IMG/VR virus record: IMGVR_UViG_3300025873_000010 | Coordinates: 1-38,888 of that record | From: a virus | Strand: one strand, 5' to 3' | DNA length: 38,888 nucleotides | Shown: one piece after another, positions 1-38,888 of the stretch | Layout of the letters: every line of letters starts with the position of its first letter | Numbering within the stretch: the first letter of the stretch is position 1 | Translations under genes and position numbers: made by a program | The notes under the pieces: model-generated | Told to the model about the DNA's origin: nothing | The model's database searches: none | The model's input: the letters and a program-made list of their open reading frames with translations, nothing else

Positions 1-619
1 TGTCTCGCAGGGTGATGCCGATGTTAAACTCGGGCAGGGACAGGTATCCCCCGGTTATGCCTTCCTTAAACACGACCATACCAGACCAGACATTGCGGTA
101 GTTACCGGAGTCGAAGTGATACTTGAGCGGGTTGTTCTCGTTAATGATACCGCTGGTAAAGGGAGCGTCATTGACCTTCCAGTCTTGGCCGACCTTCGCT
201 TCAGTCTCTGCCTTGTGCTTGGCATAGAGGTCGGGATTAACCTTCTGATAATTCCTTCCCACCATTGATGCCGCCTTGATTATTATGCTGTTTTGCTTTG
301 GGTAATCGCGGCTAAGTGAGGTTACGCTGCAATAATCCTTGCGTAGAACCTTGCGTGGTTCGTAGCCAAAGACTCGGGAAGTGGTCTTAAGTCCGCCTTG
401 CCTAAAGTTTTTGGTGTACTTGATCGTTTTGCAGGCTAACCGCAACGGTTCAAGGTTGTCCTCGGGCATGACATAGGAGAGGGCAAGCTTACCGTCCTCG
501 TAGAGGTTGAACGGTTCATCAATTAACGTCTCGTAGTCAGCTTCAACAGCATGGCGATGCCTGTACGCCTTGAAATCCAGCTTGCGCCTTGTCCCGTCTA
601 TTCTCATGACAGCAGCCAT
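1..619 (-). CDS. TET/JBP-like base dioxygenase, left-end partial copy (C-terminus cut by contig end)
   Basis: This is the N-terminal 206 codons of the same dioxygenase found complete at 38023-38853; the frame stays open to the contig edge. It contains the HxD iron-ligand pair but ends before the distal His and Arg. It differs from the right copy by about a dozen mostly conservative substitutions (for example Asp-Tyr versus Glu-Phe, Lys versus Thr, Phe versus Leu). The start is either ATG 619, with AAAGG upstream, or ATG 607, which overlaps the kinase stop as ATGA. The gene directly follows the kinase, so it belongs to the modification operon. I infer that this is not a second gene but the same locus read from another strain at the contig junction. 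Confidence 0.75.
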   Translation of the reverse strand, partial: MAAVMRIDGTRRKLDFKAYRHRHAVEADYETLIDEPFNLYEDGKLALSYVMPEDNLEPLRLACKTIKYTKNFRQGGLKTTSRVFGYEPRKVLRKDYCSVTSLSRDYPKQNSIIIKAASMVGRNYQKVNPDLYAKHKAETEAKVGQDWKVNDAPFTSGIINENNPLKYHFDSGNYRNVWSGMVVFKEGITGGYLSLPEFNIGITLRD

Positions 620-654
620 GTTAGCATGACCTTTGCGGCTACCTCGGTTTCATC
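1..654. repeat. Terminal direct repeat, left copy (partner 38235-38888)
   Basis: Bases 1-654 align without gaps to 38235-38888. I count 41 mismatches (about 94% identity). The first 127 and roughly the last 57 positions are identical and the differences lie between. Because the repeat is exactly at both ends, it marks circular permutation or terminal redundancy of a genome of about 38,234 bp. The divergence suggests two co-assembled alleles, not a replicated identical terminus. Confidence 0.9.
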
Positions 655-1149
655 CTCTGCGGCATGGGGCAGGGTGTGGCAGGGAAGGGATGAGTTAAGG
701 ATGTTCTTGATCTTGGTCACTCGCCCCTTGATGAACTTCTCTGATTGGCTGTCTCCGCGCGAGATATGCCGCTCACGGACAGTTTGGTCAGGCACCTTTA
801 GAATCATCACACGAAGGTCAATTCCCTCGTCTGCGGCAACTTCTTCAAGGAAGGATTTGGTGAAGAGCCGGTCACCTTCAAAGACGATCTTGACTCCCCT
901 AACGACCTTGAGATAGCGCAGCATCTTGGGCTGCACAGCCATGGACAGTTTATCGGTGCCAGCAAACAGATCGCCCTCGGCATATTTGCCCAGCACATAG
1001 AGATCGTTCGCCCGGTTGTAATGACCGTGAACCTTGGGGAACATCTCTGCGGGTCGCCACACGGGAAACTGACTCATGAAATGCCTCATCAGCGTGGTCT
1101 TGCCGGTAGCGGGAACGCCCCCTATTGCGAGTAATTTACTTTGTGGCAT
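604..1149 (-). CDS. P-loop kinase, predicted (hydroxymethyl-base) DNA kinase of the hypermodification cassette
   Basis: A 181-residue P-loop NTPase. The Walker A motif GGVPATGKTT begins about ten residues from the N-terminus, a hydrophobic strand VKIVFEGD follows near the middle, and a lid-like basic segment (VRERHISRGD) lies in the second half, as in small nucleotide or nucleic-acid kinases. ATG 1149 is preferred over an upstream TTG at 1167; it overlaps the stop of the PLP/aGPT-PPlase gene by 14 bases, and its own stop makes an ATGA overlap with the dioxygenase. In characterised thymine-hypermodifying phages a P-loop kinase phosphorylates 5-hydroxymethyluracil in DNA to give the substrate of aGPT-PPlase. 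The same role is inferred here from the neighbours; the sequence alone supports only a P-loop kinase. Confidence 0.75.
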   Translation of the reverse strand: MPQSKLLAIGGVPATGKTTLMRHFMSQFPVWRPAEMFPKVHGHYNRANDLYVLGKYAEGDLFAGTDKLSMAVQPKMLRYLKVVRGVKIVFEGDRLFTKSFLEEVAADEGIDLRVMILKVPDQTVRERHISRGDSQSEKFIKGRVTKIKNILNSSLPCHTLPHAAEDETEVAAKVMLTWLLS

Positions 1150-3334
1150 CGTTGTATGAGTTTTCAAAGCAAGGCCAGACGCTATCCATCATGACGGGTT
1201 GCCCGGTGTTGCGATAATGATTCTGCTTGATGGATTTAACCCCCACATCCCTTGGGCAATCCTCTAGTCGCAGACAGGCTGGGAGATATTGCTTACGGGC
1301 ATCCCAAAACAAGCTGAAATCCTCCTTACCATCCCACTTGGCCTCGGCAAGCTTGATGCGGTCATGGAACATATCGTTGTAGACATTGGGATAACGCCGG
1401 TTCTCCCGGTGCCATCCTTTGTATGTACAGAAGGTTGATTCCATCGTGAAGTAGTTCACATCGCGATAGAAATCCTCGTTCCTAAACCTTTCCTTGGCCT
1501 CGGCTAACAGGTCGGCTCCCTCTTTGGTAAGCCAATCCAGCACAGGCTTGTTGTAGCCCTTGAAACTGGAATTGGTTTGCGGGTGCCAATCCATATCCTC
1601 CCGGCCTAGCACATAGCAGAGTCCGTTACGGTGGGACTTGCTTCCCTCCATGTCGTAGAGGAACAGGGAGTCGCAGTTAATTTTAACTCCCATAATCCGC
1701 AGATATTCCAGATAGGAGAACGTGGAGAGTCTCCCGTAGAGGTGAAACCCGTTGATTACCTTGTCCCAAATACTGCGGAAACTCTCTTGCTCGGTTTTGC
1801 CATAGAGGGATGTGAAGAAATCCACTTGGGATGCCCCGTTTAGATTCTTCTGGTAATCCTCGACCATGATGATGAAATCCTTCTTGGAGTAGCGCCTGTC
1901 GGTGTCAAAGGCCAGCTTGGTGTAATTGGCCTCAAACCACTCTTTTAGGTCGGGCAGCTTCAGCTTGGCGAGGTCGGGGAACCGCTTAAAGATGCACCAA
2001 GTGGTGACCGGGTTTTGGCTGCATCCGTTAATGTAGGCGAACCAAAGCTTCTGCTCCATATCCCATCCCTGCTTGTCGGCTAGGTAAGGAAACACATAGT
2101 AAACGGCACCGGGATGCGCCCGGTATTGGAGGTGAAACCCGTAGAACCGGAGGAACACCTCCCGCCGATACTCCTTCTTGCGGAAGTCCATGCCGAAATT
2201 CAGATGCTTCTCCTCCTTTTTGGAGCCGCGCCCCGGCTTAACTGGTGACTTGGGATTTAACATGGTGAGATTGGTGTGGGGAGTAATCTTGGGGAACTCC
2301 CCCAGTTCCTTTTTAGCGTTGGCCATGTGTGCCGCACTCGGCTTGCTGCCGATAATCCAGAACACGGTCGTACTCTTGAGCAGTTCGGGGGCATTCTTAA
2401 CGATGTGATTCATCACCTTCCCCTCGTAAGTGGGGTGGAACGAAATTCCCTTGTAAGAGTACGGGACTGACTTGTGGTAACGAACTAGCCCACGGCCATG
2501 CAAATCATCGTAGTGGAGTGAATACGGGGCGCTACGGGCATTCTGGAAGGACGGTAGGTCGCTCTTGAACTTAGCGTTGAATACGAGGGTGTCAACTCCG
2601 GTTAGTTTACCAATCAAGCGGAGTCGCTCATCCACTAAATCCATCTTGGTTGGGCCAATGCCAATCAGGTAGATGTTCTTCAGCTTGGGCTTGGGATACC
2701 GGGCTAACCCGTAGAGGATACTGGTGCAGCTATTACAACTCCCGGCAGGAATGATGAGAGCGGTAATATCGTCGGGGATATTCCTGACTTGCTCGGAGCC
2801 AAGACGGTGAAACGCCTCCACTTCCTCGGGAGGATGGGTCTTATGGTCGCAAGTAATCCCGTACTCCAGCATGAAGTGGCTGGCGAAGTCTCCCCGGTAA
2901 AGGTCGTTGCACCGCTGTTGAAGCGCCGGGTTGTAGGCGACATTGATGAAGTCAAACTTGGCTCCGAACCAAGCTGCCATCTGCACCATCTCATTGCGGA
3001 TTGCCGCTTGGGGAGTAGTCGCCCCGATGATGAGAACAGAGGGGAGTCCAAAGTGCGTGGCCACCGCTGCTGCCATTGGAAGTTGAGGGGAGAGGACACT
3101 CGCTGCGGAGAGTAAACCGTCCTTGCCTCCCCCTTTGCGGTACTCGCTGGCAAGCCAGATCAGTTGTCGCAACTTGGAACCGTTAATGCCCCCGTAACCC
3201 AAAGGGGCAAAGGCATCGTCCCTCTTGAAGTTCAGCTTACCTACCGCCTGAACCGGGGTAAGCGTGTGGAGATTATTCTCCCACCGGGCCTTTCGACCCA
3301 AGGTCGTTGTCGGGAATATGCTGTCAACTAGCAA
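1136..3334 (-). CDS. Fusion of fold-type II PLP enzyme and aGPT-PPlase (thymine hypermodification) domain
   Basis: About 732 residues in two domains. The N-terminal half resembles ACC deaminase/D-cysteine desulfhydrase: KRDD near the start, GGINGSKLRQ with the presumed PLP-binding lysine, a Gly/Ser phosphate-binding loop (PAGSCNSC), and the family's closing segment GISFHPTYEGKVM. After a Lys/Pro-rich linker (SPVKPGRGSKKEEK) the C-terminal half matches the alpha-glutamyl/putrescinyl-thymine pyrophosphorylase superfamily: RFYGFHLQYRAHPGAVYY, EQKLWFAYINGCSQNPVTTW, and a later DGKEDF. These enzymes displace phosphate from a phosphorylated hydroxymethyl base with an amine or amino acid, and PLP enzymes then tailor the adduct. 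The start is uncertain: the frame is open to 3409, but the only non-ATG starts giving modest overlap with the ParB-like gene are TTG 3334 and TTG 3301. The following kinase overlaps its stop. Confidence 0.82.
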   Translation of the reverse strand: MLVDSIFPTTTLGRKARWENNLHTLTPVQAVGKLNFKRDDAFAPLGYGGINGSKLRQLIWLASEYRKGGGKDGLLSAASVLSPQLPMAAAVATHFGLPSVLIIGATTPQAAIRNEMVQMAAWFGAKFDFINVAYNPALQQRCNDLYRGDFASHFMLEYGITCDHKTHPPEEVEAFHRLGSEQVRNIPDDITALIIPAGSCNSCTSILYGLARYPKPKLKNIYLIGIGPTKMDLVDERLRLIGKLTGVDTLVFNAKFKSDLPSFQNARSAPYSLHYDDLHGRGLVRYHKSVPYSYKGISFHPTYEGKVMNHIVKNAPELLKSTTVFWIIGSKPSAAHMANAKKELGEFPKITPHTNLTMLNPKSPVKPGRGSKKEEKHLNFGMDFRKKEYRREVFLRFYGFHLQYRAHPGAVYYVFPYLADKQGWDMEQKLWFAYINGCSQNPVTTWCIFKRFPDLAKLKLPDLKEWFEANYTKLAFDTDRRYSKKDFIIMVEDYQKNLNGASQVDFFTSLYGKTEQESFRSIWDKVINGFHLYGRLSTFSYLEYLRIMGVKINCDSLFLYDMEGSKSHRNGLCYVLGREDMDWHPQTNSSFKGYNKPVLDWLTKEGADLLAEAKERFRNEDFYRDVNYFTMESTFCTYKGWHRENRRYPNVYNDMFHDRIKLAEAKWDGKEDFSLFWDARKQYLPACLRLEDCPRDVGVKSIKQNHYRNTGQPVMMDSVWPCFENSYNDATK

Positions 3335-3977
3335 CTTTGTAGGCGCGGATAGCTGCGGTAACCGCCTCGGTGTTGGACTCCAACTCGGCCAGATCACGGA
3401 TGCGCCCAATCAACCCCAGCACTTCGTCGTATTCGTCCTCGTCGTAGATGAGGGTTATCTGCCGCAGGGTAGTGTTGTCGTAGATATCCTTCTTGTCCTC
3501 AACGGTTCCCCTTGGGTCGCCGGGGTCATTCGAGTAATCCAGCGGCTTGGTCACATCAAACAATGCTTGAAACTCATCGTCGGTGTAGCCTGACAGCTCT
3601 AGGTCAAAGGAATCGTCCTCCTTGAGCTTTTGAAGTATATCTAGGGTAAGGTCAGCGGCGAGGTTGGAAAGTTCCGCTATGCGGTTGTCAGCGACCAAGT
3701 GGGCGAACTCCTCGGCCTCCGTCTTGAAGTCCTGTTCCTCAATTGGCACCTTGTCGGCATCCAACAGTTTTGCTGCCTCCAGCCTGCCGTGGCCGGCAAC
3801 AATGAAGCCGCTCTTTTTGCTAACCACAATTGGGCTGCGCCAGCCGGTATGCTTTATCACCTTGGCAAGCAGGGCAATCTGCTTGTCGGTGTGCTTGTTT
3901 GGGTTTTGGGGATGGGGAATTAGATTCACCACATCCTCCATCTTGGTGTGGTTGCAGTGGGTCTTGATGTCGCTCAT
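3324..3977 (-). CDS. ParB/Srx-fold nuclease-like protein of the modification cassette
   Basis: 217 residues. The N-terminal part carries the ParB/sulfiredoxin-fold signature: LIPHPQNPNKH, then a helix, SPIVV, and the loop VAGHGRLEAAKLL, followed by EFAHLVADNR. In phages these single-domain ParB proteins usually sit beside DNA methylases or base-modification genes and are thought to target or nick DNA rather than segregate it. The C-terminal 80 residues are acidic (EDDSFDLELSGYTDDEF) and not recognised. ATG 3977 is chosen because it lies one base after the DUF2589 stop; an upstream extension would run into that gene. It overlaps the PLP/aGPT-PPlase start by 11 bases if TTG 3334 is used, which suggests translational coupling. 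Confidence 0.8.
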   Translation of the reverse strand: MSDIKTHCNHTKMEDVVNLIPHPQNPNKHTDKQIALLAKVIKHTGWRSPIVVSKKSGFIVAGHGRLEAAKLLDADKVPIEEQDFKTEAEEFAHLVADNRIAELSNLAADLTLDILQKLKEDDSFDLELSGYTDDEFQALFDVTKPLDYSNDPGDPRGTVEDKKDIYDNTTLRQITLIYDEDEYDEVLGLIGRIRDLAELESNTEAVTAAIRAYKVAS

Positions 3978-3978
3978 C

Positions 3979-4614
3979 TTACTTGGAGCCAGACGGGGCT
4001 GCAGCATCAATCACATTGATTTGCTCTGACAGCATTTGGGTTAGTCTGCCCATTCCTTCGGCGGGGCCGAGGTTCTTGGCTGTGCAGTTTATCGTGTAAC
4101 GGCTGGAGAAATCCGTGGTACGGGTTTGGGTGCTGCTGCTGGTAACCGTCCCGGTGTGGGTGTTGTTATGGCTCCCGCCCACATCAAACGTGACCCCAAA
4201 GAGTTTGCCCCCCGCTGACGCATGAACATCCGTGGTTGAGCCGTCTACCTCAGTATCACCCTTAACTGAAGTGTTGTCGGTGTGAGCCGCAATCTGCATA
4301 TCAAAGAGCACATTGATATCGGTGATGCCCACGTTGGGGATTTGAACCAGCGACAGCACGGGGGTTTGGATGTTTTGGGTAACCATCTTAATCTCGTCAT
4401 CGTCGCCCTTAACAGGTCGTTCAATGTCAACGCTGATGCACCTTGTGGTGGTGTTGCCGTCCTTGTCGGTGTCAAAACCGATTTCATCCACGAAGTTTAG
4501 GGTGGACTTCGCTAGTGCCGTGCCTCCATCGCTCGCCGCCAGTATGGGCGAAAGGATTAAGTCCTTGATGGGAAGCCCCCTCATATCTGCTATTTGTGCG
4601 CTATCTGCTGCCAT
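3979..4614 (-). CDS. DUF2589 family protein, long paralog
   Basis: 211 residues. It shares with the preceding gene the segment PVLSLVQ-PNVGITDINVLFDMQI, typical of DUF2589, a family of unknown function. The N-terminus (LPIKDLILSPILAA, then FVDEIGF) also fits the family pattern of a start region followed by beta strands. The middle is rich in Thr, Ser, Asp and His (residues about 110-165) and looks like an insertion or flexible loop. No signal peptide or membrane segment is seen. It lies between the short paralog and the ParB-like gene, 7 bases from the former and one base from the latter, so it is cotranscribed with the modification genes. Whether it takes part in modification or in the virion is unknown. 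Confidence 0.7.
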   Translation of the reverse strand: MAADSAQIADMRGLPIKDLILSPILAASDGGTALAKSTLNFVDEIGFDTDKDGNTTTRCISVDIERPVKGDDDEIKMVTQNIQTPVLSLVQIPNVGITDINVLFDMQIAAHTDNTSVKGDTEVDGSTTDVHASAGGKLFGVTFDVGGSHNNTHTGTVTSSSTQTRTTDFSSRYTINCTAKNLGPAEGMGRLTQMLSEQINVIDAAAPSGSK

Positions 4615-4621
4615 GATTTTT

Positions 4622-5011
4622 TTATATTGTGGGTATTAGTTTCGTTAGGTTATCACCGATACGAGCCAAGCCTTCTGCCTTTTCCGTGCCGGTAAATTTT
4701 ATCTTAATGTTAGCCATCTTATTGTCCCGTAACTTGCCTAGATCGCCAACGGCTTCCTTATTGTCATGGTCAAGGGCAATTTCAAACTCAATCTCAACCT
4801 CTGAAATCTTCAGGCCATGATGCTGGACAAGAGAGAACAGGGGGATTTCAACCTTCTTCCCTGACAGAACCAAGGTAGCCGTCTTGGGCGCACCCTCCTT
4901 GTCAAAGTAGTCCAGTATTCTGCCCGATAGATGGCTCCCCTCCACATCCTTCTGCGCAGTAACCACTGCAGAATAAAGGCTATTGAATATCTCTTGGACA
5001 GAGGATGCCAT
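4622..5011 (-). CDS. DUF2589 family protein, short paralog
   Basis: 129 residues. The core IPLFSLVQHHGLKISEVEIEFEIAL aligns with PVLSLVQ...ITDINVLFDMQI of the next gene, so the two are tandem paralogs; both end with a conserved-looking segment that names a repeated target phrase (TGTEKAEGLARIGDNLTKLI here, GPAEGMGRLTQMLSEQI there). The N-terminus (SVQEIFNSLYSAVVTAQKDVEGSHL) is probably helical. ATG 5011 is one base from the stop of the F-like head gene, implying coupling. DUF2589 proteins of bacteria are often found in pairs, but their function is not known. Family call is made from motif memory, not from a search. Confidence 0.7.
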   Translation of the reverse strand: MASSVQEIFNSLYSAVVTAQKDVEGSHLSGRILDYFDKEGAPKTATLVLSGKKVEIPLFSLVQHHGLKISEVEIEFEIALDHDNKEAVGDLGKLRDNKMANIKIKFTGTEKAEGLARIGDNLTKLIPTI

Positions 5012-5012
5012 T

Positions 5013-6236
5013 TTACTTTAGCAAGCCGTTAGCTTTTAACAGCTTTTCATAGGCCCGTTCGATTTCGTCCAGTTTGTTTTCTATGCCGGGAACAGCATCC
5101 CCATCAGGTTTAGTGAAGTCTAGCCCTACCGTTTCCATTACATAGGTTCCTTTTTCGGGGGTTGCGAGCCACCCTTTAGCATCATCAAGGGTTGGAATGT
5201 AAGAACCGCTTCGACGAACCATTTTTTCCCCTTCCTTTGGGTGAAATTCATCGTCGTAAGTTCTGAATCGTATCTCTTTTCCCTTTTCCATTTTAGAAAC
5301 TTTGTCGCTAGTTCCCCGTTTTGTCAGGCTTACTTTTTTTGCTGGAGCCGGTGGGGGCACATCGCTCATGCGTTGGGATAGGGTTACAAATTCGCCTTCG
5401 TTAATGGCATCCATGCCCACCTTGTCCATGAACTTCTTCAGAAACTCTGGCTCAACATCAGCGGAGGCTTTCAGTCCCTTGTTAAAGGTGTCATCAGGGG
5501 GTAGCACCTGTTCGTTTTTCTCAATCAAGCCCAAGCGAATTGCCTCGTCCCGGCGCACATCCTCCACATCCATGCCGCTGTTGAACCCCCACGGGCCAAA
5601 CGGCACCCCAAAGCCGCCAATGCTTTGGTCGTTCATCGTGAGCCAGAAATCCATGTCATCCTTGCGCTTCACCTTGTTCCGGTTGCGCTTGTGCAATGGG
5701 CGCGGAACTTTCCTCTGCTCTGCCCGGATAAACCTTTGGGCCGGGTAAGCATCCAAAATGGCGGGGTCTTGCCCCTGCCGGTAGTAGCCGTAGGCTTGGG
5801 CTTGTTGGGTTTGGGTGTCAAAGATCAGGGTCAACCTAGACTCGCTGGTGATATCCTTCATGCGGGTAATCATGTCCCGACTCATATCCTCCCCCGGCGG
5901 CAACACATTTCCAAGGCCGGTTTCCTTGGCCAACTTCTGCATTTCGTAAACGAAGTCAGCGCGGCTTGCCTTTTTCAATGCCGTGACCTTTCGCCCATCA
6001 GGGGTGGTGACTGTCTCCCGCGCCCCTGACAGGTAATCGTTCAGCATTTTTTTGGAGCGGTTGAGAAACTTCATGCTTTCCACGTTGGCGGTGAAGTAAG
6101 CCCTTTCGCGGATATGAACCGGCATTGCCGCCCACTCCTTACTGCTCAATTTCTTGGCAATGGGTTTCTTTTTGCCGAGCCGCTTGATTGCGTCCTGAAA
6201 CTTGAGCGGCTTTATCAGTAATTCGAGTGTTGCCAT
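5013..6236 (-). CDS. Phage head morphogenesis protein, Mu gpF/SPP1 gp7-like (tentative)
   Basis: 407 residues. Residues about 10-75 (FQDAIKRLGKKKP, then IRERAYFTANVESMKFLNRSKKML) and about 125-200 (DITSESRLTLIFDTQTQQAQAYGY, then PAQRFIRAEQRKVPRPLHKR) resemble the Mu gpF / SPP1 gp7 minor head proteins, which bind the portal and enter the capsid in a few copies. The segment GGFGVPFGPWGFNSGMD sits where such proteins have their conserved Trp/Gly/Cys motif, but the cysteines are missing. A poorly conserved, Lys/Pro-rich C-terminus of about 130 residues follows. The gene is far from the portal gene in linear order, although in the circle it lies upstream of terminase via the modification cassette. 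An alternative is an unrelated structural protein. Confidence 0.55.
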   Translation of the reverse strand: MATLELLIKPLKFQDAIKRLGKKKPIAKKLSSKEWAAMPVHIRERAYFTANVESMKFLNRSKKMLNDYLSGARETVTTPDGRKVTALKKASRADFVYEMQKLAKETGLGNVLPPGEDMSRDMITRMKDITSESRLTLIFDTQTQQAQAYGYYRQGQDPAILDAYPAQRFIRAEQRKVPRPLHKRNRNKVKRKDDMDFWLTMNDQSIGGFGVPFGPWGFNSGMDVEDVRRDEAIRLGLIEKNEQVLPPDDTFNKGLKASADVEPEFLKKFMDKVGMDAINEGEFVTLSQRMSDVPPPAPAKKVSLTKRGTSDKVSKMEKGKEIRFRTYDDEFHPKEGEKMVRRSGSYIPTLDDAKGWLATPEKGTYVMETVGLDFTKPDGDAVPGIENKLDEIERAYEKLLKANGLLK

Positions 6237-6239
6237 TGT

Positions 6240-6458
6240 TTAGCCCCCAATCAATTTAACCAGAAACCCCGGCCCCTTAAGGGCGGGAATATCCTCGGGG
6301 TTAATCTTGGCCTTTTTTTCCAAGTCCAACATTTGGTCTTTAGTCATAAGCAGGGTGACGCTTGCTTCCCCTCGCTTACAATGAACAGCCCAGTATTTTT
6401 TGTTAGCACCCTTTTTCTTTTGTTTGCTGGCTACAAGTTTCAGTTCTCCTAGTTTCAT
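6240..6458 (-). CDS. Small basic hypothetical protein
   Basis: 72 residues, Lys-rich (SKQKKKGANKKYW), with a hydrophobic C-terminal tail (ALKGPGFLVKLIGG). It is not recognised. ATG 6458 has TAGGA seven bases upstream, and the stop is three bases before the next start, so it opens the operon that continues with the F-like, DUF2589 and modification genes. It immediately follows a nested inverted repeat (6475-6558) that would form its 5' untranslated leader. Confidence 0.65.
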   Translation of the reverse strand: MKLGELKLVASKQKKKGANKKYWAVHCKRGEASVTLLMTKDQMLDLEKKAKINPEDIPALKGPGFLVKLIGG

Positions 6459-6474
6459 GTTTTAATCCTATAGA

Positions 6475-6558
6475 TTCCCCCGCCCAGCGTACATGACCAA
6501 ACATCGGCAAAACTGCCTTGAATTGCCGACCAACCAAACCAAGCGCCAAGCGGGGGAA
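6475..6558. promoter_or_regulatory. Nested inverted repeat in the leader of the modification/head operon
   Basis: Outer arms TTCCCCCGC (6475-6483) and GCGGGGGAA (6550-6558) pair perfectly over 9 bp. Inside them TCGGCAA (6504-6510) and TTGCCGA (6523-6529) pair over 7 bp around a 12-base loop. The element fills the 110-base gap between the DUF1376 gene and the 72-residue ORF. On the minus strand it is not followed by a T tract, so it is more likely a leader structure, cruciform or protein-binding site than a terminator. It marks the border between the replication genes and the modification/head genes. Confidence 0.55.
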
Positions 6559-6568
6559 ATATTTATTT

Positions 6569-7441
6569 TTAATGCGATAAGGCAGCATCCCTTTCTTCCT
6601 CTTTCAAGATTTTTAAAGTTTTTCTCAACTGAATGAAATCTTCCTTTTCCTTTTTATTGTCCTGCTTGTAGTAGGTCGATTCTTTGTTGCCGGGATGGGT
6701 TTCTATGTTCTGCCGCAAAACCTCAATCCTTTTCCAAAGGGGCATCGGGGTTGATCCCCTTGAAGATGCCGCCCCGTTTCTGCCGGGATGAGCCATTGGC
6801 CTTCCGTCCGCTTCCCAGTATTGCTTGATTCTGGTAAGGCCAGCCTGCCAATTTCGGATTTCGGTTTTTCCTGCAAGCCAACCTTTCGACTCCATGTCCA
6901 GCCACCAATCCTCTGCCTTCCACGCCACCAAACCAATCTGGTCGGCAAAAGCCAAGACTTCTTTTTTGGTTGGGTTCTCACTAAAGGGGGGGGAATTAAT
7001 AGAAGTAGAAGTAGAAGTAGAAGTGTTGCCTTTTGGTTGCAAGCAATCTTGAACCAAACTTGAACCACCCTTGGCCTCAATCTCCCCGGTTTCATTGGCT
7101 TTCTTTCTGGCCTGTCCAGAACGGATGCCGCCAAGCCTAGATTTTTCAAGCCAAGCCGCGCGTTCTACTTTCATAATATTCAGCCTATCGTGAACCAAGG
7201 CTGAACCACCCTTCACTCGCTTTGGCTGGAACATCATTGAAACTGTTTCTGCAAGCTCAACGGTTGCCCCTTTACCTATGAGCCTCGCTAACTGTACAGG
7301 ATCAGCAGGAATGCTTCCGTGCTGCCAACAGTAACAAAGCAGCCTAATGTACGCCCCTTCCTCCTCCAACGTCAGGAGGCTTACCCGTTGAGAGCTTAAC
7401 CAATCTCCGGGGTAAAACTGAAACGAGGGATTTTTGCTCAC
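6569..7441 (-). CDS. DUF1376-type replication protein
   Basis: 290 residues. The N-terminus (PSFQFYPGDWLSSQRVSLLTLEEEGAYIRLLCYCWQ) is the DUF1376 signature, a winged-helix-like domain found in phage and prophage replication initiation proteins. A Ser/Thr linker (NTSTSTSTSINS) follows, then a second helical region (KKEVLAFADQIGLVAWKAEDWWLDMESKGW), which resembles the C-terminal DnaD/DnaT-like regions that contact a helicase. The chosen start is GTG 7441: it has a strong AAGGAGGTGA site just upstream and makes a GTGA overlap with the previous stop; an in-frame upstream extension to 7537 would lie inside the preceding gene. No helicase or polymerase gene is seen, so it probably recruits host machinery. 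Confidence 0.7.
   Translation of the reverse strand: MSKNPSFQFYPGDWLSSQRVSLLTLEEEGAYIRLLCYCWQHGSIPADPVQLARLIGKGATVELAETVSMMFQPKRVKGGSALVHDRLNIMKVERAAWLEKSRLGGIRSGQARKKANETGEIEAKGGSSLVQDCLQPKGNTSTSTSTSINSPPFSENPTKKEVLAFADQIGLVAWKAEDWWLDMESKGWLAGKTEIRNWQAGLTRIKQYWEADGRPMAHPGRNGAASSRGSTPMPLWKRIEVLRQNIETHPGNKESTYYKQDNKKEKEDFIQLRKTLKILKEEERDAALSH
7001..7024. repeat. (AGAAGT)4 hexanucleotide tandem repeat inside the DUF1376 gene
   Basis: Four perfect AGAAGT units on the plus strand encode the Ser-Thr linker on the minus strand. A run of eight G (6986-6993) lies just beside it. In-frame unit changes would only alter linker length, while slippage in the G8 run would shift the frame. Confidence 0.85.
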
Positions 7442-7776
7442 CCCGTCACCTCCTTCTCCCATCTGGCCTTGGCCACCTTGCTCATGCGTTCGCTGGTCTT
7501 GGTGGCTTTCTTCCGCGCCTTGTCCAGTTCGGGGCAAACCAATGTCCCGTTATCTGATGGAACAAAATGCTGACTGACCTTGGGCCAAACATCTTGCAGT
7601 TGCCCCACTGAACACCCCGCCAGCCTTGCCAAAGACAGGTTGTCGGAAGGCAAATTGCCGTTGAGCCAATAGTGGCTTTTGAGTCGGATGTAGCAGCCCA
7701 ACTCCGACAGGGTGAAAAGCACCATATCGGCATCGGAAAGCAGACCCCGCGCATCAAACCTAATGTCGCTGTTCAT
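7438..7776 (-). CDS. Small DUF1376-like protein
   Basis: 112 residues from ATG 7776. Its core (DIRFDARGLLSDADMVLFTLSELGCYIRLKSHYW, then LPSDNLSLARLAG) has the same layout as the N-terminal domain of the next gene (PGDWLSS...LTLEEEGAYIRLLCYCW...IPADPVQLARLIG), so the two are tandem paralogs of the DUF1376 domain. The C-terminus is basic and helical (KARKKATKTSERMSKVAKARWEKE), reminiscent of the Ala/Lys tail after DUF1376 domains. ATGA overlap upstream and GTGA overlap downstream show tight coupling. Likely a replication accessory or DNA-binding protein. Confidence 0.65.
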   Translation of the reverse strand: MNSDIRFDARGLLSDADMVLFTLSELGCYIRLKSHYWLNGNLPSDNLSLARLAGCSVGQLQDVWPKVSQHFVPSDNGTLVCPELDKARKKATKTSERMSKVAKARWEKEVTG

Positions 7777-8126
7777 TGCATCACCCTCCATACCGTTGCG
7801 AGCTTGCCGCTCTCGTTGGTTCGCCTTCGCCCCGAATCCACTAATTTTCCCAATTGCCTCAATTCAGCAATCCTTGGCCGAACGGACAGAATGGATTTTT
7901 CCATACATTCGGCGACCTCATCAGCGGTCATGGGAATTTGACTAATGATTCGGAAACATTGTTCCCGCAGGGTGGGCACTTGGGCTTTGATGCTCCTTGC
8001 CGCCAACCGGCTTGGCCCGTCCTTGTCCTTGTTCTTGTATCCCGGTGTGTGTGGGTATGTTTCCCCTAAAGGCAAGTCGAATTGTTCCACGTGGAACTTT
8101 GGTTTTATCCTAACAGGAGTGGTCAT
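7773..8126 (-). CDS. Winged-helix DNA-binding protein
   Basis: 117 residues. The C-terminal 60 residues read as a winged helix: MTADEVAECMEKSILSVRPRIAELRQLGKLVDSGRRR, followed by a wing-like GKLATVW. Very similar small proteins occur in phage replication operons. The N-terminal 50 residues are basic and Pro/Gly rich and probably disordered. It sits between the RuvC-like resolvase and the DUF1376 pair with ATGA overlaps on both sides. Role inferred: DNA binding in replication or regulation of this operon. Confidence 0.65.
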   Translation of the reverse strand: MTTPVRIKPKFHVEQFDLPLGETYPHTPGYKNKDKDGPSRLAARSIKAQVPTLREQCFRIISQIPMTADEVAECMEKSILSVRPRIAELRQLGKLVDSGRRRTNESGKLATVWRVMQ

Positions 8127-8584
8127 GCCGCACCCCCTTTCAGCGCATACTCAAGGATGAGCAGGGCATCAGCGGTTTTGAGTGTCACCTTTTCGGTCGG
8201 GAACAACCGTTGGGCGTGAGCCTTTAACTTGTTTTTCCAGACTGTTGTGGTGGCACCGCTGCGCGTGCCCAGCTTGAGCGCCTTCTGCCAAGCTTGAGGC
8301 CGAACAAGATGCAACTTGATTCCAAGGGTCTGAATCACCCCCTCGACGAATCCGTAGTTGCGCCCATAAACAATGGCCGAGCTTCCAGACTGTGCCTTGC
8401 CAGCATATTTAATGCATTCCTCCAGATAACATTCAATGCTCGGCCCACTAATTGCCTTGATGGTGCGCAGGGTTTCCAGAATGTCGCCGGGGGTGTCGGG
8501 CATCGGCAATGAATGGGACTCCCCGTCATCCAGACTGTACGCGATGCCCCCCGATTTGCCGGGGTCAATTGCAATGGTAATCAA
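8123..8584 (-). CDS. RuvC-like Holliday junction resolvase
   Basis: 153 residues with an RNase H-fold layout of RuvC: the first acidic motif IAIDPGKSGGIA at the N-terminus, the second LEE in CYLEECI near residue 73, the basic segment RPQAWQKALKLG, and the closing acidic helix KTADALLILEYAL. These supply the acidic residues needed for metal binding. It would cleave branched intermediates made by RecT-mediated recombination or before packaging. ATGA overlaps join it to the SSB-like gene before and the winged-helix gene after. Specific type of phage RuvC cannot be settled here. Confidence 0.85.
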   Translation of the reverse strand: MITIAIDPGKSGGIAYSLDDGESHSLPMPDTPGDILETLRTIKAISGPSIECYLEECIKYAGKAQSGSSAIVYGRNYGFVEGVIQTLGIKLHLVRPQAWQKALKLGTRSGATTTVWKNKLKAHAQRLFPTEKVTLKTADALLILEYALKGGAA

Positions 8585-8883
8585 AACGGCACATCCTCCT
8601 CTCCGGGTTCACTCGGCGGCAAGTCAACTGGAGGGGCGGGGGCAACACCCATCACCTCCCCAATGGGGTCTTGATCCTGTTGGGCCTCTGGCTCCGCGTC
8701 TTTTCGCTCTGCCACAAATGAGAGTAACTTCTCCTCGGAGTCTTTCTTTGTCCTAATCCACCCTGACAACTTGAACTCGATGCCCGCAATGTTTAGCTCG
8801 CCCCGCATATCAGGTTGGTTGGGCTTGTTCTTGTAACTGTTGGGGAAAAGCACCCCCCTGTTGGTGTTGTCGTATTCGCTCAT
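8581..8883 (-). CDS. Small protein with SSB-like acidic C-terminal tail
   Basis: 100 residues from ATG 8883, with a strong AAGGAGGT site upstream and an ATGA overlap with the nuclease stop. The N-terminal half (GELNIAGIEFKLSGWIRT, LLSFVAERKD) looks like a short beta-strand domain, and the C-terminus is Pro/Glu rich and ends EEDVPF, much like the DDDIPF tip of bacterial single-strand binding protein. This tip recruits host repair and replication enzymes in SSB. Position beside RecT, nuclease and resolvase supports a ssDNA-binding role, but the OB fold is not proven. Confidence 0.55.
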   Translation of the reverse strand: MSEYDNTNRGVLFPNSYKNKPNQPDMRGELNIAGIEFKLSGWIRTKKDSEEKLLSFVAERKDAEPEAQQDQDPIGEVMGVAPAPPVDLPPSEPGEEDVPF

Positions 8884-9971
8884 GCTTTTACCTCCTTTAA
8901 TGATGCGGCAGTTATTGTGTCGGTGGTGCATTCCTCGATGAGATTGGCCACCGTATCTGTTGCCTGCTTTCCTTTGTAGCCAAGTTCATCCCGAACAAGC
9001 CTGTCCAAATCCTTTTTTGAAATGGTCACTTGTTTGGAGAAGGTTGCACCGTCAACCCCCAAGACAGCCGCCCTGCGGTAGACTTCCTCTGTGTCCGTTA
9101 TCTTGCTCCGGGTATGCCCCGGCTTGAGTTCCCAGCCCTCCACCATTCCTCCGTTATTTAGAATGGTTTTGGCCTGTTCCTCAATGTCTTTGATTAACAG
9201 CTTGGCCACCTGACTGACCTTGAGCAATCCGGGTAGGTCAACCGGGGCAATTGCCGTTGACGGCATCCTTGCAAGCTCATTGAGTTGCCCCCTTGCCTCC
9301 GGGCAAATGCCCTTGGCCCCGCACCATTTGCAGGCACTCTCTGAAGGGACACGCTTTTGGGTGGAGGTAATGGTTGCTTGATCCACCAACCGCTTGCACT
9401 CGTCAGCAGCCAACTCAAGGGCTTCATCGTCATAATAAGCCCTGTCATATCCATCGGGGAACACCAAGGCAACGTGCACGCCACTCAAGTCTCGCTTGTA
9501 GTGTTCATCGACCAACGCCGCCAATGCCGCCAATTGAAGGCTTTTCTCTGCCCCCGTTGTGTATCGGGTGGATTTGAAGTCCACCACCAAGCCCACCTTT
9601 TCCCTGCCCTTGTGGAGCACATAAACTCGATCAGCCTTGCCGCTCCACTCGGACTCTGTTGCCTTGGCCCAAAACCTATGCTCCGTGAGTCGTTCCTCAA
9701 CAGCCCAACCCTCGCCAACCTGTTTATTGGTGAACTCATCAAGCAGGATTTCCTCCTGCTGTAGTAGCTCGGTGACGGTTTGCTGTTCATCACGGGGCAG
9801 GGTTGCAATGCCCACCTCGCCCGAACACCCGGCATGGACACGGGTTCCCCTTGCTGCCGCCGGGGGTGACGGTTGCTTTGGGGCTTCCTTGTTCAAGGTG
9901 TGACTGCCGGGGCAGTCCATGATCCGCTCAAATGAAGATGCGCTTGGGCATCCTTTTCTTTCGTCACTCAC
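8880..9971 (-). CDS. PD-(D/E)XK exonuclease, Cas4/RecB-like (DUF2800-type)
   Basis: 363 residues. The nuclease core is visible: SASSFERIMDCPGS at the N-terminus, ARGTRVHAG, the GKADRVYV strand with its Asp, VVDFKS with the D-x-K catalytic pair, and QLAAL after it. A cysteine cluster follows (CKWCGAKGICPEA, plus the N-terminal Cys), as in Cas4/AddB nucleases that bind an iron-sulfur cluster. It probably makes the single-stranded ends used by RecT. The start is GTG 9971 with AGGAGG upstream. It overlaps the preceding small gene by 8 bases and the next by 4, so it belongs to the coupled recombination operon. Confidence 0.8.
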   Translation of the reverse strand: MSDERKGCPSASSFERIMDCPGSHTLNKEAPKQPSPPAAARGTRVHAGCSGEVGIATLPRDEQQTVTELLQQEEILLDEFTNKQVGEGWAVEERLTEHRFWAKATESEWSGKADRVYVLHKGREKVGLVVDFKSTRYTTGAEKSLQLAALAALVDEHYKRDLSGVHVALVFPDGYDRAYYDDEALELAADECKRLVDQATITSTQKRVPSESACKWCGAKGICPEARGQLNELARMPSTAIAPVDLPGLLKVSQVAKLLIKDIEEQAKTILNNGGMVEGWELKPGHTRSKITDTEEVYRRAAVLGVDGATFSKQVTISKKDLDRLVRDELGYKGKQATDTVANLIEECTTDTITAASLKEVKA

Positions 9972-10248
9972 TTGGAGCCTCCTTTCTTATGGATTCCTGA
10001 AACTTTTCAACCTCTCCGTGCAGATAATCAAACAGGCTTTGTAGCTCAATCAAGCGCAGCCCCCTCTTTTTTCCATTGGTGCAGAGGTTTACCGACTTAA
10101 CCAAAGGTGTGTAATTATTTTCCTTTGTGGGCATAATTAACTCACTTAATTTGGAGCGCCCAAGTCCTGTATAAAAGCACCGCCCCTTCCTTTGTAACCG
10201 GATAAATTCAGGCCGGGGGTTTACAGGTGTGATGTTGTCTCTTCTCAT
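9964..10248 (-). CDS. Small excisionase-fold DNA-binding protein
   Basis: 94 residues. The pattern FIRLQRKGRCFYTGLGRSKLSELI, then LVKSVNL, GKKRGLRLIELQSLFDYL, matches small AlpA/excisionase-like winged-helix proteins in which a helix-turn-helix is followed by a wing and a closing helix. Such proteins are, from memory, frequent in Verrucomicrobiota genomes, a weak host hint. It overlaps RecT by ATGA and the nuclease by 8 bases. It may bind DNA as an operon regulator or a recombination accessory. Confidence 0.55.
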   Translation of the reverse strand: MRRDNITPVNPRPEFIRLQRKGRCFYTGLGRSKLSELIMPTKENNYTPLVKSVNLCTNGKKRGLRLIELQSLFDYLHGEVEKFQESIRKEAPSE

Positions 10249-11033
10249 CGGTCACCCCCTTGCTCAATTTCAGCCACCACCTCGTCAGCTTCAGTTTCAA
10301 TCTGCTTGAACATTGGCCTAGCGGGGGCAACCCGTTTCATTTTAGAGAACTGCGAATCATCATCGCCCTCCATGTTATCCCTGATTTCGGGAGACAAGGG
10401 CAACCACTTGGCCAACCGTCTGAAAACGGTCTTCTTCGCCATCTCATTCCAATGGTTGACCCAAGGCCCATTTTTTCCAGCCTTGGACTGTGAGCGGATT
10501 GTCTCAATTTCCTCATGGGTCATCACCTCGGCCTTGGCTGATCCGTTGAGGAACTCAACCTCGGCATAGGCTGCAACCACCGCGCCCCGGTTGGGCATAA
10601 GCGACTTGTTGTGCTTTTCAACTTTACCACGATTGTAGATGAAGTCGCCCGACTCAAGCTCTGACTCGTAAACCACATCGGCATGGATGCGGGCAACGTC
10701 TCCATTCCGAAGGGCCAACTCAACCAAGCCCTTGTAATCAATAAGCAGGGTGCATTCCGTCCCGTAAGGAACCAAGTGCGCTCGCCTACCATCTGGCTCC
10801 AATCCTATCTGCCCAAGCTGGAGCAGACACTTAAACAAACTCTCCTGTGTGCAGTTAAGCAGGCCGGGGTTTGTGTTTATTTGAGTCAATGCCACGCCGG
10901 CAAAACGCTCCGGGGTAAGATGCTTGGGCAATGCCGCCCTTAGCTTTTCCCGAAAGGCTTCGCTGTTTATGTGATCCTTGACGGTTAGTGGTTCTCTTTT
11001 CTCCTTGCTTACTTCTTTTATTTCTGTACTCAT
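10245..11033 (-). CDS. recT: RecT single-strand annealing protein
   Basis: 262 residues in the usual size range of RecT. Characteristic segments are LPKHLTPERFAGVALTQINTNPGLLNCTQESLF, GLEPDGRRAHLVPYGTECTLLIDYKGLVELA, and KNGPWVNHWNEMAKKTVFRRLAKWLP. RecT anneals complementary strands after an exonuclease exposes them; the PD-(D/E)XK gene two positions downstream is the likely partner. The C-terminus is acidic and less conserved. The gene opens the coupled recombination operon; ATG 11033 is preceded by GAAAGTG. Confidence 0.93.
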   Translation of the reverse strand: MSTEIKEVSKEKREPLTVKDHINSEAFREKLRAALPKHLTPERFAGVALTQINTNPGLLNCTQESLFKCLLQLGQIGLEPDGRRAHLVPYGTECTLLIDYKGLVELALRNGDVARIHADVVYESELESGDFIYNRGKVEKHNKSLMPNRGAVVAAYAEVEFLNGSAKAEVMTHEEIETIRSQSKAGKNGPWVNHWNEMAKKTVFRRLAKWLPLSPEIRDNMEGDDDSQFSKMKRVAPARPMFKQIETEADEVVAEIEQGGDR

Positions 11034-11051
11034 TTTTTCACTTTCTGTTTA

Positions 11052-11414
11052 TCAGTTAGTATTTCGCAGCAAGCTTGTTCCTTTCTGCGTGGTGGCGGGG
11101 GCTTCAACCCTCGTCACCCTTCTTCCACCGGCACTCACCGGTTTCAGTAAAGCTTCACCCTTGAACGGATTAAAAGACAGGCGGGGGTGGGGTGCCATGA
11201 GGCGGCACAATATGATGGGGATAATGTGGATAGCTAGGATGCATAAGGTTATTCCCGCCCCCGCCGTGGAAATTAAAAGCCAACTGACCATCCCCGCCGC
11301 AAAGGCAGTGAAAGCACGAAATACCCATAAACTGGGACGGTCAATCGGCACCCCCACACTTTGCATTGCAATGGCATTGCGGGAAAGCTTTATTTTGGTT
11401 TTTTTTGTTGTCAC
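11052..11414 (-). CDS. Two-pass membrane protein
   Basis: 120 residues from GTG 11414, which has GGAAGGAG upstream and a GTGA overlap with the preceding stop; an extension upstream to 11528 would lie inside that gene. Two hydrophobic segments are clear: VFRAFTAFAAGMVSWLLI and AGITLCILAIHIIPIILC. The N-terminus is basic (TTKKTKIKLSR) and the C-terminal tail is basic too, so both ends may be cytoplasmic. Not recognised. Its place among early genes suggests a host-interaction or superinfection role rather than lysis, but nothing in the sequence decides this. Confidence 0.6.
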   Translation of the reverse strand: MTTKKTKIKLSRNAIAMQSVGVPIDRPSLWVFRAFTAFAAGMVSWLLISTAGAGITLCILAIHIIPIILCRLMAPHPRLSFNPFKGEALLKPVSAGGRRVTRVEAPATTQKGTSLLRNTN

Positions 11415-11797
11415 GATATTCTGACTCCTTCCGGTATCGTTTCTGCTTTGGCAATTGCTGCCCGTGCTTTCTTTTCCAATTCGGAGGAATATGGGCTGTT
11501 GTCCAATCTTGTGACCATATCCTTGCAAGCCTCTAGCAACTCGGGAGCCGCAGAGATGAGCATGGCATTGGCAAGTTGTTCCTCAAGCATCGGCTTGGTC
11601 TTTTCAAACAGTTTGCCTTCCTCGTATTCGCCCAAGTAAATATGGGCAACGCCTTTGGCATACTTGCCGTTTCGCTGAACTCCGTTTACCGTATGATACA
11701 CCCGATAAGGCACACCATCTGCGGTTTTCTTTCTTGAATCACTTGCCAGATTCCCGCTTGGCCAACCCAAGGCCCAAGGCCCAGCCGTGTGTTTCAT
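11411..11797 (-). CDS. Conserved phage small protein (KHTAGPW / SAAPELLEA type)
   Basis: 128 residues. It begins KHTAGPWALG and ends with ANAMLISAAPELLEACKDMV, a frequent combination in phage proteins of unknown function found near recombination genes. ATGA overlap with the preceding gene and GTGA overlap with the membrane protein show coupling. Function unknown. Confidence 0.75.
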   Translation of the reverse strand: MKHTAGPWALGWPSGNLASDSRKKTADGVPYRVYHTVNGVQRNGKYAKGVAHIYLGEYEEGKLFEKTKPMLEEQLANAMLISAAPELLEACKDMVTRLDNSPYSSELEKKARAAIAKAETIPEGVRIS

Positions 11798-12093
11798 GCT
11801 TCATCCTCCAGATTTATCTTTTTGAGCTTTGTCTCTATGGGGGCAATGTCTGGCCATTTGTTTTCCACAACGACCGCTGTTCCCCCCGGCACCTCCTCCT
11901 CAAGCCGTTCGTCAGCTTTGGTGGCGGCTTCCATGAGGTAGTCCCTAATCTTGTCAGGGAGCGGCACGAAAGCCTTTACCCCGAAACCTCCATTCTCCGG
12001 GGCGATGTCTTGCCCCACCCACTTCAATCGGGGAATTATCAATTTCTCCATTGACGCTGCATAGCTGAATCTGATCTCTTTTAGTTTACTCAT
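11794..12093 (-). CDS. Hypothetical early protein
   Basis: 99 residues from ATG 12093, chosen because the shared GAAAGGAAC leader lies directly upstream (12097-12105). Sequence is mixed, mildly acidic at the C-terminus (KINLEDEA), with a possible beta segment GGFGVKAFVPLP and a helical DKIRDYLMEAATKADERLEEE. Not recognised. Confidence 0.7.
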   Translation of the reverse strand: MSKLKEIRFSYAASMEKLIIPRLKWVGQDIAPENGGFGVKAFVPLPDKIRDYLMEAATKADERLEEEVPGGTAVVVENKWPDIAPIETKLKKINLEDEA

Positions 12094-12120
12094 TTTGTTC
12101 CTTTCTATTGTTAGTCCCAT

Positions 12121-12411
12121 TTAATAATCGTTTTCGCCCCAATACTCTCCAGCATCGCAGTAGCTGAATCCTGCCGGGGGGTTAAGGGGTACTGAAGGGC
12201 GGTATTCCTTGCACCTACCATATTCCGAAACCTCCACCTTGGGATGCTTCGCCTTCGCTTCCTCCAGCGAGCGGAAGATGCCCACTACGCATTCCTGTGA
12301 CTGCCCCTCCAGCACGGAGCCTTTGGGGTAAGTGATCCACCCGCAAGCCTCGTACTTGCCGTTGCCCATCGGGTAAATAGTCTCTGCTTTAGCTTTTGGT
12401 ATCATTGGCAT
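12121..12411 (-). CDS. Hypothetical early protein
   Basis: 96 residues with five cysteines and several aromatic residues (YEACGWITYPKGS, FSYCDAGEYWGEN). No known motif. ATG 12411 follows the GAAAGGAAC leader (12415-12423). Likely a small early host-takeover protein by position only. Confidence 0.65.
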   Translation of the reverse strand: MPMIPKAKAETIYPMGNGKYEACGWITYPKGSVLEGQSQECVVGIFRSLEEAKAKHPKVEVSEYGRCKEYRPSVPLNPPAGFSYCDAGEYWGENDY

Positions 12412-12458
12412 TTTGTTCCTTTCTGTTTGTAGTTAATCTTTTTTCCCTTTTTAACTCT

Positions 12459-12788
12459 TTACTTATAGGTCACAACTTCGCTGCTACCATCTGGACGCAC
12501 CGAAACTACGCCATCATGGCCCTGTTCTTTAATCCAATCCATTGCCCTTAAGCACGCAGCCTCTCTGTCTGCTGCGTGAATTGTGTTAAACCTGTCTGTT
12601 ATTTGAATGTAGGCATCCTCCTCCGACAAAACCAAAGGGTTTTTCAGTTGGATGTGGTGCTTCTCTACATTAGGCCCATATTGTCTTGCTCTTTCCTTGT
12701 CGGTTGTGTGGTATTTCCCACTACCAAAATCGCCCGGATCGGCTGGCATCAGGGTTCCTGTTCCTCTGTAAACCAAATATTGTTTCAT
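12459..12788 (-). CDS. ADP-ribosyltransferase-like (ART polyvalent type) small protein
   Basis: 109 residues. The order VYRGTG, GSGKYHTTDKERARQYGP, IQLKNPLVL, EQGHDGVV, then PDGSSEVVTY fits the small ART-fold proteins of phages, where an N-terminal Arg, a Tyr/Thr strand and a C-terminal Glu line the NAD site (here R8, the YHTT strand and the E of SSEVV). If active it would ADP-ribosylate a host protein early in infection, like T4 ModA/Alt. ATG 12788 follows the GAAAGGAAC leader (12791-12799), and a cloverleaf-like RNA element lies directly upstream. Activity is unproven; the whole domain is short. Confidence 0.5.
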   Translation of the reverse strand: MKQYLVYRGTGTLMPADPGDFGSGKYHTTDKERARQYGPNVEKHHIQLKNPLVLSEEDAYIQITDRFNTIHAADREAACLRAMDWIKEQGHDGVVSVRPDGSSEVVTYK

Positions 12789-12810
12789 GTGTTCCTTTCT
12801 TTTAATGGTT

Positions 12811-12891
12811 AAAAAAGAAGGGCACAGGCGGGGATTTGAGCGAGGTTACACGCCTCGCGTTCGCATCTTAATAGCGAACCAACCTGTGCCC
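12811..12891 (-). ncRNA. Cloverleaf-like three-way-junction RNA element with T6 tail (degenerate tRNA or terminator)
   Basis: On the minus strand a 9-bp closing stem GGGCACAGG (883-891 within 12883-12891) pairs perfectly with CCTGTGCCC (12820-12828). Inside it are two perfect 6-bp hairpins: GTTCGC/GCGAAC (12874-12879 with 12859-12864, 9-base loop) and GCGAGG/CCTCGC (12853-12858 with 12840-12845, 7-base loop). The 3' strand before the closing stem reads TCAAATCCCCG, very like the T-loop and T-stem end of a tRNA, and the first loop contains TTAAGA as an anticodon loop with UAA might. No D-arm or complete T-arm fits, so it is not a normal tRNA. TTCTTTTTT follows, as in a terminator. It lies between the DUF932 gene and the ART-like gene. 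Confidence 0.6.
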
Positions 12892-12901
12892 CATAATCTA
12901 C

Positions 12902-13924
12902 CTAGTTAAGCTCGATTTCCTTACCGTAGCCAACCAACGATGCGCCTTCGGTGAGCGCTCTGCGCTTGATATCCAGCCCGGTGCCGAACTGGGATGCCTC
13001 CAACCGCTTGGAAGCATTGCGATACTCCTTCACATGATCGACATGCTCGGTTACCGCATTGTAAGCACCCCATACGGTGCCTCGCACTCCCTTGATGTCG
13101 GAACCGCGCCCGGTGTGCATCAGTCCTTCGACTGAATCAATCACCTTATCCCTGCGCTTGGATTCTGCGTTATCCGCGTAGAGCGCGTGGTTGATGTATG
13201 TGCGGGTCTCTACCCCGTTCAACTGCTTCTTGGCAAAGCCTTGAAACAAGTTCTTCACCTCGTCGTAGAACACCCCGGCTTGGGCCAGAATAGCCCCGGC
13301 GAACTTGAGCCGGTCTGCCACTTGACCAACGTGCTTCACTCGGACGGTCGAGCTATCCTTCAGCATGCTCCCCACCGCTGCGGTTAGGGTGTTGTTGCAA
13401 ACCACTCGGATTGGCGTGAACGCTCCCATAGCGGAGTAGGTGCCGTCATGCGAGTTGGTCAGCAGGAGGTACTGCTTGATGGTGTCCCCCGGAATAATCT
13501 CAACCGGGTCTTGATCCTTCATGTTGGCAAGCAACCAGATGCGCTCTCCCTTGCCGGTGAAACCAGCAGTCTCGTAGCGACAAGCATCCTTGCCAAACAA
13601 CCCATCAAAGAAGCCGAATGCTTCCCGGTTCTGGAGAGGGGAATACTTCATCCCCACCACCCCTAGCTCATCGCCGGTGTCGGCACGGCGAACGATCTGC
13701 CCCTTGGTGGATTCAATCAACCCATCGCCAGCCCCGCCAACTAACCTTTCGGGGTCTCCATAGTAAAGCGGAGCGACCTCCACTTCCCAATCCAAGTTAG
13801 CCTCCTTCAATGCGGTCTCCGCATCAAAGGCAGCATCCAGTGGTTGCCCCAACTGATGCCAAGGAGTATCCCCGGCATAAGCGATGTTGGCGCGTCCGTC
13901 AGTTAGTTCTATTTCATGTGACAT
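12902..13924 (-). CDS. DUF932 phage/plasmid protein
   Basis: 340 residues. It has the DUF932 pattern: AYAGDTPWHQLGQPL near the N-terminus, VVGMKYSPLQNREAFGFFDGL, ERIWLLANMK, LLTNSHDGTYSAMGAFTPIRVVCNNTL, and a C-terminal SVEGLMHTGRGSDIKGVRGTVWGAYNAVTEHVDH. The family is widespread in phages and plasmids, with unknown function. ATG 13924 follows the GAAAGGAAC leader (13933-13941). It sits among early accessory genes. Confidence 0.88.
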   Translation of the reverse strand: MSHEIELTDGRANIAYAGDTPWHQLGQPLDAAFDAETALKEANLDWEVEVAPLYYGDPERLVGGAGDGLIESTKGQIVRRADTGDELGVVGMKYSPLQNREAFGFFDGLFGKDACRYETAGFTGKGERIWLLANMKDQDPVEIIPGDTIKQYLLLTNSHDGTYSAMGAFTPIRVVCNNTLTAAVGSMLKDSSTVRVKHVGQVADRLKFAGAILAQAGVFYDEVKNLFQGFAKKQLNGVETRTYINHALYADNAESKRRDKVIDSVEGLMHTGRGSDIKGVRGTVWGAYNAVTEHVDHVKEYRNASKRLEASQFGTGLDIKRRALTEGASLVGYGKEIELN

Positions 13925-13988
13925 ACTATTTTGTTCCTTTCTTTATTTGGTTTTTGTTGATGAGGGAGGCTACAACCACCCCCGTGAA

Positions 13989-14630
13989 TTATCCCTGTGC
14001 TGTTAACCCGTTGCTGCAAACCGCTCTCCATCCTCGGTGATCGTCGTATCGCAACCCGGCTTGGGCATTAGCCCTATGGGCAGCAGCCTCCTCCTGTTGC
14101 GCCATGTAAGTCTCACGGCGACATTTCTCGCAGGAACCGAGGATATCGTCTGCCTCACTTACTTGATCGGCAAACCATTGCTCGCCGCAGTTGTCGCATT
14201 CGACGGTAGGAGTCGGGTCGGCAAACGGAGTGTTGTCAACATCCACGATGCGGGTAACAGGCATCCCGTTGGTGATAAACTCCATCAGGATTTGATGGCC
14301 GATAACCATCGTGGTGTCGGAAAAGATTTGCTCCAAATCAACCCAAAGAAACGCCCGAAAGTATTCGTCAAACGGAATCCAGAGTCTCATGCCAGCGCCA
14401 TTGCTAAACTCGAAATCGGCTTCATCATAGAGATGCTTACATTTGGCTGCGGCATCAGCCTTCGAGGCAAAGCGCCATTCGCCATCTTCAATCCCGCTCC
14501 ATACATACTTTTCCGCGTTGGCCGGGGTAACATAGTGAGTAAGCACAACGATGTATTTATCATCATGCTTGGTGGTGTTGATAACGGCGCTCCACTTAAC
14601 CTTGGAGATGCTTAGCTTGAACGATGTCAT
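13989..14630 (-). CDS. Hypothetical early protein with zinc ribbon
   Basis: 213 residues. A CDNC...CEKC four-cysteine zinc ribbon lies in the second half (about residues 145-170), after a beta-rich domain (DDKYIVVLTHYVT, RLWIPFDEYF). The C-terminus contains RYDDHRGWRAVC. No enzyme signature. ATG 14630 has the shared GAAAGGAAC leader at 14637-14645. Confidence 0.7.
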   Translation of the reverse strand: MTSFKLSISKVKWSAVINTTKHDDKYIVVLTHYVTPANAEKYVWSGIEDGEWRFASKADAAAKCKHLYDEADFEFSNGAGMRLWIPFDEYFRAFLWVDLEQIFSDTTMVIGHQILMEFITNGMPVTRIVDVDNTPFADPTPTVECDNCGEQWFADQVSEADDILGSCEKCRRETYMAQQEEAAAHRANAQAGLRYDDHRGWRAVCSNGLTAQG

Positions 14631-14648
14631 GTGTTTGTTCCTTTCTGT

Positions 14649-15149
14649 TTAAGGGAATCGGACATCGATCCCCAAAGTCCTTAGCTTCCTCTCTATTGAC
14701 CTAGCGGCCTTCAGTTGCTCGCTAGGGGTGCCGTAAAGCCCGTGAACTTCTGGATCATAGTAGTACCCAGTTTCGCCGGTCTCCTTCCAGTGATTGTAGT
14801 CAGCCTTGTGATCCTCAAAAGCATCGAACCAAGTGTTGCCATCAACCACATCCTCCAACACAAATTCCTCGGCCTCGCTTAGGTCGGTCACATCAAGCCT
14901 AGCGACATGGTTCCTGTTCCACTTCTCCAGCCTTTGCGGAATGGTGGATGATTTCTTGGTCACCTTGTTGTAAAGCTCACCGCCGAGGTGGATAGTGTCC
15001 TTCCAGTTTTTTGGCCACTTTCCAAAACCCTCGGGGTCGCTGTCGATACTCGACTCGATTATCCCAAAGATGCAGTCCTCAAGCAGGGTGTAACGGTGAT
15101 CAAAGATGTTCCACTCGATCCGATTGAATGTAAGATATTTTCTTTTCAT
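14649..15149 (-). CDS. Hypothetical early protein
   Basis: 166 residues from ATG 15149; the frame is open upstream to 15227, but that stretch has no good start and carries GC-rich hairpin sequence. Rich in Asp/Glu and Trp (WKDTIHLGGELYNKV, EEFVLEDVVDGNTWFDAFEDHKADYNHW). The C-terminus reads TPSEQLKAARSIERKLRTLGIDVRFP. Not recognised. The leader has GTGAGAAA rather than the shared GAAAGGAAC motif. Confidence 0.6.
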   Translation of the reverse strand: MKRKYLTFNRIEWNIFDHRYTLLEDCIFGIIESSIDSDPEGFGKWPKNWKDTIHLGGELYNKVTKKSSTIPQRLEKWNRNHVARLDVTDLSEAEEFVLEDVVDGNTWFDAFEDHKADYNHWKETGETGYYYDPEVHGLYGTPSEQLKAARSIERKLRTLGIDVRFP

Positions 15150-15227
15150 TTTCTCACTGATTAAATCGGGCCGCTGAATTGCGCCCCCATCGACGGCCTC
15201 AAGGCGAAGCCGCCGAAGGGAAGGCAA

Positions 15228-15884
15228 CTACTGGAACGCGGGCTTGCCGGTTCTTTCCTCGTACAACTTGCGTAGCTTCACCATGTCTCGATAGTCGCGA
15301 GAATCTTTTTCGTATGGGTCGAGCCGCAAGGTTGGGTAGCGTGTACAAAGGGCGTCGAAGGTTGGGTCAGCGCAAAACCTTTGAGTGAGTCGGTTTGCCT
15401 CGTTGGTTTTTCTAGTTACCAATTCCCTCGCCACATCTTCGGCAGTTAATGTTGCCAAGATCACGCCCGCTGAATAGTCGCCGGTTGGTTCCGCTTCTTC
15501 GCCTTCCAGCTTTGACCTTGGCGAGTCGTAGGCGTAAGTCGCGGCATCTAGGCTAACCTCAAACCCATAAGGGGCGCACCCGTCTTGCTGGATGTGGTCA
15601 AGCCCCATGTTTATTTCCCCAATAATGTCTTTTTGAGTTGGGAATTTCATGTCGTAGTAGGTGCGACAGTCTGACATATCCGACGCTTCGCTTGAGTCGG
15701 TCACGCAAACCGCCGTGTGGTTGCCGGTGAAGTACACGAACCGATATTCGCTTGGTTTGAAGTAGGGGTCTTTTTGCATTTGTTCCCTTTTCCATTTGCG
15801 GTTCCATTGGTACGCTTCGCGCACTGTTTCCCGTTTATTTTCCGCGAATTTTTCGCGTGTGTTTTTGTGGATGTATTTTTTCAT
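15228..15884 (-). CDS. Hypothetical early protein
   Basis: 218 residues. The basic N-terminus (KKYIHKNTREKFAENKRETVREAYQWNRKWKREQ) is helical; the centre has strands (YRFVYFTGNHTAVCVTDSS). The C-terminal part is charged and helical (LRLDPYEKDSRDYRDMVKLRKLYEERTG). No family recognised. ATG 15884 follows the GAAAGGAAC leader at 15888-15896. Confidence 0.7.
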   Translation of the reverse strand: MKKYIHKNTREKFAENKRETVREAYQWNRKWKREQMQKDPYFKPSEYRFVYFTGNHTAVCVTDSSEASDMSDCRTYYDMKFPTQKDIIGEINMGLDHIQQDGCAPYGFEVSLDAATYAYDSPRSKLEGEEAEPTGDYSAGVILATLTAEDVARELVTRKTNEANRLTQRFCADPTFDALCTRYPTLRLDPYEKDSRDYRDMVKLRKLYEERTGKPAFQ

Positions 15885-15901
15885 TTTGTTCCTTTCAGGT
15901 T

Positions 15902-16174
15902 TTATGCCAATTTCTTGTAGCGTTCATTGGCATCGACTAAACCCCATTTGGCATTGTAAGCGGCCTTACTGGTAAGCTCATTCATTAAGTCGGCCATGTC
16001 ATGACTGCCCTTTGAATAACCGGTCTGCCAAACCGCATCGAGCAGGTTCTCAAGTGAGTCCTTGTCGACTTTGATTTGGTTAAACTTTATTTGGTTATGA
16101 TCCCAGTCGCCGAAACCGTTTTTGGTCTGCGGCGTGAGGTGCTGGGCGATTAGTTTTTTGATTCCTTTTTTCAT
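15902..16174 (-). CDS. Hypothetical early protein, first gene after the control region
   Basis: 90 residues from ATG 16174 (MKKGIKKLIAQHL...). The frame is open upstream to 16342 but that part overlaps the AT-rich control region and reads as low-quality protein, so the internal ATG is preferred. The C-terminus (QTGYSKGSHDMADLMNELTSKAAYNAKWGLVDANERYKKLA) is helical. Not recognised. There is no clear Shine-Dalgarno; the leader reads AACCAAA. Confidence 0.55.
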   Translation of the reverse strand: MKKGIKKLIAQHLTPQTKNGFGDWDHNQIKFNQIKVDKDSLENLLDAVWQTGYSKGSHDMADLMNELTSKAAYNAKWGLVDANERYKKLA

Positions 16175-16413
16175 TTTGGTTTTACTGGTCGGCGAGGGCG
16201 TTTCCCTCAACAGTAATAAGTATGCGTTGTTTATGCGTAAATGAAAAGCTTTATTTTTATTTATTTTTACCAAGGCCATCATTACCCCTAATTCTTTAGG
16301 GTGAAACAGCCTAAAAAAAATTCCCCCGTTCACCCCCGGCAATGCGAAGCGCAGTGCCGTAGCGTAAAGGAGGATGGGTTTATGGCGTGAAGTAAAAAGG
16401 TTTTATCCGGGCC
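16175..16413 (-). promoter_or_regulatory. Control region between late (tail/lysis) and early genes: hairpin, poly-T, AT-rich promoter-like stretch
   Basis: This 239-base gap holds, in minus-strand order: a hairpin CGGCA-TGCG-CTT-CGCA-TGCCG (about 16337-16359), then TTTTTTTT (16313-16320), an AT-rich tract near 16250-16270, and a promoter-like pair TTTACG / TATTAC with 17 bases between them at about 16210-16240. Within this spacer ACGCATA occurs twice, 11 bases apart, as a possible operator. A GAGGG/CCCTC hairpin follows before the first early gene. I infer a late-operon terminator followed by the early promoter; the hairpin is not directly joined to the T run. Confidence 0.45.
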
Positions 16414-16641
16414 TTAATCTCCCGCTTCAATCTCCCTCTCTAGGTCGGCAATCGTTTCAAGGGCGTCCCTTGTCCAATCTGGAGCCGCAATGACTGCAGA
16501 CCGAAACTGTGGATGATTTATCAGCCTCTCCGTGTTGTTCAGCCTTGGCGTCAGGCAACCGCTGCACATTGCCAATAGCAGCATCAATAGCAGCATTCTT
16601 TTCAGACCACCTTTTACGGGCGTTGAGTTTGTTTCTGTCAT
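16414..16641 (-). CDS. Probable outer-membrane lipoprotein, o-spanin-like, embedded in the preceding gene
   Basis: 75 residues from ATG 16641, with AAGGA eight bases upstream. The N-terminus is basic, then MLLLMLLLAMCSGCLTP, a lipoprotein-type signal ending in Ser-Gly-Cys. The mature part is short and helical (DALETIADLEREIEAGD). Its start lies inside the 16457-16747 gene in another frame and it runs past its end. This overlapping arrangement and size fit Rz/Rz1-type spanins, which fuse inner and outer membranes at the last step of lysis. The lipobox residue at -3 (Cys) is unusual. Confidence 0.5.
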   Translation of the reverse strand: MTETNSTPVKGGLKRMLLLMLLLAMCSGCLTPRLNNTERLINHPQFRSAVIAAPDWTRDALETIADLEREIEAGD

Positions 16642-16747
16642 CTTCATAATCCTTGGCGACCTTGATGAGCGTTTCACATAGGTCAGCAATCTCTGGCACC
16701 GCTCTGGCCAAAGCCCCAATTGTACTTATCAACGAAGCTATTCCCAT
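16457..16747 (-). CDS. Small helical protein, possible inner-membrane partner of the lipoprotein
   Basis: 96 residues. The N-terminal segment GIASLISTIGALARAVPEIADLCETL is moderately hydrophobic, followed by a charged helix (KVAKDYEDDRNKLNARKRWSEKNAAIDAAIG) and a C-terminal CSHCGSRL zinc-knuckle-like end. It could be an i-spanin anchored by its N-terminus, but the hydrophobicity is weaker than in classical Rz and the Cys pair is unusual. It overlaps the gene before by 10 bases and the lipoprotein by 185. Confidence 0.45.
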   Translation of the reverse strand: MGIASLISTIGALARAVPEIADLCETLIKVAKDYEDDRNKLNARKRWSEKNAAIDAAIGNVQRLPDAKAEQHGEADKSSTVSVCSHCGSRLDKGRP

Positions 16748-17064
16748 TTGTTAATAGGGCAACTTTCAGCCCTTAAAATTGCCTTGTACTGAAGCCAGCA
16801 CCCACACTTGGAACAACGGTTATCGTGCATATATTCACATTCCTTGCAGATAGCTTTTCGTCTCTTAATCTCATCAGGGTCAGCATTGATTGAATTTCCC
16901 CCCATCACACTCTTTAGATTCTTGGCAAAGGAACCAGCCGCATTCTTTACCATCTGCCCTTTAGAGGGCATTGTAGGCTCCGCATCGAGCTTCCAGCGCA
17001 GGGGGGTGATGGCTGGGTTTATGCCGAGGATACCGCCAAGGAAAGGATTCTTGTTACTGCCCAT
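16738..17064 (-). CDS. Small Cys-rich (zinc-binding) phage protein
   Basis: 108 residues. A cysteine cluster CKECEYMHDNRCSKCGCWL plus a late Cys (AESCPINKWE) makes a probable zinc site in the C-terminal 45 residues. The N-terminus is Asn/Pro rich. Similar short Cys proteins occur in tail-fiber regions of phages. ATG 17064 overlaps the preceding gene by 46 bases, and a later ATG (MPSKGQM) would remove the overlap, so the start is open. Confidence 0.6.
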   Translation of the reverse strand: MGSNKNPFLGGILGINPAITPLRWKLDAEPTMPSKGQMVKNAAGSFAKNLKSVMGGNSINADPDEIKRRKAICKECEYMHDNRCSKCGCWLQYKAILRAESCPINKWE

Positions 17065-17492
17065 GTTTCTTGAACGTCAGCCCCTATCGTTGGCTTCGCT
17101 TCGGTTTGTGCAATGTAAGTATTGCTGAATGTACCGGCGCTCGTAGTTGGTTCCGACACCCCTGAATAATCAATCTGCGCGTTTGTAGGGGTCGCTATGT
17201 TTATGATGTATTCACTTGAAACCGTGTCGTAACTGCTCGTTGCCGTAATGTAGGCGTAAGCCCTGTATCGCCACGAAATGCCCGTGGATACCCCGCTGTC
17301 GGAGTACCATGCCCTTGGATGGTCATAGAGGAGGGCCAGTTCAGTCTCATAAATGACCAAGTAAGCGAAAGGCGCAACATTCCTAGCTCTCTCGATCTTG
17401 TAATGGCCGATTGTCGGGGGCTTTGTGCCGAGGTCGAGTGTCAGTTTGACCGATAACAGGGTGGATGATGTTGCAACTAGGTTGGTGGCCAT
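17019..17492 (-). CDS. Fibronectin type III-like tail protein
   Basis: 157 residues. The order of strands (LVATSSTLLSVKLTLDLG, GHYKIERARN, FAYLVIYETELALLYDHP, WRYRAYAYITATSSYDTVS) resembles a fibronectin type III-like domain of phage tail proteins (IERA...Y, YRAYAY). It begins one base into the stop of the 1499-residue protein (TGATG), so it is coupled to it and probably part of the tail tip. Confidence 0.55.
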   Translation of the reverse strand: MATNLVATSSTLLSVKLTLDLGTKPPTIGHYKIERARNVAPFAYLVIYETELALLYDHPRAWYSDSGVSTGISWRYRAYAYITATSSYDTVSSEYIINIATPTNAQIDYSGVSEPTTSAGTFSNTYIAQTEAKPTIGADVQETWAVTRILSLAVSSA

Positions 17493-20400
17493 CAGTAGGT
17501 GTTGTTCGGGTAGCTGCGACTGATAATCGGAATCTTAATGAACATCAGTTTATCATCATAGGGGGTGAACAGAACATCAAGTAAGTTGTATTCACCCGAA
17601 AAGGTGTTAACCCCACCCGGAGATCGCTGGTCATAAGCGGAATCGCCTGTGGTGAAATCGCCGTAAAGCGGGGACTCTGCTGCATCCACCATCACATCGC
17701 CCTCGTAAAGCTTACAGAACTGATAGGTTTTTTCGACAATCCTGTATTTTTCCTCGGTGAAACGGATTCCACCGACATACAGATAATCGCCATCCGTTGC
17801 ATCTATGACCCCCTTTCTCATATAATGCGATTCGTTACCCAAAAAGCCGGGTTCGTCCATGAACTGATCTCGGATTCCGACCGGCAGCGCATACTTAATC
17901 TGGCCATCATCAAGAATCTGCAACTCGCCCTTGTATTTGCGCGACATGACATAGGGCTTGTAATAGTCCCCATCGTCATAGGTTTCGCCCGAAGTCTGCA
18001 TCCCTTCAACATTCCCCCCACCGGGAGGCGTACAAGCGGCTACTCCGCTAATCAAGCCAACGCGGTATTGCGAATCGGCGGTGCCACCAGTAGTCCAATC
18101 GCCCACATCTGTGTAAAGTGATCGGTCGGTGACTGTTGCTCCGCTCCAAAACACAACGCTCTTTTCGGCATTGCAGGCATCTACCGCGATACGGGCCACG
18201 CTTGTTCCGGGCGGTTCCTCATTTGTACAGGAATAGGTGAAAGGGTATCCCTCAGTCGAGGGGACTGTGCTTGAGTACGATGAAGTGATGGGTTCCACCG
18301 GCAACCCCCGGTGTTCTGGGGCCGTATGTCGCGCCCGATAATCAAACGGCAATTCTATTCTGGCTCGCACCAGCAAGTTGACTGCGTTACAGACATTATT
18401 GAAGATTCTTGCATACAGATTGGTGTTTGGCATCGGGCCAAACCCCTGCGCGTTGTCCGGCCTCAAGGTCGGAGGCAGGAACTCAAACCAGCGTTTTTGC
18501 CCGTAATACTTTGCTATGACACGGTACTCGTCCTTTGCCAATGCCCCTGTAATCGTCACCGGACTGCTTACATCCTCCGCATCCGACTCATCGCTAGACC
18601 AGCCTGACCCAGTATAGTATTCCCAATCGTTGGTGTTGAAAGGGGCGGGGGAAACTGGGTCAAAGTCTCCGGTAGCGGTTCGCCCTAGTATCATGTACTT
18701 GATTTGCTCCGCGCTGTTCTCCGTGAATGTAATCACATTGTCATCGTCTGCCCCGGAAAAGACCATTGTAAAATCAATTATCGTATAGGCATCACTCTTA
18801 TTAGACCCAGCATAAGCCTTGTAGGATGTGTAAGTCGGCACCCCTGTTTCCGTGTATGGCGAAGTCACGGACTCGGCTATCGGTGTTTCCACCCCTCCTG
18901 TCACACCGACAAGCAGATACAGCACCCCAGCCTCACTACTCCATGTGAAGGTGTCCGAGACCCTCGTCACCGACACGGATGGTGCCTCACTCTTGGATTG
19001 CCGTAATGCTTGGTAACAGAGATTTGGAAAAGTGTAGTCGTACATTCGGTTATCATCTGTGCAACTAAATTTCAGGGTGCTTTCCTTGTCAATGAAACCG
19101 GAACTTATTGCCTGCAAAATGTATTCCATGTACAGCATTTCATCCACCGTAGTCAGGGAATCCGCAGGATCATAGCTTGCGTTGGTGTCGTTCCAGACAT
19201 GGCGCACCTGTTTCCCGAAATAGAACCTTGGATAACAGTTGCCGTGGAATAGGCCACCATCGTAGCCGCTTGAAGCATTAGCATCGTAGGCAATATCGCC
19301 AACCTTTTGGATGCAGTTATAGTCGGAAATGGCCCCATCATTGTAGCTTGCAATATGGTAAAGATATTCCAAGACTGCATTCTCGTCCGTGCGGCGTACC
19401 GGGGTATAGCCGCCAGTAAAAGCGGCGTACCAACTGGTGGTGGTATTGTCTATTGTCAATGGGACTACGGTATCGCCCACATCCAGCCTGCCGGTCAGTT
19501 TCACGATTACATCGTAATCATCACTTGAAGCGATAGATGTAGGGTCAATGTAAACTGCCTCCAGCTCGTAGTCTGGCTTGTAAATCTCGCAGCTTTTGTA
19601 GTGATTGATGTTTCCGCTTCCCGCGCTTGCTGTGTTCTGCGCGTCAATCATGTCGTTGACCCAACCGTAAGTCCCCGAGCTTGGCCCGTGGGTGTCCAAT
19701 ATGTAGCGGTAGCCACTTGGGTTCTCCGGTTTGTAACTGATTAAAGACCCATAATTCACATGATTATTGATTTCTGCTTGAGCCTCATAGCCAGCGCACA
19801 AGGGTTTGCGCGACCATGCACACGACATTAACCCGCATCTGTCTGACAGAAACGCCATAATGTCGGCGTAACTGTCTGACTTGAATATGCTGCTGTCCGA
19901 CAGCTTGTAGGCCGCCGTGCTCATCTGTGCCAGCCATTCATTTGTCTGCCCCCGAAATCTGTCATCACGGTTGTCCTTGATGGGTATTGAGCGTATGCCG
20001 TTGCGAACCCGCAGAAAGGCATCCCCGGTGACTGTAAAAACCTTTATGGCTGTGGCTGTGAAATAGGTTCCAGCCTGTTCCCCTCCTGAATGGCCAATGC
20101 TGCTTATGGCTGGATAAAGTGTCCCATCGTAGGTGATCTTGTTAGCCGATGAATCGCTTGCTGACCAGACTTGGTACTCCTCCCCCTCGATCAGATCACC
20201 GCTTGCCACCGCAGCCACCGGAGGGGCTATCCCGTCGAAAACATCCAGATCGTTGGAGTATTGGGCGCGGGCAAATCTCTTAAAATGAATGTAGCTCTTG
20301 TCCCCAATGACCTCGTAGCCAACCAACCCCTGCCGCTCGGCCAACCTCATGTTGTTTTGAATCAGTCTCTTTGCACTTTCATAGACAGGGTTCTCGTTGA

Positions 20401-21991
20401 TTTCGCCTGTGGTCGGGATTCCAACAACATCGCCCTCGCGTTTCAAACAGCCGTATTCCAAAAGATTATCCGAGATAGTCTTGGGATCGCTGAATGTGTA
20501 TCCGCTCTTATCAAAAGAGGTCGAAGCAGGGCCGTCTGTGCTGCCCAGCCTCAAGCAGACATAGGAATCGTAGATTGTCGGTTGATATTCCAGCAACATG
20601 GCGCACTCAATGTTGATGGTAACGCTGGCAGGGAGCACCGTCTTGAGCTTGAAACGAATGTCTGCCTCGTTATGCGCCGAGGTGAACCACTTCAGATGGT
20701 CAACAGTTGAACCCCCTACTGCCGTAATCGTAAAAGTAGTCAGGGAGGTTGCACCGCTAAACACCTCAATCGTCACATCCCCCGCCCCTGATCCAGTTGT
20801 CTTGGCGTAAAATGCTGCAAAAGTGAACTTGGCGGGAACCGTGTAGGTGGTTGTGCCGCTGTAAGCGCCCGCTGTAGTAACGTCAAGGTAAGTCCCGGCG
20901 GCTTCCCCTCCGCTTAACTCAAAAGTCGGGTAGGTGGCAGTTATGGAGCCGGTGGCGACAGTCCCGTAAGCCGGGGCGAGACAGTATTGCCTCGTTAAAA
21001 AGTCTTGGAATTGGAATCCCAACGAATAACGGTTCATGTCGGATTCCTCCCGCTCCGTTTCGTTGGCCCGATATTCCATCGCAAACCAGTTCAGCGACTC
21101 GTTTAACTGCTGCCCTTTGTAACGCTTCAGAATTGCATTGTCCTCGTATGGCCCCTCCAAGTAATCATTCAAGGGCAGACTTGTTGTGGTGCCATCCCAA
21201 TGGATTAGCTTGTAGGCAACGAACCCCTCAAAATAGAACATCACGCCATCAGGTGGGCAGGAGTTATAAGTCTTGTCCGTAACGCTGGTGTTTAGAGCCT
21301 TGAACTTGAATGTGTAATCTGGAATAACGTCATCATCACAAAACGGATTATCCGTGTCAGTCAGTTGTGGGCTGGGAAGGAATCCCCCGTAGTTCTTTAG
21401 GAAGAAATGGGAATCTGGATAGTTGATTTTGCCATGTTCCTGTGACGATTTAATCGCATTGGCTGCGGAAAAGTCAGATAAATCAGACGGCACAGCGCCC
21501 CTTTGGTACTTTGAAAGTGTCCAGTAGTCGGCATTGTTTTGGGGGGATTCCAGCGGGGAACCTAAAACAAGGGGAACCCCTGTGGGCGCAGTCGCCAAGG
21601 TGGTTCCCGCAGGGTTAAACTCCCCGATGCCGTTGATTCGCCCTTCCTCGTCTACGACAGTAGGCGCGAGGCCATGTACAAAAGCACCGAGAGGATTAGC
21701 CACATTAACGCCAGCCGGTTCGCTGGCACCCGCAGTAGGCCACGTAATCCCCGAGGCAACCTTGATGTGCGCGTAAACCTTCCACCACTCGTCTTGTGCC
21801 GTAGAGAGGAAATTGCTAGGGTTTCGGATGCCTCGAACCAGAGAGTGGGCATACCAGAGCATCCTCCAGACAGGATCGCCCACACCGTTTTTCAAACGGT
21901 CATTAAATGCTAAAGCTAGACGGTTGTAATCCTGTGAATAAACCCCATCATTAACATCAACCGTCCGGGCCTCTGTGTAATCTACAGCCAT
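17492..21991 (-). CDS. Large tail protein (tail tip / receptor-recognition candidate)
   Basis: 1499 residues, the largest gene. It is rich in Ser, Thr, Tyr, Asp and Gly, with many beta strands and few Lys, as in extracellular tail proteins. A motif GGEAAGTYLDVTT...TYTVPAKFTF recurs as GGEQAGTYFTATA...FTVTGDAFLRV, suggesting repeated carbohydrate-binding-like modules around residues 360 and 620. A fibronectin-like strand set (SVTRVSDTFTWSSEAGVLYLLV) lies near residue 990. No endosialidase or lyase signature is seen. Its start overlaps the 62-residue ORF, next to a G8 run. Confidence 0.7.
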   Translation of the reverse strand: MAVDYTEARTVDVNDGVYSQDYNRLALAFNDRLKNGVGDPVWRMLWYAHSLVRGIRNPSNFLSTAQDEWWKVYAHIKVASGITWPTAGASEPAGVNVANPLGAFVHGLAPTVVDEEGRINGIGEFNPAGTTLATAPTGVPLVLGSPLESPQNNADYWTLSKYQRGAVPSDLSDFSAANAIKSSQEHGKINYPDSHFFLKNYGGFLPSPQLTDTDNPFCDDDVIPDYTFKFKALNTSVTDKTYNSCPPDGVMFYFEGFVAYKLIHWDGTTTSLPLNDYLEGPYEDNAILKRYKGQQLNESLNWFAMEYRANETEREESDMNRYSLGFQFQDFLTRQYCLAPAYGTVATGSITATYPTFELSGGEAAGTYLDVTTAGAYSGTTTYTVPAKFTFAAFYAKTTGSGAGDVTIEVFSGATSLTTFTITAVGGSTVDHLKWFTSAHNEADIRFKLKTVLPASVTINIECAMLLEYQPTIYDSYVCLRLGSTDGPASTSFDKSGYTFSDPKTISDNLLEYGCLKREGDVVGIPTTGEINENPVYESAKRLIQNNMRLAERQGLVGYEVIGDKSYIHFKRFARAQYSNDLDVFDGIAPPVAAVASGDLIEGEEYQVWSASDSSANKITYDGTLYPAISSIGHSGGEQAGTYFTATAIKVFTVTGDAFLRVRNGIRSIPIKDNRDDRFRGQTNEWLAQMSTAAYKLSDSSIFKSDSYADIMAFLSDRCGLMSCAWSRKPLCAGYEAQAEINNHVNYGSLISYKPENPSGYRYILDTHGPSSGTYGWVNDMIDAQNTASAGSGNINHYKSCEIYKPDYELEAVYIDPTSIASSDDYDVIVKLTGRLDVGDTVVPLTIDNTTTSWYAAFTGGYTPVRRTDENAVLEYLYHIASYNDGAISDYNCIQKVGDIAYDANASSGYDGGLFHGNCYPRFYFGKQVRHVWNDTNASYDPADSLTTVDEMLYMEYILQAISSGFIDKESTLKFSCTDDNRMYDYTFPNLCYQALRQSKSEAPSVSVTRVSDTFTWSSEAGVLYLLVGVTGGVETPIAESVTSPYTETGVPTYTSYKAYAGSNKSDAYTIIDFTMVFSGADDDNVITFTENSAEQIKYMILGRTATGDFDPVSPAPFNTNDWEYYTGSGWSSDESDAEDVSSPVTITGALAKDEYRVIAKYYGQKRWFEFLPPTLRPDNAQGFGPMPNTNLYARIFNNVCNAVNLLVRARIELPFDYRARHTAPEHRGLPVEPITSSYSSTVPSTEGYPFTYSCTNEEPPGTSVARIAVDACNAEKSVVFWSGATVTDRSLYTDVGDWTTGGTADSQYRVGLISGVAACTPPGGGNVEGMQTSGETYDDGDYYKPYVMSRKYKGELQILDDGQIKYALPVGIRDQFMDEPGFLGNESHYMRKGVIDATDGDYLYVGGIRFTEEKYRIVEKTYQFCKLYEGDVMVDAAESPLYGDFTTGDSAYDQRSPGGVNTFSGEYNLLDVLFTPYDDKLMFIKIPIISRSYPNNTY

Positions 21992-22170
21992 CGGCAGACA
22001 ACGCTTTGACCCCCCCCGCCAGTCCCGCCCCCTTTTGCCTTAATTGTAGTGCCTCGCGTAGTCACATTGACCCCGGTGCGCGGGGTTATTTTGCGAACTG
22101 CCTTCTGTAGCTCCCTTATTGCTTGAGACTTTCGCCCCGTCCCCATCTGTGGTATAAAGTTATGAATCAT
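21982..22170 (-). CDS. Small Gly-rich protein preceding the large tail protein
   Basis: 62 residues: a basic helical part (GRKSQAIRELQKAVRKITP) and a Gly-rich end encoded over a run of eight G (22010-22017). ATGA overlaps the gene before and it overlaps the 1499-residue gene by 10 bases. A one-base backward slip in the G8 run would read on in frame into the large tail protein, so it may be an N-terminal extension. It has no known family. Confidence 0.55.
   Translation of the reverse strand: MIHNFIPQMGTGRKSQAIRELQKAVRKITPRTGVNVTTRGTTIKAKGGGTGGGGQSVVCRWL
22010..22017 (-). other. G8 homopolymer, candidate slippage site
   Basis: The minus-strand frame reads GGC GGG GGG GGT CAA...TAG. Re-reading one G gives GGG TCA AAG CGT TGT CTG CCG ATG GCT, with no stop, in frame with the large tail gene. 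Whether slippage happens is not shown by the sequence. Confidence 0.4.
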
Positions 22171-23252
22171 TTAGTGTCATAAAGGGCAATTGAATAATCC
22201 GTAGTTTCCCACCATTCACGGGTTATCTGCCATTTTCCATTGCTCAACTCCTGAACATCTGGAGTGCGATAAAGCCATTTCGATGTATTGAAAACCGTGC
22301 CCAATACCCCTATCAACGGGAGCGTGTAGGCAACGGTAGAAGTAGGGGGGTCTATCGGGCGAGTATCAGCACCCATTAAGGTGGTTACATCAGAGGTGAC
22401 CCAGATTTTATTAACGTCAGCATAATAGGGAGTCAGGGCAGTTGCAGCCACGGCAGAAGTATATTGGACTGTTTTTGTGTTCCGCAAGACATATTGGCTT
22501 ATTGTGAAAGCTTCAACCCCTTTCATGTAATCCTGACGGATCGCCTCTAGGTTATTCAGTTGTGTAACACTCAAGGCGACCAAGGGGCAGGAATCAATAT
22601 CAAAATAATCTGCCACCTGATAGGTCTTTTCATAGAAATCTTCAATGGAGTTACCGTCCTTATCATCTCCATTCTTGTAGCCATCCATTGAGGCTTTAAT
22701 TCTTGCAGTAAGCCCTAATTCGCCACCGGCGCAGGAGGTAGGTGCCCCATCGTTTTCTATTTCATCAAGAATGTCCTTCATTTTCGGGCATTCAAATAGG
22801 TCTTTTTCCAGATCGTTGCCATCCAGAAACCACAAACTGCTTTCTTGGTAAAGGTCGCCACTTGTATTTCCTCGGGTGGCAGGGTCAACCGGGGTGCCCG
22901 TCCATAGTGCGGAATTTAGGTTTGATGTTACCCACGTTGCGCTAAACGTGCCAAGTAGCCCCCCCTCATCCCTCTCAAGATTAGTTGAAATTGCCCCATC
23001 CCTGCCTGCCCCACCTAAAAGGATTCCGCTTGTGCCAGTAAAATAGGTGCTGTGATAATCAGCTTCACCTGATCCCCCACCTGAGAAGGCTATCAGCGAA
23101 TCGATTGGCCCCCGCCAGCGCCTTGTGACGGTGTAACCCCCATCCCGATTCCAAGTTGTGACGGGTTGGATTTCACGAACCACTTGGGAATCCGTGTAAC
23201 TTGTTGTCGCGCTAGAGGGAAAATTGAACCCTATAAATGTGCTATTAGCCAT
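22167..23252 (-). CDS. Distal tail-region structural protein
   Basis: 361 residues. The start reads MANSTFIGFNFPSSATT, followed by strands with Trp/Arg (GGYTVTRRWRGPIDSLIAF) and a C-terminus KWQITREWWETTDYSIALYDTK, a repetitive aromatic-charged pattern common in tail assembly parts. The first base of ATG 23252 overlaps the stop of the tape-measure gene (TAATG). Position between tape measure and large tip protein suggests distal tail or hub. Confidence 0.55.
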   Translation of the reverse strand: MANSTFIGFNFPSSATTSYTDSQVVREIQPVTTWNRDGGYTVTRRWRGPIDSLIAFSGGGSGEADYHSTYFTGTSGILLGGAGRDGAISTNLERDEGGLLGTFSATWVTSNLNSALWTGTPVDPATRGNTSGDLYQESSLWFLDGNDLEKDLFECPKMKDILDEIENDGAPTSCAGGELGLTARIKASMDGYKNGDDKDGNSIEDFYEKTYQVADYFDIDSCPLVALSVTQLNNLEAIRQDYMKGVEAFTISQYVLRNTKTVQYTSAVAATALTPYYADVNKIWVTSDVTTLMGADTRPIDPPTSTVAYTLPLIGVLGTVFNTSKWLYRTPDVQELSNGKWQITREWWETTDYSIALYDTK

Positions 23253-24523
23253 TATGCGTTTTCTATTGCCGGAATTAAGCCGTTAGTGTTGGCGTGTATT
23301 CCATTTTGAGCCGCCAGACTTGCCTTCAAGGTTTGAAGTTGGCTGTCAGCCCCCCCCTTAAACAATCCAATTCTTGTGAGTAAATCTGTGGAGGTAAGGG
23401 CTTTCATTTTAGCCGGTGAAACGGAGACTTCTAATTCCGCAGCCTCCATTTCCTTTTTTTGGTCTAGCATTTGCTTTAACCGTTTCTTTTGTTGGACTTC
23501 GGCAACACCTGCCGATGTAAAATCGTATTGCCCCAAACTTAACGCTGCGCCTATCAGGGTTGAGGTGGCGCCAAGCTTTGTCCACCACGGCATTGCTTTG
23601 TTGTGCGCTGAAACCGGCCCCATGCCGGTACTAATGCCCGAACCTTTTTTAACCAACCAACCAGCGGCATTGCCCGCCGCTCTGGCCAATGCTTCAAATG
23701 CAGGGATAAGTTTGTTCCAGATAATGACCCCCACCACTTTAATTTTGTTCCCAGAATCAGACAGGCTTTTGATGATTTCTTCGTCTATAATCAAGCCGAG
23801 ATCACGGAACAGTTGAAGGGTGCCTGCTTTTTTAGGGTCACCGCCGAATTGACCGGCTAACACTTCGGTTTGCACTTGGTCTATTGTTTTACCTGACAGT
23901 TGAGCCATGTTTTGAATGCCCATTGCTTGTGCAATAGCAACCGGCGTTCCTTCAATGGCCAGTTTTACAGCTGACGTCACGGCGACCACAGCAGCCATAA
24001 CAGCCAAAATGGACAACAAAATAGCAGCGATAGGCAACCCCACGCCGGTTGCGGCAAACGCCCCGGCTGCGCCTGCTGCGCTCGCCATTGCGCCCCCTGC
24101 CCTTGCGGCTTTGGCACCGACCCTCGCTCCCTTCCAACCTAAATATGCCACCGTAGCCGTTTTTACCCCAGTTCTTGCCGTCTTATACCCTTCAATCTGA
24201 GCCTCTTTTTTTCTGATTTCCAGAATTGCTTTTAGCCGCTGCTCTCGCTCTTTAGAAGCAGCGTTTAGCTCTTTGGCCAGAACAAGGCGCTCCTCCTCTG
24301 TTTTCTTAATCTTCTTCTCTATCTCAGCAACGCTGCCCCCTACCTTGGCGGCTTTTTTGTATTCTTCCGTTAATAGCCTTTGAAGCTTGGCCTGCACCTT
24401 TTGGGCTTCAGTTATCCCTTCCGTGGAAGATTTGGCTTTGTTGGTCTTTTTGACCACGGAATCAATAGCCTTGTCAAACGCAGCAGTGTCTCCTGTGAAG
24501 ATGAATTTAATTTCGTTTGCCAT
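23252..24523 (-). CDS. Tape measure-like protein (short)
   Basis: 423 residues. The first 110 residues are coiled-coil (VVKKTNKAKSSTEGITEAQKVQAKLQRLL, IEKKIKKTEEERLVLAKEL). Hydrophobic helices follow (GLPIAAILLSILAVMAAVVAVTSAV, about residues 165-190), as in tape measure proteins that later form a channel. Tape measure length roughly sets tail length, so this would mean a short tail. Its location between chaperone-like and distal tail genes supports the call. It is much shorter than most tape measures, so the call is not certain. Confidence 0.65.
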   Translation of the reverse strand: MANEIKFIFTGDTAAFDKAIDSVVKKTNKAKSSTEGITEAQKVQAKLQRLLTEEYKKAAKVGGSVAEIEKKIKKTEEERLVLAKELNAASKEREQRLKAILEIRKKEAQIEGYKTARTGVKTATVAYLGWKGARVGAKAARAGGAMASAAGAAGAFAATGVGLPIAAILLSILAVMAAVVAVTSAVKLAIEGTPVAIAQAMGIQNMAQLSGKTIDQVQTEVLAGQFGGDPKKAGTLQLFRDLGLIIDEEIIKSLSDSGNKIKVVGVIIWNKLIPAFEALARAAGNAAGWLVKKGSGISTGMGPVSAHNKAMPWWTKLGATSTLIGAALSLGQYDFTSAGVAEVQQKKRLKQMLDQKKEMEAAELEVSVSPAKMKALTSTDLLTRIGLFKGGADSQLQTLKASLAAQNGIHANTNGLIPAIENA

Positions 24524-25106
24524 TGTTAACCTGTTTTTGCTGCCTTTCCCATTGGCGTTTTGCCGCCTCCCCTGCCTCTAAATGGGAGTCAGTTACAAAC
24601 CCACAAACTCCTTCAGCCTCCCCAATTGCCGCCAAATCATAAACAGCTTCACCGAACGGGGTGTTCATAGCCTGTTCTGCTGTCTTGTTCAACTTCTGCA
24701 TCAGGACAATCTTCAAATAATGCAGATTGTTCATTGAGGTTGGCTTGCCTCCCTCCACCTTATTGAAAAACAAGGACGGTTCCTTCATTGCTTGGGTAAG
24801 ATATTCAACAAGTGTTACCATTGCCTTGTTTTTGTTTCGGAACCGCCCAATGAAGCGGAGGAAGCGAATGTCCCGTATGAAAGCTGAGTCAGCTATTCCT
24901 TGAATCACCTGTTCCCAGTTTCGCTTAAAAACCCAAACGGCAAAGCATAAATCCCCGAACATCGGTTGCCTGTCCCCGGTCACAAATGGACTGCTGTACC
25001 GGGACAGAACCATCATGTGACCAAGGGACAATGGCCTCAACCGCTGCCCGAGGACTCGCGCTTGGTGAGGAATGACTGCTTTTAGATAATCACTCTCAAG
25101 GCCCAC
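24507..25106 (-). CDS. Putative tail assembly chaperone
   Basis: About 199 residues if GTG 25106 is used; the frame is open upstream to 25238, inside the tube gene. The start has no clear ribosome site. It is a mixed alpha protein (LGHMMVLSRYSSPFV, LCFAVWVFKRNWEQVIQGI, FLRFIGRFRNKNKAM), located between tube and tape measure, where tail assembly chaperones lie. It overlaps the tape measure gene by 17 bases. A frameshift fusion to the tube gene is possible in principle, but no slippery heptamer is seen. Confidence 0.5.
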   Translation of the reverse strand: MGLESDYLKAVIPHQARVLGQRLRPLSLGHMMVLSRYSSPFVTGDRQPMFGDLCFAVWVFKRNWEQVIQGIADSAFIRDIRFLRFIGRFRNKNKAMVTLVEYLTQAMKEPSLFFNKVEGGKPTSMNNLHYLKIVLMQKLNKTAEQAMNTPFGEAVYDLAAIGEAEGVCGFVTDSHLEAGEAAKRQWERQQKQVNNGKRN

Positions 25107-25110
25107 ACTA

Positions 25111-25590
25111 TCAAGAGCCGGGGATTGTTGATAAGGCAACCGCTCCAACGGTGGTTGCAGCAGGGTTATTGTACTGACTGCTAGGAAGTGACACCCTGAA
25201 CAAGTCTGTATTGCTTGCCGAGATTGAGCCACCACCAATGTAATTCCAGTTGCCTACCAATATCGACGGTAACTGCGCTCCATCCTCTGCATCCTGCGCT
25301 ATGACAATCAAGGCACCGGGAGAAGGTAAATCCAACTCTGCTGCCGCTGCTGCCTCCGACCCTGCATAGAAGATAATCTCCCAATTGCAAGTGCGCCGAT
25401 GGTTGTAAAGGTTGTAACCAAACACATTGCCACGCTGATCTCTTGCCTCCGCAGTATCCATCTCATCCGTCACATTGAGACTCTGCATATAGTTCTCCGT
25501 AAGCGCAACTGTCCCCGCTAGTGTGGGATAGGCTACGGTGCCGTCTACGCCATAAATGGTGGCGCTGCCTACTATCGTATTATTAGCCAT
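25111..25590 (-). CDS. Major tail tube protein candidate
   Basis: 159 residues, almost all beta: NNTIVGSATIYGVDGTVAY, LTENYMQSLNVTDEMDTAEARDQRG, CNWEIIFYAG. The segment after TEN resembles the N-terminal part of phage tail tube proteins where 'DxxDxxxxxDxxG' precedes a strand. It has a good position: after the terminator-like gene and before chaperone and tape measure. ATG 25590 with AGGAGA upstream. Confidence 0.65.
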   Translation of the reverse strand: MANNTIVGSATIYGVDGTVAYPTLAGTVALTENYMQSLNVTDEMDTAEARDQRGNVFGYNLYNHRRTCNWEIIFYAGSEAAAAAELDLPSPGALIVIAQDAEDGAQLPSILVGNWNYIGGGSISASNTDLFRVSLPSSQYNNPAATTVGAVALSTIPGS

Positions 25591-25602
25591 ATTTTCATTC
25601 TC

Positions 25603-26079
25603 CTAGTTTATATTTACGTTGAGTTTGCTTCTCACAAAGCCGTTTACCTTGTACCTAACCAAGCTTCCCGCCGGTTCATCCGCGCCCATTCGCATGATTG
25701 CTGTTGAACGGGAGCTATTTGTTCCTGCAACGGTTCCACTTGGAATCTGGTAGTTGTCCAAAAGGACAAACACCGACTCGGCAACTGCTTCTGCGGTGTA
25801 ATAAGTTCCTCCAACTGGTCGGTTAACTGCTGGGTTTTCAATGCAATCCACTTCCCAATTGAAATCCACAACTGTCTTTTCCAGAACCCGCACCATGCTG
25901 ATGGGGCGCAGGACAATTGCCATGACGCGAACACGGTTAAGCAATGCCTCCATTTTGGATTGAATATCATCATCCTCTAGTACCAAGCCGGGGGTGTTGG
26001 CAATTCCCGTGTTGAAGGGAGCTTGCCCATTCAAGCGGGTATGAAGCGCCCCTTGAATATCCGTCAGATAAACAGCCAT
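25603..26079 (-). CDS. Tail completion / terminator protein candidate
   Basis: 158 residues from ATG 26079, which lies three bases after the stop of the DUF1320-like gene (an upstream start would overlap it). Alpha/beta pattern: LTDIQGALHTRLNG, VRVMAIVLRPISMVRVLEK, NWEVDCIENP, then a C-terminal strand set. Genes here usually encode neck or tail terminator proteins. No direct motif match; position carries the call. Confidence 0.5.
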   Translation of the reverse strand: MAVYLTDIQGALHTRLNGQAPFNTGIANTPGLVLEDDDIQSKMEALLNRVRVMAIVLRPISMVRVLEKTVVDFNWEVDCIENPAVNRPVGGTYYTAEAVAESVFVLLDNYQIPSGTVAGTNSSRSTAIMRMGADEPAGSLVRYKVNGFVRSKLNVNIN

Positions 26080-26081
26080 TG

Positions 26082-26606
26082 TTAAAGTAATTCGGCACCA
26101 GTTACATTCGTGCAAGTGCAGTCCTCGGTGGTCGAGGTTACTCCGTTCTTCACGACTTTAAGGTTGTTAATGCAGACCTTCTTCTTGTAGCCGTAGCTAC
26201 CCCTGTCATCATAAAAGGTGTCGGCTGTCTCTGTGACAGGCTTGGGAATCCCAAAGCGGCAGTCGCTCACCTTATCCATGAAGGCGATTGCGCTGTTGTA
26301 AGCCGCAATCCGCACATCACTAACATCCGTGATGGCCCCTCCCACCCGCTTCATCAACTCAACAATGATTATGTCGAGTGATGGAGAATGAAGAACATCA
26401 GGCAGGGCCGCTGCCGTGGATGCCAAGTTGTTCCTTGGGCAACCCTTTATGTAGCCACGAACCAGCGCAGCAACATCGTCCGAGACTTCCTGAATCAATC
26501 CAGATGAAGTCTGTCCACCCGCCAAGCCGATAGAGTTGTATTTCGTCAACTCGGTATCGGTCATGCGCGTCTGAACATCAGACGTTGCTATCGCTGACCA
26601 AGCCAT
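26082..26606 (-). CDS. Head-tail adaptor, Mu gp36-like (DUF1320-type)
   Basis: 174 residues. The pattern WSAIATSDVQTRMTDTELTKY at the N-terminus, VSDDVAALVRGYIKGCP in the middle and AYNSAIAFMDKVSDCRFGIPKP near the end fits the Mu gp36-type family of helical head-completion proteins. ATG 26606 shares one base with the stop of the small membrane ORF (TAATG). Neighbours on both sides support a neck role. Confidence 0.6.
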   Translation of the reverse strand: MAWSAIATSDVQTRMTDTELTKYNSIGLAGGQTSSGLIQEVSDDVAALVRGYIKGCPRNNLASTAAALPDVLHSPSLDIIIVELMKRVGGAITDVSDVRIAAYNSAIAFMDKVSDCRFGIPKPVTETADTFYDDRGSYGYKKKVCINNLKVVKNGVTSTTEDCTCTNVTGAELL

Positions 26607-26767
26607 TATTTTCCGACTTTAGCGATACCGTGACGCAGGAATAGGGCAAGCAAACTGGTAATAATTATGTTGATTGCAGAACCAAGCTCCAAGTCGCCAG
26701 TAAAATAACCAGCGATACCGCCCAGCGCACCCGTAATAGCCGTCCACGTTGTTTTTGATTTCAGCAT
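26606..26767 (-). CDS. Small two-segment membrane protein, holin-like
   Basis: 53 residues, found by reading the 26607-26770 gap. Two hydrophobic stretches, AITGALGGIAGYFTG and SAINIIITSLLALFL, are separated by an acidic turn (DLEL) and followed by a basic tail (RHGIAKVGK). This is a typical layout for a small holin or holin-like protein. It lies three bases from the secreted protein gene and joins the adaptor gene through TAATG. Assignment rests on topology only. Confidence 0.6.
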   Translation of the reverse strand: MLKSKTTWTAITGALGGIAGYFTGDLELGSAINIIITSLLALFLRHGIAKVGK

Positions 26768-26770
26768 TTT

Positions 26771-27106
26771 TTAATCCTTTTTTGGTTCGTGTTCTGTCTT
26801 GTCAACCGCTCCCAGCTTCAATTCCACCTTGGGTTTATCTTTGCCCAAGGAGAGAACCAGACTAGGGAACGGAACCTCCACCGAGAGGTATGGGATTTTG
26901 AAATTCACCCCATCTGGCGAAATACCGGCATCAGGCAATACGCCTGCCTTCGCCCCCAAACAAAGTGAAGGCAGCGGCCATGCTAGTTTCTGACCAAACA
27001 GGGTGAAACTTGGCTTTGGCTTCCAACTTGCGCCAAATAAATCACCCGCCTTGGCGCTCCCTGCACATAGCAGAAACGCCCCGATTATCAGTAGTCTTGT
27101 TTTCAT
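26771..27106 (-). CDS. Secreted protein with signal peptide
   Basis: 111 residues. MKTRLLIIGAFLLCAGSAKA is a clear signal peptide with an Ala-x-Ala cleavage site. The mature part has Pro/Leu/Lys strands (PKPSFTLFGQKLAWPLPSL, VEVPFPSLVLSLGKDKPKVELKLG), no enzyme motif, and a charged tail. Its start makes an ATGA overlap with the 50-residue ORF. It sits between two small membrane proteins, so a lysis-related or envelope-protein role is possible. No endolysin motif is found. Confidence 0.65.
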   Translation of the reverse strand: MKTRLLIIGAFLLCAGSAKAGDLFGASWKPKPSFTLFGQKLAWPLPSLCLGAKAGVLPDAGISPDGVNFKIPYLSVEVPFPSLVLSLGKDKPKVELKLGAVDKTEHEPKKD

Positions 27107-27255
27107 TTCTTATTCAATAACTGCCTAATCTTCAACCCGATATAAATAATCGTCATCAGTCCTATTCCAATCTGTACCACTTCGCTCAAATGCAAATAAA
27201 ACGACGAGATTCCCCCACCGCTCGCAAATGTAACCTTGAGATCATCCAAATTCAT
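27103..27255 (-). CDS. Small single-pass membrane protein
   Basis: 50 residues, too short for a usual length cut-off: NLDDLKVTFASGGG, then a hydrophobic span VVQIGIGLMTIIYIGL, and a basic end KIRQLLNKK. ATGA overlaps on both sides, with the 126-residue gene and the secreted gene, strongly support translation. Could be a pinholin-like or antiholin protein; unproven. Confidence 0.65.
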   Translation of the reverse strand: MNLDDLKVTFASGGGISSFYLHLSEVVQIGIGLMTIIYIGLKIRQLLNKK

Positions 27256-27632
27256 TCAGCCGGTTCTTCTTCGGCCTTTGGTGCCGCCTTCTTTTTGGCT
27301 GCTTTCTTCTTTGGTGCTGGTGCTTCTTCCGCTGGAGCTTCCTCTACTGGGGCGCGTTTCAGGCCCAACTGTTTTAGGGCAAGGTCAATGATGTAATCAC
27401 TATCGCTTGCCGCAGCGCCGGGAACCCAGCCCTTCCAACTCTCACCGACCACATTGAGCAATGTGCTTACCAAGGGATTCGGCCCCCAAGTCAGATTGCC
27501 CTCTGCATCTGTGTACTTGCCAAAGCCAGCTACACTAAATTGCATCCCAAACTCTTGGGCGCTGTTCAGCGTAATGGCCACCTTGCTCACATTGAGCGAT
27601 TTCTCGTTTGGTATTGTGTATACTTCAATCAT
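27252..27632 (-). CDS. Structural-region protein with Ala/Pro/Glu/Lys tail
   Basis: 126 residues. The first 85 residues form a compact domain (VSKVAITLNSAQEFGMQFSVAGFG, NPLVSTLLNVVGESW); the last 40 are low complexity (EEAPAEEAPAPKKKAAKKKAAPK), probably disordered and charged. Shares the tail style with its neighbour. ATG 27632 overlaps the preceding stop by one base. Unknown role. Confidence 0.6.
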   Translation of the reverse strand: MIEVYTIPNEKSLNVSKVAITLNSAQEFGMQFSVAGFGKYTDAEGNLTWGPNPLVSTLLNVVGESWKGWVPGAAASDSDYIIDLALKQLGLKRAPVEEAPAEEAPAPKKKAAKKKAAPKAEEEPAE

Positions 27633-27949
27633 TATTCTGATTCCTCCGCTGGTGCTTCCTCCGCTGCCGGTGCTGCCGGTGCTTCAATTGCCGCAAGTAC
27701 AGTCAAGTCTACCGCAATATCCGTTACCCCCGCCGCTTCTGTTTTGAACGCAGCAATCAACCCGTTCACCTCTGCAACATCAGCGGTGATGGAATCCTCT
27801 GCGATGTCAATGGCTGAAGCTTGCAGCACATTATACTTATTGACCTTATCATCGACGGCTTTTCCAAGCAGATGAAGACTCGGCCAATTCCCAATCGCCG
27901 ACTTCATCGTTTGAGTCAGCGAACCAACTTGATTCTCGTTTAGTATCAT
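27632..27949 (-). CDS. Hypothetical helical protein with Ala/Pro/Glu tail
   Basis: 105 residues. Helical (VGSLTQTMKSAIGNWPSLHLLGKAV, ASAIDIAEDSITADVAEVNGLIAAF) and ending APAAPAAEEAPAEESE, like the next gene's tail. Position after the LamG fiber gene suggests a virion or capsid-associated part. Not recognised. Confidence 0.6.
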   Translation of the reverse strand: MILNENQVGSLTQTMKSAIGNWPSLHLLGKAVDDKVNKYNVLQASAIDIAEDSITADVAEVNGLIAAFKTEAAGVTDIAVDLTVLAAIEAPAAPAAEEAPAEESE

Positions 27950-27964
27950 ATCGATTTCTCCAAA

Positions 27965-30484
27965 TTAAATTGCATAAATTGTCTCTATAGAGTGTCCGCT
28001 GATTGTCCAATGAACTGTGCAACTGGCGGCTGTGGCCAAATCCACCTTGATTCGCAACAGATAGCTAGTTGACCCGCCTGTGTTTTGGTAATCACAACTG
28101 ATGTCTGTTACCTCGGTTGAAGTATGCTGGAAGGTGCGAGTTATTGTGGCGCTGCCAAAACTCGTCCCGAAATCAAATTTAGCTCCACCGTTCTTGTCAT
28201 TAGCAACCCACGCAAACGCTTGAACTGTGAATAGGTTTGAATGAGATACAAACGCCACCTCTGTAATTACATTATCCAAGCAAGTGGTCGAACCACTTAA
28301 ATGTTGAACGCTTCCGTTGGCAGCGCTTTGGGATATGTTCAAACCAGCCGAACCGTTTATTTCAACCCCCCCGTTCGGGAAGGTCGCGAGGCCCGCCGCC
28401 GAGATGGTGAGGCGAGGTGTGCTGGAAGTTTGAAAATCGTAGTCGAGCGCATTAAATTCCAGTTTTTTGTAAGTGTTTCTGGCTGCGTTGAGTGCGCGGA
28501 CGCTCGCGGTTCCAGTCGTGTTGCCGTGCATACAGACCCCTTGGTCTGTGCTTCCAATAACCACCTCTCCATCGCTGTGGATGGTGAGCGGAGTTGTCCA
28601 AGTGATTGCTGCATCTGCTGTGCCGCTGGCGGCGACTGCAAAAACGTGAGAGCCATCGTCTCTCTGTTGGTAGCTAGATGCCTCGTCAGTAGTGATGTAT
28701 TTGTAAACCCCGCCGCCCACATATCGGGCGTTCTTCATAACTTGCGTCCAGCCAGTCAAAGCCGTTCCGCTGACAATCGAACCCGTCAAACCAATTTGTA
28801 GTGCGGAATGTGCGCTGTCCCAATCAGTCTCTGGTGTGACGCCCAGCCCCGCTTGGCCATTCGTGTCCACTATCAGCCCATCTTTAACGAGAGCCCCATT
28901 TGAATCCACAATCCCGAGTTGGGCGTAACGGTCTGCTGTTGCATCGTTGCCTTTAAGCACGAGCGCACCGCCATATGAGCCAGACCACATCGGGATGTTA
29001 TTGCCAATCGCAATCTTGCCAGCCGAGTCGATGGTGAGGCGAGCGTTTGTAGAACTTACGGTAGATGTATCTGCCGTGCCATTGTTGGCAAATATTAAAT
29101 CACCTACACCGTAATTCCCCGTGCGCTTCCAGAAAATACCTGTTTTAAGATAGTCATCCGTCCCACCGTAAGTTCCAAACGCAATTCCAGCGTGTTCATT
29201 TAATGTTACTGATGGAGAAAACTGGGCTACTATTTGGTTGTCCGCGCCGCCGAAAGCATTATCATCTCGCACCGTTAGCAGAGAGGTAGGTGAACCGCCC
29301 ACGCCCACATTCCCACTCACCAACAATTCCCCATCTGCCGGTGTCGCCGCACTCGTTCCTATGCGAGCCGACTTGCTGTTCAACTGCTCAATCGGCGTGA
29401 CTTGCACCACACCCGTTGCAGACGAAGTGCCGTCTGCCGCACCAGCGCGGTCTTGCACCATCAGCGATTGGGTCGGGTTGGCGAACGCTAGGTCGTAGTC
29501 GCTGACCGCGCCGGTTGCAACGAGTTCCAAGTTAGTCGATGTTGCGTCTATCGAAATAGTCGCACCAGCAGAATTGGAATAGAATCGGACATAATCATCG
29601 GTCTGTTTCGCGGTCAGATATTTGATGCCTGTGGTTGTGATATCCACATTTTCCGCACCCAACCAACGCCACGTTCCAGTAATCGCTGTTACGTTGAAAG
29701 TGAATCGAACATTTTTGCCGTTTCTGTAAACCTGTTTCCAAAGCCCCACCCCCGCATTGCTCGTCATGCTTAACACATTGGAAGCAACTACGGTTGCGGT
29801 GCTGGCACTGCTTTGCCAACCGTAAGCAGCATTAAACACTGCAACGTTTGCGGCGGCGGTGGCAAGTGTGCTGTCTATCCCAAGCAGGAGGTTGGCCGCA
29901 TCCCCATACTGGTCGATGAACGGCACGGTCGCGTTCTCGTATGAAGCCGTGACCTCCGCTTGGGTGAGTGCTTTATTCCACAACCTCGCCCGATACATTG
30001 TGCCATCGAAACCATAGTTCACGCCGGGACTAGGTTCATAGTTGCCCAAATTCAACTTGGAACAGTTGTCAACAGTTGGTGTTCCAGTTGTTGCTGTGGC
30101 GATTTGGTTGCCGTCCCGATACAACGTTGCACTCGTTCCATCTTGAACGCACACGAGGTGCATCGGTTTGCCCGTCTCTGGAACTGTTGCTGGTGAGAAA
30201 GTGCGATTGGTTGTGTCATAAATGTTAAACTGGTCTGAACCATTTAACTCAAACAACCATCGGCCCGTGTTTGTGAAATCAACAAGAAACGACTCGTTGG
30301 TCAATCCGTCGAATTGCAGAATCAATTCAACCGAGAACTTCGTGCCTAAATCTGGCGCAGCAACATTCCCAACTGTGCCAGCCGCACCGTCGAAGTGGAG
30401 GCCCTCGCCATCTGTGGCGTTAATGAGGTGGGTGATTATCTCACCGCCGCTGAGAGTTTTTGGGGTTACAAGTGTTGCACTCAT
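27965..30484 (-). CDS. LamG-domain fiber protein
   Basis: 839 residues. Residues about 28-185 form a LamG/concanavalin-like jelly roll: EGLHFDGAAGTVG, FSVELILQFDG, MHLVCVQDGTSATLYRDGNQIA, TMYRARLWNKALTQAEVTASYE. The rest has repeated strand motifs of the type LTIDSAGKIAIGNN, LTIHSDGEVVIGS and LTISAAGLATFP, typical of trimeric fiber and spike shafts. It starts with an ATGA overlap on the 107-residue gene just after the capsid gene, so it may be a capsid-attached fiber or a tail fiber. LamG domains bind carbohydrate, so attachment to host or environment is likely. Confidence 0.75.
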   Translation of the reverse strand: MSATLVTPKTLSGGEIITHLINATDGEGLHFDGAAGTVGNVAAPDLGTKFSVELILQFDGLTNESFLVDFTNTGRWLFELNGSDQFNIYDTTNRTFSPATVPETGKPMHLVCVQDGTSATLYRDGNQIATATTGTPTVDNCSKLNLGNYEPSPGVNYGFDGTMYRARLWNKALTQAEVTASYENATVPFIDQYGDAANLLLGIDSTLATAAANVAVFNAAYGWQSSASTATVVASNVLSMTSNAGVGLWKQVYRNGKNVRFTFNVTAITGTWRWLGAENVDITTTGIKYLTAKQTDDYVRFYSNSAGATISIDATSTNLELVATGAVSDYDLAFANPTQSLMVQDRAGAADGTSSATGVVQVTPIEQLNSKSARIGTSAATPADGELLVSGNVGVGGSPTSLLTVRDDNAFGGADNQIVAQFSPSVTLNEHAGIAFGTYGGTDDYLKTGIFWKRTGNYGVGDLIFANNGTADTSTVSSTNARLTIDSAGKIAIGNNIPMWSGSYGGALVLKGNDATADRYAQLGIVDSNGALVKDGLIVDTNGQAGLGVTPETDWDSAHSALQIGLTGSIVSGTALTGWTQVMKNARYVGGGVYKYITTDEASSYQQRDDGSHVFAVAASGTADAAITWTTPLTIHSDGEVVIGSTDQGVCMHGNTTGTASVRALNAARNTYKKLEFNALDYDFQTSSTPRLTISAAGLATFPNGGVEINGSAGLNISQSAANGSVQHLSGSTTCLDNVITEVAFVSHSNLFTVQAFAWVANDKNGGAKFDFGTSFGSATITRTFQHTSTEVTDISCDYQNTGGSTSYLLRIKVDLATAASCTVHWTISGHSIETIYAI

Positions 30485-30804
30485 GTCGTTTGGTATTCCA
30501 CTACTTGAACCGTGAAGCTACTGCCCCCGGCATACACTTTCATTGCTCCCACATATCCATCAACCTTCAAAAATCCACCATCTCCCCCAAGGCTGGAGGA
30601 AGGTGCAGACATTAAGTAATGAGCGTTGGATACCGTAGGAGTGGTGGCATCAAGGCGAACATGAATTTCGTCTGTGCCAAGATTCTGTAAAGTAATTGAG
30701 GTACGGCTTCCGTTGGAACTAATTAGCTGTTCCGTGGTCTGACTGACTCTGCCTGTACCCGCGCCTGTCGGCGTAACATTATTGCACCAAAGTGGATTTG
30801 CCAT
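30481..30804 (-). CDS. Small capsid-associated protein candidate
   Basis: 107 residues, Ser/Thr/Gly rich and beta: SRTSITLQNLGTDEIHVRLDA, GYVGAMKVYAGGSSFTVQVVEYQ. It lies between the major capsid gene and the LamG fiber gene and couples to the latter through ATGA. It could be a decoration protein or fiber adaptor. No family recognised. Confidence 0.6.
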   Translation of the reverse strand: MANPLWCNNVTPTGAGTGRVSQTTEQLISSNGSRTSITLQNLGTDEIHVRLDATTPTVSNAHYLMSAPSSSLGGDGGFLKVDGYVGAMKVYAGGSSFTVQVVEYQTT

Positions 30805-30842
30805 TGTCTTATTCCTTCCTAAAAAATACGGTTAAAGATGGA

Positions 30843-30867
30843 GGGAAGGGGAATGAGCACCCCTCCC
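30843..30867 (-). terminator. G/C hairpin after the major capsid gene
   Basis: On the minus strand GGGAGGGG (30860-30867) pairs with CCCCTTCCC (30843-30851) with one bulged base and an 8-base loop. It lies in the 89-base gap between capsid and the next gene. No strong T run follows, so it may be a partial terminator or an mRNA 3' end stabiliser. Confidence 0.4.
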
Positions 30868-30893
30868 CCCCGATTGTTATTGTTGATTTCGGC

Positions 30894-31838
30894 TTACGAA
30901 TCGGCGGTGGTTATGCGCTCGATACAAATGGATGAGGTGATCTTTACATCACGACTCCAATCAACCGCATAAATGTCCGAACGACTGCTTTCATCCCGAT
31001 ACTCACGTACCGCCGTTACACCACCACGCCCACCAACAAAGGTTTTCATTGCTGAAGGGTCATAGATGGTTGGGCTTGCGCTACGGATAAAGACATAAAC
31101 ATCGTCACCATTCACGAATGCTTGGTTGCGTGTCTTGCCTTCCTTCGTCGTATCGTATGCCATTGTGCTGATCCTGATTTCCGCGCCGGGGTTGATAAGC
31201 ATGGCCGAGGCCTGCCCCGAGTTTAGCCCGATCAGGGCCGCACCGGGTTGCTTCTCAATTACCTTCGCGTTATTGCGGAACCGCCTCCATGCCGTCATCC
31301 CCATGAGGATTGCGTTGGGCAGATTGCCCGTAGATTTCGCAATTCCCTCAATGATGTAATCAAGCTGGACAACAGGGTCAACTGCTGCAAGCCCCCATTT
31401 CCCCATCACACCGCCACCAACGGTGGTAGTGTCTGCGACAATGGTTGCTGCCGTGGTGATAACATGGCGCTCGTGCGAAACAACGCTGCTTTGCACCAAG
31501 GTTTTCACCTTCGCCTGTTCAATGTCCAACGGGTTCAGCGTGCCTGCCGCATCACGCTCGGAATCATCAATAGTGATTTCCAAAGCCTGTGGCAGACAGT
31601 TGAATGTTGGCTCGCTCACATCCATAAAGATGCGCCGCGCAGGGCCACCGACACCGCGAGCGGTTTCGTGTACCTGAAAGGCGTTCTTATTGTCGTAAGC
31701 CTTGTATTGGCCGATTGTCGCTGGCACCGTTACTGGTGGCGCAAGGAAATCGGCTGTTGCACTTTGTAGATCATTCAGAACTCCAGACGCATAATTGGTC
31801 AGGGTTTGATTGATGGCTGCTTCTGCTCTTAATCCCAT
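30894..31838 (-). CDS. Major capsid protein
   Basis: 314 residues, the expected size. It begins AEAAINQTLTNYASGVLND and has HK97-fold-like features: IGQYKAYDNKN, RIFMDVSEPTFNCLPQALEITIDD, a long helix (PLDIEQAKVKTLVQSSVVSHERHVI), IEGIAKSTGNLPNAILMGMTAWRRFRNN, and a C-terminal GRGGVTAVREYRDESSRSDIYAVDW. It follows the decoration protein and protease/scaffold genes, the usual order. ATG 31838 has AGGAG upstream. Confidence 0.85.
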   Translation of the reverse strand: MGLRAEAAINQTLTNYASGVLNDLQSATADFLAPPVTVPATIGQYKAYDNKNAFQVHETARGVGGPARRIFMDVSEPTFNCLPQALEITIDDSERDAAGTLNPLDIEQAKVKTLVQSSVVSHERHVITTAATIVADTTTVGGGVMGKWGLAAVDPVVQLDYIIEGIAKSTGNLPNAILMGMTAWRRFRNNAKVIEKQPGAALIGLNSGQASAMLINPGAEIRISTMAYDTTKEGKTRNQAFVNGDDVYVFIRSASPTIYDPSAMKTFVGGRGGVTAVREYRDESSRSDIYAVDWSRDVKITSSICIERITTADS

Positions 31839-31864
31839 AATGTTTTAGTCTCCTATTAAGTCAA

Positions 31865-32236
31865 TTAGACATTGTAATAACACAATGCAGCTTCAACCAG
31901 TTCTGTTGCAGTGCCATCCTCAATAGCCATTGCGGTTGCATCACCGCTTGCCCTTTTAATGAAGGTTCCACCACTTTCTGCTTCAAGCAAATCCCCAGCG
32001 GAAACTGTTCCGTTGAGTTTTACCTTGACCGTCCCAGATGCCGCCGCGAAGGATGCAACTGTGTTCTTTCCCGATGTGGTGTCACCATCGACAATAACGC
32101 CAAAAAGGTCGCCAGTGCCGTCCCAAAGGGAACAGTTCCCACTCTCAATCTCGACAGCGTAACCTTCCTTGTCGGTAAGGTCTGCATCGCCTGTAAAGGC
32201 AAATATCGCCGTATCTCTTGTTAATGCTCCTGCCAT
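31865..32236 (-). CDS. Capsid decoration protein (DUF2190-like)
   Basis: 123 residues, nearly all beta: GYAVEIESGNCSLWDGTGDLFGVIVDG, TVKVKLNGTVSAGDLLEAESGGTFIK, ATELVEAALCYYN. The pattern resembles DUF2190/gpD-type decoration or stabilising proteins that sit on the capsid surface. Its position between scaffold and major capsid is the usual place of such genes. Confidence 0.7.
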   Translation of the reverse strand: MAGALTRDTAIFAFTGDADLTDKEGYAVEIESGNCSLWDGTGDLFGVIVDGDTTSGKNTVASFAAASGTVKVKLNGTVSAGDLLEAESGGTFIKRASGDATAMAIEDGTATELVEAALCYYNV

Positions 32237-32250
32237 AATATTATAATCTC

Positions 32251-32730
32251 CTAGTTAAACAGTTGCGGTCTTTCGTAACGAGTGGCATCCCAAGCCTGTT
32301 CAAAGGTTGAACTGTTCTTTGCTTGGTACTCCTTGGCGGCACGCATCTGCGCTTCACCATTCGTGCCGATTGATCCATCTTCCTGACGCTTGGCTTGCAC
32401 CACGCGCTGAAAGGCGGGATTCACGGGTAACGCATTGAGCACCACGATGGCTGAAGGGTCGTTGTTCAAAATGGAAACCCACTTTGCTTTGACCTTCTCA
32501 TCCTTTGGCGGTATGCGCCCGTCCTCTGTGGCTTTGTCAACGGCAGCTTGAGCAGCAACTTCTTGCTCCTCTTTCTTATCGTCTTCCAACGCCTTGATCT
32601 TGGCTTTTAGTGTTTCGTTTTCCTTCTTCACTTCGGCCAGCTCCTGAGCAGAGACTTCTTCCTTTTTCTTGGAATCGTCCTCCTGCCCAATGACTTCTTC
32701 TTTTTTCTTTTCTTCGATTATTTCTGCCAT
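32251..32730 (-). CDS. Candidate in-frame scaffold protein (Mu Z-like internal start)
   Basis: 159 residues, the C-terminal part of the protease gene from ATG 32730. It comprises only the coiled coil and the C-terminal capsid-binding region (EDGSIGTNGEAQMRAAKEYQAKNSSTFEQAW). Mu and lambda-type phages make such a separate scaffold from an internal start. The leader CTGACAGTAAA is weak, so the product is an inference. Confidence 0.35.
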   Translation of the reverse strand: MAEIIEEKKKEEVIGQEDDSKKKEEVSAQELAEVKKENETLKAKIKALEDDKKEEQEVAAQAAVDKATEDGRIPPKDEKVKAKWVSILNNDPSAIVVLNALPVNPAFQRVVQAKRQEDGSIGTNGEAQMRAAKEYQAKNSSTFEQAWDATRYERPQLFN

Positions 32731-33378
32731 TTTACTGTCAGGGTTTTGATAACCACCTTCCGAGGCGACTATCGGTGTTATGTCCTTGAACGCTGGCCGA
32801 TTAACAAGACCTCCCGCATTCAAAGTTGTGCCTTCAATCTCACCCTTTGAATTGAGTGTGAATGTTGGCGAGAACTTTCTAAAATTTCTTCCCTGCAAAG
32901 CTTCCTGCCCTGCGGCTGTCCACTCCACCTTGGCGCGTACACCCCCGGCCTCGGGGTCTGCCCCGGCCCAATAGAAGCCGGTAATCCAACCGCTCGCCTC
33001 TCCATCGTCATGGTTAAAGTCGATGAAGATTTGTTCCTTATCGCTTTCAGTTATTCGCTTGAATGAATACTGCAAAAGGTCGGCTGTCTTGGCGTCCACC
33101 TCCAAGGTTAACTCCGCTGGCTTGCCGTTCTTCGTTGCCGTGATGTTGTGGGTTCCCGGCGGGAGATACTGGATTTCCTCGGGCAACTCGTCATCAGGCA
33201 GAAGGGTGCTGATGGCATGAACAATATCTTGAGTCTCGTAGCCCTTCGCCTTGTATTGGCTGTTGCACACCGCAAACCTTTGGCCTTTATCCGGGTATTC
33301 CTCTTTCATTGTATCGTTTGCCATGCAGCTTGAAATAAATTCCTCTTTCGGTTCACCATCTGGAGTGGGTATAGGCAT
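32251..33378 (-). CDS. Mu gpI-like capsid protease with fused scaffold
   Basis: 375 residues. The first 205 form the protease-type domain (QIFIDFNHDDGEASGWITGFYWAGADPEAGG, LQGRNFRKFSPTF, GLVNRPAFKDITPIV), as in Mu gene I proteins. The His in FNHDD is a likely catalytic residue. The C-terminal 160 residues are a charged coiled coil (EIIEEKKKEEVIG, ELAEVKKENETLKAKIKALEDD), the scaffold. ATG 32730 (Met 217) starts exactly where the scaffold begins, as for the Mu Z protein inside I, although no strong ribosome site precedes it. Confidence 0.8.
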   Translation of the reverse strand: MPIPTPDGEPKEEFISSCMANDTMKEEYPDKGQRFAVCNSQYKAKGYETQDIVHAISTLLPDDELPEEIQYLPPGTHNITATKNGKPAELTLEVDAKTADLLQYSFKRITESDKEQIFIDFNHDDGEASGWITGFYWAGADPEAGGVRAKVEWTAAGQEALQGRNFRKFSPTFTLNSKGEIEGTTLNAGGLVNRPAFKDITPIVASEGGYQNPDSKMAEIIEEKKKEEVIGQEDDSKKKEEVSAQELAEVKKENETLKAKIKALEDDKKEEQEVAAQAAVDKATEDGRIPPKDEKVKAKWVSILNNDPSAIVVLNALPVNPAFQRVVQAKRQEDGSIGTNGEAQMRAAKEYQAKNSSTFEQAWDATRYERPQLFN

Positions 33379-34100
33379 TAGACAGCTTTCCTTTCCCCTA
33401 TCGTTTTAACCCAGTAAAGCACATCATCGTTGAACACATCTGTAATCTGCTTCTCTGTTGGGATGCTGTTTGGCCAAGGCTTTTGGGTGACTGACTTCTT
33501 CAGCAAGTAGTAAGGGGTGAACCCCGACTCGGCTTGCATTGTCGGTGTCTCCCGCTCTGGCACCTTTAATCCCAAGGTCTTGATTTCCTTCTTGGGCCTT
33601 GAGGTGTTAGGCAAAGACCGCTTTGCAGCTTTCGAGGCACTAAACTTCTGGCGAGGAACACTCCCGCTAGACTTGTCTGGCTTCACCAAAAGTAGATTGC
33701 CCTTTTTGCTCTTGATGACAAACAAGTCAGGGAAACGCCTTGCGCTTCGCGCATAAGCCTCTGCCACAAGGGGGATGGTGAGGTACTTCGATCTCTTGGC
33801 CCTTATTGTGCCCCCCTTGATCTTGTGTTCAAGAATCCCAGCATTATCAATCGCAACCACCACTTTGCCTGCCCCTTCTGACTTGGGCGCTTGCACATTG
33901 CCCCCAATCCTTCGATTCCAGAAGTGAGTCCTTCTGTCGGGAGCTAATTTGTTTGGTTCTTTCGCATCCTTCTCCCGGTAAAACTTCTTGAGATATTTCG
34001 TTACACCCCTTGCCCCAACGGTAAGCACATCTGTCAGTTCCTTGTCAGACAACTTCAGTCTGTAAATGCCCGAGGGCAGTTCTACCTTGGTTGCTATCAT
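33378..34100 (-). CDS. Head completion / virion morphogenesis protein (Mu gpG-like)
   Basis: 240 residues, very basic. The segments THFWNRRIGGN, ILEHKIKGGTIRAKRSKYLTIPL, and YYLLKKSVTQKPWPNSIP resemble the Mu gpG-type and HK97 gp10-type tail completion proteins (basic, with a 'GG-I-P...L-IP' core). ATG 34100 overlaps the portal stop (ATGA). It shares one base with the next start. Confidence 0.6.
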   Translation of the reverse strand: MIATKVELPSGIYRLKLSDKELTDVLTVGARGVTKYLKKFYREKDAKEPNKLAPDRRTHFWNRRIGGNVQAPKSEGAGKVVVAIDNAGILEHKIKGGTIRAKRSKYLTIPLVAEAYARSARRFPDLFVIKSKKGNLLLVKPDKSSGSVPRQKFSASKAAKRSLPNTSRPKKEIKTLGLKVPERETPTMQAESGFTPYYLLKKSVTQKPWPNSIPTEKQITDVFNDDVLYWVKTIGERKAV

Positions 34101-35770
34101 ATCGGTGCTTCCTCCAGCTTGGCTAATGGGGAGGACTCGTAACGCTTGACTGCCCCATTTACCATGGCCGCTCCCATGTTGCGTTCCATTGCCTCCTGCA
34201 AAACCTTCGTATCTAACTTGTCAAACAGTTCGGGCATCGTGTTTGCCGCCTTGGCGATTGCCCTTACAAAGTCCTCATCTGAAACGGATGAATCCATCGC
34301 TTTATTCACCAACTGAACAAAAGCCGGTTTAACAGGAGCAAGCCATTCAGCACTTACCCCGGAGATATCCTCTATCACGCGATTTAAAAGCTTATCTCTC
34401 GGCCCCGGCTCCGCCCTCTCAGCGGCATCAACAACGCCCTCCTTGGCGAACATGGGGGGCATCACTGGCACCTCTGGCGCGCTAATGATTTCCTCCCCTT
34501 CTTGCGGGATGGGAACATCGTGCCGGTCATAGAACCATTCACGGGGCATATCCACTCCGCTGGCTAAAAGTATCTGATCTCGCTGGGCTTCCCGTGTCGG
34601 GTCGGCTGGCCCTGCCAAGTCGGGAACAAGCTGGGGCATCTCGTCGTGGTTGCCGTAATTTTGGCGGCAGATGAAACCGACAAGCTGCTCATTCATCACA
34701 TTGGCAACCCATTCACACACATCTTGTAAGCGGGTACGCCTGACTTCCTCATGTACCTCGCCCAGCGCCCTGCTCCCCGAATCCGCCACATCAGTTGTTA
34801 GCGTCTGGCCTAAAATTGTTATGTCACAAAGCTTGTCAGCTAGGGTGATGAAATAGCTTTGAGGATTGTCCTCCCCTGACTTCCCTGCCTCTTTGAACTC
34901 CACCTGTGTCCCTGCCGGGAAAGCTCCCCATGCCGCTGAACCCATGTTCTCCAGCATATCAGCAATGTCATTCTTGATGTTGGCCGATGCACCGGGGTCA
35001 TAAGTCGCCCAACGCAAGGGCTGGCCGAATACTTGGGCAAAGTTCAAAAGCCAATCCCGGCAGAAGTTCTGGCCGCTCCACCAGAAAGCCAATTGCCTCA
35101 ACAACCCGTAGCCCATCGAGTTGCCTGACCTGTTCTTGTAGATGCCGATGAGGAACTTGTCATCAGGGAACTCCTCGTAAACACCATCACCCTGCGGGGA
35201 GAGCATCAGGTCGGGCTTGTCATAAGGGAACGAGTAATAACGGGGATGACAGAAGTAGGTTGACTTGGGCATGATTCCATCAACGGTTGATTCCCAAAGG
35301 ATTTCCTGCACGCTGAACCCCTTGCCAACGGCATCGCATAAATCATAGATGGCATCGCGGAATCCGTTGGTGCTGTTGATTGGGCTACCCACCCATGTAT
35401 CAAGGCAATGCTGAATGAAGTCAGCCTTTTCCTGTGCAGAACTGGTTGGCCTTTCCCCCCGCTCAGTAAAGGGCGTCACCGTGTAGGTTGCGGCTGATGC
35501 TGCGCTTTTCAACTCATGCAAATTCTTTGCCAGCCTAGCCCATGAATCTTCCATCAACTCATAGACTTGGTATTGCTGCCGAATATCCCCGCCCAAGGCT
35601 GTGCGGAGGATTGCAATGATATTGGCTGGGGATTGTTTTGGCCCCAGCGCATTGCTCTCCATCCGGTCACGATTGCTCGGGGCAATAACCCGAGAACCAA
35701 TAGATGAACCGTTACGCGACTTCTTCGCGCTAAACAGTTTCCCCAAGCGGTTACTTAATTCTGCAATCAT
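34097..35770 (-). CDS. Portal protein, Mu gp29-like (DUF935)
   Basis: 557 residues from ATG 35770. The family pattern is visible: IIAILRTALGGDIRQQYQVYELMEDSWARLAKNLHELKSA, GFSVQEILWESTVDGIMPKST, YRNVGYGLLRQLAFWW-type segment (GNSMGYGLLRQLAFWWSG), DWLLNFAQVFGQPLRWATYD, and ITILGQTLTTDVADSGSRALGEVH. The portal is the DNA entry ring at one capsid vertex. The ATGA overlap with terminase supports this start; the frame is open to 35893 but that lies inside terminase. Confidence 0.9.
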   Translation of the reverse strand: MIAELSNRLGKLFSAKKSRNGSSIGSRVIAPSNRDRMESNALGPKQSPANIIAILRTALGGDIRQQYQVYELMEDSWARLAKNLHELKSAASAATYTVTPFTERGERPTSSAQEKADFIQHCLDTWVGSPINSTNGFRDAIYDLCDAVGKGFSVQEILWESTVDGIMPKSTYFCHPRYYSFPYDKPDLMLSPQGDGVYEEFPDDKFLIGIYKNRSGNSMGYGLLRQLAFWWSGQNFCRDWLLNFAQVFGQPLRWATYDPGASANIKNDIADMLENMGSAAWGAFPAGTQVEFKEAGKSGEDNPQSYFITLADKLCDITILGQTLTTDVADSGSRALGEVHEEVRRTRLQDVCEWVANVMNEQLVGFICRQNYGNHDEMPQLVPDLAGPADPTREAQRDQILLASGVDMPREWFYDRHDVPIPQEGEEIISAPEVPVMPPMFAKEGVVDAAERAEPGPRDKLLNRVIEDISGVSAEWLAPVKPAFVQLVNKAMDSSVSDEDFVRAIAKAANTMPELFDKLDTKVLQEAMERNMGAAMVNGAVKRYESSPLAKLEEAPI

Positions 35771-37086
35771 GCCAGCGTGGGCCTCAATCCAGCCAACTTG
35801 GCTCGCCCAAGGATGATGTTGTCTATTCCCCCGATTGCTCCAGTTTGCTGATTCATCACCGATGCATAGGTTGCCAAGGCCAATGCCGTGCATCTGTCAG
35901 CATGACCATCTGAACGCCTAACAGCCCTGTACTGTTTATTTCCTCCCGGTGTGGTCAACTCATTGACCGAATGCAAATCCTCTCGTATGGCGTGATCTCT
36001 CGGAATGCGAATGGAACGCTCTTGCAATGCCCTCCTTAAACCGGGGAAGATTTTAGCCTTGAACCCCTGCGTGAAGTTGCATTGCTCAAGTTTGTATTCG
36101 TAACGATTGGCCAAGGACTCGCTCAAGGCATTCCCGATGCCGGTTGAATCAATGGTGGCGTAAGAAGCTTTGTTTATCCTCTCCGAAAGCAGTTCCTCCT
36201 GCAAGTGGTAGGGGGTATTCTTGAGTGTCAAAACTTCCCGAGTCCAAAGAACATCCCCAACCTTTTCCAGCGTCCAGCAAACAGTGAGGTCGTGCTTGCG
36301 CCCTATGTCAATGCCCACATAACGGACGGCCCTTCCCATGTCCTCATCGCACTCAATGGTGGCATCGTCGCTGACGCAATCATCAATCAGGGTGTAGGGG
36401 AGCAACACGTTGGTTGCATCAACAAACTCGCATTCGTATTCCTGTTCCCACGCATCTGGATCATCCAAGCCCCGCTTCAATTCCTCGACATTCATGGGCA
36501 ACCCTTCTTCAATCGCGCTGTAAATGGTTGTCTTATGCCGTACAAAGTTCAATTCATCCGCCTTGTTCCATATCTCAAAGAACTTGGAATTGCGCCCTGC
36601 CGGGGTGCTGATGATCCTGAGCTTTAGCTCACCCCTCAAGGGGTTGGAGATTGCTGGGTAAATGGCCTCGTAGATGCGGTCGGGCCTTTCGTGGAAGGCA
36701 AACTCATCCAGCACCAAGTTAGCTGAATAGCCACGCACGGTGTCCGGGTTAGCTGGGAGGGCAAGGATTCTTGAGCCATTGGTAAACCTCACCTCGCTGG
36801 TTCGACAGTCTGGCCTTGGCAACTCCAGCGCATCGCATACAATTCTCGCAACCCTGTTGCCCTTCAGCATCCATTCCTCTGACTGCCTTTGGCCTGCTGA
36901 AAGCACCACCCAATCGGTGTTAGGTTTATCCACACAACTGGCGACAGCTTCAAAGGCGGTGCCGAGTGAACCGCCAATCTGCCGGGACTTGAGCCAAATC
37001 TTGAAGCGGGACGTATCTGCCACCCACCGTTGTTGGTAAGGCAACATCAGCCCAAAAAGGATTTCCGCTCTCTTTGCTTTATCCAT
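35767..37086 (-). CDS. terL: Terminase large subunit (Mu gp28-like)
   Basis: 439 residues. The ATPase domain has a Walker A-like SRQIGGSLGT (residues 34-43; the usual Lys is Gly, with Arg 35 as possible substitute), Walker B and catalytic Glu in NLVLDEFAF (about 123-131), and the coupling motif in IISTPAGRNSKF. The nuclease domain has YVGIDIGRKHDLTVCW, DSTGIGN and a C-terminal HADRCTALALA. It drives genome packaging into the prohead. The stop overlaps the portal start by ATGA, and the start follows the TerS stop directly. Confidence 0.9.
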   Translation of the reverse strand: MDKAKRAEILFGLMLPYQQRWVADTSRFKIWLKSRQIGGSLGTAFEAVASCVDKPNTDWVVLSAGQRQSEEWMLKGNRVARIVCDALELPRPDCRTSEVRFTNGSRILALPANPDTVRGYSANLVLDEFAFHERPDRIYEAIYPAISNPLRGELKLRIISTPAGRNSKFFEIWNKADELNFVRHKTTIYSAIEEGLPMNVEELKRGLDDPDAWEQEYECEFVDATNVLLPYTLIDDCVSDDATIECDEDMGRAVRYVGIDIGRKHDLTVCWTLEKVGDVLWTREVLTLKNTPYHLQEELLSERINKASYATIDSTGIGNALSESLANRYEYKLEQCNFTQGFKAKIFPGLRRALQERSIRIPRDHAIREDLHSVNELTTPGGNKQYRAVRRSDGHADRCTALALATYASVMNQQTGAIGGIDNIILGRAKLAGLRPTLA

Positions 37087-37533
37087 TCAGTTATTCTCTA
37101 GCTTGGGAGCGCCGAGCATCTCCTGCCATTGGACTACCAACTGCTTCTCGCTGGCAATATGCCCGGAGTGTTCCACGTTAACATCTGCCCGATCAGCAAA
37201 CCCGCAGACATTCTTGAGGGCAAAGATCAGGGCAATAACATTGTCCTTTTCCAAAGCCTGTTGAACCAACTTACGCTTGAGGGAAGTTCTCAGCTTGGCT
37301 TTCCCCTTTTCAAAGGAAACGCGAAACTGGCTTTCCTCCCCCTTCATTTGGCGTTGAATCACATCGTGAGAACAGCCAAGGAGAGTCCCCATTTCAGCAA
37401 GGGTAGCGTTAAGCCCGCCAAGCCGTTCAACCAAGTCGAGGTCAAAGATGGTCTTGGGCCTACCACCGGGATGCTTGCCGTTACTGGTGGGCTTTGGTGA
37501 AGTTAAGCGGTTGCCTGTCGTTGCTCCAGCCAT
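37087..37533 (-). CDS. terS: Terminase small subunit
   Basis: 148 residues. A basic N-terminus (PGGRPKTIFDLDLVERLGGLNATLAEMGTLLGCSHDVIQRQM) holds a helix-turn-helix, followed by a coiled helix (KGKAKLRTSLKRKLVQQALEKDNVIALIFALKNVCGFADRADVNVEHSG), the usual layout of phage small terminases. The next gene is the large subunit, starting right after the stop. The ATG has no clear ribosome site, but a perfect hairpin lies 20 bases upstream. Confidence 0.8.
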   Translation of the reverse strand: MAGATTGNRLTSPKPTSNGKHPGGRPKTIFDLDLVERLGGLNATLAEMGTLLGCSHDVIQRQMKGEESQFRVSFEKGKAKLRTSLKRKLVQQALEKDNVIALIFALKNVCGFADRADVNVEHSGHIASEKQLVVQWQEMLGAPKLENN

Positions 37534-37553
37534 CGGGGAACAAGGATGCAGCG

Positions 37554-37572
37554 TGAACAGGGGGGCTGTTCA
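37554..37572. promoter_or_regulatory. Perfect 7-bp hairpin in the TerS leader
   Basis: TGAACAG (37554-37560) and CTGTTCA (37566-37572) form a perfect inverted repeat with a five-base G loop (C on the minus strand). It lies in the 88-base gap between the 69-residue gene and TerS, 20 bases upstream of the TerS ATG. It could be an operator, an mRNA leader hairpin, or part of the packaging start site that TerS reads. Confidence 0.5.
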
Positions 37573-37621
37573 ACAGTTAATTTAGGGCAATACAGCTTAA
37601 AGGAGTGGGGTTTGTGCGAGT

Positions 37622-37831
37622 TTAATCGTTAGCCCTTGGTGCAACTATCAGCCCTTCGCGGCGGCAGAAGGCAACTAGGTCTTTAATTTTATGGTTATTA
37701 AACCAATAGACTCCGTTCCTTTTATGAATACCCATCCCTCGACCGGAGGCAGCTTTTTGGGGTTTATCAATCCAACGCTGACTATGGCCAAGACCGTGCC
37801 GGTTGCTTCTCATTGTTAAGACATTATCCAC
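37622..37831 (-). CDS. Small basic DNA-binding-type protein
   Basis: 69 residues from GTG 37831 (or 63 from ATG 37813). The pattern IHKRNGVYWFNNHKIKDLVAFCRREGLIV is a short beta-helix unit like excisionase or homing-type small winged helix proteins. It overlaps the preceding HTH gene by 8 bases. Next to terminase and after the dioxygenase; role unknown. Confidence 0.55.
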   Translation of the reverse strand: MDNVLTMRSNRHGLGHSQRWIDKPQKAASGRGMGIHKRNGVYWFNNHKIKDLVAFCRREGLIVAPRAND

Positions 37832-38033
37832 GTTTATTTAGTATCCTTTCCAGTTCTGTGTTCATTATCAGGAGTTGTTTGCCTGCTAAAATTGCATTTA
37901 TTTGCCCAAGTTTAACCATCATACGCACCCTGTACTTGGTGATTCCCATTATTTCAGCCACCTCTGGCACAGAGTAAGAAACTTTTTTGTAACCTTGGCG
38001 CAACTTTTCCATTTTTGCGGTGTTAATGAACAT
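37824..38033 (-). CDS. MerR/excisionase-type HTH protein
   Basis: 69 residues from ATG 38033. The core YSVPEVAEIMGITKYRVRMMVKLGQINAILAGKQLLIMNTELERIL is a clear MerR-like/excisionase-family helix-turn-helix with wing. ATG 38033 overlaps the dioxygenase end by 11 bases; a GTG at 38063 would add 10 residues. It could regulate the modification or late operon. No integrase is present, so an excision role is unlikely. Confidence 0.65.
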   Translation of the reverse strand: MFINTAKMEKLRQGYKKVSYSVPEVAEIMGITKYRVRMMVKLGQINAILAGKQLLIMNTELERILNKRG

Positions 38034-38853
38034 CTGCTTTGATTCCAGCCCGTTTTGCTTCACGTTCGGAGCGGATTCTTCTAATTCTTATTATTTCGTC
38101 ATTAAGTGGCAGACACTTCCAGATTCCTTTAAGTGAGTAATAAACGATTGAATACCGCTTGGAATACTCGGACAGCCGTTGGATAGGGGTAACGCCGTGA
38201 AGGATACCTTGGCCATCGAAGTAGAGGATGGACTTGTCTCGCAGGGTGATGCCGATGTTAAACTCGGGCAGGGACAGGTATCCCCCGGTTATGCCTTCCT
38301 TAAACACGACCATACCAGACCAGACATTGCGGTAGTTACCGGAGTCGAAGTGATACTTGAGAGGGTTGTTCTCGTTAATGATACCGCTGGTAAAGGGAGC
38401 GTCGTAAATCTTCCAATCTTCGCCTACCTTCGCTTCAGTCTCTGCCTTGTGCTTGGCATAGAGGTCGGGATTAACCTTCTGATAATTCCTTCCCACCATG
38501 GACGCGGCCTTGACGATAATGCTGTTTTGCTTGGGGAACTCGCGGCTAAGTGAGGTTACGCTGCAATAATCCTTGCGTAGTACCTTGCGTGGTTCGTAGC
38601 CAAAGACTCGGGAAGTGGTCTTGAGTCCTCCCTGTCTGAAATTGGTGGTGTACTTGATCGTCTTGCAAGCTAACCGCAACGGTTCAAGGTTGTCCTCGGG
38701 GATGACATAGGAGAGGGCAAGCTTACCGTCCTCGTAGAGGCTGAACGGTTCGTCGATTAGCGTCTCGTAGTCGGCTTCAACGGCATGACGATTCTTGTAC
38801 GCCTTGAGGTCGAGCTTGCGCCTTGTCCCGTCTATTCTCATGACAGCAGCCAT
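38023..38853 (-). CDS. TET/JBP-like 2-oxoglutarate/Fe(II) DNA base dioxygenase
   Basis: 276 residues. The double-stranded beta-helix signature is visible: HFD (H168, D170), followed by SGNYRNVWSGMVVFKEG, GGYLSLPEFN near 190-199, FDGQGILHGVTPI with distal H219, and RYSIVYYS with R233 for the 2-oxoglutarate carboxylate. The GG-L-LPE and HGVTPI segments are characteristic of the TET/JBP branch, which oxidises the methyl group of 5-methylcytosine or thymine in DNA. It would supply the hydroxymethyl base for the kinase and aGPT-PPlase. Its start (ATG 38853 or ATG 38841, the latter overlapping the kinase stop as ATGA) lies in the terminal repeat. Substrate base is not decided by the sequence. Confidence 0.82.
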   Translation of the reverse strand: MAAVMRIDGTRRKLDLKAYKNRHAVEADYETLIDEPFSLYEDGKLALSYVIPEDNLEPLRLACKTIKYTTNFRQGGLKTTSRVFGYEPRKVLRKDYCSVTSLSREFPKQNSIIVKAASMVGRNYQKVNPDLYAKHKAETEAKVGEDWKIYDAPFTSGIINENNPLKYHFDSGNYRNVWSGMVVFKEGITGGYLSLPEFNIGITLRDKSILYFDGQGILHGVTPIQRLSEYSKRYSIVYYSLKGIWKCLPLNDEIIRIRRIRSEREAKRAGIKADVH

Positions 38854-38888
38854 GTTAGCATGACCTTTGCGGCTACCTCGGTTTCATC
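38235..38888. repeat. Terminal direct repeat, right copy (partner 1-654)
   Basis: Second copy of the end repeat, with the same length and no gaps relative to 1-654. It contains most of the dioxygenase gene and the last codons of the kinase, so joining the ends restores the operon order. Confidence 0.9.
38838..38888 (-). CDS. P-loop kinase, right-end fragment (C-terminal 16 codons and stop)
   Basis: These bases are identical to 604-654, the end of the kinase gene, and are cut by the contig edge. They show that the gene upstream of the dioxygenase is the kinase in both end copies, which supports a circular genome. Confidence 0.8.
   Translation of the reverse strand, partial: DETEVAAKVMLTWLLS

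Follow-up and report, generated by a model that had tools for sequence, protein, structure and literature searches.

The window analysed here, the whole 38,888-nucleotide stretch of viral DNA making up IMG/VR record IMGVR_UViG_3300025873_000010, holds a phage genome of approximately 38.2 kb whose ends overlap by 654 bp at 94% identity. Because positions 1..654 recur at 38235..38888 (no strand assigned to either copy), with mismatches at 41 of the 654 bases, the genome is circular or terminally redundant and its contig was closed over variable reads. A preliminary description, made from the letters alone, had claimed four adjacent, overlapping minus-strand genes continuous across the contig junction, and both parts of that claim were borne out: the end repeat joins the two ends, and the genes form a single operon on the minus strand, with overlaps between neighbours and profile matches in Pfam and PHROGs. 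Its products are a ParB-like protein, a fusion of a PLP enzyme with an amino acid:DNA transferase (ADDT), a kinase of the P-loop type and an oxygenase of the TET/JBP family. Likely start codons were judged from the ends of homologues and the junction sequence. The nearest relative of the terminase (41%) belongs to an Alteromonadaceae phage, and a search of bacterial genomes returned a single match, a 3.8-kb contig from an Actinomycetes MAG, and did not find the host.

The first gene of the operon (3324..3977, minus strand; likely start ATG 3977) encodes the protein to which a ParB fold had been ascribed. This assignment draws on strong PHROGs matches (phrog_620, 7e-31; phrog_498, ParB-methyltransferase, 2.6e-34), whereas the Pfam match is weak, with PF02195 (ParB_N) scoring 22.9 bits (9e-5) under a cut-off of 26.3. 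PADLOC detected no defence system except a ParB-type methyltransferase match of this protein. An orthologue is present in the sister phage L005, and a search of viral contigs with the ParB-like query found no relatives. The protein may act as a helper for DNA binding or targeting. We also considered that it could be a serine kinase supplying the PLP enzyme, in the manner of SbnI and SbnA, and dropped this idea because ParB-like genes also accompany glycosyltransferase cassettes that have no PLP enzyme.

The second gene (1136..3334, minus strand) lies in an open reading frame that reaches 3409, and homologues favour a TTG start at approximately 3334. As the preliminary description had proposed, its product is a two-domain fusion. 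The two domains were modelled separately, because the PLP rows came out misaligned when fusion proteins were aligned together with PLP-only and ADDT-only ones. The PLP domain (2282..3325, minus strand) scores 20.9 bits against PALP (PF00291), under the Pfam cut-off of 35, and matches phrog_3650 at 4e-110; its AlphaFold2 (AF2) model (pLDDT 84) adopts fold type II, with D-cysteine desulfhydrase (Foldseek E 8e-12, probability 1.00) and ACC deaminase as the closest solved folds. Lys79, within an NGSK motif, is invariant among homologues and aligns with a lysine of ACC deaminase. The transferase domain (1148..2200, minus strand) matches PF18724 at 64.7 bits (1.3e-17; cut-off 26.2). It had been labelled aGPT-PPlase, and while the family profile does match, the proper name is the ADDT ("clade 2") family. 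Comparison of this domain with the solved 5-PmdU glycinyltransferase PUGT (8z2m) gave no match at the sequence level, and its AF2 model (pLDDT 93) aligned with PUGT over 258 residues with a Z score of 17.3 and a deviation of 3.6 Å, versus only 10.0 for the next best structural family.

The kinase gene (604..1149, minus strand; likely start ATG at approximately 1149) matches PF18751 (Ploopntkinase3) at 3.7e-10, over the Pfam cut-off, and carries the Walker A sequence GGVPATGKTT that had been noticed earlier; it is predicted to encode a DNA 5-hydroxymethylpyrimidine kinase. No match to PF18748 (HMUDK), the 5-hmdU kinase of phages ViI and M6, was found in the window, and phages with both TET and ADDT likewise carry Ploopntkinase3, a different family from HMUDK. 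Because some Ploopntkinase3 genes, for example in Acadian, adjoin glycosyltransferases, this kinase type need not serve ADDT. The complete oxygenase gene lies at 38023..38853 (minus strand; likely start ATG 38841), and a second copy within the end overlap, cut off at the contig start, occupies 2..619 on the same strand, with the gene itself at 2..607. The oxygenase matches PF12851 at 46.8 bits (2.4e-12; cut-off 34.9), and its iron triad H167, D169 and H218 and the 2-oxoglutarate-binding R232 (alignment numbering) are invariant among 32 homologues and align with TET2, in agreement with the HxD...H...R dioxygenase read earlier. The preliminary description had made its case depend on profile matches for aGPT-PPlase and TET/JBP, and both PF18724 and PF12851 match over their Pfam cut-offs.

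From these families, folds and active-site residues and the comparisons given below we infer, with good but not full confidence, that the four genes make up a phage pathway for hypermodifying thymine once the DNA has been replicated. In the proposed order, the Fe(II)/2-oxoglutarate-dependent TET/JBP enzyme would turn thymine in DNA into 5-hydroxymethyluracil by hydroxylating its methyl group, and the kinase would convert this to 5-phosphomethyluracil. The ADDT domain would replace the phosphate with an amino acid, which the fused PLP domain would then modify on the DNA. Decarboxylation, the reaction proposed for its relative in Salmonella phage ViI, is the likeliest modification and would leave a positively charged aminoalkyl group, for example 2-aminoethoxymethyl. 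The fusion may allow the intermediate to pass directly between the two domains. The oxidise-phosphorylate-aminate-tailor scheme put forward earlier for polymerised DNA fits all of the evidence, except that its "aminate" step should read as amino-acid transfer. Its suggestion of a base not yet described fared less well: phage ViI has its own ADDT (profile 2e-54) and a PLP enzyme 43% identical to that of the window (profile 1e-119), and because the enzymes are relatives, the product may be a known base. The ViI base is 5-(2-aminoethoxy)methyl-dU. DNA modified in this way would probably disguise the phage from bacterial defences and, going by related phages, may protect it from restriction.

Phages M6 and ViI share ADDT and the PLP enzyme with the window, but their entry is through a thymidylate-synthase-type hydroxymethylase and HMUDK, which adjoin each other in ViI, in place of TET/JBP and Ploopntkinase3; the PLP-ADDT fusion is a feature of the window. 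The dUMP hydroxymethylase family (PF00303) that marks such nucleotide-level pathways is absent from the window and present in ViI and M6, and among 40 records the thymidylate-synthase type occurs in 6 and TET in 26 with no overlap. This indicates that an oxygenase and kinase can replace a hydroxymethylase and kinase ahead of common tailoring enzymes. On the other side, some contigs with ADDT and the PLP enzyme (L017 and L029) show neither entry enzyme, and Cr30 has a canonical thymidylate synthase alongside TET.

The choice of base was addressed by co-occurrence across phages. C5-cytosine methyltransferase (PF00145) is absent from the window and from all of the approximately 30 phages with TET and ADDT, while the identical search was positive in a control, the Methylophilales phage Melnitz. 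Melnitz shares the TET/JBP family with the window but belongs to a second TET clade, in which C5-methyltransferase homologues adjoin 67 TET loci, and Melnitz-type phages have an HhaI-like C5-methyltransferase and lack ADDT and the PLP enzyme. As no such methyltransferase accompanies the TET type of the window in these records, its most likely substrate is thymine itself rather than a base methylated by a partner enzyme. A substrate-pocket position, aligned with TET2 H1904, points the same way, being Asp in the methyltransferase-linked clade and Leu or Arg in that of the window; because the methyltransferase-linked TETs form one clade, both linkage and pocket residue are confounded with descent.

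A route through cytosine, in which TET oxidises 5mC and the kinase and ADDT then make an aminated cytosine, is improbable in our view. It would accord with the TET-C5-methyltransferase clusters that Burke et al. are said to have described in phages in 2021, where the enzymes tested were reportedly 5mC oxidases, as well as with the methyltransferase that adjoins TET in Melnitz-type phages. A host methyltransferase could supply the 5mC, but none of the TET- and ADDT-bearing records encodes its own, the relatives of ADDT and the PLP enzyme work in thymidine pathways (ViI, M6 and PUGT), and the pocket residue is Leu or Arg rather than Asp. What weighs against the thymine reading is that, to our knowledge, the characterised phage TETs act on 5-methylcytosine and kinetoplastid JBP is the only TET/JBP enzyme shown to oxidise thymine in DNA.

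A second possibility, less probable than action on the DNA-bound group yet a serious one, concerns a single step and is compatible with the rest: the PLP domain may make or deaminate an amino acid in its free form, which ADDT would then use as donor. Its nearest solved folds handle free amino acids, and decarboxylases do not usually adopt fold type II. Against this, the domain is 43% identical to the ViI protein, and the group with which the ViI pathway ends amounts to serine that has lost its carboxyl group. A DNA-bound substrate would also suit both the joining of the domain to the transferase and its strict co-occurrence with ADDT, as this PLP type occurs at 16 TET loci, all 16 with ADDT, and at 0 of 28 glycosyltransferase-bearing TET loci. 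That the cassette is inactive or decaying seems very unlikely; the 41 differences between the end copies would allow it, but every frame is open, and the oxygenase protein is more than 90% conserved among both end copies and L003, with all catalytic residues retained.

Parts of this gene set have been described. The cluster of Rhodococcus phage Tonitrus was reported in 2025 as a thymine hypermodification system (PMC11955845). Tonitrus and Gordonia phage CaiB resemble the window in having ParB, TET, ADDT and Ploopntkinase3 in a single operon adjoining the terminase, but lack the fusion and a neighbouring PLP enzyme of the window's type; no Pfam family matches gene 8 of Tonitrus, and gene 5 of CaiB encodes an oxidoreductase, as does the corresponding gene of Microbacterium phage MO526. 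The enzyme families and a similar set of genes are therefore already on record, while TET/JBP entry on thymine is a prediction.

In sister phage L005, a TET-associated glycosyltransferase replaces the PLP-ADDT-kinase block, and at least eight changes between ADDT and glycosyltransferase occurred on the TET tree. We lean, by a modest degree, towards regarding the oxygenase as a thymine dioxygenase of phages, the prokaryotic equivalent of kinetoplastid JBP, and as an exchangeable entry point, with plug-in blocks leading to amino-acid-derived thymines (in the window, perhaps an undescribed base) or to a phage analogue of base J (in L005). The kinetoplastid base J pathway consists of JBP and a glucosyltransferase; the window would share its predicted entry, oxidation of thymine in DNA, and L005 also its pairing with a glycosyltransferase, whereas the window employs kinase, ADDT and PLP enzyme instead of a sugar, and the phage thymine activity is predicted. 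The comparison predicts that many phage TET/JBP enzymes act on thymine, and it singles out particular enzymes and a pocket residue. If this is true, phage DNA modification would be connected with base J, and there would be a route for adding amine groups to thymines after the DNA has been made.

Bases 1-654 of the window, a single virus record of 38,888 bases, recur at 38235-38888 with 41 mismatches. The two ends thus cover the same stretch of a genome of ~38.2 kb that is circular or terminally redundant; the 41-base discrepancy is probably strain variation within the sample. Judged by its terminase, Mu-type portal, capsid-type, RecT and PD-(D/E)XK nuclease genes, this is a tailed phage. The cassette forms a single minus-strand operon upstream of HTH and small and large terminase genes, encoding a ParB-like protein (3324-3977), a fusion of a PLP domain to an amino acid:DNA transferase (ADDT; 1136-about 3334), a P-loop kinase (604-about 1149) and a TET/JBP oxygenase, whose full copy (38023-38841) is reached across the contig junction and whose cut second copy (2-607) lies at the window start. 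In the junction sequences, neighbouring genes share between a few and about 14 bases, as is usual where translation is coupled, bearing out the overlapping set, continuous over the junction, of the preliminary description. The operon is immediately preceded by two adjacent DUF2589 genes (3979-5011), a pair not found upstream of ParB in the sister phage L005.

Pfam searches placed the oxygenase (PF12851), the ADDT domain (PF18724) and the kinase (Ploopntkinase3, PF18751) above cut-off, confirming the proposed TET_JBP and aGPT-PPlase domains. The proposed PLP fold II domain scores under the Pfam cut-off, but a structure search with its model (pLDDT 84) hit D-cysteine desulfhydrase and ACC deaminase at E about 1e-11; its NGSK lysine is invariant in an alignment of homologues. 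When the PDB was searched with a profile of 32 phage TET homologues, human TET2 was recovered at 3.4e-9 and Naegleria Tet1 less strongly; the residues of the iron triad and the 2-oxoglutarate arginine line up with those of TET2. The top structural match of the ADDT model (pLDDT 92.7) was PUGT, the 5-phosphomethyl-deoxyuridine glycinyltransferase of phage PaMx11 (Z 17.3, 258 residues), well clear of DUF2419 (queuine salvage, Z 10) and then 8-oxoguanine DNA glycosylases, with no ADDT-PUGT match at the sequence level. The window kinase does not belong to HMUDK, the 5-hmdU DNA kinase family of phages ViI and M6. The ParB-like protein strongly matches phage ParB and ParB-methyltransferase families. 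According to a recent survey (PMC12704722), ParB-fold proteins of phages bind a variety of nucleotides and frequently occur as fusions with predicted DNA methyltransferases.

Several database names differ from these assignments. Mycobacteriophage TET/JBP proteins (L041:776-1744; phrog_6059) are named 'queuine tRNA-ribosyltransferase' in RefSeq and PHROGs, and their Pfam match is Tet_JBP. PHROG 800 (window 604-1167), Nigel gp3 (L041:1786-2379), Acadian gp5 (L083:3022-3585) and M6 gp54 (L161:41685-42245) match the DNA-base kinases Ploopntkinase3 or HMUDK, and by these matches their 'terminase small subunit' label is a propagated misannotation. In the record of L039, an HMUDK match (contig 5043-5525) contains one in-frame TAG, which may be a stop codon that has been recoded.

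In the proposed pathway, TET/JBP would oxidize T to 5hmU, the kinase would convert this to 5-PmdU, ADDT would yield an aminoacyl-thymine and PLP chemistry would come last. PLP enzymes in such pathways reportedly decarboxylate (Lee et al. 2021). The ADDT and PLP steps are modelled on ViI, whose protein is 43% identical to the window PLP domain (ADDT, 28%) and whose base, 5-(2-aminoethoxy)methyl-dU, is made via a 5hmdU DNA kinase (PMC6449724). The window product might be the ViI base, a guess we rate as less likely than not.

Scanning IMG/VR with the fusion protein yielded 35 loci. In most of these, TET, PLP, ADDT and kinase are neighbours whose order varies, encoded separately or in different fusions (ADDT-kinase in L026, L027, L028 and L031, for example); among them only the window has the complete PLP-ADDT fusion. 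One locus (L023:6548-9670) has TET, ADDT and kinase on a 305-kb, jumbo-size contig; none of the 224 jumbo phages surveyed in a 2021 paper was reported to have TET/JBP (PMC7824862).

Which base is oxidized, thymine or 5mC, was weighed through partner genes and a residue of the TET pocket. The C5-methyltransferase PF00145 occurred in 0 of 40 records, in 2 of 26 of a second set (both partial matches on glycosyltransferase-type contigs) and in 1 of 15 of a third, the Melnitz control, while the same 40 records held a thymidylate-synthase-type enzyme in 6 and TET in 26 with zero overlap, counts that are not independent as contigs are often partial and related. No TET+ADDT record carried PF00145, the complete CaiB, MO526 and Tonitrus genomes included. 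The Melnitz clade differs: an HhaI-like methyltransferase precedes the Melnitz TET, and 67 TET loci of the clade carry a methyltransferase homologue; none of these has ADDT or PLP. ViI and M6 combine a synthase-type enzyme with HMUDK and ADDT, and no Salmonella or Pseudomonas phages were among the organisms named in a TET search of cultured phages. An exception to TET/synthase exclusion, Caulobacter phage Cr30, has both, its synthase scoring as canonical (373 bits versus 54-66 for ViI/M6). At the site aligned with TET2 H1904, which we take to contact the target base, 25 of 26 methyltransferase-linked TETs have Asp, whereas 42 ADDT- or glycosyltransferase-linked TETs have Leu (22), Arg (18), Ile (1) or His (1), a contrast confounded by descent, as the methyltransferase-linked set requires just one change on the TET tree. 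Taken together, methyltransferase absence, TET/synthase exclusion and the pocket residue favour thymine over 5mC. Two contigs, L029 (155 kb) and L017 (27 kb), carry ADDT and PLP, and neither TET nor a thymidylate-synthase-type enzyme was found in them.

The cassette families are already named in Pfam. Phage TET/JBP systems of this type are said to have been predicted by Iyer et al. 2013, and phage TETs with partner methyltransferases reportedly oxidize 5mC (Burke et al. 2021). A 2025 announcement described the ParB-TET-aGPT-Pplase2-kinase set of Tonitrus, without tests, as a putative thymine hypermodification system (PMC11955845). As far as can be told, the PLP-ADDT fusion, the pocket-residue contrast between TET groups, the comparison of two routes (TET+Ploopntkinase3 versus hydroxymethylase+HMUDK) and the exchange of the tailoring block in the sister phage are new here.

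In that phage, L005, TET is 78% identical and ParB, HTH, terminase and portal are collinear with the window; between ParB and TET, a 267-residue protein that scores above cut-off as a TET-Associated Glycosyltransferase replaces PLP-ADDT-kinase. Mycobacteriophages of the Nigel/Acadian group show the same exchange. Acadian (L083:1707-3585) has TET, TET-associated glycosyltransferase, a PIG-L type deacetylase and Ploopntkinase3 consecutively, which suggests an amino-sugar on the base; Nigel (L041:776-2379) has ParB, TET and kinase with neither ADDT nor glycosyltransferase adjoining, so that the base there may keep its phosphate or owe its tailoring to genes at another site. The TET tree (61 rows) requires at least 8 ADDT/glycosyltransferase changes. 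Given this recurrent exchange, TET must make something open to glycosylation or to phosphorylation and aminoacylation: a hydroxymethylated base in DNA.

Follow-up and report, generated by a model that had tools for sequence, protein, structure and literature searches.

The locus under study occupies the two ends of the window, by which we mean the whole 38,888-nucleotide stretch of viral DNA analysed here. In minus-strand order, it contains genes for a ParB-like protein (4010-3324), a fusion of a PLP enzyme with an amino acid:DNA transferase (3409-1136; the transferase, aGPT-Pplase2, PF18724, hereafter designated ADDT), a P-loop kinase (1167-604) and a TET/JBP dioxygenase (hereafter TET), followed by an HTH protein and the small and large terminase subunits. 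The first four genes constitute one minus-strand operon, which is closed by TET. The features are as follows.

1-654, no strand: left copy of an imperfect terminal repeat (where the ends of a circular or permuted genome overlap), 613/654 bases identical to 38235-38888
2-619, minus strand: second TET allele, cut by the record end, 206 aa, protein 94% identical
604-1167, minus strand: P-loop kinase (Ploopntkinase3), predicted 5hmU-DNA kinase; PF18751, E 3.7e-10; phrog_800, E 1.3e-13
1136-3409, minus strand: 757-aa fusion of a PLP fold-type II enzyme and ADDT; PF18724, E 1.3e-17; PF00291, E 2.5e-4, under the cut-off
1193-2158, minus strand: ADDT half of the fusion, residues 418-739, identified by structural model and PUGT fold
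2264-3331, minus strand: PLP half of the fusion, residues 27-382, with putative Schiff-base Lys79; 44% identity to the Maynard PLP enzyme
3324-4010, minus strand: ParB-like protein directly upstream of the module; phrog_620, E 7.3e-31
35767-37086, minus strand: terminase large subunit (context); PF03237, E 1.1e-16; PF17289, E 3.9e-12
37824-38063, minus strand: small HTH protein after TET; PF12728, E 4e-5, under the cut-off; conserved in contigs L003-L006
38023-38853, minus strand: TET/JBP 2OG-Fe(II) dioxygenase, full-length allele, 276 aa; PF12851, AlphaFold model, TET2 fold
38235-38888, no strand: right copy of the imperfect terminal repeat, 613/654 bases identical to 1-654; also covered by L003

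Upstream of ParB, two tandem DUF2589 proteins are encoded at 3979-5011, and a weak ADP-ribosyltransferase (ART-PolyVal) match under the cut-off lies at 12459-12788. The ParB-like protein also matched phrog_498, labelled 'DNA methyltransferase'; this match was not counted as a methyltransferase, because it aligns only to positions 27-171 of the 633-position profile and the protein gives ParB-like matches throughout.

The terminal segments 1-654 and 38235-38888 represent the same DNA, differing at 41 of the 654 bases. A single piece of contig L003 aligns to the window from 1792 to 1 at 99.9% identity and continues from 38888 to 33887 at 99.1%, thereby joining both window ends with one TET gene. 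Because L003 spans the join, the TET gene is single and the record is effectively closed at about 38.2 kb; the two TET ORFs were accordingly rejected as a duplication. Thus, the window represents a genome of about 38.2 kb, either circular or permuted, that was cut inside TET and carries two strain alleles at its ends, and the absence of a gene from it weighs more than absence from a fragment. Both alleles keep an open TET frame, as do L003 and L004.

The ORF at 38023-38853, which had been read from the sequence alone as a TET/JBP oxygenase, matched Tet_JBP (PF12851 in Pfam) with an E value of 2.4e-12 and a score of 46.8 bits, above the 34.9-bit cut-off. The AlphaFold model of the 276-residue protein had a mean pLDDT of 94.7 and, among the matches listed in a fold search, its closest solved folds were TET2 (Z 20.1), CMD1 (19.9) and NgTET1 (19.1), with FTO (Z 15.7) and AlkB-type enzymes ranking below them. 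Moreover, the HxD...H triad of H168, D170 and H219, which we take by homology to be the Fe ligands, and the distal R233, presumably the 2OG arginine, are unchanged across a 44-sequence TET alignment. Since these four residues are invariant, no loss of 2-oxoglutarate binding, the event named in the sequence-only reading as speaking against its proposal, is visible. The family match, the fold and the ligands together bear out the assignment, and by these features the ORF is an intact TET/JBP dioxygenase of predicted activity. The PHROG family label for this protein, 'queuine tRNA-ribosyltransferase', is at odds with the TET fold and was rejected. By tblastn, TET was found in 99 of 50,697 phage records. 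One scan with the TET alignment also gave three distant loci in genome contigs of two actinomycete MAGs and Pedobacter nanyangensis (30–35% identity); the Pedobacter locus (L201, 30%) lies in a bacterial genome contig and is possibly a prophage.

In the fusion protein, the PF18724 match lies above the cut-off, and the structural model of residues 390-757 had a pLDDT of 93.5. Among the matches listed, the best solved match of the ADDT half was PUGT (8z2n; Z 17.1 over 257 residues at 12% identity), the next fold having a Z of only 10.2. The PLP half shares 44% identity with the PLP enzyme encoded by Salmonella phage Maynard (ViI-like, Ackermannviridae), and its Lys79 is kept in all 27 rows that reach this column. 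Both halves occurred in one ORF only in the window (1 of 52 ADDT ORFs), and a scan of other contigs for the PLP-ADDT junction gave no match. A different fusion, of ADDT and kinase in a single ORF of about 500 aa, was seen in L114-L116 and L119.

The kinase retains its P-loop, and its G17, G22, K23 and D72 are present in 76 of 76 relatives. With local profile models, which were trained on a small number of seeds and refined over one and the same set of loci, the ADDT profile matched gp051 of Pseudomonas phage M6 (E 2.9e-34), and the kinase profile weakly matched the M6 kinase candidate gp054 (15.7 bits). PHROG 800 and phage records label such kinases 'terminase small subunit' (window 604-1167, L202 gp054, L013 gp03 and L203 gp03), probably because they adjoin the terminase. 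At nine loci (L013, L014, L016, L019, L020, L023, L028, L041 and L043), kinase and TET were found with no ADDT detected in the stretch examined; phosphomethyl-dU may already be the final base at these loci.

The genes that could supply a modified precursor or a methylated base were searched for in all six frames of the window. A thymidylate-synthase-fold hydroxymethylase (PF00303) gave no match even at E<=10, and a C5-cytosine methyltransferase (PF00145) gave none at E<=1, while both searches found their positive controls in control genomes and PF00303 recovered the M6 enzyme. Pfam and PHROG scans of most of the larger ORFs revealed no polymerase, and neither the local model nor Pfam scans of most of the larger ORFs revealed a TET-associated glycosyltransferase (TAGT). 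Thus, the claim from the sequence alone that no dUMP/dCMP hydroxymethylase, no DNA methylase and no polymerase is visible in the record was upheld within these searches.

The base on which TET acts was approached through its neighbours in related loci. A C5-methyltransferase lies within 5 kb of TET in only 3 of 80 loci of the clade containing the window TET, as compared with 63 of the 71 Melnitz-clade loci; conversely, ParB lies within the same distance (by local model) in 73 of the 80 and in none of the 71. A kinase is also found near TET in 27 of the 71 Melnitz-clade loci, so that the kinase alone is not diagnostic. On the TET tree (56 representatives, clustered at 75%, of 143 sequences, these being the ones long enough out of 183), which like the ADDT tree below is a quick tree with several long branches and treats related contigs that are not independent observations, the methyltransferase label changes three times, namely, at the Melnitz clade, at L066/L069 and at L024. 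Pfam scans of whole records, mostly the longest, for 50 of the 80 window-clade loci gave a C5-methyltransferase over the cut-off in 4, TAGT in 24 (16 over the cut-off), ADDT in 7, the kinase in 9 (5 over the cut-off) and PF00303 in none. One of the four methyltransferases is that of L027, a 327-kb record, located about 33 kb from TET and about 39 kb from the ADDT of the same record. Two TET genes with ParB genes occur in tandem at one locus in L023, L025 and L027.

A close relative illustrates how the genes behind TET can vary. The sister phage L005, with a large terminase 86.5% and a TET 78% identical to those of the window, encodes a TET-associated glycosyltransferase (PF20691; L005:4967-5770) in place of the kinase and the PLP-ADDT fusion. 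Here nature has exchanged the cassette behind TET, the tailoring genes changing while TET stays.

The reverse situation, in which the tailoring enzyme stays and its partner changes, was seen for ADDT. We surveyed 37 records scanned whole, that is, 35 viral-contig loci found via the PLP-ADDT protein plus Montesquieu and Maynard. TET (PF12851) was present in 23 of them, 22 over the cut-off, and PF00303 in 6, to which the local model adds L105 and L117, giving 8 of 37 with a hydroxymethylase-like gene. No record contained both, and PF00145 was absent from all 37. Neither TET nor hydroxymethylase was found in six records, of which five are shorter than 6 kb and one (L101) begins inside the PLP gene. 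On the quick ADDT tree, at least three changes of partner between TET and hydroxymethylase are seen. Indeed, the ADDTs of L107 (TET context) and L122 (hydroxymethylase context) share 67.6% identity, and the window ADDT shares 52–55% with those of L105, L117 and L122, all in hydroxymethylase contexts. Because they are so alike, the ADDTs of the two contexts presumably share one DNA base, which in characterised ADDT phages is 5hmU, according to PMC6449724. The phage Cr30 carries TET, ADDT and a thymidylate synthase; this synthase scored 373 bits, as against 54–86 bits for the enzymes of Maynard, M6 and Montesquieu, and looks canonical, unlike the hydroxymethylase-like enzymes of these three phages.

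From relatives we infer every enzymatic step, the step order and the final base of the following pathway. TET would convert thymine in the host-made, already replicated phage DNA to 5hmU, thereby standing in for the dUMP hydroxymethylase, the enzyme that provides M6- and ViI-type phages with 5hmU ahead of replication. The kinase would phosphorylate the hydroxymethyl group to give 5-phosphomethyl-dU, the ADDT half would put an amino acid in place of the phosphate, and this amino acid would be processed by the PLP half, probably by decarboxylation. The resulting aminoalkylated thymine would shield the DNA from restriction. We regard this course, hydroxylation of thymine after replication followed by kinase, ADDT and PLP tailoring, as likely. 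Its core, a post-synthesis thymine hydroxymethylation that feeds an aGPT-PPlase-type enzyme, had been put forward in the sequence-only reading and agrees with the PUGT fold, the partner swap and the rarity of C5-methyltransferases. As for the final base, the ViI-like 5-(2-aminoethoxy)methyl-dU (5-NeOmdU) is the best single guess, offered tentatively; two observations favour it, namely, the 44% identity between the PLP half and the ViI-like enzyme, and a phmmer search of the 154 window ORFs in which none matched M6 gp053.

The same reading had left the substrate as either thymine, in the manner of JBP, or host-methylated cytosine, in the manner of TET, and the comparative tests above support the former and disfavour the latter. 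In the latter case, TET would oxidise host-made 5-methylcytosine, and the kinase and ADDT would then act on 5hmC. The fold is indeed that of 5mC dioxygenases, and TETs of Melnitz-type phages accompany C5-methyltransferases and often a kinase. The pocket residue N173 of the window TET aligns with an Asn in TET2, which acts on 5mC, Asp being found only in Melnitz and Cr30; nevertheless, Asn occupies this position in all window-clade rows, including those beside C5-methyltransferases, so that N173 cannot separate thymine from 5mC inside the clade and was dropped as a mark of substrate. With no C5-methyltransferase in the record, three in 80 clade loci and none in the 37 ADDT/PLP records, with an ADDT half that resembles an enzyme for a deoxyuridine derivative, and with a host methylase that would presumably mark few sites, the oxidation of host-made 5-methylcytosine appears unlikely.

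C5-methyltransferases do lie beside the TETs of L024 (5840-7309), L066 (1758-2708) and L069 (8363-9313), and because of these neighbours the window clade may contain 5mC users; a switch of substrate from thymine to 5mC in L024 and L066/L069 is possible. That such methyltransferases appear twice, singly, in a clade of thymine context, beside TETs with the same pocket residue, could also mean that TET is a broad 5-methylpyrimidine dioxygenase acting on both T and 5mC, its substrate being set by what each phage DNA offers. We consider this very unlikely, as the methyltransferase genes in L024 and L066/L069 may serve an unrelated protective purpose. In a further reading, the module would be in decay or without activity, and the pair of alleles (41 of 654 bases differing at the record ends), the mixture of strains and the unique fusion, which other contigs do not confirm, would all be signs of an assembly error or a loss of function. 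This is hardly credible, since both alleles, L003 and L004 all have an open TET frame, and putative catalytic residues are retained in every module gene.

Returning to thymine as the probable substrate, we lean, with less assurance, toward a wider interpretation, in which the large phage TET clade, including the Coopervirus mycobacteriophages of M. smegmatis, would consist of dedicated thymine hydroxylases that have repeatedly been swapped with dUMP hydroxymethylase as the entry step. Such an enzyme would let phages that bring neither a nucleotide supply nor a polymerase of their own produce thymines derived from amino acids on DNA made by the host; the role of ParB may be to load the machinery or to set its position, and the fused PLP-ADDT protein would finish the aminoalkyl base, which is maybe new. 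The partner swap on the ADDT tree provides a quantitative argument that the whole phage TET clade targets thymine, and the cultured M. smegmatis phages in this clade make the thymine reading directly testable. If true, a thymine-specific TET would be a useful reagent to write 5hmU into DNA. Among TET/JBP enzymes, the kinetoplastid JBPs are established oxidisers of thymine. To our knowledge, the published work on phage TET enzymes concerns cytosine, and titles and the beginnings of abstracts in the literature searched, which left preprints and most subscription papers outside its coverage, contained no report of a thymine-directed phage TET activity.

Among nine named-phage genomes scanned whole, a C5-methyltransferase was found only in Melnitz-3 and PF00303 only in Cr30, and the combination of ParB, TET, ADDT and kinase was found in CaiB, Tonitrus, MO526 and Fortunato. 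In Mycobacterium phage Fortunato (L203:431-1756), whose host is M. smegmatis mc2 155, the TET frame is unannotated and part of it falls in an annotation gap (798-1258), and in Arthrobacter phage Bumble (L010:8811-11643), ParB, TET and TAGT lie in a stretch without annotated genes. The respective reports predict ParB, TET/JBP, a pyrophosphorylase (aGPT-Pplase2) and a kinase among genes 1–5 of Gordonia phage CaiB (PMC9302106), and ParB, TET/JBP, aGPT-Pplase2 and a kinase among genes 1–8 of Rhodococcus phage Tonitrus (PMC11955845). The novelty that had been attached to a thymine-directed TET feeding an aGPT-PPlase is therefore reduced, and the module is a variant of a predicted, partly published gene set, not a new kind. 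Like the window, these two phages have the set ahead of the terminase and whole genomes without C5-methyltransferase or PF00303; they differ in that their TETs are 29–36% identical to the window TET and ADDT is a separate gene. No window-type PLP enzyme was detected within the examined flanks of these two.

The window resembles the thymidine-hypermodifying phages ViI of Salmonella (5-NeOmdU) and M6 of Pseudomonas (5-NedU) in encoding ADDT and a PLP enzyme, its PLP half being of the ViI type, next to a kinase that is a candidate for their 5hmU-DNA kinase. In the route of these phages, as given in PMC6449724, 5hmdU is incorporated during replication by the phage polymerase. M6 and Maynard have a thymidylate-synthase-fold gene, whereas the window has TET instead and no such gene. 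PUGT, the 5-phosphomethyl-dU glycinyltransferase gp46 of phage PaMx11 (8z2m/8z2n), resembles the ADDT half of the window in fold, at 12% identity. A C5-methyltransferase/TET system of cytosine hypermodification in phages was reportedly described by Burke et al. in 2021 (cited in PMC12730594); the window has in common with it a phage-encoded TET/JBP enzyme and tailoring enzymes, but lacks its defining C5-methyltransferase. In kinetoplastids, JBP1/2 oxidise thymine in DNA after synthesis, and the product is then tailored to base J (PMC12730594). Base J is tailored with glucose, whereas tailoring in the window would proceed through a kinase and amino acid transfer.
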